Shown: positions 1 through 38,934 of the stretch, piece after piece
Numbering within the stretch: position 1 is the stretch's first letter
Layout: every line of letters starts with the position of its first letter
Source: Desulfobacterales bacterium RIFOXYA12_FULL_46_15
Lineage (GTDB): Bacteria > Desulfobacterota > Desulfobacteria > Desulfobacterales > Desulfobacteraceae
Direction: 5' to 3'
Assembly (NCBI GenBank): GCA_001799395.1
Contig: MGTJ01000140.1
Coordinates: 1-38,934, forward strand
Length of the DNA stretch: 38,934 bases
Notes under the pieces: model-generated
Told to the model about the DNA's origin: nothing
The model's input: only the letters and a program-made list of their open reading frames with translations
The model's database searches: none
Position numbers and translations under genes: made by a program

Positions 1-538
1 TCCTTTCAAGGATTTTCCCGACCAGCTCCTGGGAGACCGCGTGCCGCGTGAATACAGTCAAGGTATAGTGGACCCTTCCCAACTTGATCAGATATTGGCC
101 AATCTGTATGTAAACGCACTGGACGCCATCGCAGATACAGGCAGAATCATCATTGCAACAGGCCGGACAATTCTTGACGAACCCTTTTTTACTACAAAGG
201 GAGTGGGCCAGGGTACCGGTCTCAGGTTATCCACGGTGTACGGCATTGTCAAACAGAACCAGGGATTCATTCCTGATGATTCGTCATCGGCCATGTCCCG
301 GGAAACGGGCGGGGAGACCATCAATCGCCTGAACACGGGAACCACTGTCCGAATTTATGGCTCTCATGCCCTTGGCGTCCAATATAGCGCATCTTCACGG
401 GATGCAGAATATCCTGACCGAGCCGACAGCCACCAGTCCATTGGAACCGTCAGTCTTGCTTACACATGGCTTGGCAATGCCCGGTTCGGTGCTGTCGAGT
501 GGCGGAATCATGACCCTCTCCGACAAAGCGGCTTTTAA
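1..538 (+). pseudogene. Decayed histidine kinase fragment (left-truncated)
   Basis: The reading frame is open from the window edge. It shows pieces of a hybrid-type histidine kinase ATPase domain: an N-box-like stretch ([20 protein letters not shown]) followed directly by [15 protein letters not shown] and [10 protein letters not shown]. In intact kinases a DxGxG (G1) box and about 50 residues separate these parts; here they are missing, so an internal deletion has removed part of the ATP site. The GTGLGL motif also reads GTGLRL. After about residue 90 of the frame the sequence no longer resembles a kinase; the last part ([20 protein letters not shown] onward, ending in Phe) reads like a beta-barrel piece, which may be chance or a fusion scar. 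The surviving motifs resemble those of the intact kinase at 2942-4648, so this may be a dead paralogue. Function is very unlikely. Confidence 0.6.
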
Positions 539-689
539 CGAATGATTTCAATGAAAGGCATAGGAATAAGACAGATGAAAAAAATATCTTATAAACAGAG
601 ATGATAACTCTTTAAAAAATTTATAGAATTTCGACATAAATGTTTAAGAAATATTAAGCAGTTAACATTAATCAGGGAGGGTTAAAAAA

Positions 690-1157
690 ATGGAAAATAT
701 TCTTCTGTTGGTACATCCTGCGCTTGGGGGTCTTGCCACTCTTACGGCATTATGGGTTTTCGTCGATACCCTGAATGTCCGTGAAGAGACATTGTCACGA
801 ATAAAAAATGTCAGCCTGCTATGTGCTTTGCTGATGTGGTTGACCTATTTTCTAGGCGGATACTGGTACCTGGTGTATTATGCAGCTGACAAAGCCATTA
901 TCAAGGCTGGCCCCTGGGCTTTTGGCCATGGGTTTTTCATGGAAACCAAGGAACATGTCTTTCTTATGCTGATATTGCTTGCGACTTTCCTTCCGATTGT
1001 GGCATCCAATAATCTTGCCGTCGATAAAGGAGCGCGCAAGCTTGCACTCTGGGTGTCAGGATTGATTGTGCCGATTTCTCTTTCAATGGAAGGTTCAGGA
1101 GCTGTTATTAGTATTGCCGTTAAAGTCGGTCTTCTTTTTAAAGGCCTGGGAGGTTGA
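690..1157 (+). CDS. Small integral membrane protein, unknown function (155 aa)
   Basis: I do not recognise a named family. The protein is hydrophobic, with about four predicted membrane segments (roughly residues 5-25, 43-66, 90-110 and 118-150). It has a His near the N-terminus (VHPALGG) and a polar His-containing loop (GPWAFGHGFFMETKEHVF) between the second and third segments. Intramembrane and loop histidines of this kind are compatible with haem or metal binding, but this is inference only. A good ribosome binding site (GGGAGG, 676-681) precedes the ATG. The stop lies 2 bases before the ATG of the next small membrane protein, so the two are almost certainly co-translated and probably work together in the inner membrane. 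Confidence 0.75.
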   Translation: MENILLLVHPALGGLATLTALWVFVDTLNVREETLSRIKNVSLLCALLMWLTYFLGGYWYLVYYAADKAIIKAGPWAFGHGFFMETKEHVFLMLILLATFLPIVASNNLAVDKGARKLALWVSGLIVPISLSMEGSGAVISIAVKVGLLFKGLGG

Positions 1158-1159
1158 TC

Positions 1160-1474
1160 ATGGAAAATAAAGGTATAGGAAAATTTACAGTGTCGTTTGG
1201 CTTATCTTTTGCGATAATCAGTGTTCTCAGCGCTCTTCTGGTTGTGCTGAAAGAAACCCATGAGGAAACCGTTCTTGCATGGATGAAATCGCTAACAGGG
1301 CATCACTGGGCCACTCATGGGATTATTAACCTGATTGTTTTTGTGGTATTGGGGTGGATATTGCCTAAGCTCGGTAATGGTCAGGGAATGAAAATATCAG
1401 CCAATGTCCTTGTCATTGCCGTTGTTGGCGCTGTCATTTTGAGTGAAATTATTATCACGGGTTTTTACATTTAA
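1160..1474 (+). CDS. Small integral membrane protein, partner of the preceding gene (104 aa)
   Basis: This unrecognised protein has three predicted membrane segments (about residues 9-30, 47-66 and 79-102) and a short polar loop containing KETHEE and HHWATH. An upstream TTG at 1154 is in frame but sits directly against the GGGAGG ribosome binding site (1148-1153). The ATG at 1160 has proper spacing and is preferred. Since the start is 2 bases after the stop of the preceding gene, the pair forms a tight two-gene unit. Each partner carries histidines near a membrane boundary. No enzymatic motif is visible. Confidence 0.72.
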   Translation: MENKGIGKFTVSFGLSFAIISVLSALLVVLKETHEETVLAWMKSLTGHHWATHGIINLIVFVVLGWILPKLGNGQGMKISANVLVIAVVGAVILSEIIITGFYI

Positions 1475-1794
1475 TACGGACATCAATACCGACACGACCG
1501 AGACTTTTAAATTCGCTTATGGACTCGCCGGATTAAGAAGGGATGAAACAATAAAATTGGCCCTCAATAAAATGGCTGTCACAGGTATTGTGATTGCAAT
1601 CCTGGTCCCACGGAGGCGGATACACACCGGTGATGATGGGGGGAAGAGAAGCTGCAGAACTGGCCCTACGAGAATTTCGCGGGTAATCGGATCAAACCCG
1701 CTGACTTGCTCTTGAATATTGGACAAATGCCTGTTATGGTAATCTGAAAATTCATGCAATATAGCTGAATATTACATTCACCCAAGAGGTAATA
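1475..1794 (+). pseudogene. Intergenic stretch with frameshifted coding remnant
   Basis: There is no intact gene in this stretch of about 320 bases. Two plus-strand frames join into a protein-like sequence only if a frameshift is allowed near 1610 and another near 1681. They read FAYGLAGLRRDETIKLALNK, then GGGYTPVMMGGREAAELALR, then NRIKPADLLLNIGQMPVMVI and a stop at 1746. The pieces look like codon-shaped sequence from a broken gene whose family I cannot name. No start with a ribosome binding site is visible. The last 50 bases hold the ribosome binding site (AAGAGGT, 1784-1790) of the downstream alcohol dehydrogenase. Confidence 0.4.
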
Positions 1795-2958
1795 ATGGCG
1801 GCACCCATACAGCATTTGCGAAAATTTGTGGCACCGGAAATCATTTTCGGAAACGGATCAAGGCATCTGGCCGGGCAATATTGTAAAAAATTTCATGTGA
1901 AAAAGCCTGTTATTGTAACGGATAAGGGTGTTATTCAAGCAGGATGGACCCGGCAGGTGGAAGAAAGCCTGGCTCTCGAAAACCTGGATTATGTGGTCTT
2001 TTCCGATGTCAGCCCCAACCCCCGGTCAGATGAGGTAATGAACGGCGCCCTGGTTTATAGCCGGGAAAATTGTGATGCCATTGTTGCCGTCGGCGGCGGC
2101 AGTCCCATGGATTGCGCAAAAGGAATCGGGATTGTCACCTCAAATCAAGGCCATATCCTTGATTATGAAGGAGTCGACCTGATTTCCAGCCCCCTGCCGC
2201 CCATGATTTTTATCCCCACGACGGCAGGGACATCGGCCGATGTATCCCAGTTCTGTATTATTAATAATATTGAAGAGCGGGTCAAGATCGCCATCATCAG
2301 TAAAATCGTTATCCCTGATATTGCCCTGATAGACCCGGAAACCACCACCACCATGGATGCCTATCTTACCTCGTGTACCGGCATGGATGCCATGGTGCAT
2401 GCAGTCGAAGCATTCGTATCAACGGCCAGTTCAAAAATGACGGATATTCACGCCCTTGAGGCGCTTCGGCTTTTGAGCCTTAACCTGCCCCGTGTCATTG
2501 AATCACCGGGGGATATGGACATCCGGGAAAACATCATGCTGGCCAGTATGGAAGCCGGGCTCGCCTTTTCCAATGCCGTTCTCGGAGCCGTCCATGCCAT
2601 GGCCCACAGCCTGGGCGGTTTTCTCGATCTTCCCCACGGGGAATGCAATTCACTTTTGCTGGAACACGTGGTGAATTTCAACCATGATGCAGCCCCTGAA
2701 CGATTTGCCGTCATTGCAAAAACCCTTGGGATCGACATTGGCGGGAAGACCTCGAAAAATGTCAAAAAAGCACTGTTTGATCATATCCGTCATCTCAGAC
2801 ACCATCTCGGGATTTCAAAAAGCCTGGGACAGGTGAATGTCAAACGATATGATATTCCCGATCTGGCCCGGAACGCCATAAATGATGCCTGTCTCCTGAC
2901 CAACCCGAGAAAAGCCGGTAAACGGGATATTGAAATTATTTATGAAGAAGCCCTTTAA
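1795..2958 (+). CDS. ercA: Iron-containing alcohol dehydrogenase, ErcA-like
   Basis: This is a full-length (387 aa) group III Fe-dependent alcohol dehydrogenase. The NAD-binding GGGSPMDCAKG motif lies near residues 100-110. All four metal ligands expected by analogy with FucO are present: D198, H202, H267 and H281. The C-terminal tail (ending NPRKAGKRDIEIIYEEAL) has the form I associate with ErcA. ErcA is an alcohol-dehydrogenase-like protein that in Pseudomonas acts with the sensor kinase ErcS in control of alcohol oxidation. Here too the gene overlaps the start of a PAS sensor kinase. The role is therefore either catalysis (alcohol/aldehyde interconversion in the cytoplasm) or metabolite sensing for the kinase; I favour the latter from context. 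A ribosome binding site (AGAGGT) lies 4 bases before the ATG. The gene symbol is by similarity only. Confidence 0.85.
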   Translation: MAAPIQHLRKFVAPEIIFGNGSRHLAGQYCKKFHVKKPVIVTDKGVIQAGWTRQVEESLALENLDYVVFSDVSPNPRSDEVMNGALVYSRENCDAIVAVGGGSPMDCAKGIGIVTSNQGHILDYEGVDLISSPLPPMIFIPTTAGTSADVSQFCIINNIEERVKIAIISKIVIPDIALIDPETTTTMDAYLTSCTGMDAMVHAVEAFVSTASSKMTDIHALEALRLLSLNLPRVIESPGDMDIRENIMLASMEAGLAFSNAVLGAVHAMAHSLGGFLDLPHGECNSLLLEHVVNFNHDAAPERFAVIAKTLGIDIGGKTSKNVKKALFDHIRHLRHHLGISKSLGQVNVKRYDIPDLARNAINDACLLTNPRKAGKRDIEIIYEEAL

Positions 2959-4648
2959 TCAAACGCATTCGGAAGAAGAAACCTTTGCCCGGCTTATCGG
3001 GCTGGGTGAAAAATCATTACAGAAGAGCTATTTTCCCCAACTTCAAAAAAAAATCCGGGAACTGGAAAAAAGTGAGTACCGTTACCGGCTTCTCGCAGAA
3101 AATGTTACAGATGTCATCTGGCTCCTGGACCTGAACTGCTGTTTTCAATATCTCAGCCCATCCATTCAGAAAATGAGCGGGTTCTCACCGGCAGAGCTTA
3201 CGGGTCTGCCGGTGGACAGGCTGTTGACCTTGGATTCATCAAAACGGTTTATGGATATTGTTGGCCAGGCCTTTAAGAACCCGGAAGATGCCGGAAGCAG
3301 GCTTCAAAAAGAACTGGAGCTGCAACAAACAGGTAAGGACGGCAGCATAAAATGGATAGAGGTAGGGCTCTCGGTCTTTTTTCACAAGCCTGAAAAGGAA
3401 ACCCTTATTTTAGGGATTGCCAGGGATATTACGTCCCGGAAAGCGGCTGAACAGGAAAAGATAAAAATCCAGGAACAACTGGTACAGGCCCAGAAAATGG
3501 AATCCATCGGTATCCTTGCGGGCGGCATTGCCCATGATTTCAACAATTTATTGACCATAATCAACGGGTATGCAGAGATGGCTTTGGAAGACCTGAAAAA
3601 AGACCACCCAATGTTTAAAAAAATCAATGCCATTCAACAGGCTGGGAAAAGAGCCGAAACCCTGACCCGCCAACTGCTGGGATTCAGCCGGAAACAAATA
3701 TACCTGCCGGTTACCTTGAATATCAACGAGACCATTTTATCTCTCAACAAAATGCTGGGCCGGATCATTGGTGAGGATATCAGCGTTGAAATGGTGCTTG
3801 AGAAAACTATTGATTCCATCAGCGCAGATCAATCCCAGATCGAGCAGATTTTCACCAATCTGATCATTAATGCCAGGGATGCCCTGAAACCTTCATCCCT
3901 GGAAGGGCAGAAGAAAAGGATCACCATTGAAACCGGCCAGACCTTTTTTGATTCTGACACCATCAAACGAGTCGGTCTTGACACCCCGGGGCCTTATATT
4001 TTTTTCTCGGTTTCCGACAACGGAGTGGGAATGAACCGGGAATTATTAAAAAGAATCTTTGAACCCTTTTTTACAACCAAGGAAAAACATGAAGGCACAG
4101 GGCTTGGTCTTTCACTGATCTATGGAATTGTCAAACAGAACAAAGGCAGTGTTCAGGTTTACTCGGAAGAGGGCCGGGGAACCATGTTCAAAATTTACTG
4201 GCCCGTTTCCCTTAGCAAACGGAAAATAAACCTGCCCCGGCCGGAACCCGCCATTGAAAATCTGTCCGGAAATGAATCCGTTCTGGTGGTCGAGGATGAC
4301 AGGGATGTCTGCCATTTTGCCGCCAATTGTCTTTTATCCCTGGGATATGAGGTCCATAAAGCCTTTGACGGGGATGAGGCCCTGTCCTTTCTCCATGAAA
4401 ACAAGAAGCCGCCGGATCTGATGATCACCGATCTGATCATGCCGAATCTGAGCGGGAAGGCCCTGGCAAAAAAAGCGCTGGCCCATCTCCCTGCAATAAA
4501 GATCATTTATGTTTCCGGGTATACGGATAATCATATTGTCCATGACGGTCTTCTTGAACAGGGGGTGAATTTTCTCCAGAAACCATATTCCCAGCAGGAT
4601 CTGGCAAAGATGGTCAGAAAGGTGCTCAATCAGGGCCAGACTCTGTGA
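2942..4648 (+). CDS. PAS hybrid histidine kinase with C-terminal receiver
   Basis: This is a soluble hybrid sensor kinase of 568 aa; no membrane segment is visible. From the N-terminus there is a short helical lead, a PAS domain (about 40-160), and a HisKA domain with the phospho-acceptor His198 in GGIAHDFNN. An HATPase domain follows with N-box NLIINARDAL, DNGVGM and GTGLGL, then a receiver domain (about 440-565) whose phospho-acceptor is Asp497 in MITDLIMP. The start is uncertain: an in-frame TTG lies at 2930 and an ATG at 2942, and I chose the ATG. Either start overlaps the ercA-like gene (by 17 or 29 bases), which indicates translational coupling. By analogy with ErcA/ErcS the PAS domain may respond to the state of the dehydrogenase or its substrate. 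No classic DNA-binding response regulator is adjacent; the next gene may be the output. Confidence 0.9.
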   Translation: MKKPFNQTHSEEETFARLIGLGEKSLQKSYFPQLQKKIRELEKSEYRYRLLAENVTDVIWLLDLNCCFQYLSPSIQKMSGFSPAELTGLPVDRLLTLDSSKRFMDIVGQAFKNPEDAGSRLQKELELQQTGKDGSIKWIEVGLSVFFHKPEKETLILGIARDITSRKAAEQEKIKIQEQLVQAQKMESIGILAGGIAHDFNNLLTIINGYAEMALEDLKKDHPMFKKINAIQQAGKRAETLTRQLLGFSRKQIYLPVTLNINETILSLNKMLGRIIGEDISVEMVLEKTIDSISADQSQIEQIFTNLIINARDALKPSSLEGQKKRITIETGQTFFDSDTIKRVGLDTPGPYIFFSVSDNGVGMNRELLKRIFEPFFTTKEKHEGTGLGLSLIYGIVKQNKGSVQVYSEEGRGTMFKIYWPVSLSKRKINLPRPEPAIENLSGNESVLVVEDDRDVCHFAANCLLSLGYEVHKAFDGDEALSFLHENKKPPDLMITDLIMPNLSGKALAKKALAHLPAIKIIYVSGYTDNHIVHDGLLEQGVNFLQKPYSQQDLAKMVRKVLNQGQTL

Positions 4649-4688
4649 AACAAGGACTTGCCTGAGCATACCGGCCTTAAGAAAACCC

Positions 4689-7600
4689 ATGGAAATATTG
4701 AATTCAAAATTTCAGCCCCCGCAATTACCTGCCATACTTCACAGGGAAAGGCTTTTCAGGAAGGTTTCGGCCATCTCTGGCAAAGCGCTCATCACGGTTA
4801 CAGCCGGTGCCGGTTATGGAAAAACCACCCTGGCCCGTGATGCCGTGTCCCGGCTTGATATAAAAACGGTGTGGATCAGGCTTGACCCCCGGGATACGGA
4901 TTTAATGGTGTTCATGGCCTGTCTTGAATCAGGGATACGAAGGGCCTTCACCGGATTGGATGATCATCACCAAAAAAGCTCACCGGAACAATCTATATTA
5001 AAACATAACCCCCGTCTTGTCTTAAAATTTCTGAGAACCCTTGAAAAAACGGTTCAAAAAGAAACCGTCATGGTTCTGGATGATTATCACCTGGTCCAGG
5101 AGAACAAGACCATCAATGAGGCCCTTGAATTGATGCTTCTGCATCTTCCTGCCCATATGCATCTGATCCTTATCAGCCGAAGGGAGCCGCCCATCCGGTT
5201 GTCAAGGCTCCGCTCGATGAACCGCCTTATTGAGATCAGTGAAGCGGATCTGTCATTTACCTTTCCGGAAATAAAAGATTTTTTTTCTAAAATATTCAAT
5301 CTTCCCGTCACAGACGATCATATCCTGGAACTCCACGAAAAAACAGGCGGATGGGCTGCCAGCCTGGTTTTATTCCGGTATGCGCTAAAAGGGAAAACTC
5401 AAGGTGAAATTGAAACCTGCCTTTTGGGGTTCAAAGGGTCGCACCGGTTTATTTTTTCATATCTTGAGGAGAATATTTTTGAAACCCAGCCGCTTGAAAC
5501 CCGGGAATTCATGATGAAGGCCGGTCTTCTTTCCGTCATTGATCCTGAATTCTGCAACCGGGTATTTCAGATCACCAATGCCGGCATCATCCTTGGCCGG
5601 ATGATGGAAGATCATCTTCTGATCTTTCCTGCCAATGAAAATCAAACCCTGTTTATATTTCATCACCTGTTAAAAGATTATCTGGCTGAAAAATTAAGCC
5701 TCGAATACCCGGTTCCAGAACTTAATGCCCTGCATCAAAGGATTGCACAGGAAATCGAACCGGATGATATATTTGAGGCATTATTCCATTATATCGAAGG
5801 CAGGGACTATGATGACGCCATCCGTGTGATAGAAACCCATGAATTAAAATTTCTGCTGGAAGGCAAAATTCATTTTCTTGGAAAATGTCTTGAAAAAATC
5901 CCCGGGACCGTGGTTGAAAACAATCCCAAGCTGTTGTTTGCTCAGGCCAAACTGTTCTCCTATTATGGAAGTCCCCGGGAAGCGGTTTTAAAACTTCAGA
6001 CCGCCTATTCCCTGTTTAAAAAGACACAATCAAATGAGGACATGGTAAAATGCCTGGTTGATATAGGCGCCCAGTATTATGGCAGCGGCTATGTAAAAGA
6101 AGCCAAACTTTTGATGGAGCAGGTGCTTTCTGAAGTGAATCCATCCTCAGCCACATATATCGTTGCCATGACCTATCTGATATTTTTAGCAGCCGTCCTG
6201 GGTGAATTTGACGCATCGGAAAAATACACCCGGGAGGCTGGGGAAGTGATTGCCGAATATCCTGATTTTGAACGGTGTGTTGCCCTGGCCCTGATCAATA
6301 CCTCTTATGCATATAAATTATATATTTCAGGGGATTTTGAAAAATCCCGGGCGCTCAATGAAAAACTTTTGAAAACCGTGCTGGATCTAAAGGCAGAATC
6401 TGTCCTGCCCCTTATCTATTACCAGTGCTCTGCCACCAGTGCTGCTCTTGGACGGTTTGAAACCGGATATGACTATGGTAAAAAAGGGATTGAAATTTGT
6501 GAAAAAATAAATCTCCGGGACAGCAAAAAAGGATGGGTGCATATTGCAGTCTCCCAGAACTGCATGGGTCTTGGCAGGTTTGAGGAAGCAATTGACCATC
6601 TGAATGCAGGCATTGAAATATTTGAAATGCCCTGCAACCGGTGGGGGCTTGCCAATGCCCGGCATTGTCTTCACCAGGTTCTTGTTGAACAGAAAAAACC
6701 GGATCAGGCAAAAGAACTCCTGCTCAACTCCCTGGATATTATCGACGGGTATGACCTGATCATTACCGAAGGCATTCTTGAAAACAGTCTGGCCGCTCTT
6801 TTGATACAGGAAAAAAACCCTGAAGAGGCAATGGATTGCCTCAACCGTTCCAGACACAAGGTTCAAAATGCCTTTTTTTACCTGTTTGAAAATCATATGC
6901 TCACGGCCCGGTGTTATCTTTTGCAGAACCTGCATTCCGAAGCCAACCGCCATTTTGCCCTGGGGATGAAAATTTCCGGGCAAAAAGAGTATTTCAGGTT
7001 TGTCAGGGAAAAATTCAAGGATCTCTTACCCTTACCGGAGACCGGCGGGCCCGGAAGCGGATCAAACCGGTTTCTTTCCGGACAGCCTGTTTTATCACCG
7101 GAAAAGCCAGCTCCTTTATTAATCATCCGGCTATTGGGCAGATTCAGATTGTTTATGGGTAAGAATGAAATCTATCCGGCTTCCTGGAAAAATTCCAAAT
7201 CCCTCATGATATTAAAATATCTGGCATCCAACAGGCATCTGGGATTTATCCCCAGGGAGGTGCTGATTGAATTATTATGGCCGGATCAGGATTTTCTGAA
7301 AACCGGCAAGCGGTTTAATGTAGCCATGAGCGCTTTAAGAAAAATACTGGAACCCGATTTAGCACCCAAGGCGTCTTCGGCTTATATCCTTCGGAAAAAA
7401 GATGCTTACCGGCTGTGTGAAAATGACAGGGCCATCATTGATATTGAACAATTCCTTTATGAATTTGATACTGCCCGGAAACTTGAATATACCCACCCCG
7501 GGCAGGCGATGGCGTGTTGGACAGCAGCCGAATCCCGTTATGAAGGTCTTTTTCTTGAAGAAGACCCTTACGAGGAGTGGTGCCTTTCAATCAGGGACCG

Positions 7601-7892
7601 GTTGAATTCAACCTATCTCCAAGTCCTGACCGGGATGTTGCGGTTCCATGAAAAAAATGATGATGTCCAGGCCTGCATTGTCAGTGCAAAAAAAATATTA
7701 AAAACAGATCCCTATGATGAAGGCACCATCAGAAAGCTGATGGGGTTTTATGCCGGGCTTGGAAATACTGCGGCAGTCAAAAAAACTTATACGGATTACC
7801 AGTCAAGGGCAAGGGAAATGGATTGCCCTGTGAATCCGGAAACCACAGAGCTCTTGAAAAAGCTGACCTTAAATCAAAAATATATAGGATAG
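4689..7892 (+). CDS. MalT-like ATPase/TPR regulator with SARP-type (BTAD) C-terminus
   Basis: This is a very large (1067 aa) signal-transduction ATPase. The N-terminus (SKFQPPQLPAILHRERLF) is typical of MalT/LuxR-type STAND proteins. The Walker A motif GAGYGKTT spans residues 40-47 and the Walker B-like MVLDDYHL has Asp131-Asp132. The middle (about 380-770) is helical and TPR-like. The usual C-terminal LuxR helix-turn-helix is replaced by an OmpR/SARP-type winged helix (about 808-900, LLGRFRLF...LLWPDQ...RFNVAMSALRKIL) and a bacterial transcriptional activator domain (about 905-1060). It is thus a MalT-SARP hybrid activator. The start ATG at 4689 has no strong ribosome binding site, only weak purines. 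It lies 40 bases after the kinase gene, on the same strand. Targets are unknown; the divergently regulated glycyl radical operon downstream is one candidate. Confidence 0.88.
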   Translation: MEILNSKFQPPQLPAILHRERLFRKVSAISGKALITVTAGAGYGKTTLARDAVSRLDIKTVWIRLDPRDTDLMVFMACLESGIRRAFTGLDDHHQKSSPEQSILKHNPRLVLKFLRTLEKTVQKETVMVLDDYHLVQENKTINEALELMLLHLPAHMHLILISRREPPIRLSRLRSMNRLIEISEADLSFTFPEIKDFFSKIFNLPVTDDHILELHEKTGGWAASLVLFRYALKGKTQGEIETCLLGFKGSHRFIFSYLEENIFETQPLETREFMMKAGLLSVIDPEFCNRVFQITNAGIILGRMMEDHLLIFPANENQTLFIFHHLLKDYLAEKLSLEYPVPELNALHQRIAQEIEPDDIFEALFHYIEGRDYDDAIRVIETHELKFLLEGKIHFLGKCLEKIPGTVVENNPKLLFAQAKLFSYYGSPREAVLKLQTAYSLFKKTQSNEDMVKCLVDIGAQYYGSGYVKEAKLLMEQVLSEVNPSSATYIVAMTYLIFLAAVLGEFDASEKYTREAGEVIAEYPDFERCVALALINTSYAYKLYISGDFEKSRALNEKLLKTVLDLKAESVLPLIYYQCSATSAALGRFETGYDYGKKGIEICEKINLRDSKKGWVHIAVSQNCMGLGRFEEAIDHLNAGIEIFEMPCNRWGLANARHCLHQVLVEQKKPDQAKELLLNSLDIIDGYDLIITEGILENSLAALLIQEKNPEEAMDCLNRSRHKVQNAFFYLFENHMLTARCYLLQNLHSEANRHFALGMKISGQKEYFRFVREKFKDLLPLPETGGPGSGSNRFLSGQPVLSPEKPAPLLIIRLLGRFRLFMGKNEIYPASWKNSKSLMILKYLASNRHLGFIPREVLIELLWPDQDFLKTGKRFNVAMSALRKILEPDLAPKASSAYILRKKDAYRLCENDRAIIDIEQFLYEFDTARKLEYTHPGQAMACWTAAESRYEGLFLEEDPYEEWCLSIRDRLNSTYLQVLTGMLRFHEKNDDVQACIVSAKKILKTDPYDEGTIRKLMGFYAGLGNTAAVKKTYTDYQSRAREMDCPVNPETTELLKKLTLNQKYIG

Positions 7893-7935
7893 AACCTTGC
7901 TGTCTTAGATCCTGCCCGGTAGATTCGAAACATAT

Positions 7936-8655
7936 TTATGCGTACTTTGATGAAAGGCCGGCTTTAAACTTTTGAAATCTCTTTGTCGATTCCACTATAT
8001 GAAGCCTCATGCCCTCTGCAGCCCTTTCAGAGTCTTTTTTTTCAATAGCATCTATAACGGTGCGGTGGTGAGTGATGACCTGTTCAATCCATTTCAAGTC
8101 CTGGCTTAACGACACGTGAAGAAATTCATTGTTTTTTTCCATCATGGCGACAATTCCTTCATAAACTCTTGACAGAATTGCGTTATGCGCGGCTTCCACA
8201 ATGATACTGTGGATCAGGAATTCGTCTCTTGCGTGCTGTTTCATTTCTTCGGTATTGTTTGGTTGATTTCTCTCAAGCCGAGCCAGGAATTCTTTTAATT
8301 TTTCAAGTTCATCCATGGTACGGCGTCCGGCTGCCAATTCTGCAGCATGGACGTCTATGATCAACCGCATTTCCATGAGCTGGGGCACAAAGTCTGAGTG
8401 CCAGGACGGAAGGAAGCGCAAATTTTCATTGAAATCCTGTAGAGTCTGTATTTTGACAAAAATACCCTGGCGCAGCCTGACCTCCAGTATACCCAAGGTT
8501 TCCAAAGCGATAATGGCTTCCCTTAAAAGCACTCTGCTGATCCCTAATTCCTCGGCAAGTTTTCGTTCCGGAGGAAGTCTGTCGTTGGGGGCATATACAC
8601 CATTTTGTATGTCCTGCTTTATTTTTCTTATGATCGACTCTCGTTTATTTTCCAT
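7936..8655 (-). CDS. GntR-family (FadR subgroup) transcriptional regulator
   Basis: This 239-aa cytoplasmic regulator has an N-terminal winged helix (about 1-70), including LPPERKLAEELGISRVLLRE and a wing ending in RLRQGIFVKI. A C-terminal all-helical FCD ligand-binding domain follows (about 85-225) with the expected metal-ligand-like residues in ARDEFLIHSIIVEAAHN and ITHHRTVIDAI. FCD domains bind small organic acids, often with a metal ion. It is transcribed divergently from the glycyl radical operon. The intergenic region holds two perfect TTGGT-N3-ACCAA palindromes, the form bound by FadR-type regulators, so it very likely represses or tunes that operon. A GGAG ribosome binding site lies about 11 bases before the ATG. 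The inducer is presumably a substrate or product of the radical enzymes. Confidence 0.92.
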   Translation of the reverse strand: MENKRESIIRKIKQDIQNGVYAPNDRLPPERKLAEELGISRVLLREAIIALETLGILEVRLRQGIFVKIQTLQDFNENLRFLPSWHSDFVPQLMEMRLIIDVHAAELAAGRRTMDELEKLKEFLARLERNQPNNTEEMKQHARDEFLIHSIIVEAAHNAILSRVYEGIVAMMEKNNEFLHVSLSQDLKWIEQVITHHRTVIDAIEKKDSERAAEGMRLHIVESTKRFQKFKAGLSSKYA

Positions 8656-8687
8656 ACTATCATTTTCTCCGGTTCAGGGTTGATTCT

Positions 8688-8716
8688 TTAATATAAACTA
8701 AAAAAAATCTTGACAA
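8688..8716 (-). promoter_or_regulatory. Predicted sigma-70 promoter of the GntR gene
   Basis: On the minus strand TTGTCA (8711-8716) and TATTAA (8688-8693) are separated by exactly 17 bases, about 33 bases upstream of the GntR start codon. The same bases read TTGACA (8710-8715) on the plus strand, so the two divergent -35 regions may overlap, although no convincing plus-strand -10 follows at normal spacing. Confidence 0.5.
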
Positions 8717-8758
8717 ATACTAATTTTTAATTCAGATTTAAAAAAAATCTGGAAATAC

Positions 8759-8773
8759 CTTGGTAAGACCAAG
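8759..8773. promoter_or_regulatory. GntR/FadR-type operator, copy 1
   Basis: This is a perfect 15-bp palindrome-type site, CTTGGTAAGACCAAG (TTGGT, 3-base spacer, ACCAA). It matches the TGGT-N3-ACCA pattern known for FadR-subgroup GntR regulators. It lies between the divergent GntR and glycyl radical enzyme genes. An identical copy is centred 68 bp downstream. Confidence 0.75.
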
Positions 8774-8826
8774 CATATTTTGTTTTGAATTTTTTGTAAA
8801 GCATTTATGCTTTTTTTTCAACCTTG

Positions 8827-8841
8827 CTTGGTAAGACCAAG
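8827..8841. promoter_or_regulatory. GntR/FadR-type operator, copy 2
   Basis: This second copy is identical over all 15 bases to the site at 8759-8773. It ends 25 bases before the start codon of the first glycyl radical enzyme, so it probably lies in the 5' untranslated region or overlaps the transcription start. Occupancy here would block transcription directly. A possible -10 element (TATGCT, 8806-8811) lies between the two copies, so the sites may flank the promoter. Confidence 0.75.
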
Positions 8842-8866
8842 GACATACCAAAAAAAGGAGGTGACC

Positions 8867-11197
8867 ATGATATCAACCCGTTTAACCAATTTAAAAAATA
8901 AATTAGTCGATACCCAACCCCGTGTGTATGCAGAACGCGCATTGCTTGTGACAAAGGCTTATCAGGAAACTGAAGGTTGTGAGCCTTGTGTCCGAAGAGC
9001 CCATGCCATGGAAAAAATACTTTTGAACTGTAGTGTTATCATCCGGGAAAACGAATTGGTGGTGGGAGCCAAGACGCCAACTCCTATGGGGTCCCCGCTT
9101 TATCCTGAATTCAACAGTCAGTGGATTGAAAAAGAGATTGATACTCTGGCGCAAAGAAAAGAAACCTCGTTTCTTATTGATGAGGAAAACAAAAAGCTGG
9201 TAAAGGAAAAGGTCCTTCCGTATTGGCCAGGCCGGACAGTATATGACCGGATACTGGAAAATGTACCCCATGAATCGCTGGAAGCTGTCGATGAGGGATT
9301 ATTTTTCCATTATTATCTGAACCGGAGTATCGGTCATATCACTGTGGATTACGGCCGCATATTAAACCAGGGATTGACAGGGATTCAAACCCAGGTAGAA
9401 GCTGCCCTTGAGAAAAACCCGAAAAATATTTATCTTCAATCCCTGCTTAAAATTATCTCCGCCATTTCAGGATTTGCCCGCAGGTATGCAGATGAAGCTG
9501 AAAAACAGGCTGAGTCCTGCTTAAATGAAACACGCCGCCAGGAGCTTTTGGAAATCGCAAGGATCTGCAGCATGGTTCCCCTGCATCCGGCAACCAGTTT
9601 CAGGGAAGCTATTCAATCCTTCTGGTTTTTCCATCTGGTTCTTAATCTGGAGAGCAACTCCTATGCCATTTCCCCGGGCAGATTTGATCAGTATATCAAC
9701 CCATATTACCAAAAAGACCTGGACCAGGGAATTATCAGCCAAGAAGCAGCCCAGGAAGTTATCAACTGCCTCTGGATAAAATTTGCCGAATTAACCGTAG
9801 TGAAAGAGGGGGAAACTGCAAAAGCCAGCAACACCTATACGGACTTTCAGAATCTGAATATCGGAGGACTTAAAAAGGACGGAACCGACGGAGTCAATGA
9901 TATCTCCTATATGTGCATTGAAGCACAGAAAGAACTCTGTCTTCCTCAGCCCCAGTTGTCCTGCCTTATCAGTACCCGTTCTCCCCGGGAATTTCTTGTC
10001 AAATCCTGTGAATTGACCAGGAAAGGAACCGGTATGCCTGCAGTTTTCAATGCGGATGAACTCATCCTCGCCCTTATGGATAAAGGCAAATCCCTGGAAG
10101 ATGCGAGATGCGGAGGCATTAACGGTTGTGTAGAAATCACGGGCCAGGGAAATGATAACATGGCATCGTCAGGGTATGTGAATTTAGCAAAATGCCTGGA
10201 ATTAACCCTGAACAATGGAAAAAGCATGACCACCGGCAGGCAGTGGGGGCCAGAAACCGGGACGGCAGAGGTCCTGGATTCAATGGAAAAAATCTGGACG
10301 GCATTTGAAACACAGATCCGCCACCAGGCAACACTGAAACATCAGTATGACCAAGGAGCGAGAGCTGCTTTTGCGGCTGTCTGCCCGGTCCTTTGCACTT
10401 CCCTGGCCATAAGCGGATGTATCGAATCTGCCAGAGATTTTCACGAGGGCGGTGCCCGATACAACCTGCCGATGATGTGCGGTGTGGGAACCGGAACGGT
10501 GGCAGACTCACTGGGCGCTATTGACTGGTTTGTATTTAAGAAAAAAATGATGCCCTTGAACCGGATCACACAGGCCATGCAGACAAATTATGCCACTGAC
10601 GATACCCTGAGACATATGTTGCTGAAAAAGGGACCGAAATTCGGAAATGACAATGATGAAGTGGATATCCAGGCTGTAAAATTGATTAAAACTTTTGTGA
10701 AAGTTCTTAAGGATTTTTCGAACGATCAGAATAATCCCTATGCCGCCAACATGATTCCTACCACTGCCCATCTTCCTTTTGGCGAGCTTACGGCTGCTTC
10801 GGCTGACGGCCGGCTGGCTGCTGCACCCCTGTCGGAAGGCATCTCTCCGGTCCAGGGGATGGATTTGTCCGGGCCTACGGCTGTAGTAAAAACCATGGGA
10901 AAAATTGATCATGGCGCCACAGCCGGAACGCTCCTGAATATGAAATTTACCCCTAAAACCCTGGAAGGCGCCGATCGCCTGAATAAATTTGCAGATCTGA
11001 TCCGGGTCTATTTCGACATGGGGGGGCATCATATGCAGTTTAACGTGGTGGATCGTGAGACCCTGCTGAAGGCCCAAAAAACGCCTGAGGAATTCCGGTC
11101 CCTTCTGATCAGGGTGGCCGGTTATAGTGATTATTTTGTCATGCTCAGCAAAGATGTGCAGGATGAAGTGATTTCCCGGATGGACCATGCAATGTAA
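8867..11197 (+). CDS. Glycyl radical enzyme 1 (eliminase/dehydratase type, substrate unknown)
   Basis: This is a full-length (776 aa) PFL-like radical enzyme. The thiyl-radical motif GCVE carries Cys421 and the base Glu423. The C-terminal glycyl radical loop RVAGYSDYF carries Gly752. The CxE pattern is that of eliminases/dehydratases (glycerol/propanediol dehydratase, choline lyase, hydroxyproline dehydratase) rather than pyruvate formate-lyase (adjacent Cys-Cys). Around the active Cys the sequence differs from glycerol dehydratase: the acidic residue expected about 14 residues later is Ser by ungapped count. I therefore do not assign a substrate. The start was set at 8867, where AGGAGG lies 5-10 bases upstream; an in-frame upstream ATG at 8807 would run through the operator and is rejected. 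It is first in the GntR-controlled operon with its activases downstream. The enzyme is oxygen-sensitive and cytoplasmic. Confidence 0.92.
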   Translation: MISTRLTNLKNKLVDTQPRVYAERALLVTKAYQETEGCEPCVRRAHAMEKILLNCSVIIRENELVVGAKTPTPMGSPLYPEFNSQWIEKEIDTLAQRKETSFLIDEENKKLVKEKVLPYWPGRTVYDRILENVPHESLEAVDEGLFFHYYLNRSIGHITVDYGRILNQGLTGIQTQVEAALEKNPKNIYLQSLLKIISAISGFARRYADEAEKQAESCLNETRRQELLEIARICSMVPLHPATSFREAIQSFWFFHLVLNLESNSYAISPGRFDQYINPYYQKDLDQGIISQEAAQEVINCLWIKFAELTVVKEGETAKASNTYTDFQNLNIGGLKKDGTDGVNDISYMCIEAQKELCLPQPQLSCLISTRSPREFLVKSCELTRKGTGMPAVFNADELILALMDKGKSLEDARCGGINGCVEITGQGNDNMASSGYVNLAKCLELTLNNGKSMTTGRQWGPETGTAEVLDSMEKIWTAFETQIRHQATLKHQYDQGARAAFAAVCPVLCTSLAISGCIESARDFHEGGARYNLPMMCGVGTGTVADSLGAIDWFVFKKKMMPLNRITQAMQTNYATDDTLRHMLLKKGPKFGNDNDEVDIQAVKLIKTFVKVLKDFSNDQNNPYAANMIPTTAHLPFGELTAASADGRLAAAPLSEGISPVQGMDLSGPTAVVKTMGKIDHGATAGTLLNMKFTPKTLEGADRLNKFADLIRVYFDMGGHHMQFNVVDRETLLKAQKTPEEFRSLLIRVAGYSDYFVMLSKDVQDEVISRMDHAM

Positions 11198-11258
11198 CCG
11201 TCAAGAGATGAGGCAAAGATGATTCACTGCCTGTATAAAAGAAATAGAAGGAGGATTA

Positions 11259-13616
11259 ATGGCTTCCGTACGGGTAAAAAAATTATATAAAAGACTGGTC
11301 GAGAGTACACCTGAGATATCCATTGAGCGGGCCGAGCTTTATACTGAAGGAGTAAAGGCAGCAGCCGGAAAATCCATCTATTTACAGCGGGCATCAGGTT
11401 TTGCCCGTGTTCTGGAGCAGATGTCCCTGGTTTTCAATCCTTACGAACTGATCGTTGGCAGCATGACCGAGAAAGAACGCGGCGCCGTTGTTATCCCTGA
11501 ATATGGATGGAAATGGATAGAAAAGGAACTGGATTTTTTCTCTACCCGAAAAGCCGACCCATTGAAAATCAGTGAAGCGGAAAAGCAATCCTTAAAAGAC
11601 ATTTTTCATTTCTGGGAAGGCAAAAGTGTTGAAGAATCCGTTGATCAAAAGCTCTCTTCCGAGATGAAAAATGCCATGGAAGCCGGGCTCACCACCTTGG
11701 GAGGGCACGCCACTTCCATCGGGAATATTACACCTGATTATGAAATGGTGCTTAAAGAGGGGTTTGAAGGGATAAAATCAAAAGTGGAAAAACAATTGCA
11801 GGGTTTATCCTTCAACTCTTTTGAAGACGGTGAAAAAGCCCAGTTTTATGAAGCAGCAATTGTGGCTCTGGATGCAGCCGTCCGTTTTGCAGACCGGTTA
11901 AGTAAACAGGCAGCGGATATGGCGGAAAATGAAGAAAACCCTATTCGGAAAAATGAATTAGCAGACATTGCCCGAATCTGCAGCCAGGTTCCGAACCATC
12001 CGCCGAAAACTTTCTATGAAGCCTTGCATGCCTTATGGATAACACATCTAATCATCAGCATGGAAACAAACCCCCATGGTCTATTGTTTGGCAGATTAGA
12101 TCAATATTTATGGCCTTTTTATAAAAAGGACATGAAAGAAGGCCGTATCACAAAAGAAAGAGCAAAAGAGCTGCTCTGCTGTTTCTGGATCAAGGTGACG
12201 GAATTGATAAAAATCCGTGATAATTTCTATAGTGAGGCGTTCAGCGGTTTCCCCCTTTTCCAGGTTGCCATGATCGGCGGTGTTGATGAAAACGGTCATG
12301 ATGTGACCAATGATCTTTCTTATCTGATACTTGATGTCGTCGAAACTGTAAAGACCACTCAACCGTCCATATCCCTGCGCTGTCATCAAAGGACACCGGC
12401 AAAATTACTGATTTCTGCCTGCAAAACGGTCAAAACCGGATTGGGGATTCCCGCCTTTGTCAATGATGATACCATTATTCCTAAAATGATATTGCGCGGC
12501 GCAAGCTTGAAAGAGGCCCGCACTTATGTTACCAACTGCATTGAACCGGATATACCGGGCATGACCGATTCCAGGTCCCATTCCGGTTATGTCAATTTCG
12601 GAAAATGCATGGAACTTACTCTCAATAACGGGGTAGACCCGGCCACGGGCAGGCAGATTGGGCCAAAAACCGGTCCTGTCACAGATTTTAAGACATTTGA
12701 GGGTCTTTACCAGGCAGTTTTTCAGCAGATCAGGTATGCCATCGAACTTATTGAAAAAGCCTACAATATGTGTGAAACCGTTCATGCCCAGCTCGCTCCT
12801 GAAGTATTTCTATCCCTTTTCATCCATGATTGTATTAAAAGGGGAAAGCCCCGGCAATCAGGCGGGGCAAGGTACAACCACAGCACTATTTTCGGAACCG
12901 GAGCAGCAACACTTGTGGACTCCCTCCTGGCTATCGAACATCTGGTTTATAATGAAAAAAGCATTTCTTTGGAAGCATTTGCCGGCATTCTTCAAAACAA
13001 TTTTCAAGGCGAAGAACGTTTCCGGATGCAGCTTTTGAACCGCTGTCCAAAATTCGGCAATGATATCGAAGAAGCAGATCTTTTGGCACACAGAGTGATC
13101 AGTGATTTCTGCGAAGAGATTCAAAACCGCAAAGGAATGCGGGATGGTACCTATATAGCCGAAATCCATTCTGTGGCCATGCACACAATCTTTGGGAAAT
13201 TATGTGGTGCAACTCCGGACGGCCGAAAAAAAGGCCAGGTTTTATCCGATGGCATCTCCCCTGTCCAGGGTGCGGACAGAAAAGGACCTACGGCCACAAT
13301 TTCCTCTGTGGAAAAGCTGGATCACCTCAATGTATTGAACGGGACCCTGTTTAACCAGAAATTAAGTCCCCAATGCCTGAAAACGGAAAATGACTTCAGC
13401 CGAATGGCCTCTTTGATCAAAACCTATTTTGCAGGCGGCGGCCATCATATCCAGTTTAATATTGTGGATACAGAAACACTCCTGGCAGCCCAGGCAAACC
13501 CTGAACAATATAAAAGCCTTGTCGTCAGGGTCGCGGGTTACAGCGCGTTTTTCAATGAATTGACAAAAGAAGTTCAGGACGAAATTATCCAACGCACAGA
13601 ACAAACCTGGGGTTAA
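11259..13616 (+). CDS. Glycyl radical enzyme 2 (eliminase/dehydratase type, substrate unknown)
   Basis: This is a second full-length radical enzyme (785 aa), clearly paralogous to the first but divergent. The catalytic motif is NCIEP with Cys427 and Glu429; the residue before Cys is Asn, whereas most eliminases have Gly. The glycyl radical motif RVAGYSAFF carries Gly760. All radical-chemistry residues are present, so this is not a dead copy. Active-site-lining regions differ from enzyme 1 (SGFPLFQVAMIGG against NTYTDFQNLNIGG; NCIEPDIPGMTDSRSHSGY against GCVEITGQGNDNMASSGY), so the two probably act on different substrates or successive steps. A strong ribosome binding site (AAGGAGG) lies 5 bases before the ATG. 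The gene is 61 bases after enzyme 1 in the same operon. Confidence 0.92.
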   Translation: MASVRVKKLYKRLVESTPEISIERAELYTEGVKAAAGKSIYLQRASGFARVLEQMSLVFNPYELIVGSMTEKERGAVVIPEYGWKWIEKELDFFSTRKADPLKISEAEKQSLKDIFHFWEGKSVEESVDQKLSSEMKNAMEAGLTTLGGHATSIGNITPDYEMVLKEGFEGIKSKVEKQLQGLSFNSFEDGEKAQFYEAAIVALDAAVRFADRLSKQAADMAENEENPIRKNELADIARICSQVPNHPPKTFYEALHALWITHLIISMETNPHGLLFGRLDQYLWPFYKKDMKEGRITKERAKELLCCFWIKVTELIKIRDNFYSEAFSGFPLFQVAMIGGVDENGHDVTNDLSYLILDVVETVKTTQPSISLRCHQRTPAKLLISACKTVKTGLGIPAFVNDDTIIPKMILRGASLKEARTYVTNCIEPDIPGMTDSRSHSGYVNFGKCMELTLNNGVDPATGRQIGPKTGPVTDFKTFEGLYQAVFQQIRYAIELIEKAYNMCETVHAQLAPEVFLSLFIHDCIKRGKPRQSGGARYNHSTIFGTGAATLVDSLLAIEHLVYNEKSISLEAFAGILQNNFQGEERFRMQLLNRCPKFGNDIEEADLLAHRVISDFCEEIQNRKGMRDGTYIAEIHSVAMHTIFGKLCGATPDGRKKGQVLSDGISPVQGADRKGPTATISSVEKLDHLNVLNGTLFNQKLSPQCLKTENDFSRMASLIKTYFAGGGHHIQFNIVDTETLLAAQANPEQYKSLVVRVAGYSAFFNELTKEVQDEIIQRTEQTWG

Positions 13617-13626
13617 AGATTTTTGA

Positions 13627-14535
13627 ATGATCAAAGGAATTGTATACGACATTATGCGGTATGCCCTGAATGACGGACCCGGCATCCGCACTATTGTATT
13701 TCTAAAGGGATGCCCCCTTTCGTGCCAATGGTGTTCCAACCCGGAAAGCCAGTCCTTTTACCCGGAATTTATCTTTTATAAAGATCAATGCATGAGTTGC
13801 AATACCTGTGAAACTGTGTGTGCTGAAAATGCCGTTTCAATAAACAAAAGCGATCACCGGCAGGTAGATTTGGAAAAATGCACTCATTGCAACCAGTGCG
13901 TTGACCGATGTTTTGCGGAAGCACTCCGTTTGGTGGGGCGTTCAATGAGTGTTGAAGCTGTAATGACCGATGTGATGAAAGATTGTAATTTCTATATGGA
14001 ATCAGGGGGCGGCGTCACTTTTTCAGGCGGAGAGCCTTTTTCTCAACCGGAATTTTTAAAAGCCTGTTTGAAAGCCTGCAAGACCAGAAATCTGAACACT
14101 GCTGTCGAAACTGCCGGGATAATACGCTGGGAGCTTATCGAATCTCTTCTTCCCCTGGTTGATCTGTTTCTTTTTGATCTGAAAGCAGGCACTGCCAAAG
14201 ATTATAAACGATTCACCGGAATAGCCGGTCATAAGATTTTCAGTAATTTAGAAAAACTGCTAGCACGCCATGATGTGATTATACGGATACCTATGATACC
14301 CGGCCTGAATGACAGGGGACAATCCTGGAAAGACATAATCGATTTCTTAGAGCAATTGAACTGGAGAGGCCGGATAGACCTTTTGCCATACCATCGTATG
14401 GGCATAGGCAAATATATCGGATTGAACCGGGAATATGGTTTGGACAGCTCTAAGACAGCAGATATGGAAAACATAAAATTAAAAAGAAAACAATTGGCAG
14501 CGGCTGGTTTTAAAACCTGTATCCATGGCGGCTAA
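13627..14535 (+). CDS. Glycyl radical enzyme activating enzyme 1 (radical SAM)
   Basis: This 302-aa radical SAM protein generates the glycyl radical on its partner enzyme using S-adenosylmethionine and a [4Fe-4S] cluster. The radical SAM motif CxxxCxxC is Cys29, Cys33 and Cys36. A ferredoxin-like insert follows with two further [4Fe-4S] sites: Cys55, 58, 61, 65 and Cys85, 88, 91, 95. This insert marks the activases of dehydratase/eliminase-type radical enzymes and is absent from PflA. The GGGVTFSGGEP motif binds SAM. It starts 10 bases after radical enzyme 2; the ribosome binding site is weak, which suggests translational coupling. Which of the two enzymes it serves cannot be read from sequence; gene order points to enzyme 2. 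Confidence 0.93.
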   Translation: MIKGIVYDIMRYALNDGPGIRTIVFLKGCPLSCQWCSNPESQSFYPEFIFYKDQCMSCNTCETVCAENAVSINKSDHRQVDLEKCTHCNQCVDRCFAEALRLVGRSMSVEAVMTDVMKDCNFYMESGGGVTFSGGEPFSQPEFLKACLKACKTRNLNTAVETAGIIRWELIESLLPLVDLFLFDLKAGTAKDYKRFTGIAGHKIFSNLEKLLARHDVIIRIPMIPGLNDRGQSWKDIIDFLEQLNWRGRIDLLPYHRMGIGKYIGLNREYGLDSSKTADMENIKLKRKQLAAAGFKTCIHGG

Positions 14536-14587
14536 GGTTCTTAAATGATGATAAAGCAACTAAAGAAATATATTGGAGGTTATGTCC

Positions 14588-15541
14588 ATGTTTCTGCAAT
14601 TAACCCGTTTAGCCGGTCATAAAAATCAATTACAGAATACCCTGTTGACAGGAACCATTTTTGACGTCAAACGGTATGCCATCCATGACGGATCAGGCAT
14701 CCGGACCACGATATTCTTCAAAGGGTGCCCTTTGGCCTGCCTCTGGTGTGCCAATCCGGAATCCCAGTCATACCTGCCGGAACTGACATATATCAGTACC
14801 GAATGCCTCAGTTGCGGCATGTGCCGTCAGACGTGCCCGAACGAGGCGATTTCACTTGTTGATCAAAAGGTAATTGTGGCTCCGGAAAAATGTGATCTTT
14901 GCGGGCATTGTGTTGAAAACTGCCCGGGAAATGCTCTTCAGCTCATGGGCCGGACTGTCACCCTTAATGGACTTTTCAAGGAAATCGAAACAGACCGGCC
15001 TTTCTGGGACCGGTCCGGCGGTGGCGTCACCCTGTCCGGCGGAGAGCCTCTGGCTCAGTTTGATTTTATTCTGGCTTTTTTAAACGCCTGTAAAAAAAAG
15101 TATATATCAACGGCAATTGAAACATGTCTTTACACCACTCTTGATAAGATCAAGGCAATTCTTCCTGTTGTGGATCATGTGATCTGCGATCTGAAAATTA
15201 TGGATAGCGGTCGTCATAAAATCAATACCAGGGTTTCAAACCAAATGATCAAAGAGAACATGAAGATACTTCTTGTAAGCGGGGCCGATGTTTTGGTCCG
15301 CATGCCGCTTATTCCCGGTATCAACGATGATAAAAAAAATCTTGAGGCCATGGGTGCATTTATTGAATCATGTCGAAAAGGAGCCAGGGTCGAGCTTTTG
15401 CCCTACCATCGGTTAGGGGAATCCAAGTATCGGCGGATGAAAAAGGATTATAAACTGGTTCATATTTCACCGCCTTCAAAAGAGAAGATGGAGCGTGCAA
15501 GAAAAGTGCTGGAGACATTTGATATACATGTCCTTATTTAA
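14588..15541 (+). CDS. Glycyl radical enzyme activating enzyme 2 (radical SAM)
   Basis: This is a second activase (317 aa) with the same plan as the first. The radical SAM cysteines are 47, 51 and 54, and the ferredoxin insert has Cys73, 76, 79, 83 and Cys102, 105, 108, 112. GGGVTLSGGEP is also present. It has about 18 extra N-terminal residues before the conserved GTIFDVKRYAIHDG segment. Three in-frame starts exist (TTG 14573, ATG 14582, ATG 14588). I chose 14588 because GGAGG (14575-14579) is 8 bases upstream, whereas the others overlap or crowd that site. A dedicated activase for each of the two radical enzymes is the simplest reading. Confidence 0.92.
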   Translation: MFLQLTRLAGHKNQLQNTLLTGTIFDVKRYAIHDGSGIRTTIFFKGCPLACLWCANPESQSYLPELTYISTECLSCGMCRQTCPNEAISLVDQKVIVAPEKCDLCGHCVENCPGNALQLMGRTVTLNGLFKEIETDRPFWDRSGGGVTLSGGEPLAQFDFILAFLNACKKKYISTAIETCLYTTLDKIKAILPVVDHVICDLKIMDSGRHKINTRVSNQMIKENMKILLVSGADVLVRMPLIPGINDDKKNLEAMGAFIESCRKGARVELLPYHRLGESKYRRMKKDYKLVHISPPSKEKMERARKVLETFDIHVLI

Positions 15542-15568
15542 CCCATCTTTTTTTAGTCCTTCACACCG

Positions 15569-15601
15569 CTCTTGAAAAAGCTGGCTTTGAATCAAAAATA
15601 A
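15569..15601 (+). pseudogene. 3'-end scar of a MalT/SARP-like gene
   Basis: Bases 15569-15600 match 7851-7882, the last codons of the MalT/SARP-like regulator gene, at 29 of 32 positions. They encode LLKKLALNQK followed by a stop, against LLKKLTLNQK in the intact gene. The upstream frame is closed by a stop at 15554, so only the extreme 3' end survives. It is probably the relic of a paralogous regulator gene lost by deletion, or a recombination junction. Confidence 0.6.
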
Positions 15602-15692
15602 TCCCTGAAAATTTAGTCGGAATTTAGTCTGCGGTTTTATAACCCTGGTTAAACCGTATCAATTTTTGTTCTTTAACCAAAGGGGGAAATAT

Positions 15693-16859
15693 ATGATTGA
15701 ACTGGCGCTCAAAGGAAGCAGGACTTATTGGATATGGATTGCAAGCCTTTTGGCTGTTCTGGCTGCGGGAGCGGTTTTCTATGCAGACCAGCTGAAATAT
15801 GGCCTCATGGTAACCGGCCAGAGCCGGGATGTATCCTGGGGGTTTTATACTGCCCAGATGACTTATTTTGTGGGTGTCGCAGCAGGGGGTGTCATGCTGG
15901 TGCTGCCTTATTATCTGCATGATTACAAAAAATTCGGCCGGATCACTCTTTTTGGAGAATTTCTGGCAGTTGCAAGCCTGGTCATGTGTCTGCTTTATCT
16001 TCTGATCCACCTGGGGCAGCCCATGAGGGCCCTGAACGTATTTTTATACCCCAGTCTGAAATCCATGCTGTTCTGGGATGGGAATGTCCTTTTCGGATAT
16101 CTTATAGTAAATCTTATTATCGGGTGGAATATGCTGGAAGCGGAGCGCAACAGCATAGCTCCCCCGCTTTGGATCAAGCCCCTGATTTATATTTCCATCC
16201 CCATGGCTTTTTCCATCCATACGATTACCGCTTTTATTTATTGCGGCCTTCCGGGCCGGGGATTCTGGCTGACAGCTGTGCTTGCACCTCGATTTCTCGC
16301 GTCCGCCTTTGCTTCAGGCCCGGCCCTGCTGATTCTTTTGTGCCTCCTGATACGGAAGATCACCCGGTTTGATCCGGGAAAATCTGCTGTTCAGATGCTT
16401 TCAGTGATTGTTACCTATGCCCTGGCAGCCAATCTGTTTTTCCTCATGTGTGAAGTTTTTGTTGCATTTTACTCAAGAATCCCATCCCACATGGATCATA
16501 TAAAATATTTGTATACAGGCCTTCACGGCCATGGCGTTCTTGTGCCCTGGATGAGGGCCTCACTCTTTTCCATGATCCTGGCCATGATCCTTCTGTTGAT
16601 CCCGGGAACCCGGAAAAACGAAACCGTTCTGATTTTTTCCTGTATTCTTGTTTTTATCGGCACCTGGATCGACAAGGGTCTGGGTATGATTTCAGGCGGA
16701 TTTGTGCCATCCGCCCTTCATCATATCACCGAGTATGTTCCGACGCTCCATGAACTGATGATATCTCTGGGCGTCACTGCTGTGGGTCTGCTCATATTGA
16801 CGGTATTGTATAAAATGACGGTTTCAGTAAAAGAATACAATCAATCCGGCAGATTTTAA
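15693..16859 (+). CDS. NrfD/PsrC/DsrP-type integral membrane quinone-interacting protein
   Basis: This 388-aa polytopic membrane protein has about ten predicted helices. It resembles the NrfD family, the membrane subunits that exchange electrons between quinones and periplasmic or cytoplasmic iron-sulfur/cytochrome partners (DsrP, HmcC, PsrC). Conserved-looking elements include HLGQPMRALNVF, WDGNVLFGYL and WIDKGLGMISGGFVPS. The start was set at ATG 15693, 6 bases after AGGGGG (15681-15686); an upstream in-frame TTG at 15666 has no ribosome binding site. No iron-sulfur or cytochrome subunit lies beside it on the same strand, so it is an orphan here. It follows the radical-enzyme operon by 151 bases and may be transcribed with it, which could link that pathway to the quinone pool. 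Confidence 0.85.
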   Translation: MIELALKGSRTYWIWIASLLAVLAAGAVFYADQLKYGLMVTGQSRDVSWGFYTAQMTYFVGVAAGGVMLVLPYYLHDYKKFGRITLFGEFLAVASLVMCLLYLLIHLGQPMRALNVFLYPSLKSMLFWDGNVLFGYLIVNLIIGWNMLEAERNSIAPPLWIKPLIYISIPMAFSIHTITAFIYCGLPGRGFWLTAVLAPRFLASAFASGPALLILLCLLIRKITRFDPGKSAVQMLSVIVTYALAANLFFLMCEVFVAFYSRIPSHMDHIKYLYTGLHGHGVLVPWMRASLFSMILAMILLLIPGTRKNETVLIFSCILVFIGTWIDKGLGMISGGFVPSALHHITEYVPTLHELMISLGVTAVGLLILTVLYKMTVSVKEYNQSGRF

Positions 16860-16865
16860 TACCTT

Positions 16866-16979
16866 TTATGTCAGGGCCATGGCTTTTTCAGGGCAGACCT
16901 CCCGGCAGCAGAAACAGGTGATGCAGGTATCGGCATCCACGACCGGAATCACTTCCTTTATCGTGAGCGCCTCGGACAC
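16866..16979 (-). CDS. Single-cluster ferredoxin mini-ORF or remnant (37 aa)
   Basis: Directly behind the NifX-like stop codon, and in the same reading frame, lies an open stretch encoding a perfect [4Fe-4S] motif, CITCFCCREVCPEKA, preceded by IPVVDADT and ended by TAA. A GTG at 16977 could start it, but no well-placed ribosome binding site exists; the nearest GGAGG is 16 bases upstream. The motif resembles the C-terminal cluster of DUF362-type or ferredoxin-like proteins. It may be a remnant of a larger ferredoxin, a tiny coupled gene, or a readthrough extension of the NifX-like protein. The in-frame TGA sits inside a perfect 18-bp palindrome. Confidence 0.4.
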   Translation of the reverse strand: MSEALTIKEVIPVVDADTCITCFCCREVCPEKAMALT

Positions 16980-16991
16980 TGATCAGTGTCC
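16974..16991. repeat. Perfect 18-bp palindrome over the NifX-like stop codon
   Basis: GGACACTGATCAGTGTCC is identical to its reverse complement over all 18 bases. As RNA it could form a 7-bp stem with a GATC loop. The minus-strand stop codon TGA (16983-16985) lies inside it. It is not followed by a T-run on either strand, so it is not a standard terminator; an operator or an mRNA-processing hairpin are alternatives. Confidence 0.7.
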
Positions 16992-17357
16992 GCATCCTCC
17001 AATATGGCCTCTACAGGCCTGTTGCAGAGTCATCTCAGGTAGTGCATGTTTTTCAAATAAACCGATATTATCCTGGACCGATCCTTTTGAAGCCCTGTAA
17101 ACTTTAATCCCCATTTCGTTTAATTTATTGATGGCACCGGCGCCAATCCCGCCGACAATAATATGATCCACCTTTTTCCCATTTAACGCTTTTAAAGGAT
17201 TGCACATGCCGTGGACATGACCCAGGTCCTGGTTGTTAATGGTGTGAACTGATTTTGTTTTTGTATCAAACACAACAAAAAGCGGTGCCGAGCCAAAATG
17301 CCCAAAAATTTCACTATCCAATCCATTATCCGATTCAACCGGAAAACATATTTTCAT
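16983..17357 (-). CDS. NifX/NifB-like (MTH1175-type) iron-sulfur or metal cofactor-binding protein
   Basis: This 124-aa protein belongs to the dinitrogenase iron-molybdenum cofactor (NifX/NafY/NifB C-terminal) superfamily in its small stand-alone form. The N-terminus (KICFPVESDNGLDSEIFGHFGSAPLF) and the IIVGGIGAGAINKL segment are typical, and the C-terminus is rich in Cys/Gly/His (GHIGGCGH). Such proteins bind metal clusters in anaerobes without being part of nitrogenase. I chose the ATG at 17357, with GGAG 7 bases upstream, over the in-frame TTG at 17363. It is convergent with the NrfD-like gene and divergent from the efflux genes. No nitrogenase genes are present, so a role in molybdenum/iron-sulfur homeostasis is the most one can say. 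Confidence 0.88.
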   Translation of the reverse strand: MKICFPVESDNGLDSEIFGHFGSAPLFVVFDTKTKSVHTINNQDLGHVHGMCNPLKALNGKKVDHIIVGGIGAGAINKLNEMGIKVYRASKGSVQDNIGLFEKHALPEMTLQQACRGHIGGCGH

Positions 17358-17709
17358 TTTCAATCTCCATTTCTTTTAAATTGTTCTTCTTATAACACAC
17401 ATATCCTGCAATTATGGCTTGAAATTAATCAGTATTCTGATTTTGGCAATTTTTTACAATACTATACTTTTAATTATGATTATTGTAGCATCGAAATTTA
17501 AAAGCTATCCCATATGCAGGCTGATGAATACACCTAAAGATACATATTTCAGGCAGAATGCTGCAGGCGTTGCCATGGTTGAATTTTTCTGGAGTCTTGG
17601 ATTTCCGGCCTGCTTACGGATTTTGGCAATGAAACGGATAAGGCGCCCTTGAAAACCATTTAATAGGCTATATGTTCTTAGAGAATTTTAAATTATTAAG
17701 GATATGTTT
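17358..17709. other. Intergenic region upstream of efflux operon, no convincing gene
   Basis: This AT-rich stretch separates two divergent genes. A 77-codon plus-strand frame (17419-17652) ends in FRQNAAGVAMVEFFWSLGFP, which faintly recalls the start of an MFS transporter, but the frame then breaks and lacks a ribosome binding site, so it is at most a remnant. Promoters for both flanking genes should lie here; I could not identify a convincing -35/-10 pair. An AAGGA ribosome binding site (17698-17702) serves the efflux gene. Confidence 0.45.
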
Positions 17710-18864
17710 ATGGAAACCAAATTCAATGATACTCAAAAAACCGGAAAAAAAACTCTTAGGCTCATCTGGAAGATTATTCCCTTTTTAGCACTCATGCTGA
17801 TTATCCTTTTGATTGTGCTTCCCCTGGGCAAAAAAATTACAGAAAAAAAAGATGCCCTTGCTGAAAATCAATCTAAGGGGAACGCTGTTGAAAAGGCATT
17901 GACCAATGTGGTCACAATGGCTATTGAACCTTCCCTGATCATGGAAAAAATCAGTCTTCCCGGTGTGGCAAAACCATGGATTTCGCTTCAGGTGGTCTCT
18001 GAGATCAGGGGAAAAATAGTCGACAAACGGGCAATGGAAGGCAGACGGGTGAACAAGGGAGATATCCTGGCCGTGATCGATGAAAGCGATTATCGGAATG
18101 CCTATAATGCGGCCCTGGCCGCTTATGAAACCACCCAGACCACGGAAGCCCGGCTGAGCACCCTTCTCAAAAACAATTTTGCCACCCGGTCCCAGTTTGA
18201 TGAAGCCGTTGCCCGGCTCAAAACCAGCAAAGCCGAGCTGGAAAATGCCAAGCTTAATCTCAGCCGCTGCACCATCCTTTCACCCATGGAAGGCATTGTG
18301 AATCGGATTCATGTTGAAAACGGCAGTTTTCTATCCTCCGGAGATCCGGTAGCCCATATCCTCCAGATCGACAAGCTCAAAGTCGAGGTGGGTATCCCGG
18401 AATCCGACGTGGATGCCGTCCGAAAGCTTAAATCCTTTGATATGACCATTGATGCCCTGGATGGCAGAACCTGTACAGGGGAATACCATTATCTTTACAA
18501 AACCAGTGATTCCATGGCCCGGTTGTATAACCTTGAAATCAAGGTGGACAACCCGAACGGCGAAATTCTGCCAGATATGTTTGTCCGCGTCAATGTGGTT
18601 AAAAAGCAGGATCCCCATGGGCTTGCCGTCCCCATTTACTCCCTTGTGACAGTGGGCAAAGCAACCGGCGTTTATGTTGAAAAAGAAGGGATTGTGCATT
18701 TCAAACCAGTGGAAACCGGATTTCTGGACGGATGGAAAACCGAAGTCAAACAAGGCCTTGAACCGGGTGAAAATGTCGTGGTAATCGGCCATCGCATCAT
18801 CGAAGACAAGGAAAGGGTGAACGTTACCAAAACCATCCGGGACATGGAGGAAATCACCCAATGA
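17710..18864 (+). CDS. RND efflux membrane fusion protein (HlyD/AcrA type)
   Basis: This 384-aa periplasmic adaptor is anchored by one N-terminal membrane segment (about 21-41, IIPFLALMLIILLIVLPL). A barrel-sandwich/lipoyl half (IRGKIVDKRAMEGRRVNKGD), an alpha-hairpin (about 135-175, NNFATRSQFDEAVARLKTSK), the second lipoyl half (LSPMEGIVNRIHVENG) and beta-barrel/membrane-proximal domains follow. It connects the inner-membrane RND pump to an outer-membrane channel. Two ATGs compete (17704, 17710); the second has normal spacing to AAGGA. Its stop overlaps the start of the pump gene in an ATGA, a sign of translational coupling. No regulator or TolC-like gene lies next to it. Confidence 0.92.
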   Translation: METKFNDTQKTGKKTLRLIWKIIPFLALMLIILLIVLPLGKKITEKKDALAENQSKGNAVEKALTNVVTMAIEPSLIMEKISLPGVAKPWISLQVVSEIRGKIVDKRAMEGRRVNKGDILAVIDESDYRNAYNAALAAYETTQTTEARLSTLLKNNFATRSQFDEAVARLKTSKAELENAKLNLSRCTILSPMEGIVNRIHVENGSFLSSGDPVAHILQIDKLKVEVGIPESDVDAVRKLKSFDMTIDALDGRTCTGEYHYLYKTSDSMARLYNLEIKVDNPNGEILPDMFVRVNVVKKQDPHGLAVPIYSLVTVGKATGVYVEKEGIVHFKPVETGFLDGWKTEVKQGLEPGENVVVIGHRIIEDKERVNVTKTIRDMEEITQ

Positions 18865-21800
18865 TCATCTCTGATTTTTCCGTCAAAAACAGGACCAGCG
18901 TTTTTGTGATGGCAGTCATTATTGCCGTCATCGGCATTTATTCCTATATGGTCCTGCCCAGGGAGAGCGAACCGGACATTACCATTCCCTATGTCTTTGT
19001 GCGAACGGAATACCGGGGAGTTTCCGCTACTGACATTGAAACCGGAATCACCATCAAAATTGAAAAAAAGCTCAAAGGCCTGGACAAGGTCAAAAACATC
19101 AGTTCCGTCAGTTCCCAGGGATTATCCCAGATCAATGTGGAGTTTCTGCCCGGAACCAATATTGATGAGGTGCTGACCAAGGTCAAGGACAAGGTGGATG
19201 AGGCAAAAAACGATCTGCCCCGGGATCTTGAAAGCGATCCTTCCGTATTTGAAGTTAATATTTCAGAAATGCCTATTGTCATCTATTCCCTGGCCGGCAC
19301 TGCCGGACCCGGCAGATTGAAGGAGATAGCCGACGATCTCAAGGATGATATCGAAGCCATTCCGGGAATCCTGGAAGTGGAAGTTACCGGTGGCCGGGAA
19401 AGGGAGATCCGGGTGGAGGTGGACCCGGACAAACTGGCCTATTACCGGATTCCCATCACCTCTCTCCAGCAGGCGGTTGTCACAGAGAATCAGAACACCT
19501 CCGGCGGCGCCATCACCCTTGGAGACGGACGGTACCAGGTCAAGGTGCCTGGAGAATTTGAAACCCCGGATGAAATCCTTTCCCTTGTGGTGGCTACCCA
19601 TAACGGCAGCCCCATTTATCTCAAAGACGTTGCAAAGGTGGTGGACGGCATCAAGGATTCCACTTCCGTCTCCCGGCTCAACGGGGTGGAAGCCGTCAAT
19701 ATTGCCGTTAAGAAAAGGGCTGGAGAAAATATCATCAAAATTGTCGATGAGGCGGATGCCGTTGTTCAGAAGGCCAAGGAAACCTTTCCCAGGGGCACCA
19801 CCATCACCAAGCTCATGAACAAATCAAAAGAGATCAAGCTCATGGTGGCGGACCTGGAGAATAATATCATCTCCGGGCTGATTCTGGTGGTGGCCATCCT
19901 GTTTATTGCCCTTGGATTCAGAAATGCCCTTCTGGTTGGAATTGCCATCCCCTTTTCAATGTTCCTGTCCTTTGCCGTTCTCCATGCCCTGGGATATACC
20001 CTGAACATGATCGTTCTTTTCTCCCTGACCCTGGCCCTGGGAATGCTGGTGGACAATGCCATTGTCATTGTAGAAAACATCTACCGGTATATGCAGCAGG
20101 GCGTGCCCAAGGTCGAGGCTTCCATGAAGGCCACAGGGGAGGTGGCCTGGCCGGTCATCGGGTCCACCCTGACCACCTTGGCTGCCTTCTTCCCCATGAT
20201 CTTCTGGCCCGGTATCATGGGCGAATTCATGAAATACCTTCCCATTACCCTCATCGTCACCTTAAGCTCATCCCTTTTTGTGGCCCTGGTCATTAACCCG
20301 GCCATGTGCGCATATTTCATGAAAGGAAGCGCGGAGCAAGGCGTAAACACATTAACCGCTGAAGAACTGGAAGCCCAGGGTGAAAAACCCATTGAACTTA
20401 AAGGCATTATTTTAAGATTGTATTCAAAGATCCTCAATGCCGCACTGGATCATAAACTGACGGTCATGGTCGGCGCCTTTGCCTCTTTGGTGATCTTTTT
20501 CATGATCTGGCTCTATACCATCGGAGTTGAAAAGCCGGTGGAATTTTTTCCGCCCATAGATCCCAAATCCGTTTATGTGAATATTGATGTTCCGGAAGGA
20601 GCGGATCTGGACTATATTGACAGGATCACCAAAAAAGTGGAAACCGCCATCTCCGGTATAAAAGACAGTGATTATGCCGGGTCACTGAAGCTTCAGGAAC
20701 ATGAAAATGCCGACGGCACAAAATTCATGGCGCCATCCAATATCAACAATATCGAGCATATTTACTCAAAGGTGGTTCAAGGCTCAGGCTCATCCATTTT
20801 TGATTCCAATCTTCCCAATCATATCGGTATCCAGTTCATTGATTTTGAACATAGAAAATCATCAACCATGAACGATATGGAAGAATTGCGGCAACGGGTC
20901 AAAGACATTGCCGGCGTAAAGATCACGGTGGATCAGCAGCAGGAAGGGCCGCCCACAGGGCCGCCCATCAATATCGAAATCACGGGCGACAATTTTGAAG
21001 TCCTCAGCCGGATTGCAGAAAACATGAAAAAAGCCGTGGAAAAAATCCCCCATGTCAAGGATGTCCGGGACGACTACCAGGGAAGCCTGCCCAGTGTGGA
21101 AATCAAGATCGACCGGCAGAAGACGGCCATGTTCAATCTTAACACCAGCGCCATCGGCATGGCCTTAAAAACAGCCTATAACGGGCTGGACGTCTCAACC
21201 TATTATGAAGGAGACGAGGATTATGATATCGTAGTCCGGCTTTCCGAGTCCAACCGTCAGGTGGTGGATGTCCTGAAAAAACTTATGATCCCGACCCCGG
21301 CCGGTTCCATGGTACCCCTGACCACCCTGGCCGATATCCGTTATAAAGTCACCATCGGCGACATTGTCCGGAAAAACCATGAGCGGGTCGTAACGGTCAA
21401 AGCCAATGTGGATGAGGCAAAAACCACCGGAACGGTTGCCCGGATGGCGGCCATGGAAATCCTGAAAAATATCCAGTTCCCACCCGGGTACAATTATAAA
21501 TTCACAGGAGAAGACCAGGAACAGAAAGAATCAGAGGCGTTTTTAACCAGGGCCTTTGTCATAGCCCTGCTGCTGGTTTTCCTGATCATTGTGGCCCTGT
21601 TCAACTCCATTATCCAGCCAGCCATCATCATGGTTTCCGTGATTCTCTGTTTTGGTGGGGTTTTCTGGGGTCTGGCCGTAATTCAATCCCCCTTTGGCAT
21701 CATCATGACCGGGGTCGGGGTGATTTCCCTGGCAGGTGTGGTGGTCAACAACGCCATTGTTCTCATTGACTATACCAACAAGCTCCTGGAAAGAGGCCTG

Positions 21801-22133
21801 GGGCTGAGGGAAGCCATTGTCCTGGCCGGGGCCACCCGGTTGCGGCCGGTTTGCCTGACCGCCGTCACCACTATTCTCGGGCTCATCCCCATGGTCACGG
21901 GCATCAGCTACGATTTTCATGTTATGGCGATTACCCTGGCTAGCGAGTCCAGCCAGTGGTGGAAATCCATGGCCAGTGTGGTGATTTTCGGCCTGCTGCT
22001 TGCTACAGTCCTGACCCTGGTGGTTGTCCCGGTCCTGTATGAATCCATTGAAAATGCCAAAATTTTTCTGTTCACAGGCTACAATAAGACCAGGGCCTTT
22101 TTCCTGGGATCAAAACAGATTGATCCTACTTGA
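18861..22133 (+). CDS. RND efflux transporter permease (AcrB/MexB-like)
   Basis: This full-length (1090 aa) inner-membrane pump is proton-driven and exports hydrophobic compounds or toxicants. It has an N-terminal helix (about 12-34), a large periplasmic domain, helices 2-6 (about 330-480), a second periplasmic loop and a C-terminal helix bundle (about 880-1070). The proton-relay motif in TM4 is present (GMLVDNAIVIVENIYR with Asp398). The second half carries GVGVISLAGVVVNNAIVLID and GATRLRPVCLTAVTTILG. Length and motifs fit the hydrophobe/amphiphile family rather than the heavy-metal group, but substrate cannot be predicted. The start ATG overlaps the preceding stop by 4 bases. A hairpin terminator follows at 22150-22189. 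Confidence 0.94.
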   Translation: MIISDFSVKNRTSVFVMAVIIAVIGIYSYMVLPRESEPDITIPYVFVRTEYRGVSATDIETGITIKIEKKLKGLDKVKNISSVSSQGLSQINVEFLPGTNIDEVLTKVKDKVDEAKNDLPRDLESDPSVFEVNISEMPIVIYSLAGTAGPGRLKEIADDLKDDIEAIPGILEVEVTGGREREIRVEVDPDKLAYYRIPITSLQQAVVTENQNTSGGAITLGDGRYQVKVPGEFETPDEILSLVVATHNGSPIYLKDVAKVVDGIKDSTSVSRLNGVEAVNIAVKKRAGENIIKIVDEADAVVQKAKETFPRGTTITKLMNKSKEIKLMVADLENNIISGLILVVAILFIALGFRNALLVGIAIPFSMFLSFAVLHALGYTLNMIVLFSLTLALGMLVDNAIVIVENIYRYMQQGVPKVEASMKATGEVAWPVIGSTLTTLAAFFPMIFWPGIMGEFMKYLPITLIVTLSSSLFVALVINPAMCAYFMKGSAEQGVNTLTAEELEAQGEKPIELKGIILRLYSKILNAALDHKLTVMVGAFASLVIFFMIWLYTIGVEKPVEFFPPIDPKSVYVNIDVPEGADLDYIDRITKKVETAISGIKDSDYAGSLKLQEHENADGTKFMAPSNINNIEHIYSKVVQGSGSSIFDSNLPNHIGIQFIDFEHRKSSTMNDMEELRQRVKDIAGVKITVDQQQEGPPTGPPINIEITGDNFEVLSRIAENMKKAVEKIPHVKDVRDDYQGSLPSVEIKIDRQKTAMFNLNTSAIGMALKTAYNGLDVSTYYEGDEDYDIVVRLSESNRQVVDVLKKLMIPTPAGSMVPLTTLADIRYKVTIGDIVRKNHERVVTVKANVDEAKTTGTVARMAAMEILKNIQFPPGYNYKFTGEDQEQKESEAFLTRAFVIALLLVFLIIVALFNSIIQPAIIMVSVILCFGGVFWGLAVIQSPFGIIMTGVGVISLAGVVVNNAIVLIDYTNKLLERGLGLREAIVLAGATRLRPVCLTAVTTILGLIPMVTGISYDFHVMAITLASESSQWWKSMASVVIFGLLLATVLTLVVVPVLYESIENAKIFLFTGYNKTRAFFLGSKQIDPT

Positions 22134-22149
22134 TTCATTATCCTTATTT

Positions 22150-22189
22150 AAAAACACAGAGGGCTGTTTATCCGGACCTCTGTGTTTTT
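22150..22189. terminator. Bidirectional intrinsic terminator between efflux operon and FKBP gene
   Basis: The arm AAAAACACAGAGG (22150-22162) pairs with CCTCTGTGTTTTT (22177-22189) around a 14-base loop. T-runs follow on both strands, so it can end transcription of the RND operon (plus) and of the FKBP gene (minus). Confidence 0.85.
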
Positions 22190-22211
22190 CATATTATCGT
22201 ACAGGTTATTT

Positions 22212-22904
22212 TTATTCGGCAATGGATATGAGTTCAACATCAAAAATAAGGGTTGCATTGGGCCCAATGGGCTCCGGGCCATTCTCTCCATATGCAAGAT
22301 CAGATGGAATAAAAAGCTGCCATTTTGATCCTGTTTTCATGAGCTGAAGGGCTTCAGTCCAGCCTGCAATAACACCGTTGACCGGAAAAGATACAGGCTC
22401 ACCCCGTTTATAGGAACTGTCAAATTCAGTGCCGTCCACTAAAGTGCCTCGATAATGGGTTGTTACCTTATCCGACTCTTTGGGCATCTTGCCGGTTCCT
22501 TCCGTGACCACCTTATATTGCAGACCGCTTTTTAAGGTTATCACGCCATCTTTCTTTTTATTTTCTGCAAGAAAGGTTTCTCCTGCTTTTTTGTTTTTTT
22601 CACCGATCACTTTGATTTTCTCCATTTGTTTTGCCTGCATTTGCTGCTGAAAGACCGTCATGGCGGAAGCCATTTCCTCATCGGTAAGTATGGGTTTTGC
22701 CCCTGACAGGGCATCTTTGAACCCTTTCATGAGCATATCAGTATCGATATCAATGGAATCTCTTTTAAAATGATTTCCCATGTTGATCCCGAGTATGTAA
22801 CTGATTTTGTCTTTATCGGTTTTCAGCACTTTGTTGTCGGCCGAAAAAGCCAGTGTTGCGATACATAAAACACCAAGTATTACGATCCATCCTGATTTCA
22901 TCAT
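22212..22904 (-). CDS. Periplasmic FKBP-type peptidyl-prolyl isomerase (FkpA/Mip-like)
   Basis: This 230-aa exported folding catalyst has a signal peptide at residues 1-21 (basic start, hydrophobic core, cleavage near LAFSA). A helical N-terminal dimerisation domain of the Mip/FkpA type follows (about 30-120, including ISYILGINMG and FQQQMQAKQMEK), then a complete FKBP domain (about 125-228: KVTTHYRGTLVDGTEFDSSY, VIAGWTEALQLM, YGENG, LIFDVELI). It isomerises X-Pro bonds in the periplasm and may act as a chaperone. Two adjacent ATG codons compete (22904, 22901) behind GGGGGA. It is a single-gene unit convergent with the efflux operon. Confidence 0.93.
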   Translation of the reverse strand: MMKSGWIVILGVLCIATLAFSADNKVLKTDKDKISYILGINMGNHFKRDSIDIDTDMLMKGFKDALSGAKPILTDEEMASAMTVFQQQMQAKQMEKIKVIGEKNKKAGETFLAENKKKDGVITLKSGLQYKVVTEGTGKMPKESDKVTTHYRGTLVDGTEFDSSYKRGEPVSFPVNGVIAGWTEALQLMKTGSKWQLFIPSDLAYGENGPEPIGPNATLIFDVELISIAE

Positions 22905-23100
22905 ATCCCCCGGTTATTAAAAATGATATGCCTGCCGGAATCCTTCCGTACAGACATTGATTGAACTCTCGCACTTATCATGTTTCAAATGCCTTGTCAA
23001 ACAAGGGATGGCGAAAAATCAAGGCAACCGGCACCTACAAGCTTATTGCCCCCAAAGGGAATTATACGGGAGAATGATCCTTGAAAAGGGGTAATCCCTC

Positions 23101-24141
23101 CTAACCCTGCTTTTTTTCAAGCCAGGATTCAAAATCAAGAATGATTTCTTTAGGCCTGGGGCCGGCAGCCGCCTCTTTTTCAGCAGTCATCATGACGTGG
23201 GTTTCAAGAAACTGCCGGATATCCCCAACTTCTTTTATCAAAAGAGACAGCTTTGATTCCATATGGGAAATCATATCCCGGATATCCGGATCAGGTTTTG
23301 CAATCTCTTTGTCATTGTTTTTTTCGTCTTTGCGCGGATGATGCTTTTCAAGAAAAGACAGACAGGCATCCCAAAAAAATTCCAGGGGGAGATCTCTTGT
23401 TTCTCCATGGTTTTTGATCAGTTTTTCAGCAATAGCGGCAATACACCGTGATGCGGCCGTATCCGGAAAAAGAATGAAAAAAGGAGTCTGGGAAATCACC
23501 GAGGCCCTGACATTTTTATCCCATGCGATCATGCCGAGAGGTTCTATTTTTGCTTTAAGAAACCGGCTTACGGTCTGTTTTAACCGGGTATAGGCTTTTT
23601 GAGCCGCCTTTCCTGAAGTGACCTGGTTGACAATCACTTTGACAGGGAGATCATAGCCGTGTTTTGACAGGACTTTAAGCATGGAATAGGCATCGGTCAG
23701 GGATGTGGGTTCTGTTGTGACAACAAGAATGATTTCATGGGAAGCCATACAGAAGGAAAGAACCTGGGGTGAAATCCCGGCTGATGTGTCAAAAATAAAA
23801 AAATCATAGGCCTCAAGATCCAGAAAAGCGCTGATCAGCGTTCCCGTTTCCGCCCGGGTCAGGTCAGCCAGTTTTTCAACCCCTGAGCTACCCGGAATGA
23901 TATCAATGCCCTGGTAATCCCGGATCAGGATGTCGTTTAAGCTGGATTGCCCGGAAATGACGGTTTCCAGGTCTTTTTCAGGATAGATTCCTGTAAGGAT
24001 GTTTACATTGGCAAGCCCAAGGTCTGCATCAAAAAGGCAGACCTTGAATCCCTCAGCGGCTAAGGCCAGCGAAAGGTTGAGGCTGATACCGGTTTTTCCG
24101 ACCCCGCCCTTTCCGCTGGTTATGGTGATGATCCCGGCCAT
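23101..24141 (-). CDS. MinD/FlhG-like ParA-family ATPase with C-terminal extension
   Basis: This 346-aa P-loop ATPase of the MinD/ParA superfamily has the deviant Walker A KGGVGKT at residues 11-17, switch-like DADLGLANVN near 40, and FIFDTSAGIS as the Walker B region. The first about 260 residues resemble FlhG/FleN (flagellar number regulators). The last about 85 form a predicted helical extension (ESKLSLLIKEVGDIRQFLET) not typical of MinD. Start was set at 24141 (MAGIITITSGKGG) because upstream in-frame sequence (to 24213) overlaps the preceding gene and is not conserved in form. It is third in an operon with an MshEN-like protein and an HDOD-kinase, not in a flagellar cluster. A role in polar localisation or assembly control of a surface machine is an inference. 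Confidence 0.88.
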   Translation of the reverse strand: MAGIITITSGKGGVGKTGISLNLSLALAAEGFKVCLFDADLGLANVNILTGIYPEKDLETVISGQSSLNDILIRDYQGIDIIPGSSGVEKLADLTRAETGTLISAFLDLEAYDFFIFDTSAGISPQVLSFCMASHEIILVVTTEPTSLTDAYSMLKVLSKHGYDLPVKVIVNQVTSGKAAQKAYTRLKQTVSRFLKAKIEPLGMIAWDKNVRASVISQTPFFILFPDTAASRCIAAIAEKLIKNHGETRDLPLEFFWDACLSFLEKHHPRKDEKNNDKEIAKPDPDIRDMISHMESKLSLLIKEVGDIRQFLETHVMMTAEKEAAAGPRPKEIILDFESWLEKKQG

Positions 24142-24151
24142 GATGGGTTCC

Positions 24152-25114
24152 CTATTGTTGCGGGAACGCGACCACCTTGATACCGGTGTCGTCCTGTCTA
24201 AGGGAAAACTCAATGCTGCGGCTTTGATATTTTGTCATAAGATTCCTGTGATGAAAATTGATAAATTCAAAAAACTTATTCCAAAGATTTGCGCGCTTCG
24301 GATTTTCAGTCAGATCCCGGAGCTGTTCATACCGCTGATAAAGTGAGAAAACAGCTTCTGTCTCTTTTTCAGGGTTCATGATAGAAGTTTTGAAACTTAA
24401 CAGAAGGGACAGGTCCGGGGTTTTTTTATCAGATATAGCGGGTATGCCTTCATAAATGATTCTGTAAAACCAGTTAAACCCTGAAAAAGGAATGAACATG
24501 GCCTTGAACCGGTATTGGGGAAACAGGTCATTTAATTGATGGATAAATAAAATATTGTCAGGACCCGTAATACCAAAAAGCAGGGTATTGTTTTTTATCA
24601 TCAGGGGAAGGATCTTTTGTTCCATGGATGTGGCTCTATCCAGAACTTTGACCAGGATATCCCTGTCATTGTCATTAAAAATAAAATCACTGATGGATCT
24701 GAAGGGGATATGGAACAGGTCAAACAACAGGGTCTGTACAGCGGTTGCGGAAACACATTTTTTTGTTATAAGACTGCTGATAAACGGAACATCTTGATCC
24801 CGGGAGTCTTTTAATATCCTAAGCACAATGTCCCGGGACAGCATTTTTTTTAAAACCAGTGCAGACTGAAGTGATATAAGTTTTTTATATTTATGAAGAA
24901 CACAATAATTGTCCAGGGGTGTAATCAGGTTCAGATCACATAGTGTCATTCCAAAAAAGCGTTTTTTTTCAAGGCTTACCGAATCCTGCCTTTTCTTCTG
25001 GATGGAAAGCACGGTGTCAATGTCATCAAGGCGGATCATGCCTTCTTTGACCATGATTTCGCCTGACCTCAACGACCCGGCCCGGCCTGGGGGGCCTGGG
25101 GGGGTTATGTTCAT
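24152..25114 (-). CDS. Protein with GspE N-terminal (MshEN)-like repeats, no ATPase domain
   Basis: This 320-aa protein's N-terminal half shows the repeated pattern of type II secretion/type IV pilus ATPase N-terminal domains: GEIMVKEGMIRLDDIDTVLS, then FGMTLCDLNLITPLDNYCVL, then a third repeat ISSLITKKCVSATAVQTLLF ending in LFDLFHIPFRSIS. Such MshEN domains can bind cyclic di-GMP. The GspE ATPase core is absent; the C-terminal half is unrecognised. The start ATG (25114) overlaps the stop of the histidine kinase gene in an ATGA, replacing an in-frame TTG at 25126. The protein is thus a stand-alone sensor or adaptor translated together with the kinase and followed after 10 bases by the MinD-like ATPase. 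Cyclic di-GMP binding is inference; key Arg/Leu positions were not verified. Confidence 0.68.
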   Translation of the reverse strand: MNITPPGPPGRAGSLRSGEIMVKEGMIRLDDIDTVLSIQKKRQDSVSLEKKRFFGMTLCDLNLITPLDNYCVLHKYKKLISLQSALVLKKMLSRDIVLRILKDSRDQDVPFISSLITKKCVSATAVQTLLFDLFHIPFRSISDFIFNDNDRDILVKVLDRATSMEQKILPLMIKNNTLLFGITGPDNILFIHQLNDLFPQYRFKAMFIPFSGFNWFYRIIYEGIPAISDKKTPDLSLLLSFKTSIMNPEKETEAVFSLYQRYEQLRDLTENPKRANLWNKFFEFINFHHRNLMTKYQSRSIEFSLRQDDTGIKVVAFPQQ

Positions 25115-27267
25115 CTGCGGTTGCAATTAAAATCACCCATTTCCCTGTTTTTTGATGAATTGACCGGAAGGGTGATGATAAACCGGGTTCCCTTTCCCTT
25201 TTCCGATTGACAATGAATCATTCCATTCAATTCCTTTACAATGGAATAGACAATGGAAAGGCCGAGCCCTCTGTTGGAAGCCCCGGCTTTTGTTGTTGTA
25301 TACGGGTCAAACAATGTTTCCCGGACCTTTTCATCAATCCCGGGCCCATTATCGGAAACTTCAATTTCAATGCTTCCCGGGATCCGTTTTTTTTCATCAA
25401 TCATAATTTTTGCCGATTCAGCCAGGAACCTTGTTGTAACTGTGATCTTCCCCCCTTTATCCAGGGCTTCAGATGCATTTTTAACCAGGTTGATCAAAAT
25501 CTGTTTTAATCCGTTGGGGTCTGTCTTAATTTTTGGCAGTTCAGGGTCAATGCTGAGAGAAACCTCAATCTGTTTCGGCATAAGGATGGATTTTTTCAGG
25601 ATGTCAAGGATGCCCTGGCACAGATGATTCATATCAACCATCTCAAACCCTTCTATCCTCGGTCTTGAAAAACTTCTGAGCCTGTCCAGAAGGCCTGCGA
25701 CCCGGTTCATCTCCTCGCCGATAACGGAAAGCTCGGTCTGGGCCGGATGCTTGTCCGGCAATTTCAACCCCAGGGTCTCAATATAATTCTTGATGATTGA
25801 AATAGGGTTGTTGATTTCATGGATCACCTTATCGGTCAATGTGGCATAGGCTTCCATCTTCTTTTCATGAATACGAAGCGCATATTCATTATAAAACCTT
25901 ATGCTCTGAAGACAAACGCCTGCCTGTTTTGAAAAAAGCTTAACCAGGCCTTTATTGTCATCCAGATCCCGGGCTGTTTTTTCATCCACTCCCAGCACCA
26001 TGACTCCTAGGGCCTTGTCGGATGAATAGATGGGAATGCAATACATGCCTTTGGTCTCAAGGAGCCGGATGATCTGATGATCTGAAATGGCAGGCTTTCT
26101 TGAATCATCTTTTTTAAGGCTGCTTAGAACCTCCTGTTTATGGAAACAGGTCACAGGAAGGCTGGACTGGCTGGATAAAGGAATGGCAATGCTTCGTATG
26201 ATCTTATGGGATTTATCCTTGCTGCTGCAGAATCCGGTTATCATATTCTTTTTCTCATCAAGAAGAAAATAAAACACCCGCGGAATATGAAAAAGAATTT
26301 TTAGTCCGTTTTGAGTGATATCCAGGACTGACTCAACATCATTTGCCTGCAAAAGGTTCTGTAATGTTCCGAAAAAAAGCGACAGGTCCTTGATCTGAGT
26401 GGTGATGGCTTCTTCATAAGTTTTTTCCCTGGCTTCAGCCAGGTCCAGGCCAAGGCTTTTTGAAATTTCCTCGACTTCTTCTTCAGCCAGAACAACAATC
26501 TGTTCCAGCCTTGGCCGGGGGATATCGGTCAGGGGCACAATTTCCGGGATTTTTTCAACAGCATCCGGTTTTGCCAGGATATTTGCAATGTGCAGCATTT
26601 TTACGTGGGAAAGAGCGCTTTCAATCTGCTCAGTGCTTTCATTAATAAAAAGAACTGCATCTGAAATCAAGGGATTCAGGTTCCACTGGCTGAAAAGCCA
26701 GGCGCTGATCTGGGGGGTGTCGGCATCAAACATCTTTATTTCTGACAAAAGGATTTGTTTTTCTGAGACGGAAGTCTCCAGGATGCTTTTATAATCCTCA
26801 GGAAAATTCTGCATTAACACCAGCCTGCCGATATCATGGAGCAATCCTGCAAGAAAAAACTCATCCGGGCTGGAATATCCGTTTTCTTCAGCTATTTTTT
26901 TTGCAATCACTGCACATTTATAAGAATGATACCAGAACCCAACGATATCAAAGGTTTTTACATTTTTTGCCAGTTTAAAAAAATGCATGGCAGACGTGCT
27001 GATGGCAATGTTGCGGATGGTATCGGTTCCAAGATAGACCACGGCGGTTTTTATACTGTTTACTTCTTTTGGCAGATTGACATAAGGAGATCCGATAATC
27101 TGTAAAAGGCGGGAGACAAGAGACGGATCTGTGGAGATAATTCCGGTCAGTTCCTCAATGGATATTTTTTCAGCATTGCAGGCCTTGATCAGCCGAAGCA
27201 TGACCTGGGGAATCTGAGGGAGGTTTTCAGACTGTTTTATTTTTTTAAAAATATTTTTTTGCGTCAT
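25111..27267 (-). CDS. HDOD-GAF histidine kinase
   Basis: This is a cytoplasmic sensor kinase of 718 aa without membrane segments. Domains in order: HDOD (about 10-215; LPQIPQVMLRLIKACN, SIKTAVVYLGTDTIRNIAIS, GLLHDIGRLVLM), a linker helix, a GAF-like domain (about 290-455), HisKA with His483 in VIHEINNPISII, and HATPase with NLVKNASEAL, DNGPGID and GLGLSIVYSI. There is no receiver domain, so phosphate must go to an unlinked regulator. The start is either ATG 27267 or an in-frame TTG 27273; neither has a strong ribosome binding site. HDOD domains occur in regulators of motility, c-di-GMP and pathogenicity signalling. As first gene of a three-gene operon with MshEN-like and MinD-like proteins, it probably controls a cell-surface or polarity function. 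Confidence 0.9.
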   Translation of the reverse strand: MTQKNIFKKIKQSENLPQIPQVMLRLIKACNAEKISIEELTGIISTDPSLVSRLLQIIGSPYVNLPKEVNSIKTAVVYLGTDTIRNIAISTSAMHFFKLAKNVKTFDIVGFWYHSYKCAVIAKKIAEENGYSSPDEFFLAGLLHDIGRLVLMQNFPEDYKSILETSVSEKQILLSEIKMFDADTPQISAWLFSQWNLNPLISDAVLFINESTEQIESALSHVKMLHIANILAKPDAVEKIPEIVPLTDIPRPRLEQIVVLAEEEVEEISKSLGLDLAEAREKTYEEAITTQIKDLSLFFGTLQNLLQANDVESVLDITQNGLKILFHIPRVFYFLLDEKKNMITGFCSSKDKSHKIIRSIAIPLSSQSSLPVTCFHKQEVLSSLKKDDSRKPAISDHQIIRLLETKGMYCIPIYSSDKALGVMVLGVDEKTARDLDDNKGLVKLFSKQAGVCLQSIRFYNEYALRIHEKKMEAYATLTDKVIHEINNPISIIKNYIETLGLKLPDKHPAQTELSVIGEEMNRVAGLLDRLRSFSRPRIEGFEMVDMNHLCQGILDILKKSILMPKQIEVSLSIDPELPKIKTDPNGLKQILINLVKNASEALDKGGKITVTTRFLAESAKIMIDEKKRIPGSIEIEVSDNGPGIDEKVRETLFDPYTTTKAGASNRGLGLSIVYSIVKELNGMIHCQSEKGKGTRFIITLPVNSSKNREMGDFNCNRR

Positions 27268-27438
27268 TCCCAAAACTATATTAAGAAATTAATTATATCC
27301 TCTTTATGACAAAGGCCCTTTAGGTTCTATAGAGATTTATCAGATATAAATCAATAGTTTTGGGGAATTTAACAGGATATCCGGAAATTAGGGCTATCAT
27401 TCTAAACCATTTATATTTTTTAAATCCCATTTTATATA

Positions 27439-27468
27439 TTGACCAAGGCTTTGCTTTTAATTTATAAA
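27439..27468 (+). promoter_or_regulatory. Predicted sigma-70 promoter of hisS-aspS
   Basis: TTGACC (27439-27444) and TATAAA (27463-27468) are 18 bases apart and place the transcription start about 40 bases before the hisS ATG. The rest of the 247-base gap between the kinase and hisS genes (27268-27514) shows no gene and no clear leader structure. Confidence 0.5.
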
Positions 27469-27514
27469 ATACGTTTGGTGAAATTTTTGTGACAATTTTA
27501 AATAAAGAAAAAAC

Positions 27515-28768
27515 ATGCAGACCATACGAGGATTCAGAGACATACTGCCGGAAACCATAGGGCTCTGGCAAAAAGTGGAAAAAGAAGCCGCACATCTGTT
27601 TGAAGCGTTCGGTTTCAAGGAAATCAGGATACCTGTACTTGAAAAAACAGAACTTTTTGCAAGAAGTATAGGGGAAGCCACTGATATTGTGGAAAAGGAA
27701 ATGTATACCTTTTCCGATCGGAATGAAGACAAACTGACCTTAAGGCCGGAAGCCACAGCCTCCATTGTAAGGTCCTATGTCCAGCATAAAATGTATGCCT
27801 CTGATCCGGTAAGAAAATTTTTTATGATCGGCCCCATGTTCCGCCGGGAAAGACCTCAAAAGGGCAGATATCGCCAGTTCTATCAGATTGACGCCGAGGT
27901 TTTCGGAATTGAATCAGCCTATATTGACAGCCAAATGATCTTTATCCTCAATGAATTATTCAAGCGGCTGGGGCTGGCTGAACTTTCCGCCCATATCAAC
28001 TCCCTTGGGTGCCCTGAATGCAGACCTAAGTTTCAGGCATCACTTCTTCAATTTCTTGAATCAAAAAAAGAACGGCTTTGTGAAAACTGCTTACGCAGAA
28101 TGGACAAAAACCCTTTAAGAATCCTTGACTGCAAGGTGCTTGAATGCAAAGAAGCGCTTACCGACGCACCGGCAACCCTGGATCATCTCTGTCCTGCCTG
28201 TATGAACCATTTTGAAACCGTCAAAAGGACCCTTAGCGAACAGGGGGTTGATTTTATAGTAGATAGATCCCTTGTCAGAGGTCTTGATTATTACACGCGT
28301 ACGGCCTGGGAAATTCAAACCACCACTCTGGGCGCCCAGAGCGCTGTTGCCGGCGGCGGAAGATATGACGGGCTTGTGGCTGAGTTAGGGGGGCCGCCGA
28401 CTCCCGGAATTGGATTTGCTATCGGGTTTGACCGTCTGGTTGAAGTTATGGAACAGATAACCCCTCCCCTGGAAAAGTCCCTTGACCTGTTCATTGTCTC
28501 TCTGGGGGATACAGCCGTTGAAAAAGCCTATCTCTGGTCCTGCGATCTGAACCGGAATGGTGTCTCAACTGAATTGGATTTCAGGGGGAAAAGCATGAAA
28601 GCCCTTATGAAACGAGCCGATAAACTGAAAGCAAAATATGTCCTGATTGCTGGAGAAAATGAATTGGCTCAGAATAGAGTTCTCTTGAGGAATATGACAA
28701 CAACTGAACAGGTCTCGCTGACCATTGAACACCTGGTTCCGGAATTGATCGGAATCATTAAAAAATAA
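27515..28768 (+). CDS. hisS: Histidyl-tRNA synthetase
   Basis: This 417-aa class II aminoacyl-tRNA synthetase charges tRNA-His with histidine using ATP. The N-terminus MQTIRGFRDILPE is characteristic. Motif 2 is visible as FRRERPQKGRYRQF, the histidine-specific signature as LVRGLDYYTRTAWE, and motif 3 as GIGFAIGFDRLVEVM. A C-terminal anticodon-binding domain (about 325-415) is complete. The ribosome binding site is weak. A four-cysteine segment (CPEC, CENC, CKVLEC, CPAC) in the insertion domain could hold zinc. It is followed after 19 bases by aspS, a common hisS-aspS pairing in bacteria. Confidence 0.97.
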   Translation: MQTIRGFRDILPETIGLWQKVEKEAAHLFEAFGFKEIRIPVLEKTELFARSIGEATDIVEKEMYTFSDRNEDKLTLRPEATASIVRSYVQHKMYASDPVRKFFMIGPMFRRERPQKGRYRQFYQIDAEVFGIESAYIDSQMIFILNELFKRLGLAELSAHINSLGCPECRPKFQASLLQFLESKKERLCENCLRRMDKNPLRILDCKVLECKEALTDAPATLDHLCPACMNHFETVKRTLSEQGVDFIVDRSLVRGLDYYTRTAWEIQTTTLGAQSAVAGGGRYDGLVAELGGPPTPGIGFAIGFDRLVEVMEQITPPLEKSLDLFIVSLGDTAVEKAYLWSCDLNRNGVSTELDFRGKSMKALMKRADKLKAKYVLIAGENELAQNRVLLRNMTTTEQVSLTIEHLVPELIGIIKK

Positions 28769-28787
28769 ACATAGAGGAAATATTTAA

Positions 28788-30572
28788 GTGACAGACTTAC
28801 TTGAAAATATGAAAAGGACCCATCATTGCTGTGAATTAAGAAACACCGATATCGGCCGGGAGGTCGTCCTCATGGGATGGGCTGCGCACCGCCGCGATCA
28901 TGGAGGCGTCATTTTTGTCGATTTAAGGGACAGGGAAGGGATTACCCAGATTGTTTTTAACCCTGAAATATCAACAGAGGTTCATGGAAAAGCCCAGGAA
29001 ATCCGGAGTGAATATGTACTTGGCGTCAGAGGGAAGGTGATTGCAAGGCCTGACGACATGATCAACCCAAACATGAAAACCGGGGCTGTTGAGGTCATAA
29101 TCAGCGAACTCCGTATTTTTTCCAGGGCCAAAACGCCCATATTCCAGATTGAGGACCGGACAGAAGCCTCGGAGTCTGTCCGCCTTCAATACCGGTATCT
29201 GGATTTAAGACGGTCTCAGCTCAAAAACAACCTCCTGGCAAGGCACAAGGCTACCCTGGCCATTCGGAATTACCTGGACAACAAAGGCTTTATTGATATT
29301 GAAACCCCTTTTTTAACCCGGAGCACGCCTGAAGGCGCCAGGGATTATCTGGTTCCTTCCCGGGTCAATCCGGGTAATTTTTATGCCCTGCCCCAGTCTC
29401 CCCAGCTTTTCAAGCAACTTTTGATGATTGCCGGATTTGACCGGTATTACCAGATTGTCAAATGCTTCAGGGATGAAGATTTAAGAGCCGACCGTCAGCC
29501 TGAGTTTACACAGATCGATATGGAGCTTTCCTTTGTGACTGAGCAGGATATCATGGAAATCGCCGAAGGCATGATTGTCACCATTTTCAAAAAAGTACTG
29601 GATATGGATCTGGTAACACCCTTCCCCCGGATGACCTATGATGAAGCCATGGCAAGATTCGGAATTGACAGACCGGATATAAGGTTCGGCCTTGAATTGT
29701 GTGATGTTTCGGATATCGTAAAGGACACCGGGTTCAAGGTGTTTGCCAATGCCGTAAAAAACGGGGGCCTGGTTAAAGCCGTCAATGCTAAAGGCTGCTC
29801 TTCTTTTACAAGAAAACAGATTGACGAACTTACGGAATTTGCAGCGATCTATAAAGCCAAAGGGCTTGCCTGGATCAGGATCAAAGAAGATGAATGGCAG
29901 TCTCCCATTGCCAAATTCTTTACGGATGCGGAAAAAGAAGCCTTGCGGCAACGCCTTGATCTTGAAATCGGAGATATTGTTTTTTTTGTGGCAGACAGTG
30001 TTAAAATCACAAACGAAGCTCTGGGCCAATTGAGAAATGAACTGGCCAGACGGCTTAACCTGATCTCAGACAATACCTTCAGCTTTACCTGGGTAACTCA
30101 TTTTCCCCTTGTGGAATATGATGAAACAGAGAAAAGGTATCAGGCGCTTCACCATCCTTTTACCTCACCCCATGAAGAAGATATTGAAAAACTTGAAACA
30201 GATCCCCTGTCCATCAAATCCAGGGCCTATGACCTTGTCTTGAACGGAATTGAAATCGGCGGCGGCAGTATCCGTATCCATTCAACAGATCTTCAGGCAA
30301 ACGTATTCAAATGTCTCGGCATCAATGAAGAAGAGGCCAATGAAAAATTCGGATTCCTGTTAAATGCACTGGCATCAGGCGCACCGCCCCACGGCGGAAT
30401 CGCTTTCGGGCTGGACCGGCTCATCATGCTGTTGATGAAGGAAGATTCCATCAGGAATGTCATTGCCTTCCCCAAAACCCAGAAAGCCACCTGCCCCATG
30501 ACAGAAGCGCCTTCAAAGGCATCTGCTGCACAGTTGATGGAGCTTGGGATAAAAGTGTCAGCCACGGAATAA
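28788..30572 (+). CDS. aspS: Aspartyl-tRNA synthetase (bacterial type)
   Basis: This 594-aa class II synthetase charges tRNA-Asp, or both tRNA-Asp and tRNA-Asn if non-discriminating, which cannot be decided here. It has an N-terminal OB-fold anticodon-binding domain (about 10-110), catalytic motifs FLTRSTPEGARDYLVPSR, FRDEDLRADRQPEFTQID and GIAFGLDRLIMLL, and the bacterial GAD insertion (about 295-415). The start is GTG, supported by GAGGA 9 bases upstream; the first in-frame ATG is seven codons later and lacks a ribosome binding site. It is co-transcribed with hisS, and an intrinsic terminator follows. Confidence 0.97.
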   Translation: MTDLLENMKRTHHCCELRNTDIGREVVLMGWAAHRRDHGGVIFVDLRDREGITQIVFNPEISTEVHGKAQEIRSEYVLGVRGKVIARPDDMINPNMKTGAVEVIISELRIFSRAKTPIFQIEDRTEASESVRLQYRYLDLRRSQLKNNLLARHKATLAIRNYLDNKGFIDIETPFLTRSTPEGARDYLVPSRVNPGNFYALPQSPQLFKQLLMIAGFDRYYQIVKCFRDEDLRADRQPEFTQIDMELSFVTEQDIMEIAEGMIVTIFKKVLDMDLVTPFPRMTYDEAMARFGIDRPDIRFGLELCDVSDIVKDTGFKVFANAVKNGGLVKAVNAKGCSSFTRKQIDELTEFAAIYKAKGLAWIRIKEDEWQSPIAKFFTDAEKEALRQRLDLEIGDIVFFVADSVKITNEALGQLRNELARRLNLISDNTFSFTWVTHFPLVEYDETEKRYQALHHPFTSPHEEDIEKLETDPLSIKSRAYDLVLNGIEIGGGSIRIHSTDLQANVFKCLGINEEEANEKFGFLLNALASGAPPHGGIAFGLDRLIMLLMKEDSIRNVIAFPKTQKATCPMTEAPSKASAAQLMELGIKVSATE

Positions 30573-30603
30573 AAGAATTGATTTTGTAAATTCAGCATAA
30601 AAA

Positions 30604-30644
30604 AAGCACCTGGGCAAAAATTTTCATTCTGCCCAGGTGCTTTA
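30604..30644. terminator. Bidirectional terminator between aspS and minE
   Basis: The arm AAAGCACCTGGGCA (30604-30617) pairs with TGCCCAGGTGCTTT (30631-30644) as a perfect 14-bp stem with a 13-base AT-rich loop. A/T runs on both sides let it work for aspS (plus) and minE (minus). Confidence 0.88.
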
Positions 30645-30662
30645 ATAAAATAGATGAACGAA

Positions 30663-30932
30663 TCAGGACGCTCTTTTTCGTTTTACCTGTAAAATCGGTG
30701 TGTTAAAGACCAGTGCGGAAACATCGTCGTCTCTTTTGACCTTGAGTTCAAGTGCATCTTTATCGATTTCAAAATATTTTGAAATGACCGCCACGATATC
30801 GTTTTGAAGATCTGTCAAGGTCGTATCATTCACCTCAAGTTTGTCATATATCAAGGAGAATTGGAGTCTTTTTTTGGCTGTGTTTCTGCTGGGTTTGTGA
30901 CTCGTAAATCTTTTAAATAATGCGTTGAACAT
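30663..30932 (-). CDS. minE: Cell division topological specificity factor MinE
   Basis: This 89-aa protein has the MinE layout: an N-terminal amphipathic helix (MFNALFKRF), the MinD-interacting anti-MinCD segment (TAKKRLQFSLIYDK, about 19-32) and the C-terminal topological specificity domain (LTDLQNDIVAVISKYFEID). It stimulates MinD ATPase and confines MinCD to the poles so that the Z ring forms at midcell. A good ribosome binding site (AAGGAG) precedes the ATG. It is last in the minCDE operon, 13 bases after minD. Confidence 0.96.
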   Translation of the reverse strand: MFNALFKRFTSHKPSRNTAKKRLQFSLIYDKLEVNDTTLTDLQNDIVAVISKYFEIDKDALELKVKRDDDVSALVFNTPILQVKRKRAS

Positions 30933-30945
30933 TCAATTCTCCTTA

Positions 30946-31743
30946 TTATTTAAACCCTAAGGTTTTACTGATTTTTTTCCACATACTGTTTTTATGGGTC
31001 GGGACCTCTATGGGTAAATCAGCCTCACCGTTGAGTCTTCGGGCAATCCGCTTGAATGCGTGACCAGCCTTTGAGTCATTCTGTAAAACCAGAGGGGTTC
31101 CTGTATTGGAAGAAATCAGCACATGCTCATCCATGGGCACAAGCCCGAGAAGCTCTATGGAAAGGACTTCAAGTACATCTTCATAACTGAGCATCTCACC
31201 TCTTTCCACCCGGGCCGGTTCTATGCGGTTGACGACCAGTTTCGGAGTCAGGGAGCGTGAATATAAAATACCGATAACCCGGTCCGCATCCCGGACGGAA
31301 GACACATCCGGCGTGCATATGACGATGGCTTCATTGGCACCGACAACGGCATTTTGAAATCCCCGTTCAATTCCTGCCGGAGAATCCATAATCACATAGT
31401 CAAATTCCTTTCGAAGCTCATTGGCCACGCGTTCAACACCGGCAGAAGATAAGACGTCTTTGTTGTCACTCTGGGAAGCCGGGATCAAAAAAAGATTTTC
31501 AATTCTTCGATCCCGGATAGCAGCCTGGCTGATTTTACATTTTCCAAGGACGACATCCACAATGTTAAAGACAATTCTGTTTTCAAGGCCCATGACAACA
31601 TCAAGATTTCTAAGCCCGATATCCATATCCACGATAGCAACCCTTTTCCCTTCCAAAGCCAGGGCCGCACCAATGGAGGAAGTGGCGGTTGTTTTTCCAA
31701 CGCCTCCTTTTCCAGATGTTACGACGATTACTTTTCCTTCCAA
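30946..31743 (-). CDS. minD: Septum site-determining protein MinD
   Basis: This 265-aa membrane-associated ATPase has the deviant Walker A KGGVGKT (about residues 11-17), DMDIGLRNLD, the Walker B region YVIMDSPAGIE, and a basic amphipathic C-terminal tail (MWKKISKTLGFK) that serves as the membrane targeting sequence. It recruits MinC to the membrane and is driven off by MinE. The start is TTG (MEGKVIVVTSGKGG), supported by alignment to the usual MinD start and an AGAGGTG ribosome binding site just upstream; no in-frame ATG or GTG fits. It lies between minC and minE. Confidence 0.97.
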   Translation of the reverse strand: MEGKVIVVTSGKGGVGKTTATSSIGAALALEGKRVAIVDMDIGLRNLDVVMGLENRIVFNIVDVVLGKCKISQAAIRDRRIENLFLIPASQSDNKDVLSSAGVERVANELRKEFDYVIMDSPAGIERGFQNAVVGANEAIVICTPDVSSVRDADRVIGILYSRSLTPKLVVNRIEPARVERGEMLSYEDVLEVLSIELLGLVPMDEHVLISSNTGTPLVLQNDSKAGHAFKRIARRLNGEADLPIEVPTHKNSMWKKISKTLGFK

Positions 31744-31766
31744 TTCACACCTCTATATTAATTTCA

Positions 31767-32456
31767 TTAAATAGCTTCCGGCCATGGCATTTTTCGGAAA
31801 GGATTTGTCTTCATATAATCCTTTACAATAATTGCGTTATTTTCAACACAGGCATATTCCGGTTTTATCCGGACTTCTTCATCAATTCCGGAAGCCGTCG
31901 TTTTCCCGATTCTTACCAGGGTGGGTCTGAACTCCAGAGCAAATATAATCGAGGACTCATCTTCCGGAAACCCGGCATGGACTTTTCCTGCAAGCCGGCC
32001 AAGAACAATAATATCACCGCCTGCAGAAATTTCAGATCCTGGATTGACATCCCCCATGATAATGATATGTTTCCTGGATTCAATTTTCTGGCCCGAGCGG
32101 ACTATCCCCCGGAGCATCAGTACATCACTTCGGTGATGGTTCCATCCTTTTGAAAGATCCCTTTGACGGATCCGTTCGGTCGGGATAGATCTTTTTTCCG
32201 GAGGTCTGGATACTTTGGATATCTCAAATGTGTTGATAAGATAGGATTTGAGTCTTTCTAACAGATCGTCATGACCTTTTGCATCCCCGACATCAATGAC
32301 CACACTCGCATTTATGGCCAGATGTTTCAGATTTCCGAATAATTTGTCTATTTCAGATTTTAGAACCTCTTCCGAATGAGATGGGTCAAGTGTTATCCAG
32401 AAACCGTCACCAACTCCCTTCAACCTAACCGGCGCAGCACTGTCAAAGTTAATCAT
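31767..32456 (-). CDS. minC: Septum site-determining protein MinC
   Basis: This 229-aa FtsZ-polymerisation inhibitor has an N-terminal FtsZ-binding domain (about 1-105) and a C-terminal right-handed beta-helix domain for MinD binding (about 115-220: LRGIVRSGQKI, IIIMGDVNPGSEISAGGDII, VLGRLAGKVHAG). It is the first gene of minCDE; a strong predicted promoter lies at 32505-32533. The ribosome binding site is weak. The last about 15 residues (DYMKTNPFRKMPWPEAI) form a short unassigned tail. Confidence 0.96.
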   Translation of the reverse strand: MINFDSAAPVRLKGVGDGFWITLDPSHSEEVLKSEIDKLFGNLKHLAINASVVIDVGDAKGHDDLLERLKSYLINTFEISKVSRPPEKRSIPTERIRQRDLSKGWNHHRSDVLMLRGIVRSGQKIESRKHIIIMGDVNPGSEISAGGDIIVLGRLAGKVHAGFPEDESSIIFALEFRPTLVRIGKTTASGIDEEVRIKPEYACVENNAIIVKDYMKTNPFRKMPWPEAI

Positions 32457-32504
32457 CTTAATATCTTTAGCAAAAGCATGTGTTCATCCATATAATTTTC
32501 AAGG

Positions 32505-32533
32505 ACTATAGATAATCGTGACATTTGTGTCAA
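32505..32533 (-). promoter_or_regulatory. Predicted sigma-70 promoter of minCDE
   Basis: On the minus strand TTGACA (32528-32533) and TATAGT (32505-32510) are separated by exactly 17 bases. Transcription would start near 32498, about 42 bases before the minC ATG. Confidence 0.7.
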
Positions 32534-32549
32534 GGATTGAATATGTTTG

Positions 32550-32589
32550 AAAAAAGGATTTGCAGGCGGATTTGAAAACCAGCCTGCAA
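32550..32589 (-). terminator. Intrinsic terminator of the hybrid kinase gene
   Basis: On the minus strand TTGCAGGC and GCCTGCAA (32582-32589 and 32560-32567) form a perfect 8-bp stem around a 14-base loop, followed by ATCC and six T residues. It ends transcription after the kinase gene and separates it from the min operon promoter. Confidence 0.75.
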
Positions 32590-32604
32590 GAAGGGTTTCA
32601 ATAG

Positions 32605-33750
32605 CTATAGCTCAAGAACTTCTCTCAGCTTATGGGAAAAATCAATTACGCTGTAAGGTTTTAAAATATATCCCCTGCATCCCTGCCTCAGCATCTCCTG
32701 GGCTTTCTCATCAATGGAATACCCGGTTGAAAGGAGCACCTTGATATCAGGGTTGAGTTTTTTAAGTTTCATAAATGTTTCAAGTCCGTTCATCTCAGGC
32801 ATGATCATGTCCAGGATAACCAGATTGATTTTATTCTGGTCCTTTTTATATATTTTAACGGCTTCTTTTCCTGAAGCAGCGGTTATGACACTATATCCCA
32901 GGGCTTTGCAGATTTCGCGCCCGACAGTCAGAATCCTTTCCTCATCATCCACAAGGAGAACGGATTCATTCCCCATGATCAGTTTTTCATCTTTTACCGG
33001 GATATCAAGGTTATCGTTTGTTTCCTTCAGGGGCAGGATAACGGAAAAAGAAGACCCTGCATTGGGAGAACTCCACACATCAATGATGCCGTTGTGGTTT
33101 TGAACAATTTCCCTTGCAAAGGTTAATCCAAGCCCCTTTTTTTCAGGAAAGCGATCATGATCTGCGGAATAAAAAGGGGTGAATATTTTTTCCAGCACAT
33201 CCTTTTCCATGCCGATTCCCGTATCGGTAACACAAATTTTAACAAAAAAACCTGAATTTAATCCATAAGCATCTGCAGTACCGTTTAGAATAGATGCCGA
33301 TTCAGTGACAACAGACAATTTCCCTCCCCTGGGCATGGCTTGGAGCGCGTTGTCAATGAGACTCATCAACACCTGGTTGATTTTATCAGGATCTGCTTCA
33401 ATGATCAGGGGTTTGGAATCCAGATCAACATCAAGGACAATCCGTTTTCCTTTGAGATCAAGATGTTCCACTGTTTTTCGAACCAGACGGTTTACATCAA
33501 TGGCCGTAGTATAATATTCATCCACCTTGGCAAACCCGAGGAGCTGGGTTGCAATTTCAGACCCCTTGTCAATGCAGCGGATAATTTCAATAATATGGCG
33601 GTAAAGGGGATCAGACGGTTTTATGCTGTTCATCATCAACGAGGCCCTGCCCTTGATGGCCGCCAGCAGGTTGTTAAAATCATGGGCTATCCCGCCGGCA
33701 AGCGCTTCCACCGCATCGGGAGACTCATTCTTTAATTGAATATGTTCCAT
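32605..33750 (-). CDS. Sensor-less hybrid histidine kinase with receiver
   Basis: This 381-aa kinase lacks any input domain. The phospho-acceptor His23 (GGIAHDFNNLL) lies almost at the N-terminus, followed by HATPase (LIDNALQAM, DTGIGME, GLGLTFAREI) and a C-terminal receiver (about 262-380) with Asp314 in VILDMIMPEM and the conserved Lys in ILKPYS. It must receive its signal through partner proteins or act as a phosphorelay element. It is downstream of, and on the same strand as, a NarL-type response regulator (121-base gap), so the two may form a pair. The ribosome binding site is weak, so an upstream start was considered, but no longer in-frame candidate is open. Confidence 0.9.
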   Translation of the reverse strand: MEHIQLKNESPDAVEALAGGIAHDFNNLLAAIKGRASLMMNSIKPSDPLYRHIIEIIRCIDKGSEIATQLLGFAKVDEYYTTAIDVNRLVRKTVEHLDLKGKRIVLDVDLDSKPLIIEADPDKINQVLMSLIDNALQAMPRGGKLSVVTESASILNGTADAYGLNSGFFVKICVTDTGIGMEKDVLEKIFTPFYSADHDRFPEKKGLGLTFAREIVQNHNGIIDVWSSPNAGSSFSVILPLKETNDNLDIPVKDEKLIMGNESVLLVDDEERILTVGREICKALGYSVITAASGKEAVKIYKKDQNKINLVILDMIMPEMNGLETFMKLKKLNPDIKVLLSTGYSIDEKAQEMLRQGCRGYILKPYSVIDFSHKLREVLEL

Positions 33751-33871
33751 TTTATATCTTGCCTTAGCATATTATCGATAGTTATTTATTTCAAACAAGG
33801 CTAATATAGTAAAAGTTTTAAGGGAATTCAATCAGGGAAAACCCTTAATTTTCAAAAAAAATCCAAGTTTT

Positions 33872-34522
33872 TTATTCTATTGCAATAATGCCTTCCTGAA
33901 TGGCAAATTTGGTCAGGCCTGCAATTGTAAAAATGCAGAGTTTTTTCATTATATTCCTGCGATGGCTTTCAACTGTCTTGATACTGAGACTCAGCCGATC
34001 TGCAATATCCCTTGTCTTTAAACCCTCTGCCACCAGTTGGAGAACTTCCCGCTCTTTTTTTGAAATCTCCTTTGATTTTGAAATGTCTTCCATGGATTGA
34101 AACGCATTTTCTTCAGGATTAACATACATCCTGGCAATGGAGGGGGTTAAATAATAATTACCCTTCAGAACTTCCCGGATCGCTTCATGCAGCTCTTCGA
34201 AGGCAGATTCTTTCAGGATATATCCGGAAGCACCTGATGAAAACATTTTATCGATAATATTTTTGCCTGAATGCATGGACAGCCCGATGATTTTTATATG
34301 CGGATCCTCCCGCCGGATGACTGCCGTTGCCTCCATGCCGTTGAGATCCGGCATGGCTATATCCATTATCACTATATCCGGCTGGTGCAGAACTGCCGAT
34401 TCAATGGCTTCCCGGCCGTTTTTTGCAATTGCCGAGACGATTATGCCCCTGTTTTCAAGAAGACTTTTCAACCCTTCCCGAATGATGGCATGATCGTCTG
34501 CTATAATAACTCTTGTTTTCAT
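33872..34522 (-). CDS. NarL/FixJ-family response regulator
   Basis: This 216-aa two-component regulator has a receiver domain (about 1-120) with acidic pocket DD (9-10), phospho-acceptor Asp54 (VIMDIAMPDL), a Ser in LSMHSG and Lys in YILKES. A C-terminal LuxR-type helix-turn-helix (about 148-210) carries SKKEREVLQLVAEGLKTRDI and KTVESHRRNIMKKL. It binds DNA as a phosphorylated dimer. The ATG at 34522 was chosen over an in-frame GTG at 34528; both have weak ribosome binding sites. It is divergent from the aromatic-biosynthesis leader and precedes the sensor-less hybrid kinase, its likely partner. Target genes are not evident. Confidence 0.94.
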   Translation of the reverse strand: MKTRVIIADDHAIIREGLKSLLENRGIIVSAIAKNGREAIESAVLHQPDIVIMDIAMPDLNGMEATAVIRREDPHIKIIGLSMHSGKNIIDKMFSSGASGYILKESAFEELHEAIREVLKGNYYLTPSIARMYVNPEENAFQSMEDISKSKEISKKEREVLQLVAEGLKTRDIADRLSLSIKTVESHRRNIMKKLCIFTIAGLTKFAIQEGIIAIE

Positions 34523-34610
34523 ATTCACTCTGCCTATTTCATTTTCAAAAAAACTTTATCCTGACGATCCTTTAAAATCAAACAATAATTTTTTTAAATC
34601 CATTTTTTGA

Positions 34611-34638
34611 TTGACAAACAATTATTTTAATTTATAAT
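34611..34638 (+). promoter_or_regulatory. Strong sigma-70 promoter of the DAHP synthase operon
   Basis: The consensus hexamers TTGACA (34611-34616) and TATAAT (34633-34638) are 16 bases apart. The predicted transcription start is near 34645, only about 3 bases before the leader-peptide ATG. Confidence 0.8.
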
Positions 34639-34647
34639 TCAGCAACC

Positions 34648-34761
34648 ATGATGTTACTATACATAGAAACAATCTCCACGCCTCACCTCATTTACGAGAT
34701 AGTCGGATCCGGTTTGCCTCTCTGGCGATGGTGGCGTAAGCCCCCTGTTTCATCGGCCTGA
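34648..34761 (+). CDS. Tryptophan-rich leader peptide of the DAHP synthase operon (37 aa)
   Basis: This short frame starts ATG-ATG just after the promoter, encodes a peptide containing LPLWRWWRKPPVSSA, and stops at TGA (34759-34761). Three Trp codons lie within four positions (34723, 34729, 34732). It is followed by an antiterminator segment and an intrinsic terminator, and then by a gene of aromatic biosynthesis. This is the layout of an attenuation leader: when charged tRNA-Trp is scarce, the ribosome stalls on the Trp codons. The peptide itself has no other expected function. No ribosome binding site fits between the predicted +1 and the ATG, so translation may be leaderless, or may begin at TTG 34714 behind GGATCCGG. 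Confidence 0.75.
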   Translation: MMLLYIETISTPHLIYEIVGSGLPLWRWWRKPPVSSA

Positions 34762-34819
34762 CCTTAAAATATACCCATAAAAATTATTAGAAAAGGTTGC
34801 CTGACGATGCAGCCTTTTT
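34759..34819 (+). terminator. Attenuator: antiterminator segment and terminator hairpin
   Basis: The terminator stem is AAGGTTGC (34793-34800) with GCAGCCTT (34809-34816), one G-U pair, loop of 8, followed by a T-run. The competing segment TGACCTT (34759-34765) overlaps the leader stop codon and can pair with AAGGTTG (34793-34799; five Watson-Crick and two wobble pairs). A ribosome at the stop codon would cover TGACCTT and let the terminator form. A ribosome stalled at the Trp codons would leave it free for antitermination. Confidence 0.75.
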
Positions 34820-34905
34820 ATTTTAAGGCTGTAAAAATATAGCCAAAGTCTTTTTTATTGCTCAAAAGATTGAATACTGATACAAATTCAAACGGAGGAA
34901 AAACA

Positions 34906-35913
34906 ATGCTGGTTGTAATGCAAAAAAACGCTAGTGAAGAAAAAATCAATGCAGTCATAAACGCTGTCGAAAAAAGAGGCTACACAGCCCGCCCCATACC
35001 CGGAGGGGAAAGGGTGTCCATTGGAATTCTGCACAACAAAGGTTCCGTAGATGCCGACCATTTCCTGGGTTTTGATGGTGTAAAGGAGGTCATTCCGGTG
35101 ACAAAACCCTACAAACTTGTCAGCCGGGAGTTTAAGCAGGAAAATACCTGCATCGGAATTGGTGATGCAGTCTTCGGCAATGGAAGCTTGCCTGTAATTG
35201 CCGGTCCCTGTGCTGTTGAAAGTGAAAACCAGATCTTATCCATTGCAAATTCCGTCAAAGCTGCCGGCGCGAAATTACTCAGAGGAGGGGCGTTTAAACC
35301 TAGAACCTCTCCCTATTCTTTCCAGGGACTTGGTAAAAAAGGACTGGAATTATTGGCAAAAGCACGGAAAGAAACAGGGCTTCCCATTGTAACGGAAGCC
35401 ATGGATGTAGAGACCTTTGATCTTGTTGAAGAATATGCTGATGTCATCCAGATCGGCGCTCGGAATATGCAGAATTTCAGTCTTCTGAGACGGGCCGGGA
35501 AATCTGTAAAACCCGTCATCCTGAAAAGAGGCATGTCAGCCCTGCTCCAGGAATGGCTCATGGCTGCAGAATATATCATGGAAGAAGGCAATAATCGTGT
35601 CATCCTCTGTGAAAGAGGCGTTAGAACCTTTGTCAAACACAGCCGAAACACACTGGACCTTTCAGTTGTTTCAGCCGTCAAAAAGGAGAGCCATCTTCCC
35701 ATTATCGTGGACCCCAGTCATGCTGCCGGGGTCAGGGAACAGGTGATTTGTCTTTCATATGCCTGTGCAGCTCTCGGGGCAGACGGTGTTATGATTGAAG
35801 TCCATAACCACCCGGAAGAGGCCATGAGCGACGGTGCCCAGTCTTTATACCCGGAACAGTTCAAAGCCGTAATGGAAAAAATGAAGGCCATCCACGCCAT
35901 TGTCGGAAAATAA
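34906..35913 (+). CDS. aroF: 3-deoxy-7-phosphoheptulonate (DAHP) synthase, AroA-I-beta type with N-terminal regulatory domain
   Basis: This 335-aa enzyme condenses phosphoenolpyruvate and erythrose-4-phosphate, the first step of the shikimate pathway. Residues 1-70 form the ferredoxin-like domain (MLVVMQKNASEEKINAVINA) seen in Thermotoga-type enzymes, which mediates feedback inhibition by aromatic amino acids. The barrel follows with GPCAVES, LRGGAFKPRTSPYSFQG, QIGARNMQNF, LKRGM and IIVDPSHAAG. ATG 34906 was chosen over an open upstream frame because GGAGG lies 7 bases before it and the fold starts there. It is controlled by the Trp attenuator upstream and followed by aroB after 2 bases. Confidence 0.96.
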   Translation: MLVVMQKNASEEKINAVINAVEKRGYTARPIPGGERVSIGILHNKGSVDADHFLGFDGVKEVIPVTKPYKLVSREFKQENTCIGIGDAVFGNGSLPVIAGPCAVESENQILSIANSVKAAGAKLLRGGAFKPRTSPYSFQGLGKKGLELLAKARKETGLPIVTEAMDVETFDLVEEYADVIQIGARNMQNFSLLRRAGKSVKPVILKRGMSALLQEWLMAAEYIMEEGNNRVILCERGVRTFVKHSRNTLDLSVVSAVKKESHLPIIVDPSHAAGVREQVICLSYACAALGADGVMIEVHNHPEEAMSDGAQSLYPEQFKAVMEKMKAIHAIVGK

Positions 35914-35915
35914 AA

Positions 35916-36944
35916 ATGGAGATCTTTTCTATTAAAGGGAGTCTCGGGTGTTCTTCCATCTATGTGGGAGAACACCTTAAAAATCTCGGAAACTACCTGC
36001 CGGATGCCCGGACTGTTATCATCACCGATGAAAACATAAAAAAAATTTATGAAAAAGACTTTCCCAATCTTCCAGTCATTACCATCGGGACCGGGGAAGG
36101 GATAAAAACCCTTGCCAGTGTTGAATTCATATTAAAGGAATTGATCCGGCATTCCTGCGACCGGTCAAGTTTTATTATCGGCATCGGCGGGGGAATTGTT
36201 TCCGATATCACCGGGTTTGCAGCCTCTATTTTTTTAAGGGGAATAAAATTCGGATTTGTATCAACATCCCTTCTTTCACAGGTGGATGCCAGTGTCGGCG
36301 GGAAAAACGGAGTCAACCTGGATGCCTACAAAAATATGGTCGGTGTATTTAACCAGCCTGAATTTGTTATTTGTGATATTGACCTTTTACAAACCCTGCC
36401 CGGGGTTGAAATTTCAAATGGGTTTGCAGAAATTGTCAAGCATGCCCTGATCTGTGATAAAACTTTATTTGAATTTATTGAAAACAACCGGGAAAATGCA
36501 AAGGCCCTTGATTATCAAACGATTTATAAACTGGTAGCTGAATGTGTGAGGATCAAATCCACGGTTGTGCAGCAGGATGAAAAAGAATCCGGTGAAAGAC
36601 GAAAGCTTAATTTTGGCCACACCATCGGCCATGCCATTGAAAAAATCGAAAGGGCGGGACATGGAAGGGCCGTTTCCATGGGCATGGTTGCGGCTGCAAG
36701 GTTTTCCGGACAAAGAAATTTGATTTCAGAAAAAGAAATTTCAAGAATCATTTCCCTGTTACAGGATCTTAACCTCCCGACAACCTTTGATTATTCTCCA
36801 AAAGCCATCATCAGTGCCGCCGGTAAGGATAAAAAAAAACAGGGGAAGGATCTTTTTTATGTCTTTCTGGAAATGATCGGCCGGGCAAGGGTTGAAAAAA
36901 TCAGTTTTCTTGAATTAAATGAATTTATCTCAGGTTTGGCTTAA
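35916..36944 (+). CDS. aroB: 3-dehydroquinate synthase
   Basis: This 342-aa NAD- and metal-dependent enzyme converts DAHP to 3-dehydroquinate, the second step of the shikimate pathway. Signature parts are GIGGGIVSDITGFAAS (NAD binding), TSLLSQVDASVGGKNGVN (active site), NGFAEIVKHALI, and the metal-ligand segment NFGHTIGHAIE. The length is within the normal range for stand-alone AroB. The ATG follows the aroF stop by 2 bases, so both genes are translated from one message and share the Trp attenuator. The remaining pathway genes are not in the window. Confidence 0.97.
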   Translation: MEIFSIKGSLGCSSIYVGEHLKNLGNYLPDARTVIITDENIKKIYEKDFPNLPVITIGTGEGIKTLASVEFILKELIRHSCDRSSFIIGIGGGIVSDITGFAASIFLRGIKFGFVSTSLLSQVDASVGGKNGVNLDAYKNMVGVFNQPEFVICDIDLLQTLPGVEISNGFAEIVKHALICDKTLFEFIENNRENAKALDYQTIYKLVAECVRIKSTVVQQDEKESGERRKLNFGHTIGHAIEKIERAGHGRAVSMGMVAAARFSGQRNLISEKEISRIISLLQDLNLPTTFDYSPKAIISAAGKDKKKQGKDLFYVFLEMIGRARVEKISFLELNEFISGLA

Positions 36945-36989
36945 AGCATATGTAAGCCAAACCATGAGGAAAACAAAGGAGGAAAAAAT

Positions 36990-37565
36990 ATGGCAAGCTT
37001 AAAAGGAACAAAGACTGAAAAAAATCTGTTAACTGCATTTGCCGGTGAATCCCAGGCAAGAAACCGGTATACCTATTTTGCAAGTGCAGCAAAAAAAGAA
37101 GGGTATGTCCAGATTTCTGATATTTTTTCAGAAACGGCAGATCAGGAAAAAGAACATGCCAAACGATTCTTTAAATTTCTTGAAGGAGGTGAAGCCGAGA
37201 TTAGCGCTGCTTTCCCTGCCGGGGTCATTGGTTCAACCCTTGAAAATCTGAAAGCAGCCGCAGCAGGCGAAGAATATGAATGGACGAAAATGTACCCCGG
37301 TTTTGCAGAAATTGCCCGGGAAGAAGGATTTGATGCAATTGCCATGGTATTTGAAATGATTTCCGTGGCGGAAAAACAGCATGAAAAAAGGTATAGAGAC
37401 CTTGCATCCAATGTGGAAAAAAATCAGGTGTTTAAAAAACATAAGACGGTAAAATGGCGTTGCAGAAATTGCGGATATGTCCATGCAGGAGAAGCAGCGC
37501 CGGAGATGTGCCCGGCCTGTGCCCATCCCCAGGCTCATTTTGAGGTTCTGGCAGAGAACTGGTAG
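36990..37565 (+). CDS. rbr: Rubrerythrin
   Basis: This 191-aa non-haem diiron peroxidase protects anaerobes from hydrogen peroxide. The N-terminal four-helix domain carries the diiron ligand motifs (FAGESQARNRY, ETADQEKEHAKRF, ISVAEKQHEKRY). The C-terminal rubredoxin domain has the two Cys pairs CRNC and CPAC for an FeS4 centre. A strong ribosome binding site (AAGGAGG) lies upstream. It follows aroB by 45 bases on the same strand; no terminator separates them, so partial co-transcription is possible, though a functional link is unlikely. It converges on the IclR gene with only 10 bases between stop codons. Confidence 0.97.
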   Translation: MASLKGTKTEKNLLTAFAGESQARNRYTYFASAAKKEGYVQISDIFSETADQEKEHAKRFFKFLEGGEAEISAAFPAGVIGSTLENLKAAAAGEEYEWTKMYPGFAEIAREEGFDAIAMVFEMISVAEKQHEKRYRDLASNVEKNQVFKKHKTVKWRCRNCGYVHAGEAAPEMCPACAHPQAHFEVLAENW

Positions 37566-37575
37566 ACCAAACAGT

Positions 37576-38340
37576 TTACGGCTGGATGGAAAGCTTTTTT
37601 GTGATTTTGTCGGCTGCCGCCTTTGTCTGTTGAATGATAGGGTCCAGTTTTTTGTCAGACAGGGAAGCCTTAAATCCAACGACCCATATGGCAGGTGTAT
37701 AAGCGCCATATCTTTTAATAGAAGCGGCAATGGCCCTGACACCGGAAATGTATTCTTCATCATCCAGGGCATATCCGTTTTTCCGTACTTTCTCGAGTTC
37801 GCCCGAATAAAGATCGGAATCAATAATAGTATTGGCAGTATAACGGACCAAAGGGTTTTCGTGCAGATATTTTCTCAGATCCTTTGGATCCATGAGGGAT
37901 AAAAAAAGCTTACCAATGGCGCCAGCCTGCAGGGGTAGGGATGTTCCGACAGGCGAGGTGATCTTGAAATCTTTTCTGGATTCAACAATATCAATCACGG
38001 TCACGCTGTCACCGTTCTGAATTCCTAAGAATACAGATTCCTGGCATTGTTCCATCAACTCTTCCATAACAGGCCGGGCCGTTTTTTTAAAATCGATCCG
38101 TTCATAGGCGGCTTTACCCAGCGTCGTCAGGGTAAGACCAATGGTGTATCTTTTGGATACCGAGTCCCGCACGAGAGCACCCACATCTTCCAGGGCGGCC
38201 GTAATACCGTGAACCGTACTTTTGCTGATGCCAAGACTTGAGGAAATCTCACTGATCCTAAGTCCCTGGGTGTTTTTGGATATGACATCCAGGATGACAA
38301 ATGCTTTTTTAATAATTGGGGCCTGATATTTTTTTACCAT
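37576..38340 (-). CDS. IclR-family transcriptional regulator
   Basis: This 254-aa regulator has an N-terminal winged helix-turn-helix (about 8-70; ISEISSSLGISKSTVHGITA) and a C-terminal GAF-like effector domain (about 80-250; QESVFLGIQNGDSVTVIDIV, LPLQAGAIGKLFLS, YISGVRAIAASI). IclR proteins respond to small organic or aromatic acids and control catabolic operons. It lies downstream of, and on the same strand as, the ferredoxin-type subunit that runs off the window, which may belong to its target operon. Two hairpins separate the two genes. The effector is unknown. Confidence 0.94.
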   Translation of the reverse strand: MVKKYQAPIIKKAFVILDVISKNTQGLRISEISSSLGISKSTVHGITAALEDVGALVRDSVSKRYTIGLTLTTLGKAAYERIDFKKTARPVMEELMEQCQESVFLGIQNGDSVTVIDIVESRKDFKITSPVGTSLPLQAGAIGKLFLSLMDPKDLRKYLHENPLVRYTANTIIDSDLYSGELEKVRKNGYALDDEEYISGVRAIAASIKRYGAYTPAIWVVGFKASLSDKKLDPIIQQTKAAADKITKKLSIQP

Positions 38341-38380
38341 TGTTCACCAGATTAATTATAAATGATACCCAAAGTATAAA

Positions 38381-38408
38381 GGCCCCATTAAACCGGTCTA
38401 ATGGGGCC
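38381..38408 (-). terminator. Hairpin between ferredoxin-type gene and iclR-type gene
   Basis: GGCCCCATTA (38381-38390) and TAATGGGGCC (38399-38408) form a perfect 10-bp stem with an 8-base loop. On the minus strand it is followed by TTTATACTTT, so it may terminate transcription from the ferredoxin-type gene. It also sits just upstream of the regulator gene and could be regulatory. Confidence 0.6.
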
Positions 38409-38419
38409 CCGTATCTTTC

Positions 38420-38459
38420 AACCGTTCTTAAAAAAAATCAAGTTTTTTTTGAACCGGTC
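38420..38459 (-). terminator. A/T-rich hairpin directly after the ferredoxin-type gene
   Basis: On the minus strand ACCGGTTC and eight A residues pair with eight T residues and GAACGGT around a 5-base loop, with a small bulge. It begins 1 base after the ferredoxin-type stop codon. The T-run within the stem makes it a plausible but non-standard terminator. Confidence 0.45.
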
Positions 38460-38460
38460 T

Positions 38461-38934
38461 TTAAGCAGTATGTTGTTCAAGAGCTGTTGCCTGTTTTTTT
38501 ACCGTTGACAGGCGAAGCGCAGCCGCTCTTTTTTTCTCAATGCTGACATCACCGCCATCCGTGTACTCAATGGCCTTTATATCACAGAATCTGGCACACT
38601 GGGGGTCTCCGTCACAAAGATCGCATTTGGCTACTTGTCCGTCGATGGCATTGTAGTGCATTGCGCCGAAAGGACAAACCGAAACGCAGGTCCGGCAGCC
38701 GATACAGACGTCGTAATCCACTTCGACCCTGTTCAGCTCTTCGTTGCGGGAAATGGCGCCGACAGGACATCCGTTCAGACAGGGAGCGTCCTGGCATTGC
38801 TGACAGGAGACAGGTACGTAAAGCCCCTCCATCTCCCACTTCATCACGCGAATACGGCTTCGGGTCGGGTTGGATGCACCGTGGTGCCTTACCGCACAAA
38901 CCTGTTCACAAAGCCTGCATCCGGTGCATTTTTC
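38461..38934 (-). CDS. Four-cluster ferredoxin-type electron transfer subunit (5' end beyond window)
   Basis: The frame is open to the window edge and its N-terminus is missing. The visible 157 residues contain four [4Fe-4S] motifs: CTGCRLCEQVC, CQQCQDAPCLNGCP, CIGCRTCVSVCP and CDLCDGDPQCARFC. This is the HycB/DmsB-like 16-cysteine pattern. The segment between the first two clusters (HHGASNPTRSRIRVMKWE) resembles iron-sulfur subunits encoded next to tungsten aldehyde:ferredoxin oxidoreductases, so such an oxidoreductase may lie just outside the window. It is cytoplasmic, as no Tat signal can be seen in the visible part. An internal ATG at 38844 is not the true start because the first cluster lies before it. 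Confidence 0.88.
   Translation of the reverse strand, partial: EKCTGCRLCEQVCAVRHHGASNPTRSRIRVMKWEMEGLYVPVSCQQCQDAPCLNGCPVGAISRNEELNRVEVDYDVCIGCRTCVSVCPFGAMHYNAIDGQVAKCDLCDGDPQCARFCDIKAIEYTDGGDVSIEKKRAAALRLSTVKKQATALEQHTA

Follow-up and report, generated by a model that had tools for sequence, protein, structure and literature searches.

The window, i.e., the whole 38,934-nucleotide stretch of DNA analysed here, carries at 7936-15541 a divergent gntR gene together with two intact glycyl radical enzymes (GREs) and two activases with ferredoxin inserts, as judged from open reading frames (ORFs), motifs and NCBIfam models. By sequence, this single operon yields one new GRE group, GRE2 with a rewired pocket, and one new HypD-branch subgroup, GRE1, in which the carboxylate pocket is kept and the amine site is lost. 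Neither enzyme falls into any of the compared groups with known function, and both therefore probably degrade compounds via routes to which no enzyme has so far been assigned. GREs cleave bonds that are difficult to break anaerobically, as in the conversion of choline to TMA or the breakdown of hydroxyproline and sulfonates; earlier new GRE groups revealed nutrient routes.

Gene content and layout of the operon

The features distinguished are as follows:
7936..8655, minus strand, gntR, a GntR/FadR-type regulator (LldR/PdhR-like; best NCBIfam match LldR), divergent from the GRE operon
8710..8738, plus strand, probable promoter TTGACA-N17-CAGATT of the GRE operon, from consensus only
8759..8773, plus strand, operator copy 1, CTTGGTAAGACCAAG, predicted from recurrence of its core in relatives
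8827..8841, plus strand, operator copy 2, CTTGGTAAGACCAAG, predicted on the same grounds
8867..11197, plus strand, GRE1, HypD-branch GRE (C421, E423, G752), from motifs, NCBIfam, alignment, tree and AlphaFold
11259..13616, plus strand, GRE2, new-group GRE (C427, E429, G760; N156, H273, H441, H637), from motifs, NCBIfam, alignment, tree and AlphaFold
13627..14535, plus strand, act1, radical-SAM activase with ferredoxin insert (NCBIfam), possible GRE2 partner by position and exclusion
14582..15541, plus strand, act2, radical-SAM activase with ferredoxin insert (NCBIfam), probable GRE1 partner by activase tree

GRE1 comprises 776 amino acids from an ATG preceded by AAAGGAGG (the mechanical ORF starts at 8807), GRE2 785 and act1 302; the ORF of act2 spans 14573-15541 and yields 319 amino acids from the ATG at 14582, with a second ATG at 14588. 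An earlier note on this DNA had described two divergent, intact GREs with two activases, on which ORFs, motifs and NCBIfam agree, and its motif numbering (CVE/Gly752, CIE/Gly760) matches the translations. In 3 of 58 genomes (the own genome, G033:C76 and G048:C42), two distinct GRE frames lie within 1 kb of each other, not counting genes disrupted by a stop or a broken frame, and tandem GREs per se are not unique to the window.

No catabolic partner gene adjoining the operon was recognised in the window. Searches for tRNAs and for RNA families at gathering score found none. The upstream Fe-ADH (1795-2958) was ruled out as an aldehyde-processing partner, since it passes the curated ErcA model (613.0 vs. 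550) and is, by that model, the regulatory protein ErcA rather than a concealed aldehyde-processing gene.

Family assignment of GRE1 and GRE2

Both enzymes pass the broad subfamily model TIGR01774 (680.5 and 751.7 vs. 678.2), and neither passes any of the NCBIfam equivalog models listed, the cut-offs for CutC, the sulfopropanediol lyases HpsG/HpfG, PRK09983 as well as indoleacetate and 4-hydroxyphenylacetate decarboxylase being reached by neither. The models listed included none for isethionate lyase; solved isethionate lyases are 29-30 % identical to the window GREs. The nearest solved relatives share 37-40 % identity, with best E-values (1.5e-185 for GRE1, 8.6e-194 for GRE2) far beyond chance. 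Confident AlphaFold models of GRE1 and GRE2 (pLDDT 89.7 and 87.8; pTM 0.91 and 0.89) retrieved GREs as top solved structural matches in Foldseek (query TM 0.96 and 0.97). Both enzymes display the RVxGY glycine loop, the CxE cysteine loop and the GRE fold of eliminase-type GREs.

The comparison of side chains used sequence alignments only, and the AlphaFold models served for fold comparison. Characterised members in the GRE tree were HypD, glycerol and diol dehydratase and CutC only; near-duplicate HypD rows, the genome's own C64 GRE, its C96 fragment and 5i2a were left out, and L077 (19 stops, read as X) was kept as a long row without weight. In agreement with the earlier note, neither GRE lies inside a characterised isofunctional group tested (NCBIfam, solved GREs, and the tree with HypD, glycerol/diol dehydratase and CutC); the clustering that the note had named as a refutation was not observed in this sample.

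GRE1, a HypD-branch enzyme with altered pocket

The radical motifs of GRE1 are NGCVE at 419 (C421/E423) and RVAGY at 749 (G752). That GRE1 is simply HypD, turning over trans-4-hydroxy-L-proline (Hyp), would agree with its best NCBIfam score (HypD model NF043068, 758.7), its best PDB sequence match (HypD, 621.6 bits, 38 % identity) and the conservation of 11 of the 14 HypD active-site columns compared; however, this score is far under the curated cut-off of 1100, and the tree sets GRE1 apart from HypD in a clade of its own (support 100/99) nested in the HypD branch (100/100). Moreover, HypD Asp278, positioned near the Hyp amine and hydroxyl, is present in none of the five GRE1-clade sequences, and the D278N variant of HypD had no activity according to PMC7077986, in which pocket roles derive from mutants and a Hyp-bound structure. 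A different gene of the own genome, present as a contig-end fragment, also has its best match with the HypD model. Taken on sequence evidence, the identity of GRE1 with HypD appears improbable.

All five GRE1-clade sequences retain HypD R156, H160, K326, S334, D339, F340, C434, E436, Y450, T645 and G765 in the alignment, including the carboxylate pocket (Ser334, Tyr450, Thr645). At W277-D278 they lack one residue and show Tyr, which they also carry in the F152 column. Since GRE1 lacks Trp277-Asp278, a free secondary ammonium is most likely absent from its substrate, and GRE1 is probably an eliminase for a carboxylate that bears a hydroxyl group but no free secondary amine. This constraint on the substrate, which should contain a carboxylate but no ring amine, is testable. 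A point against this reading is that Foldseek with the GRE1 model ranked diol/glycerol dehydratases above HypD (rank 7).

Of the two substrates called unknown in the earlier note, that of GRE1 is narrowed by the position of the enzyme on the HypD branch, with the carboxylate pocket kept and the amine site lost.

GRE2, founder of a new group

GRE2 carries the motifs TNCIEP at 425 (C427/E429) and RVAGY at 757 (G760). A single ortholog was found (G660_GRE2, 60 % identity), grouping with GRE2 at support 100/100 on a branch of length 1.01. The best solved match is glycerol dehydratase 1r8w (649.0 bits, 39-40 % identity, TM 0.97), and GRE2 could accordingly be regarded as a disguised glycerol or 1,2-diol dehydratase, with which it also shares His281, Phe at the HypD Ser334 column and the CIEP motif. 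However, four residues which we take to sit around the substrate of glycerol dehydratase (His164, Ser282, Asp447, Tyr640), identical in all three solved glycerol/diol dehydratases, align with Asn, Gly, His and His in GRE2 and with Asn, Ala, His and His in G660_GRE2, rendering a dehydratase of this kind highly improbable.

Activases and their pairing

Both activases pass TIGR02494 (343.7 and 337.0 vs. 174.35), and ferredoxin models match within both, below those models' own cut-offs. Act2 clusters with the activases encoded at all four GRE1 loci of relatives (94/89, marginally short of the starred support level) and shares 53 % identity with the activase of the G012 GRE1 locus, pointing to act2 as the probable partner of GRE1. 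It falls outside the clade of HypD activases compared. The G660 activase next to GRE2 is 45 % identical to act1 and to act2 alike, and the activase tree does not place act1; from position and exclusion only, act1 is a possible partner of GRE2. GRE2-act1 looks like a module inserted into an older gntR/GRE1-act2 unit. Composition gave no signal of foreign origin for GRE2-act1 (GC3 0.46 and 0.44 vs. 0.42-0.63 in 14 other window genes). The operon offers candidate activase partners for both enzymes.

Regulator, promoter and operators

The gntR product scores best with LldR (100.7 bits, under the cut-off of 311). It is 36-37 % identical to the GntR proteins encoded beside GRE1 in G157, G185 and G121, as compared to 18-26 % for seven other GntRs and 30 % for an eighth (G185:C74). 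The predicted twin operators lie downstream of the promoter, and the window holds only two TGGTNNGACCA sites, both upstream of GRE1. This core recurs upstream of GRE1 in 3/3 relatives with that gntR (4/4 loci including the window), which corroborates the proposed link between regulator and operon. TTGACA promoters above the operator are also present in G157 and G121, with a -35-to-operator distance of 33 bases vs. 51 in the window; the same pattern detected none in G185. The candidate operator is readable and could serve in a screen for the effector, which would in turn point to the substrate.

Deduction of a regulon from the operator was abandoned, the strict pattern yielding 3 sites in the own genome vs. 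4 in the reversed control, i.e., chance level. The only other TTGGTNNGACCAA site of the own genome (C244) has an SDR gene on one side and TRAP genes, then a GlcD-like gene, on the other, and is a lead only.

Gene context in relatives

The order gntR (divergent), GRE1, activase is found in G157, G185 and G121, and G012 harbours GRE1-activase without an adjoining gntR. In each of these four genomes a single activase accompanies GRE1, and the window protein most closely related to this activase is act2. A genome-contig scan with GRE2 retrieved four relatives at 35-40 %, and no match above 39 % was among those listed for G012, G157, G185 and G121 (draft assemblies). In G660, GRE2 adjoins a different HypD-branch GRE which, according to the tree, is not a GRE1 ortholog but belongs to a different subclade with CVT instead of CVE.

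An obligate path, in which one substrate is processed by GRE2 and GRE1 in turn (e.g., two successive dehydrations of a polyhydroxylated acid), would suit a single operon under one operator pair and the fact that both genomes found to carry GRE2 have a HypD-branch GRE next to it. The occurrence of GRE1 without such a GRE2 match in four genomes and of GRE2 beside another GRE in G660, however, favours two linked but separable eliminations, and an obligate path seems rather unlikely. Of the two-substrate or two-step elimination proposed in the earlier note, the two linked functions are therefore retained, and the obligate two-step version is the less favoured part.

TRAP genes are present in the GRE1 loci of G012 and G185, a LarA homolog in that of G012 and a 2-hydroxyacid dehydrogenase in that of G185; however, the two TRAP binding proteins are only 27 % identical, and LarA is multi-copy in 5/7 genomes (absent from G157 and G121). 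Together with the LldR/PdhR-like regulator and the C244 site, these genes weakly suggest an acid theme.

The G660 GRE2 locus encodes two MttB homologs and a sarcosine-oxidase/DAO-like dehydrogenase set (equivalog cut-offs not reached), and the G012 GRE1 locus two RACo-type proteins. These genes, the HypD-branch position of GRE1 and its retained ring-contact Phe340 could indicate that GRE1, perhaps also GRE2, acts on N-methylated or betaine hydroxyproline, with MttB demethylation and the GREs degrading osmolyte betaines; loss of Asp278 would then reflect a tertiary or quaternary nitrogen requiring no deprotonation. Yet the N-methyl-cis-4-hydroxyproline dehydratases 8iof and 8id1, whose sequences lie outside the tree sample, are farther (31-32 % to GRE1, 31-34 % to GRE2) than HypD or glycerol dehydratase, and the HypD-branch GRE of G660 is not orthologous to GRE1. 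MttB adjacency is a weak clue because MttB matches are many in these genomes (multi-copy in 6/6; 33 in G660, fragments included). Betaine or N-methyl substrates are consequently considered doubtful. Adjacency of MttB, LarA and TRAP genes, being multi-copy or not orthologous, was dismissed as proof of a pathway.

Proposed mechanism

We tentatively propose, at somewhat less than an even chance, that the operon is catabolic, is repressed by GntR and encodes two radical eliminases. As long as no effector is bound, GntR would occupy the twin TGGTAAGACCA operators below the promoter, from which a carboxylate effector may release it. The activases, using SAM and a 4Fe-4S cluster, would then generate the glycyl radical on G752 of GRE1 and G760 of GRE2, which would pass to C421 or C427, respectively, for abstraction of hydrogen from the substrate; the CxE glutamate presumably aids loss of the neighbouring group as water (or amine). 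GRE1 would grip the substrate carboxylate in its HypD-like pocket (S321, Y437, T632, with K313 and R153); this substrate would be a carboxylic acid bearing a hydroxyl group or, with lower likelihood, a hydroxyproline alkylated at nitrogen. GRE2 would represent an eliminase of its own, of rarer occurrence, which probably arrived together with act1 as a cassette placed between GRE1 and act2.

One may further speculate, with a rather small chance of being right, that GRE2 performs an elimination type without assigned enzyme via its Asn/His/His pocket and, with GRE1 lacking the amine site, accomplishes two radical eliminations in succession on a single carboxylate, polyhydroxylated or N-alkylated. 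This would be surrounded by a broader HypD branch where the CxE glutamate is replaced (GCVA, GCVT). If true, the latter would imply radical eliminations without a base held to be conserved.

Comparison with known systems

Two-GRE operons are not mentioned in the available portion of a review (PMC11574389). HypD and GRE1 belong to the same branch and have the carboxylate pocket, CxE, His160, Asp339 and Phe340 in common, whereas GRE1 is devoid of Trp277-Asp278 and has Tyr for Phe152. The B12-independent glycerol/1,2-propanediol dehydratases (1r8w, 5i2a, 9rco) resemble GRE2 in fold, CxEP, His281 and Phe at the HypD Ser334 column, but the Cys loop of GRE2 is one residue shorter (VTNCIEP). The N-methyl-cis-4-hydroxyproline dehydratases (8iof, 8id1) and HplG (7vua), acting on hydroxyproline relatives by their entry titles, share the GRE fold at 28-34 % identity to the window GREs (31-34 % for 8iof and 8id1).

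CutC (9ht9, 5fau and others) resembles GRE2 in its GRE eliminase fold and CxE and in having Tyr and Phe, respectively, at the HypD Tyr450 and Ser334 columns; cut-type genes were not recognised by eye among the larger ORFs of the window. In contrast to CutC, with which it is 35-36 % identical, GRE2 has Asn for the CutC Asp (presumably Asp216) at the glycerol dehydratase His164 column and His for the CutC Ser at the Asp447 column, the latter column being distinct from that of CutC Thr502 in the alignment.

Operon organization and relation to known enzymes

The assembly (4.74 Mb) consists of 250 contigs, with the window representing contig C140. A divergent regulator gene (gntR) is followed on the forward strand by genes for two glycyl radical enzymes (GRE1, GRE2) and two ferredoxin-insert radical-SAM activases (act1, act2), separated by short gaps:

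1795-2958: ErcA, iron alcohol dehydrogenase-like regulatory protein (613.0 vs. cut-off 550)
2930-4648: PAS histidine kinase with receiver domain, after ErcA
4689-7892: BTAD/TPR regulator, after ErcA and the kinase
7936-8655 (-): gntR
8710: probable promoter TTGACA-N17-CAGATT, upstream of both operator sites
8759 and 8827: predicted operator sites CTTGGTAAGACCAAG, downstream of the promoter
8867-11197 (+): GRE1; 61 bases to GRE2
11259-13616 (+): GRE2; 10 bases to act1
13627-14535 (+): act1; 46 bases to act2, measured to ATG 14582
14582-15541 (+): act2
15666-16859: DsrP-type NrfD membrane protein, directly after act2 (458.5 bits vs. cut-off 350)

Since the genome harbours three DsrP-type genes above cut-off (C45, C140, C233), the window copy may be a stray paralog. 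Neither GRE1 nor GRE2 is truncated, and the glycine and cysteine loops of both are intact, confirming the tandem of intact, divergent enzymes with two activases and gntR recognized in the earlier note. In line with that note's view that the two differ from characterised enzymes, neither reaches any of the listed NCBIfam equivalog cut-offs. Among solved structures, GRE1 is nearest to trans-4-hydroxy-L-proline (Hyp) dehydratase (HypD; 621.6 bits), followed by glycerol dehydratase (589.0), and GRE2 to glycerol dehydratase (649.0), followed by diol dehydratase (622.1); identities in the best 50 Foldseek rows are at most 38 % (GRE1) and 39 % (GRE2). GRE1 belongs to the HypD branch by sequence, HMM and tree. 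However, Foldseek with the GRE1 model ranked diol dehydratases above HypD (rank 7), which counts against naming GRE1 HypD. Both enzymes are new variants inside the known superfamily.

A sister clade of GRE1 on the HypD branch is found in six genomes (G038, L008; G064, L081; G123, L082; G159, L083; G222, L084; G185, L089). All six enzymes lack the CxE glutamate (GCVA replacing GCVE), the position at which the HypD variant E436Q is reported as inactive, and retain Cys, Gly and Ser334/Tyr450/Thr645 (HypD numbering). The genome of the window encodes a further GRE of ~1023 aa (L070 2120-6124, contig C64; masked or unknown letters within); downstream of it lie an activase and a frame that looks aldehyde-dehydrogenase-like by eye. 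In the same genome, a C-terminal GRE piece cut by the contig end (L071 2-766, C96) matches the HypD model best; genes downstream resemble a dipeptide-type ABC transporter, with a similar arrangement in G005 (L073).

GRE2 relatives and proposed history of the operon

Among 389 genomes of the order (matches of E 1e-172 or better), no relative above 40 % identity was found besides GRE2 itself, and among 345 of the phylum (E 1e-180 or better; partly overlapping set) only one, in G660 (60 %). A contig scan dependent on short exact peptide matches yielded four relatives of 35-40 %. GRE2 and its G660 ortholog form a separate clade (support 100/100, branch length 1.01) with a common shortened cysteine loop, YVTNCIEP.

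The G660 locus comprises, in this order, an SDR, GRE2, an activase and a HypD-branch GRE (L118 208-2559 = G660:C22:42108-44459), the last three in one run. Its surroundings include genes for a GntR, a Liv-type transporter and an Asp/Glu racemase homolog, a further SDR, two homologs of MttB and a set resembling DAO/sarcosine oxidase. This HypD-branch GRE is near-HypD (reaching 1050.7 bits where the HypD model requires 1100) and carries GCVT in place of GCVE; it is not a GRE1 ortholog (42 % identity; on the HypD side of the tree). Thus, both genomes in which GRE2 was found have a HypD-branch neighbour beside it, but a different one in each.

The GRE1 orthologs of G012, G157, G185 and G121 each directly adjoin a single activase; among the GRE2 matches listed for these four genomes, none exceeds 39 %. 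Act2 groups with the activases of these loci (support 94/89); act1 falls outside, its position unsettled, and the G660 activase is 45 % identical to act1 and act2 alike. Pairing of act1 with GRE2 is therefore possible on position and exclusion. The window gntR shares 36-37 % identity with those of G157, G185 and G121, as compared to 18-26 % with seven other GntRs and 30 % with an eighth. In the simplest history, an old gntR|GRE1-act2 unit would have received GRE2-act1 as an insert; no mark of foreign composition was found in the latter. Two radical eliminations by the operon, as the earlier note proposed, are plausible; with GRE1 occurring in four genomes without a listed GRE2 match above 39 %, two separable eliminations are more plausible than one obligate chain.

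Regulation

The TGGTNNGACCA core occurs in the 38.9 kb window solely within the two CTTGGTAAGACCAAG sites. G157, G185 and G121 each carry one upstream of GRE1; beyond these, the 19.9 kb stretch of G185 has one more site and the stretches of G157 and G121 have none. None was found at G012, where no gntR adjoins GRE1. From the -35 element to the operator there are 51 bases in the window, as against 33 in both G157 and G121; in G185 the promoter pattern had no match. Allowing one mismatch, TTGGTNNGACCAA has four window matches, representing the two near-palindromic operator sites read on both strands (shuffle mean 0.80; four reached in 1/100 shuffles). Genome-wide, the strict operator pattern was at chance level (3 vs. 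4 in the control). The sole further TTGGTNNGACCAA site in this genome (L148 5898-5910, C244:5898), between an SDR and TRAP genes, is no more than a lead; the GlcD-like gene after these TRAP genes scores 523.5 bits, below the cut-off of 567.9. A related SDR/TRAP set at G185:C74 (SDR 72 %, binding protein 75 % to those of C244) has TTGGTAAGACCAA nearby, beside a GntR.

Substrate class

Recurrent hints weakly suggest that GRE1 acts on hydroxy acids: the window regulator is LldR/PdhR-like, TRAP genes occur close to the GRE1 genes of both G012 and G185 (27 % identity between the two binding proteins), and the GRE1 loci of G185 and G012 contain a 2-hydroxyacid dehydrogenase and a LarA homolog (under every LarA equivalog cut-off), respectively. 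The ortholog of the latter in the window's genome (82 %) adjoins genes resembling, by eye, glycolate/lactate-type oxidase subunits. LarA is absent in G157 and G121, where an SDR follows the activase. RACo-type proteins in G012 and the MttB and DAO/sarcosine-oxidase-like genes of G660 would rather fit an N-alkylated substrate, but MttB matches are abundant in these genomes (33 in G660, 16 in G012, 7 in that of the window, fragments included), rendering the amine theme weak; a non-amine hydroxy acid carries about twice the weight. The G660 matches represent a large expansion within one 4.5 Mb genome.

Active sites compared with known enzymes

The HypD study of Backman et al. 2020 (PMC7077986) places Ser334, Tyr450 and Thr645 in contact with the Hyp carboxylate, Asp278 close to both the amine and the hydroxyl group, His160 and Glu436 at the latter, and Phe340 on the ring, with Arg156 and Lys326 close by; D278N, S334A, D339N, F340A, H160Q and E436Q are reported there as inactive. 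Fourteen active-site columns (HypD numbering checked) were mapped by alignment onto the five sequences of the GRE1 clade, i.e., the window, G012 (63 %), G157, G185 and G121 (54-55 %). Eleven are common to HypD and all five, whereas at the Trp277-Asp278 pair the clade has a segment one residue shorter, with Tyr, and at Phe152 likewise a Tyr. Because these eleven are kept and Trp277-Asp278 is missing, GRE1 would be built for holding a carboxylate, but not, in HypD's manner, a ring ammonium, which is the main clue to its substrate.

For GRE2, the columns compared were 164, 282, 447 and 640 of glycerol dehydratase, whose residues lie around the substrate. All three solved glycerol/diol dehydratases have His, Ser, Asp and Tyr at these positions, whereas GRE2 and its G660 ortholog have Asn, Gly or Ala, His and His.
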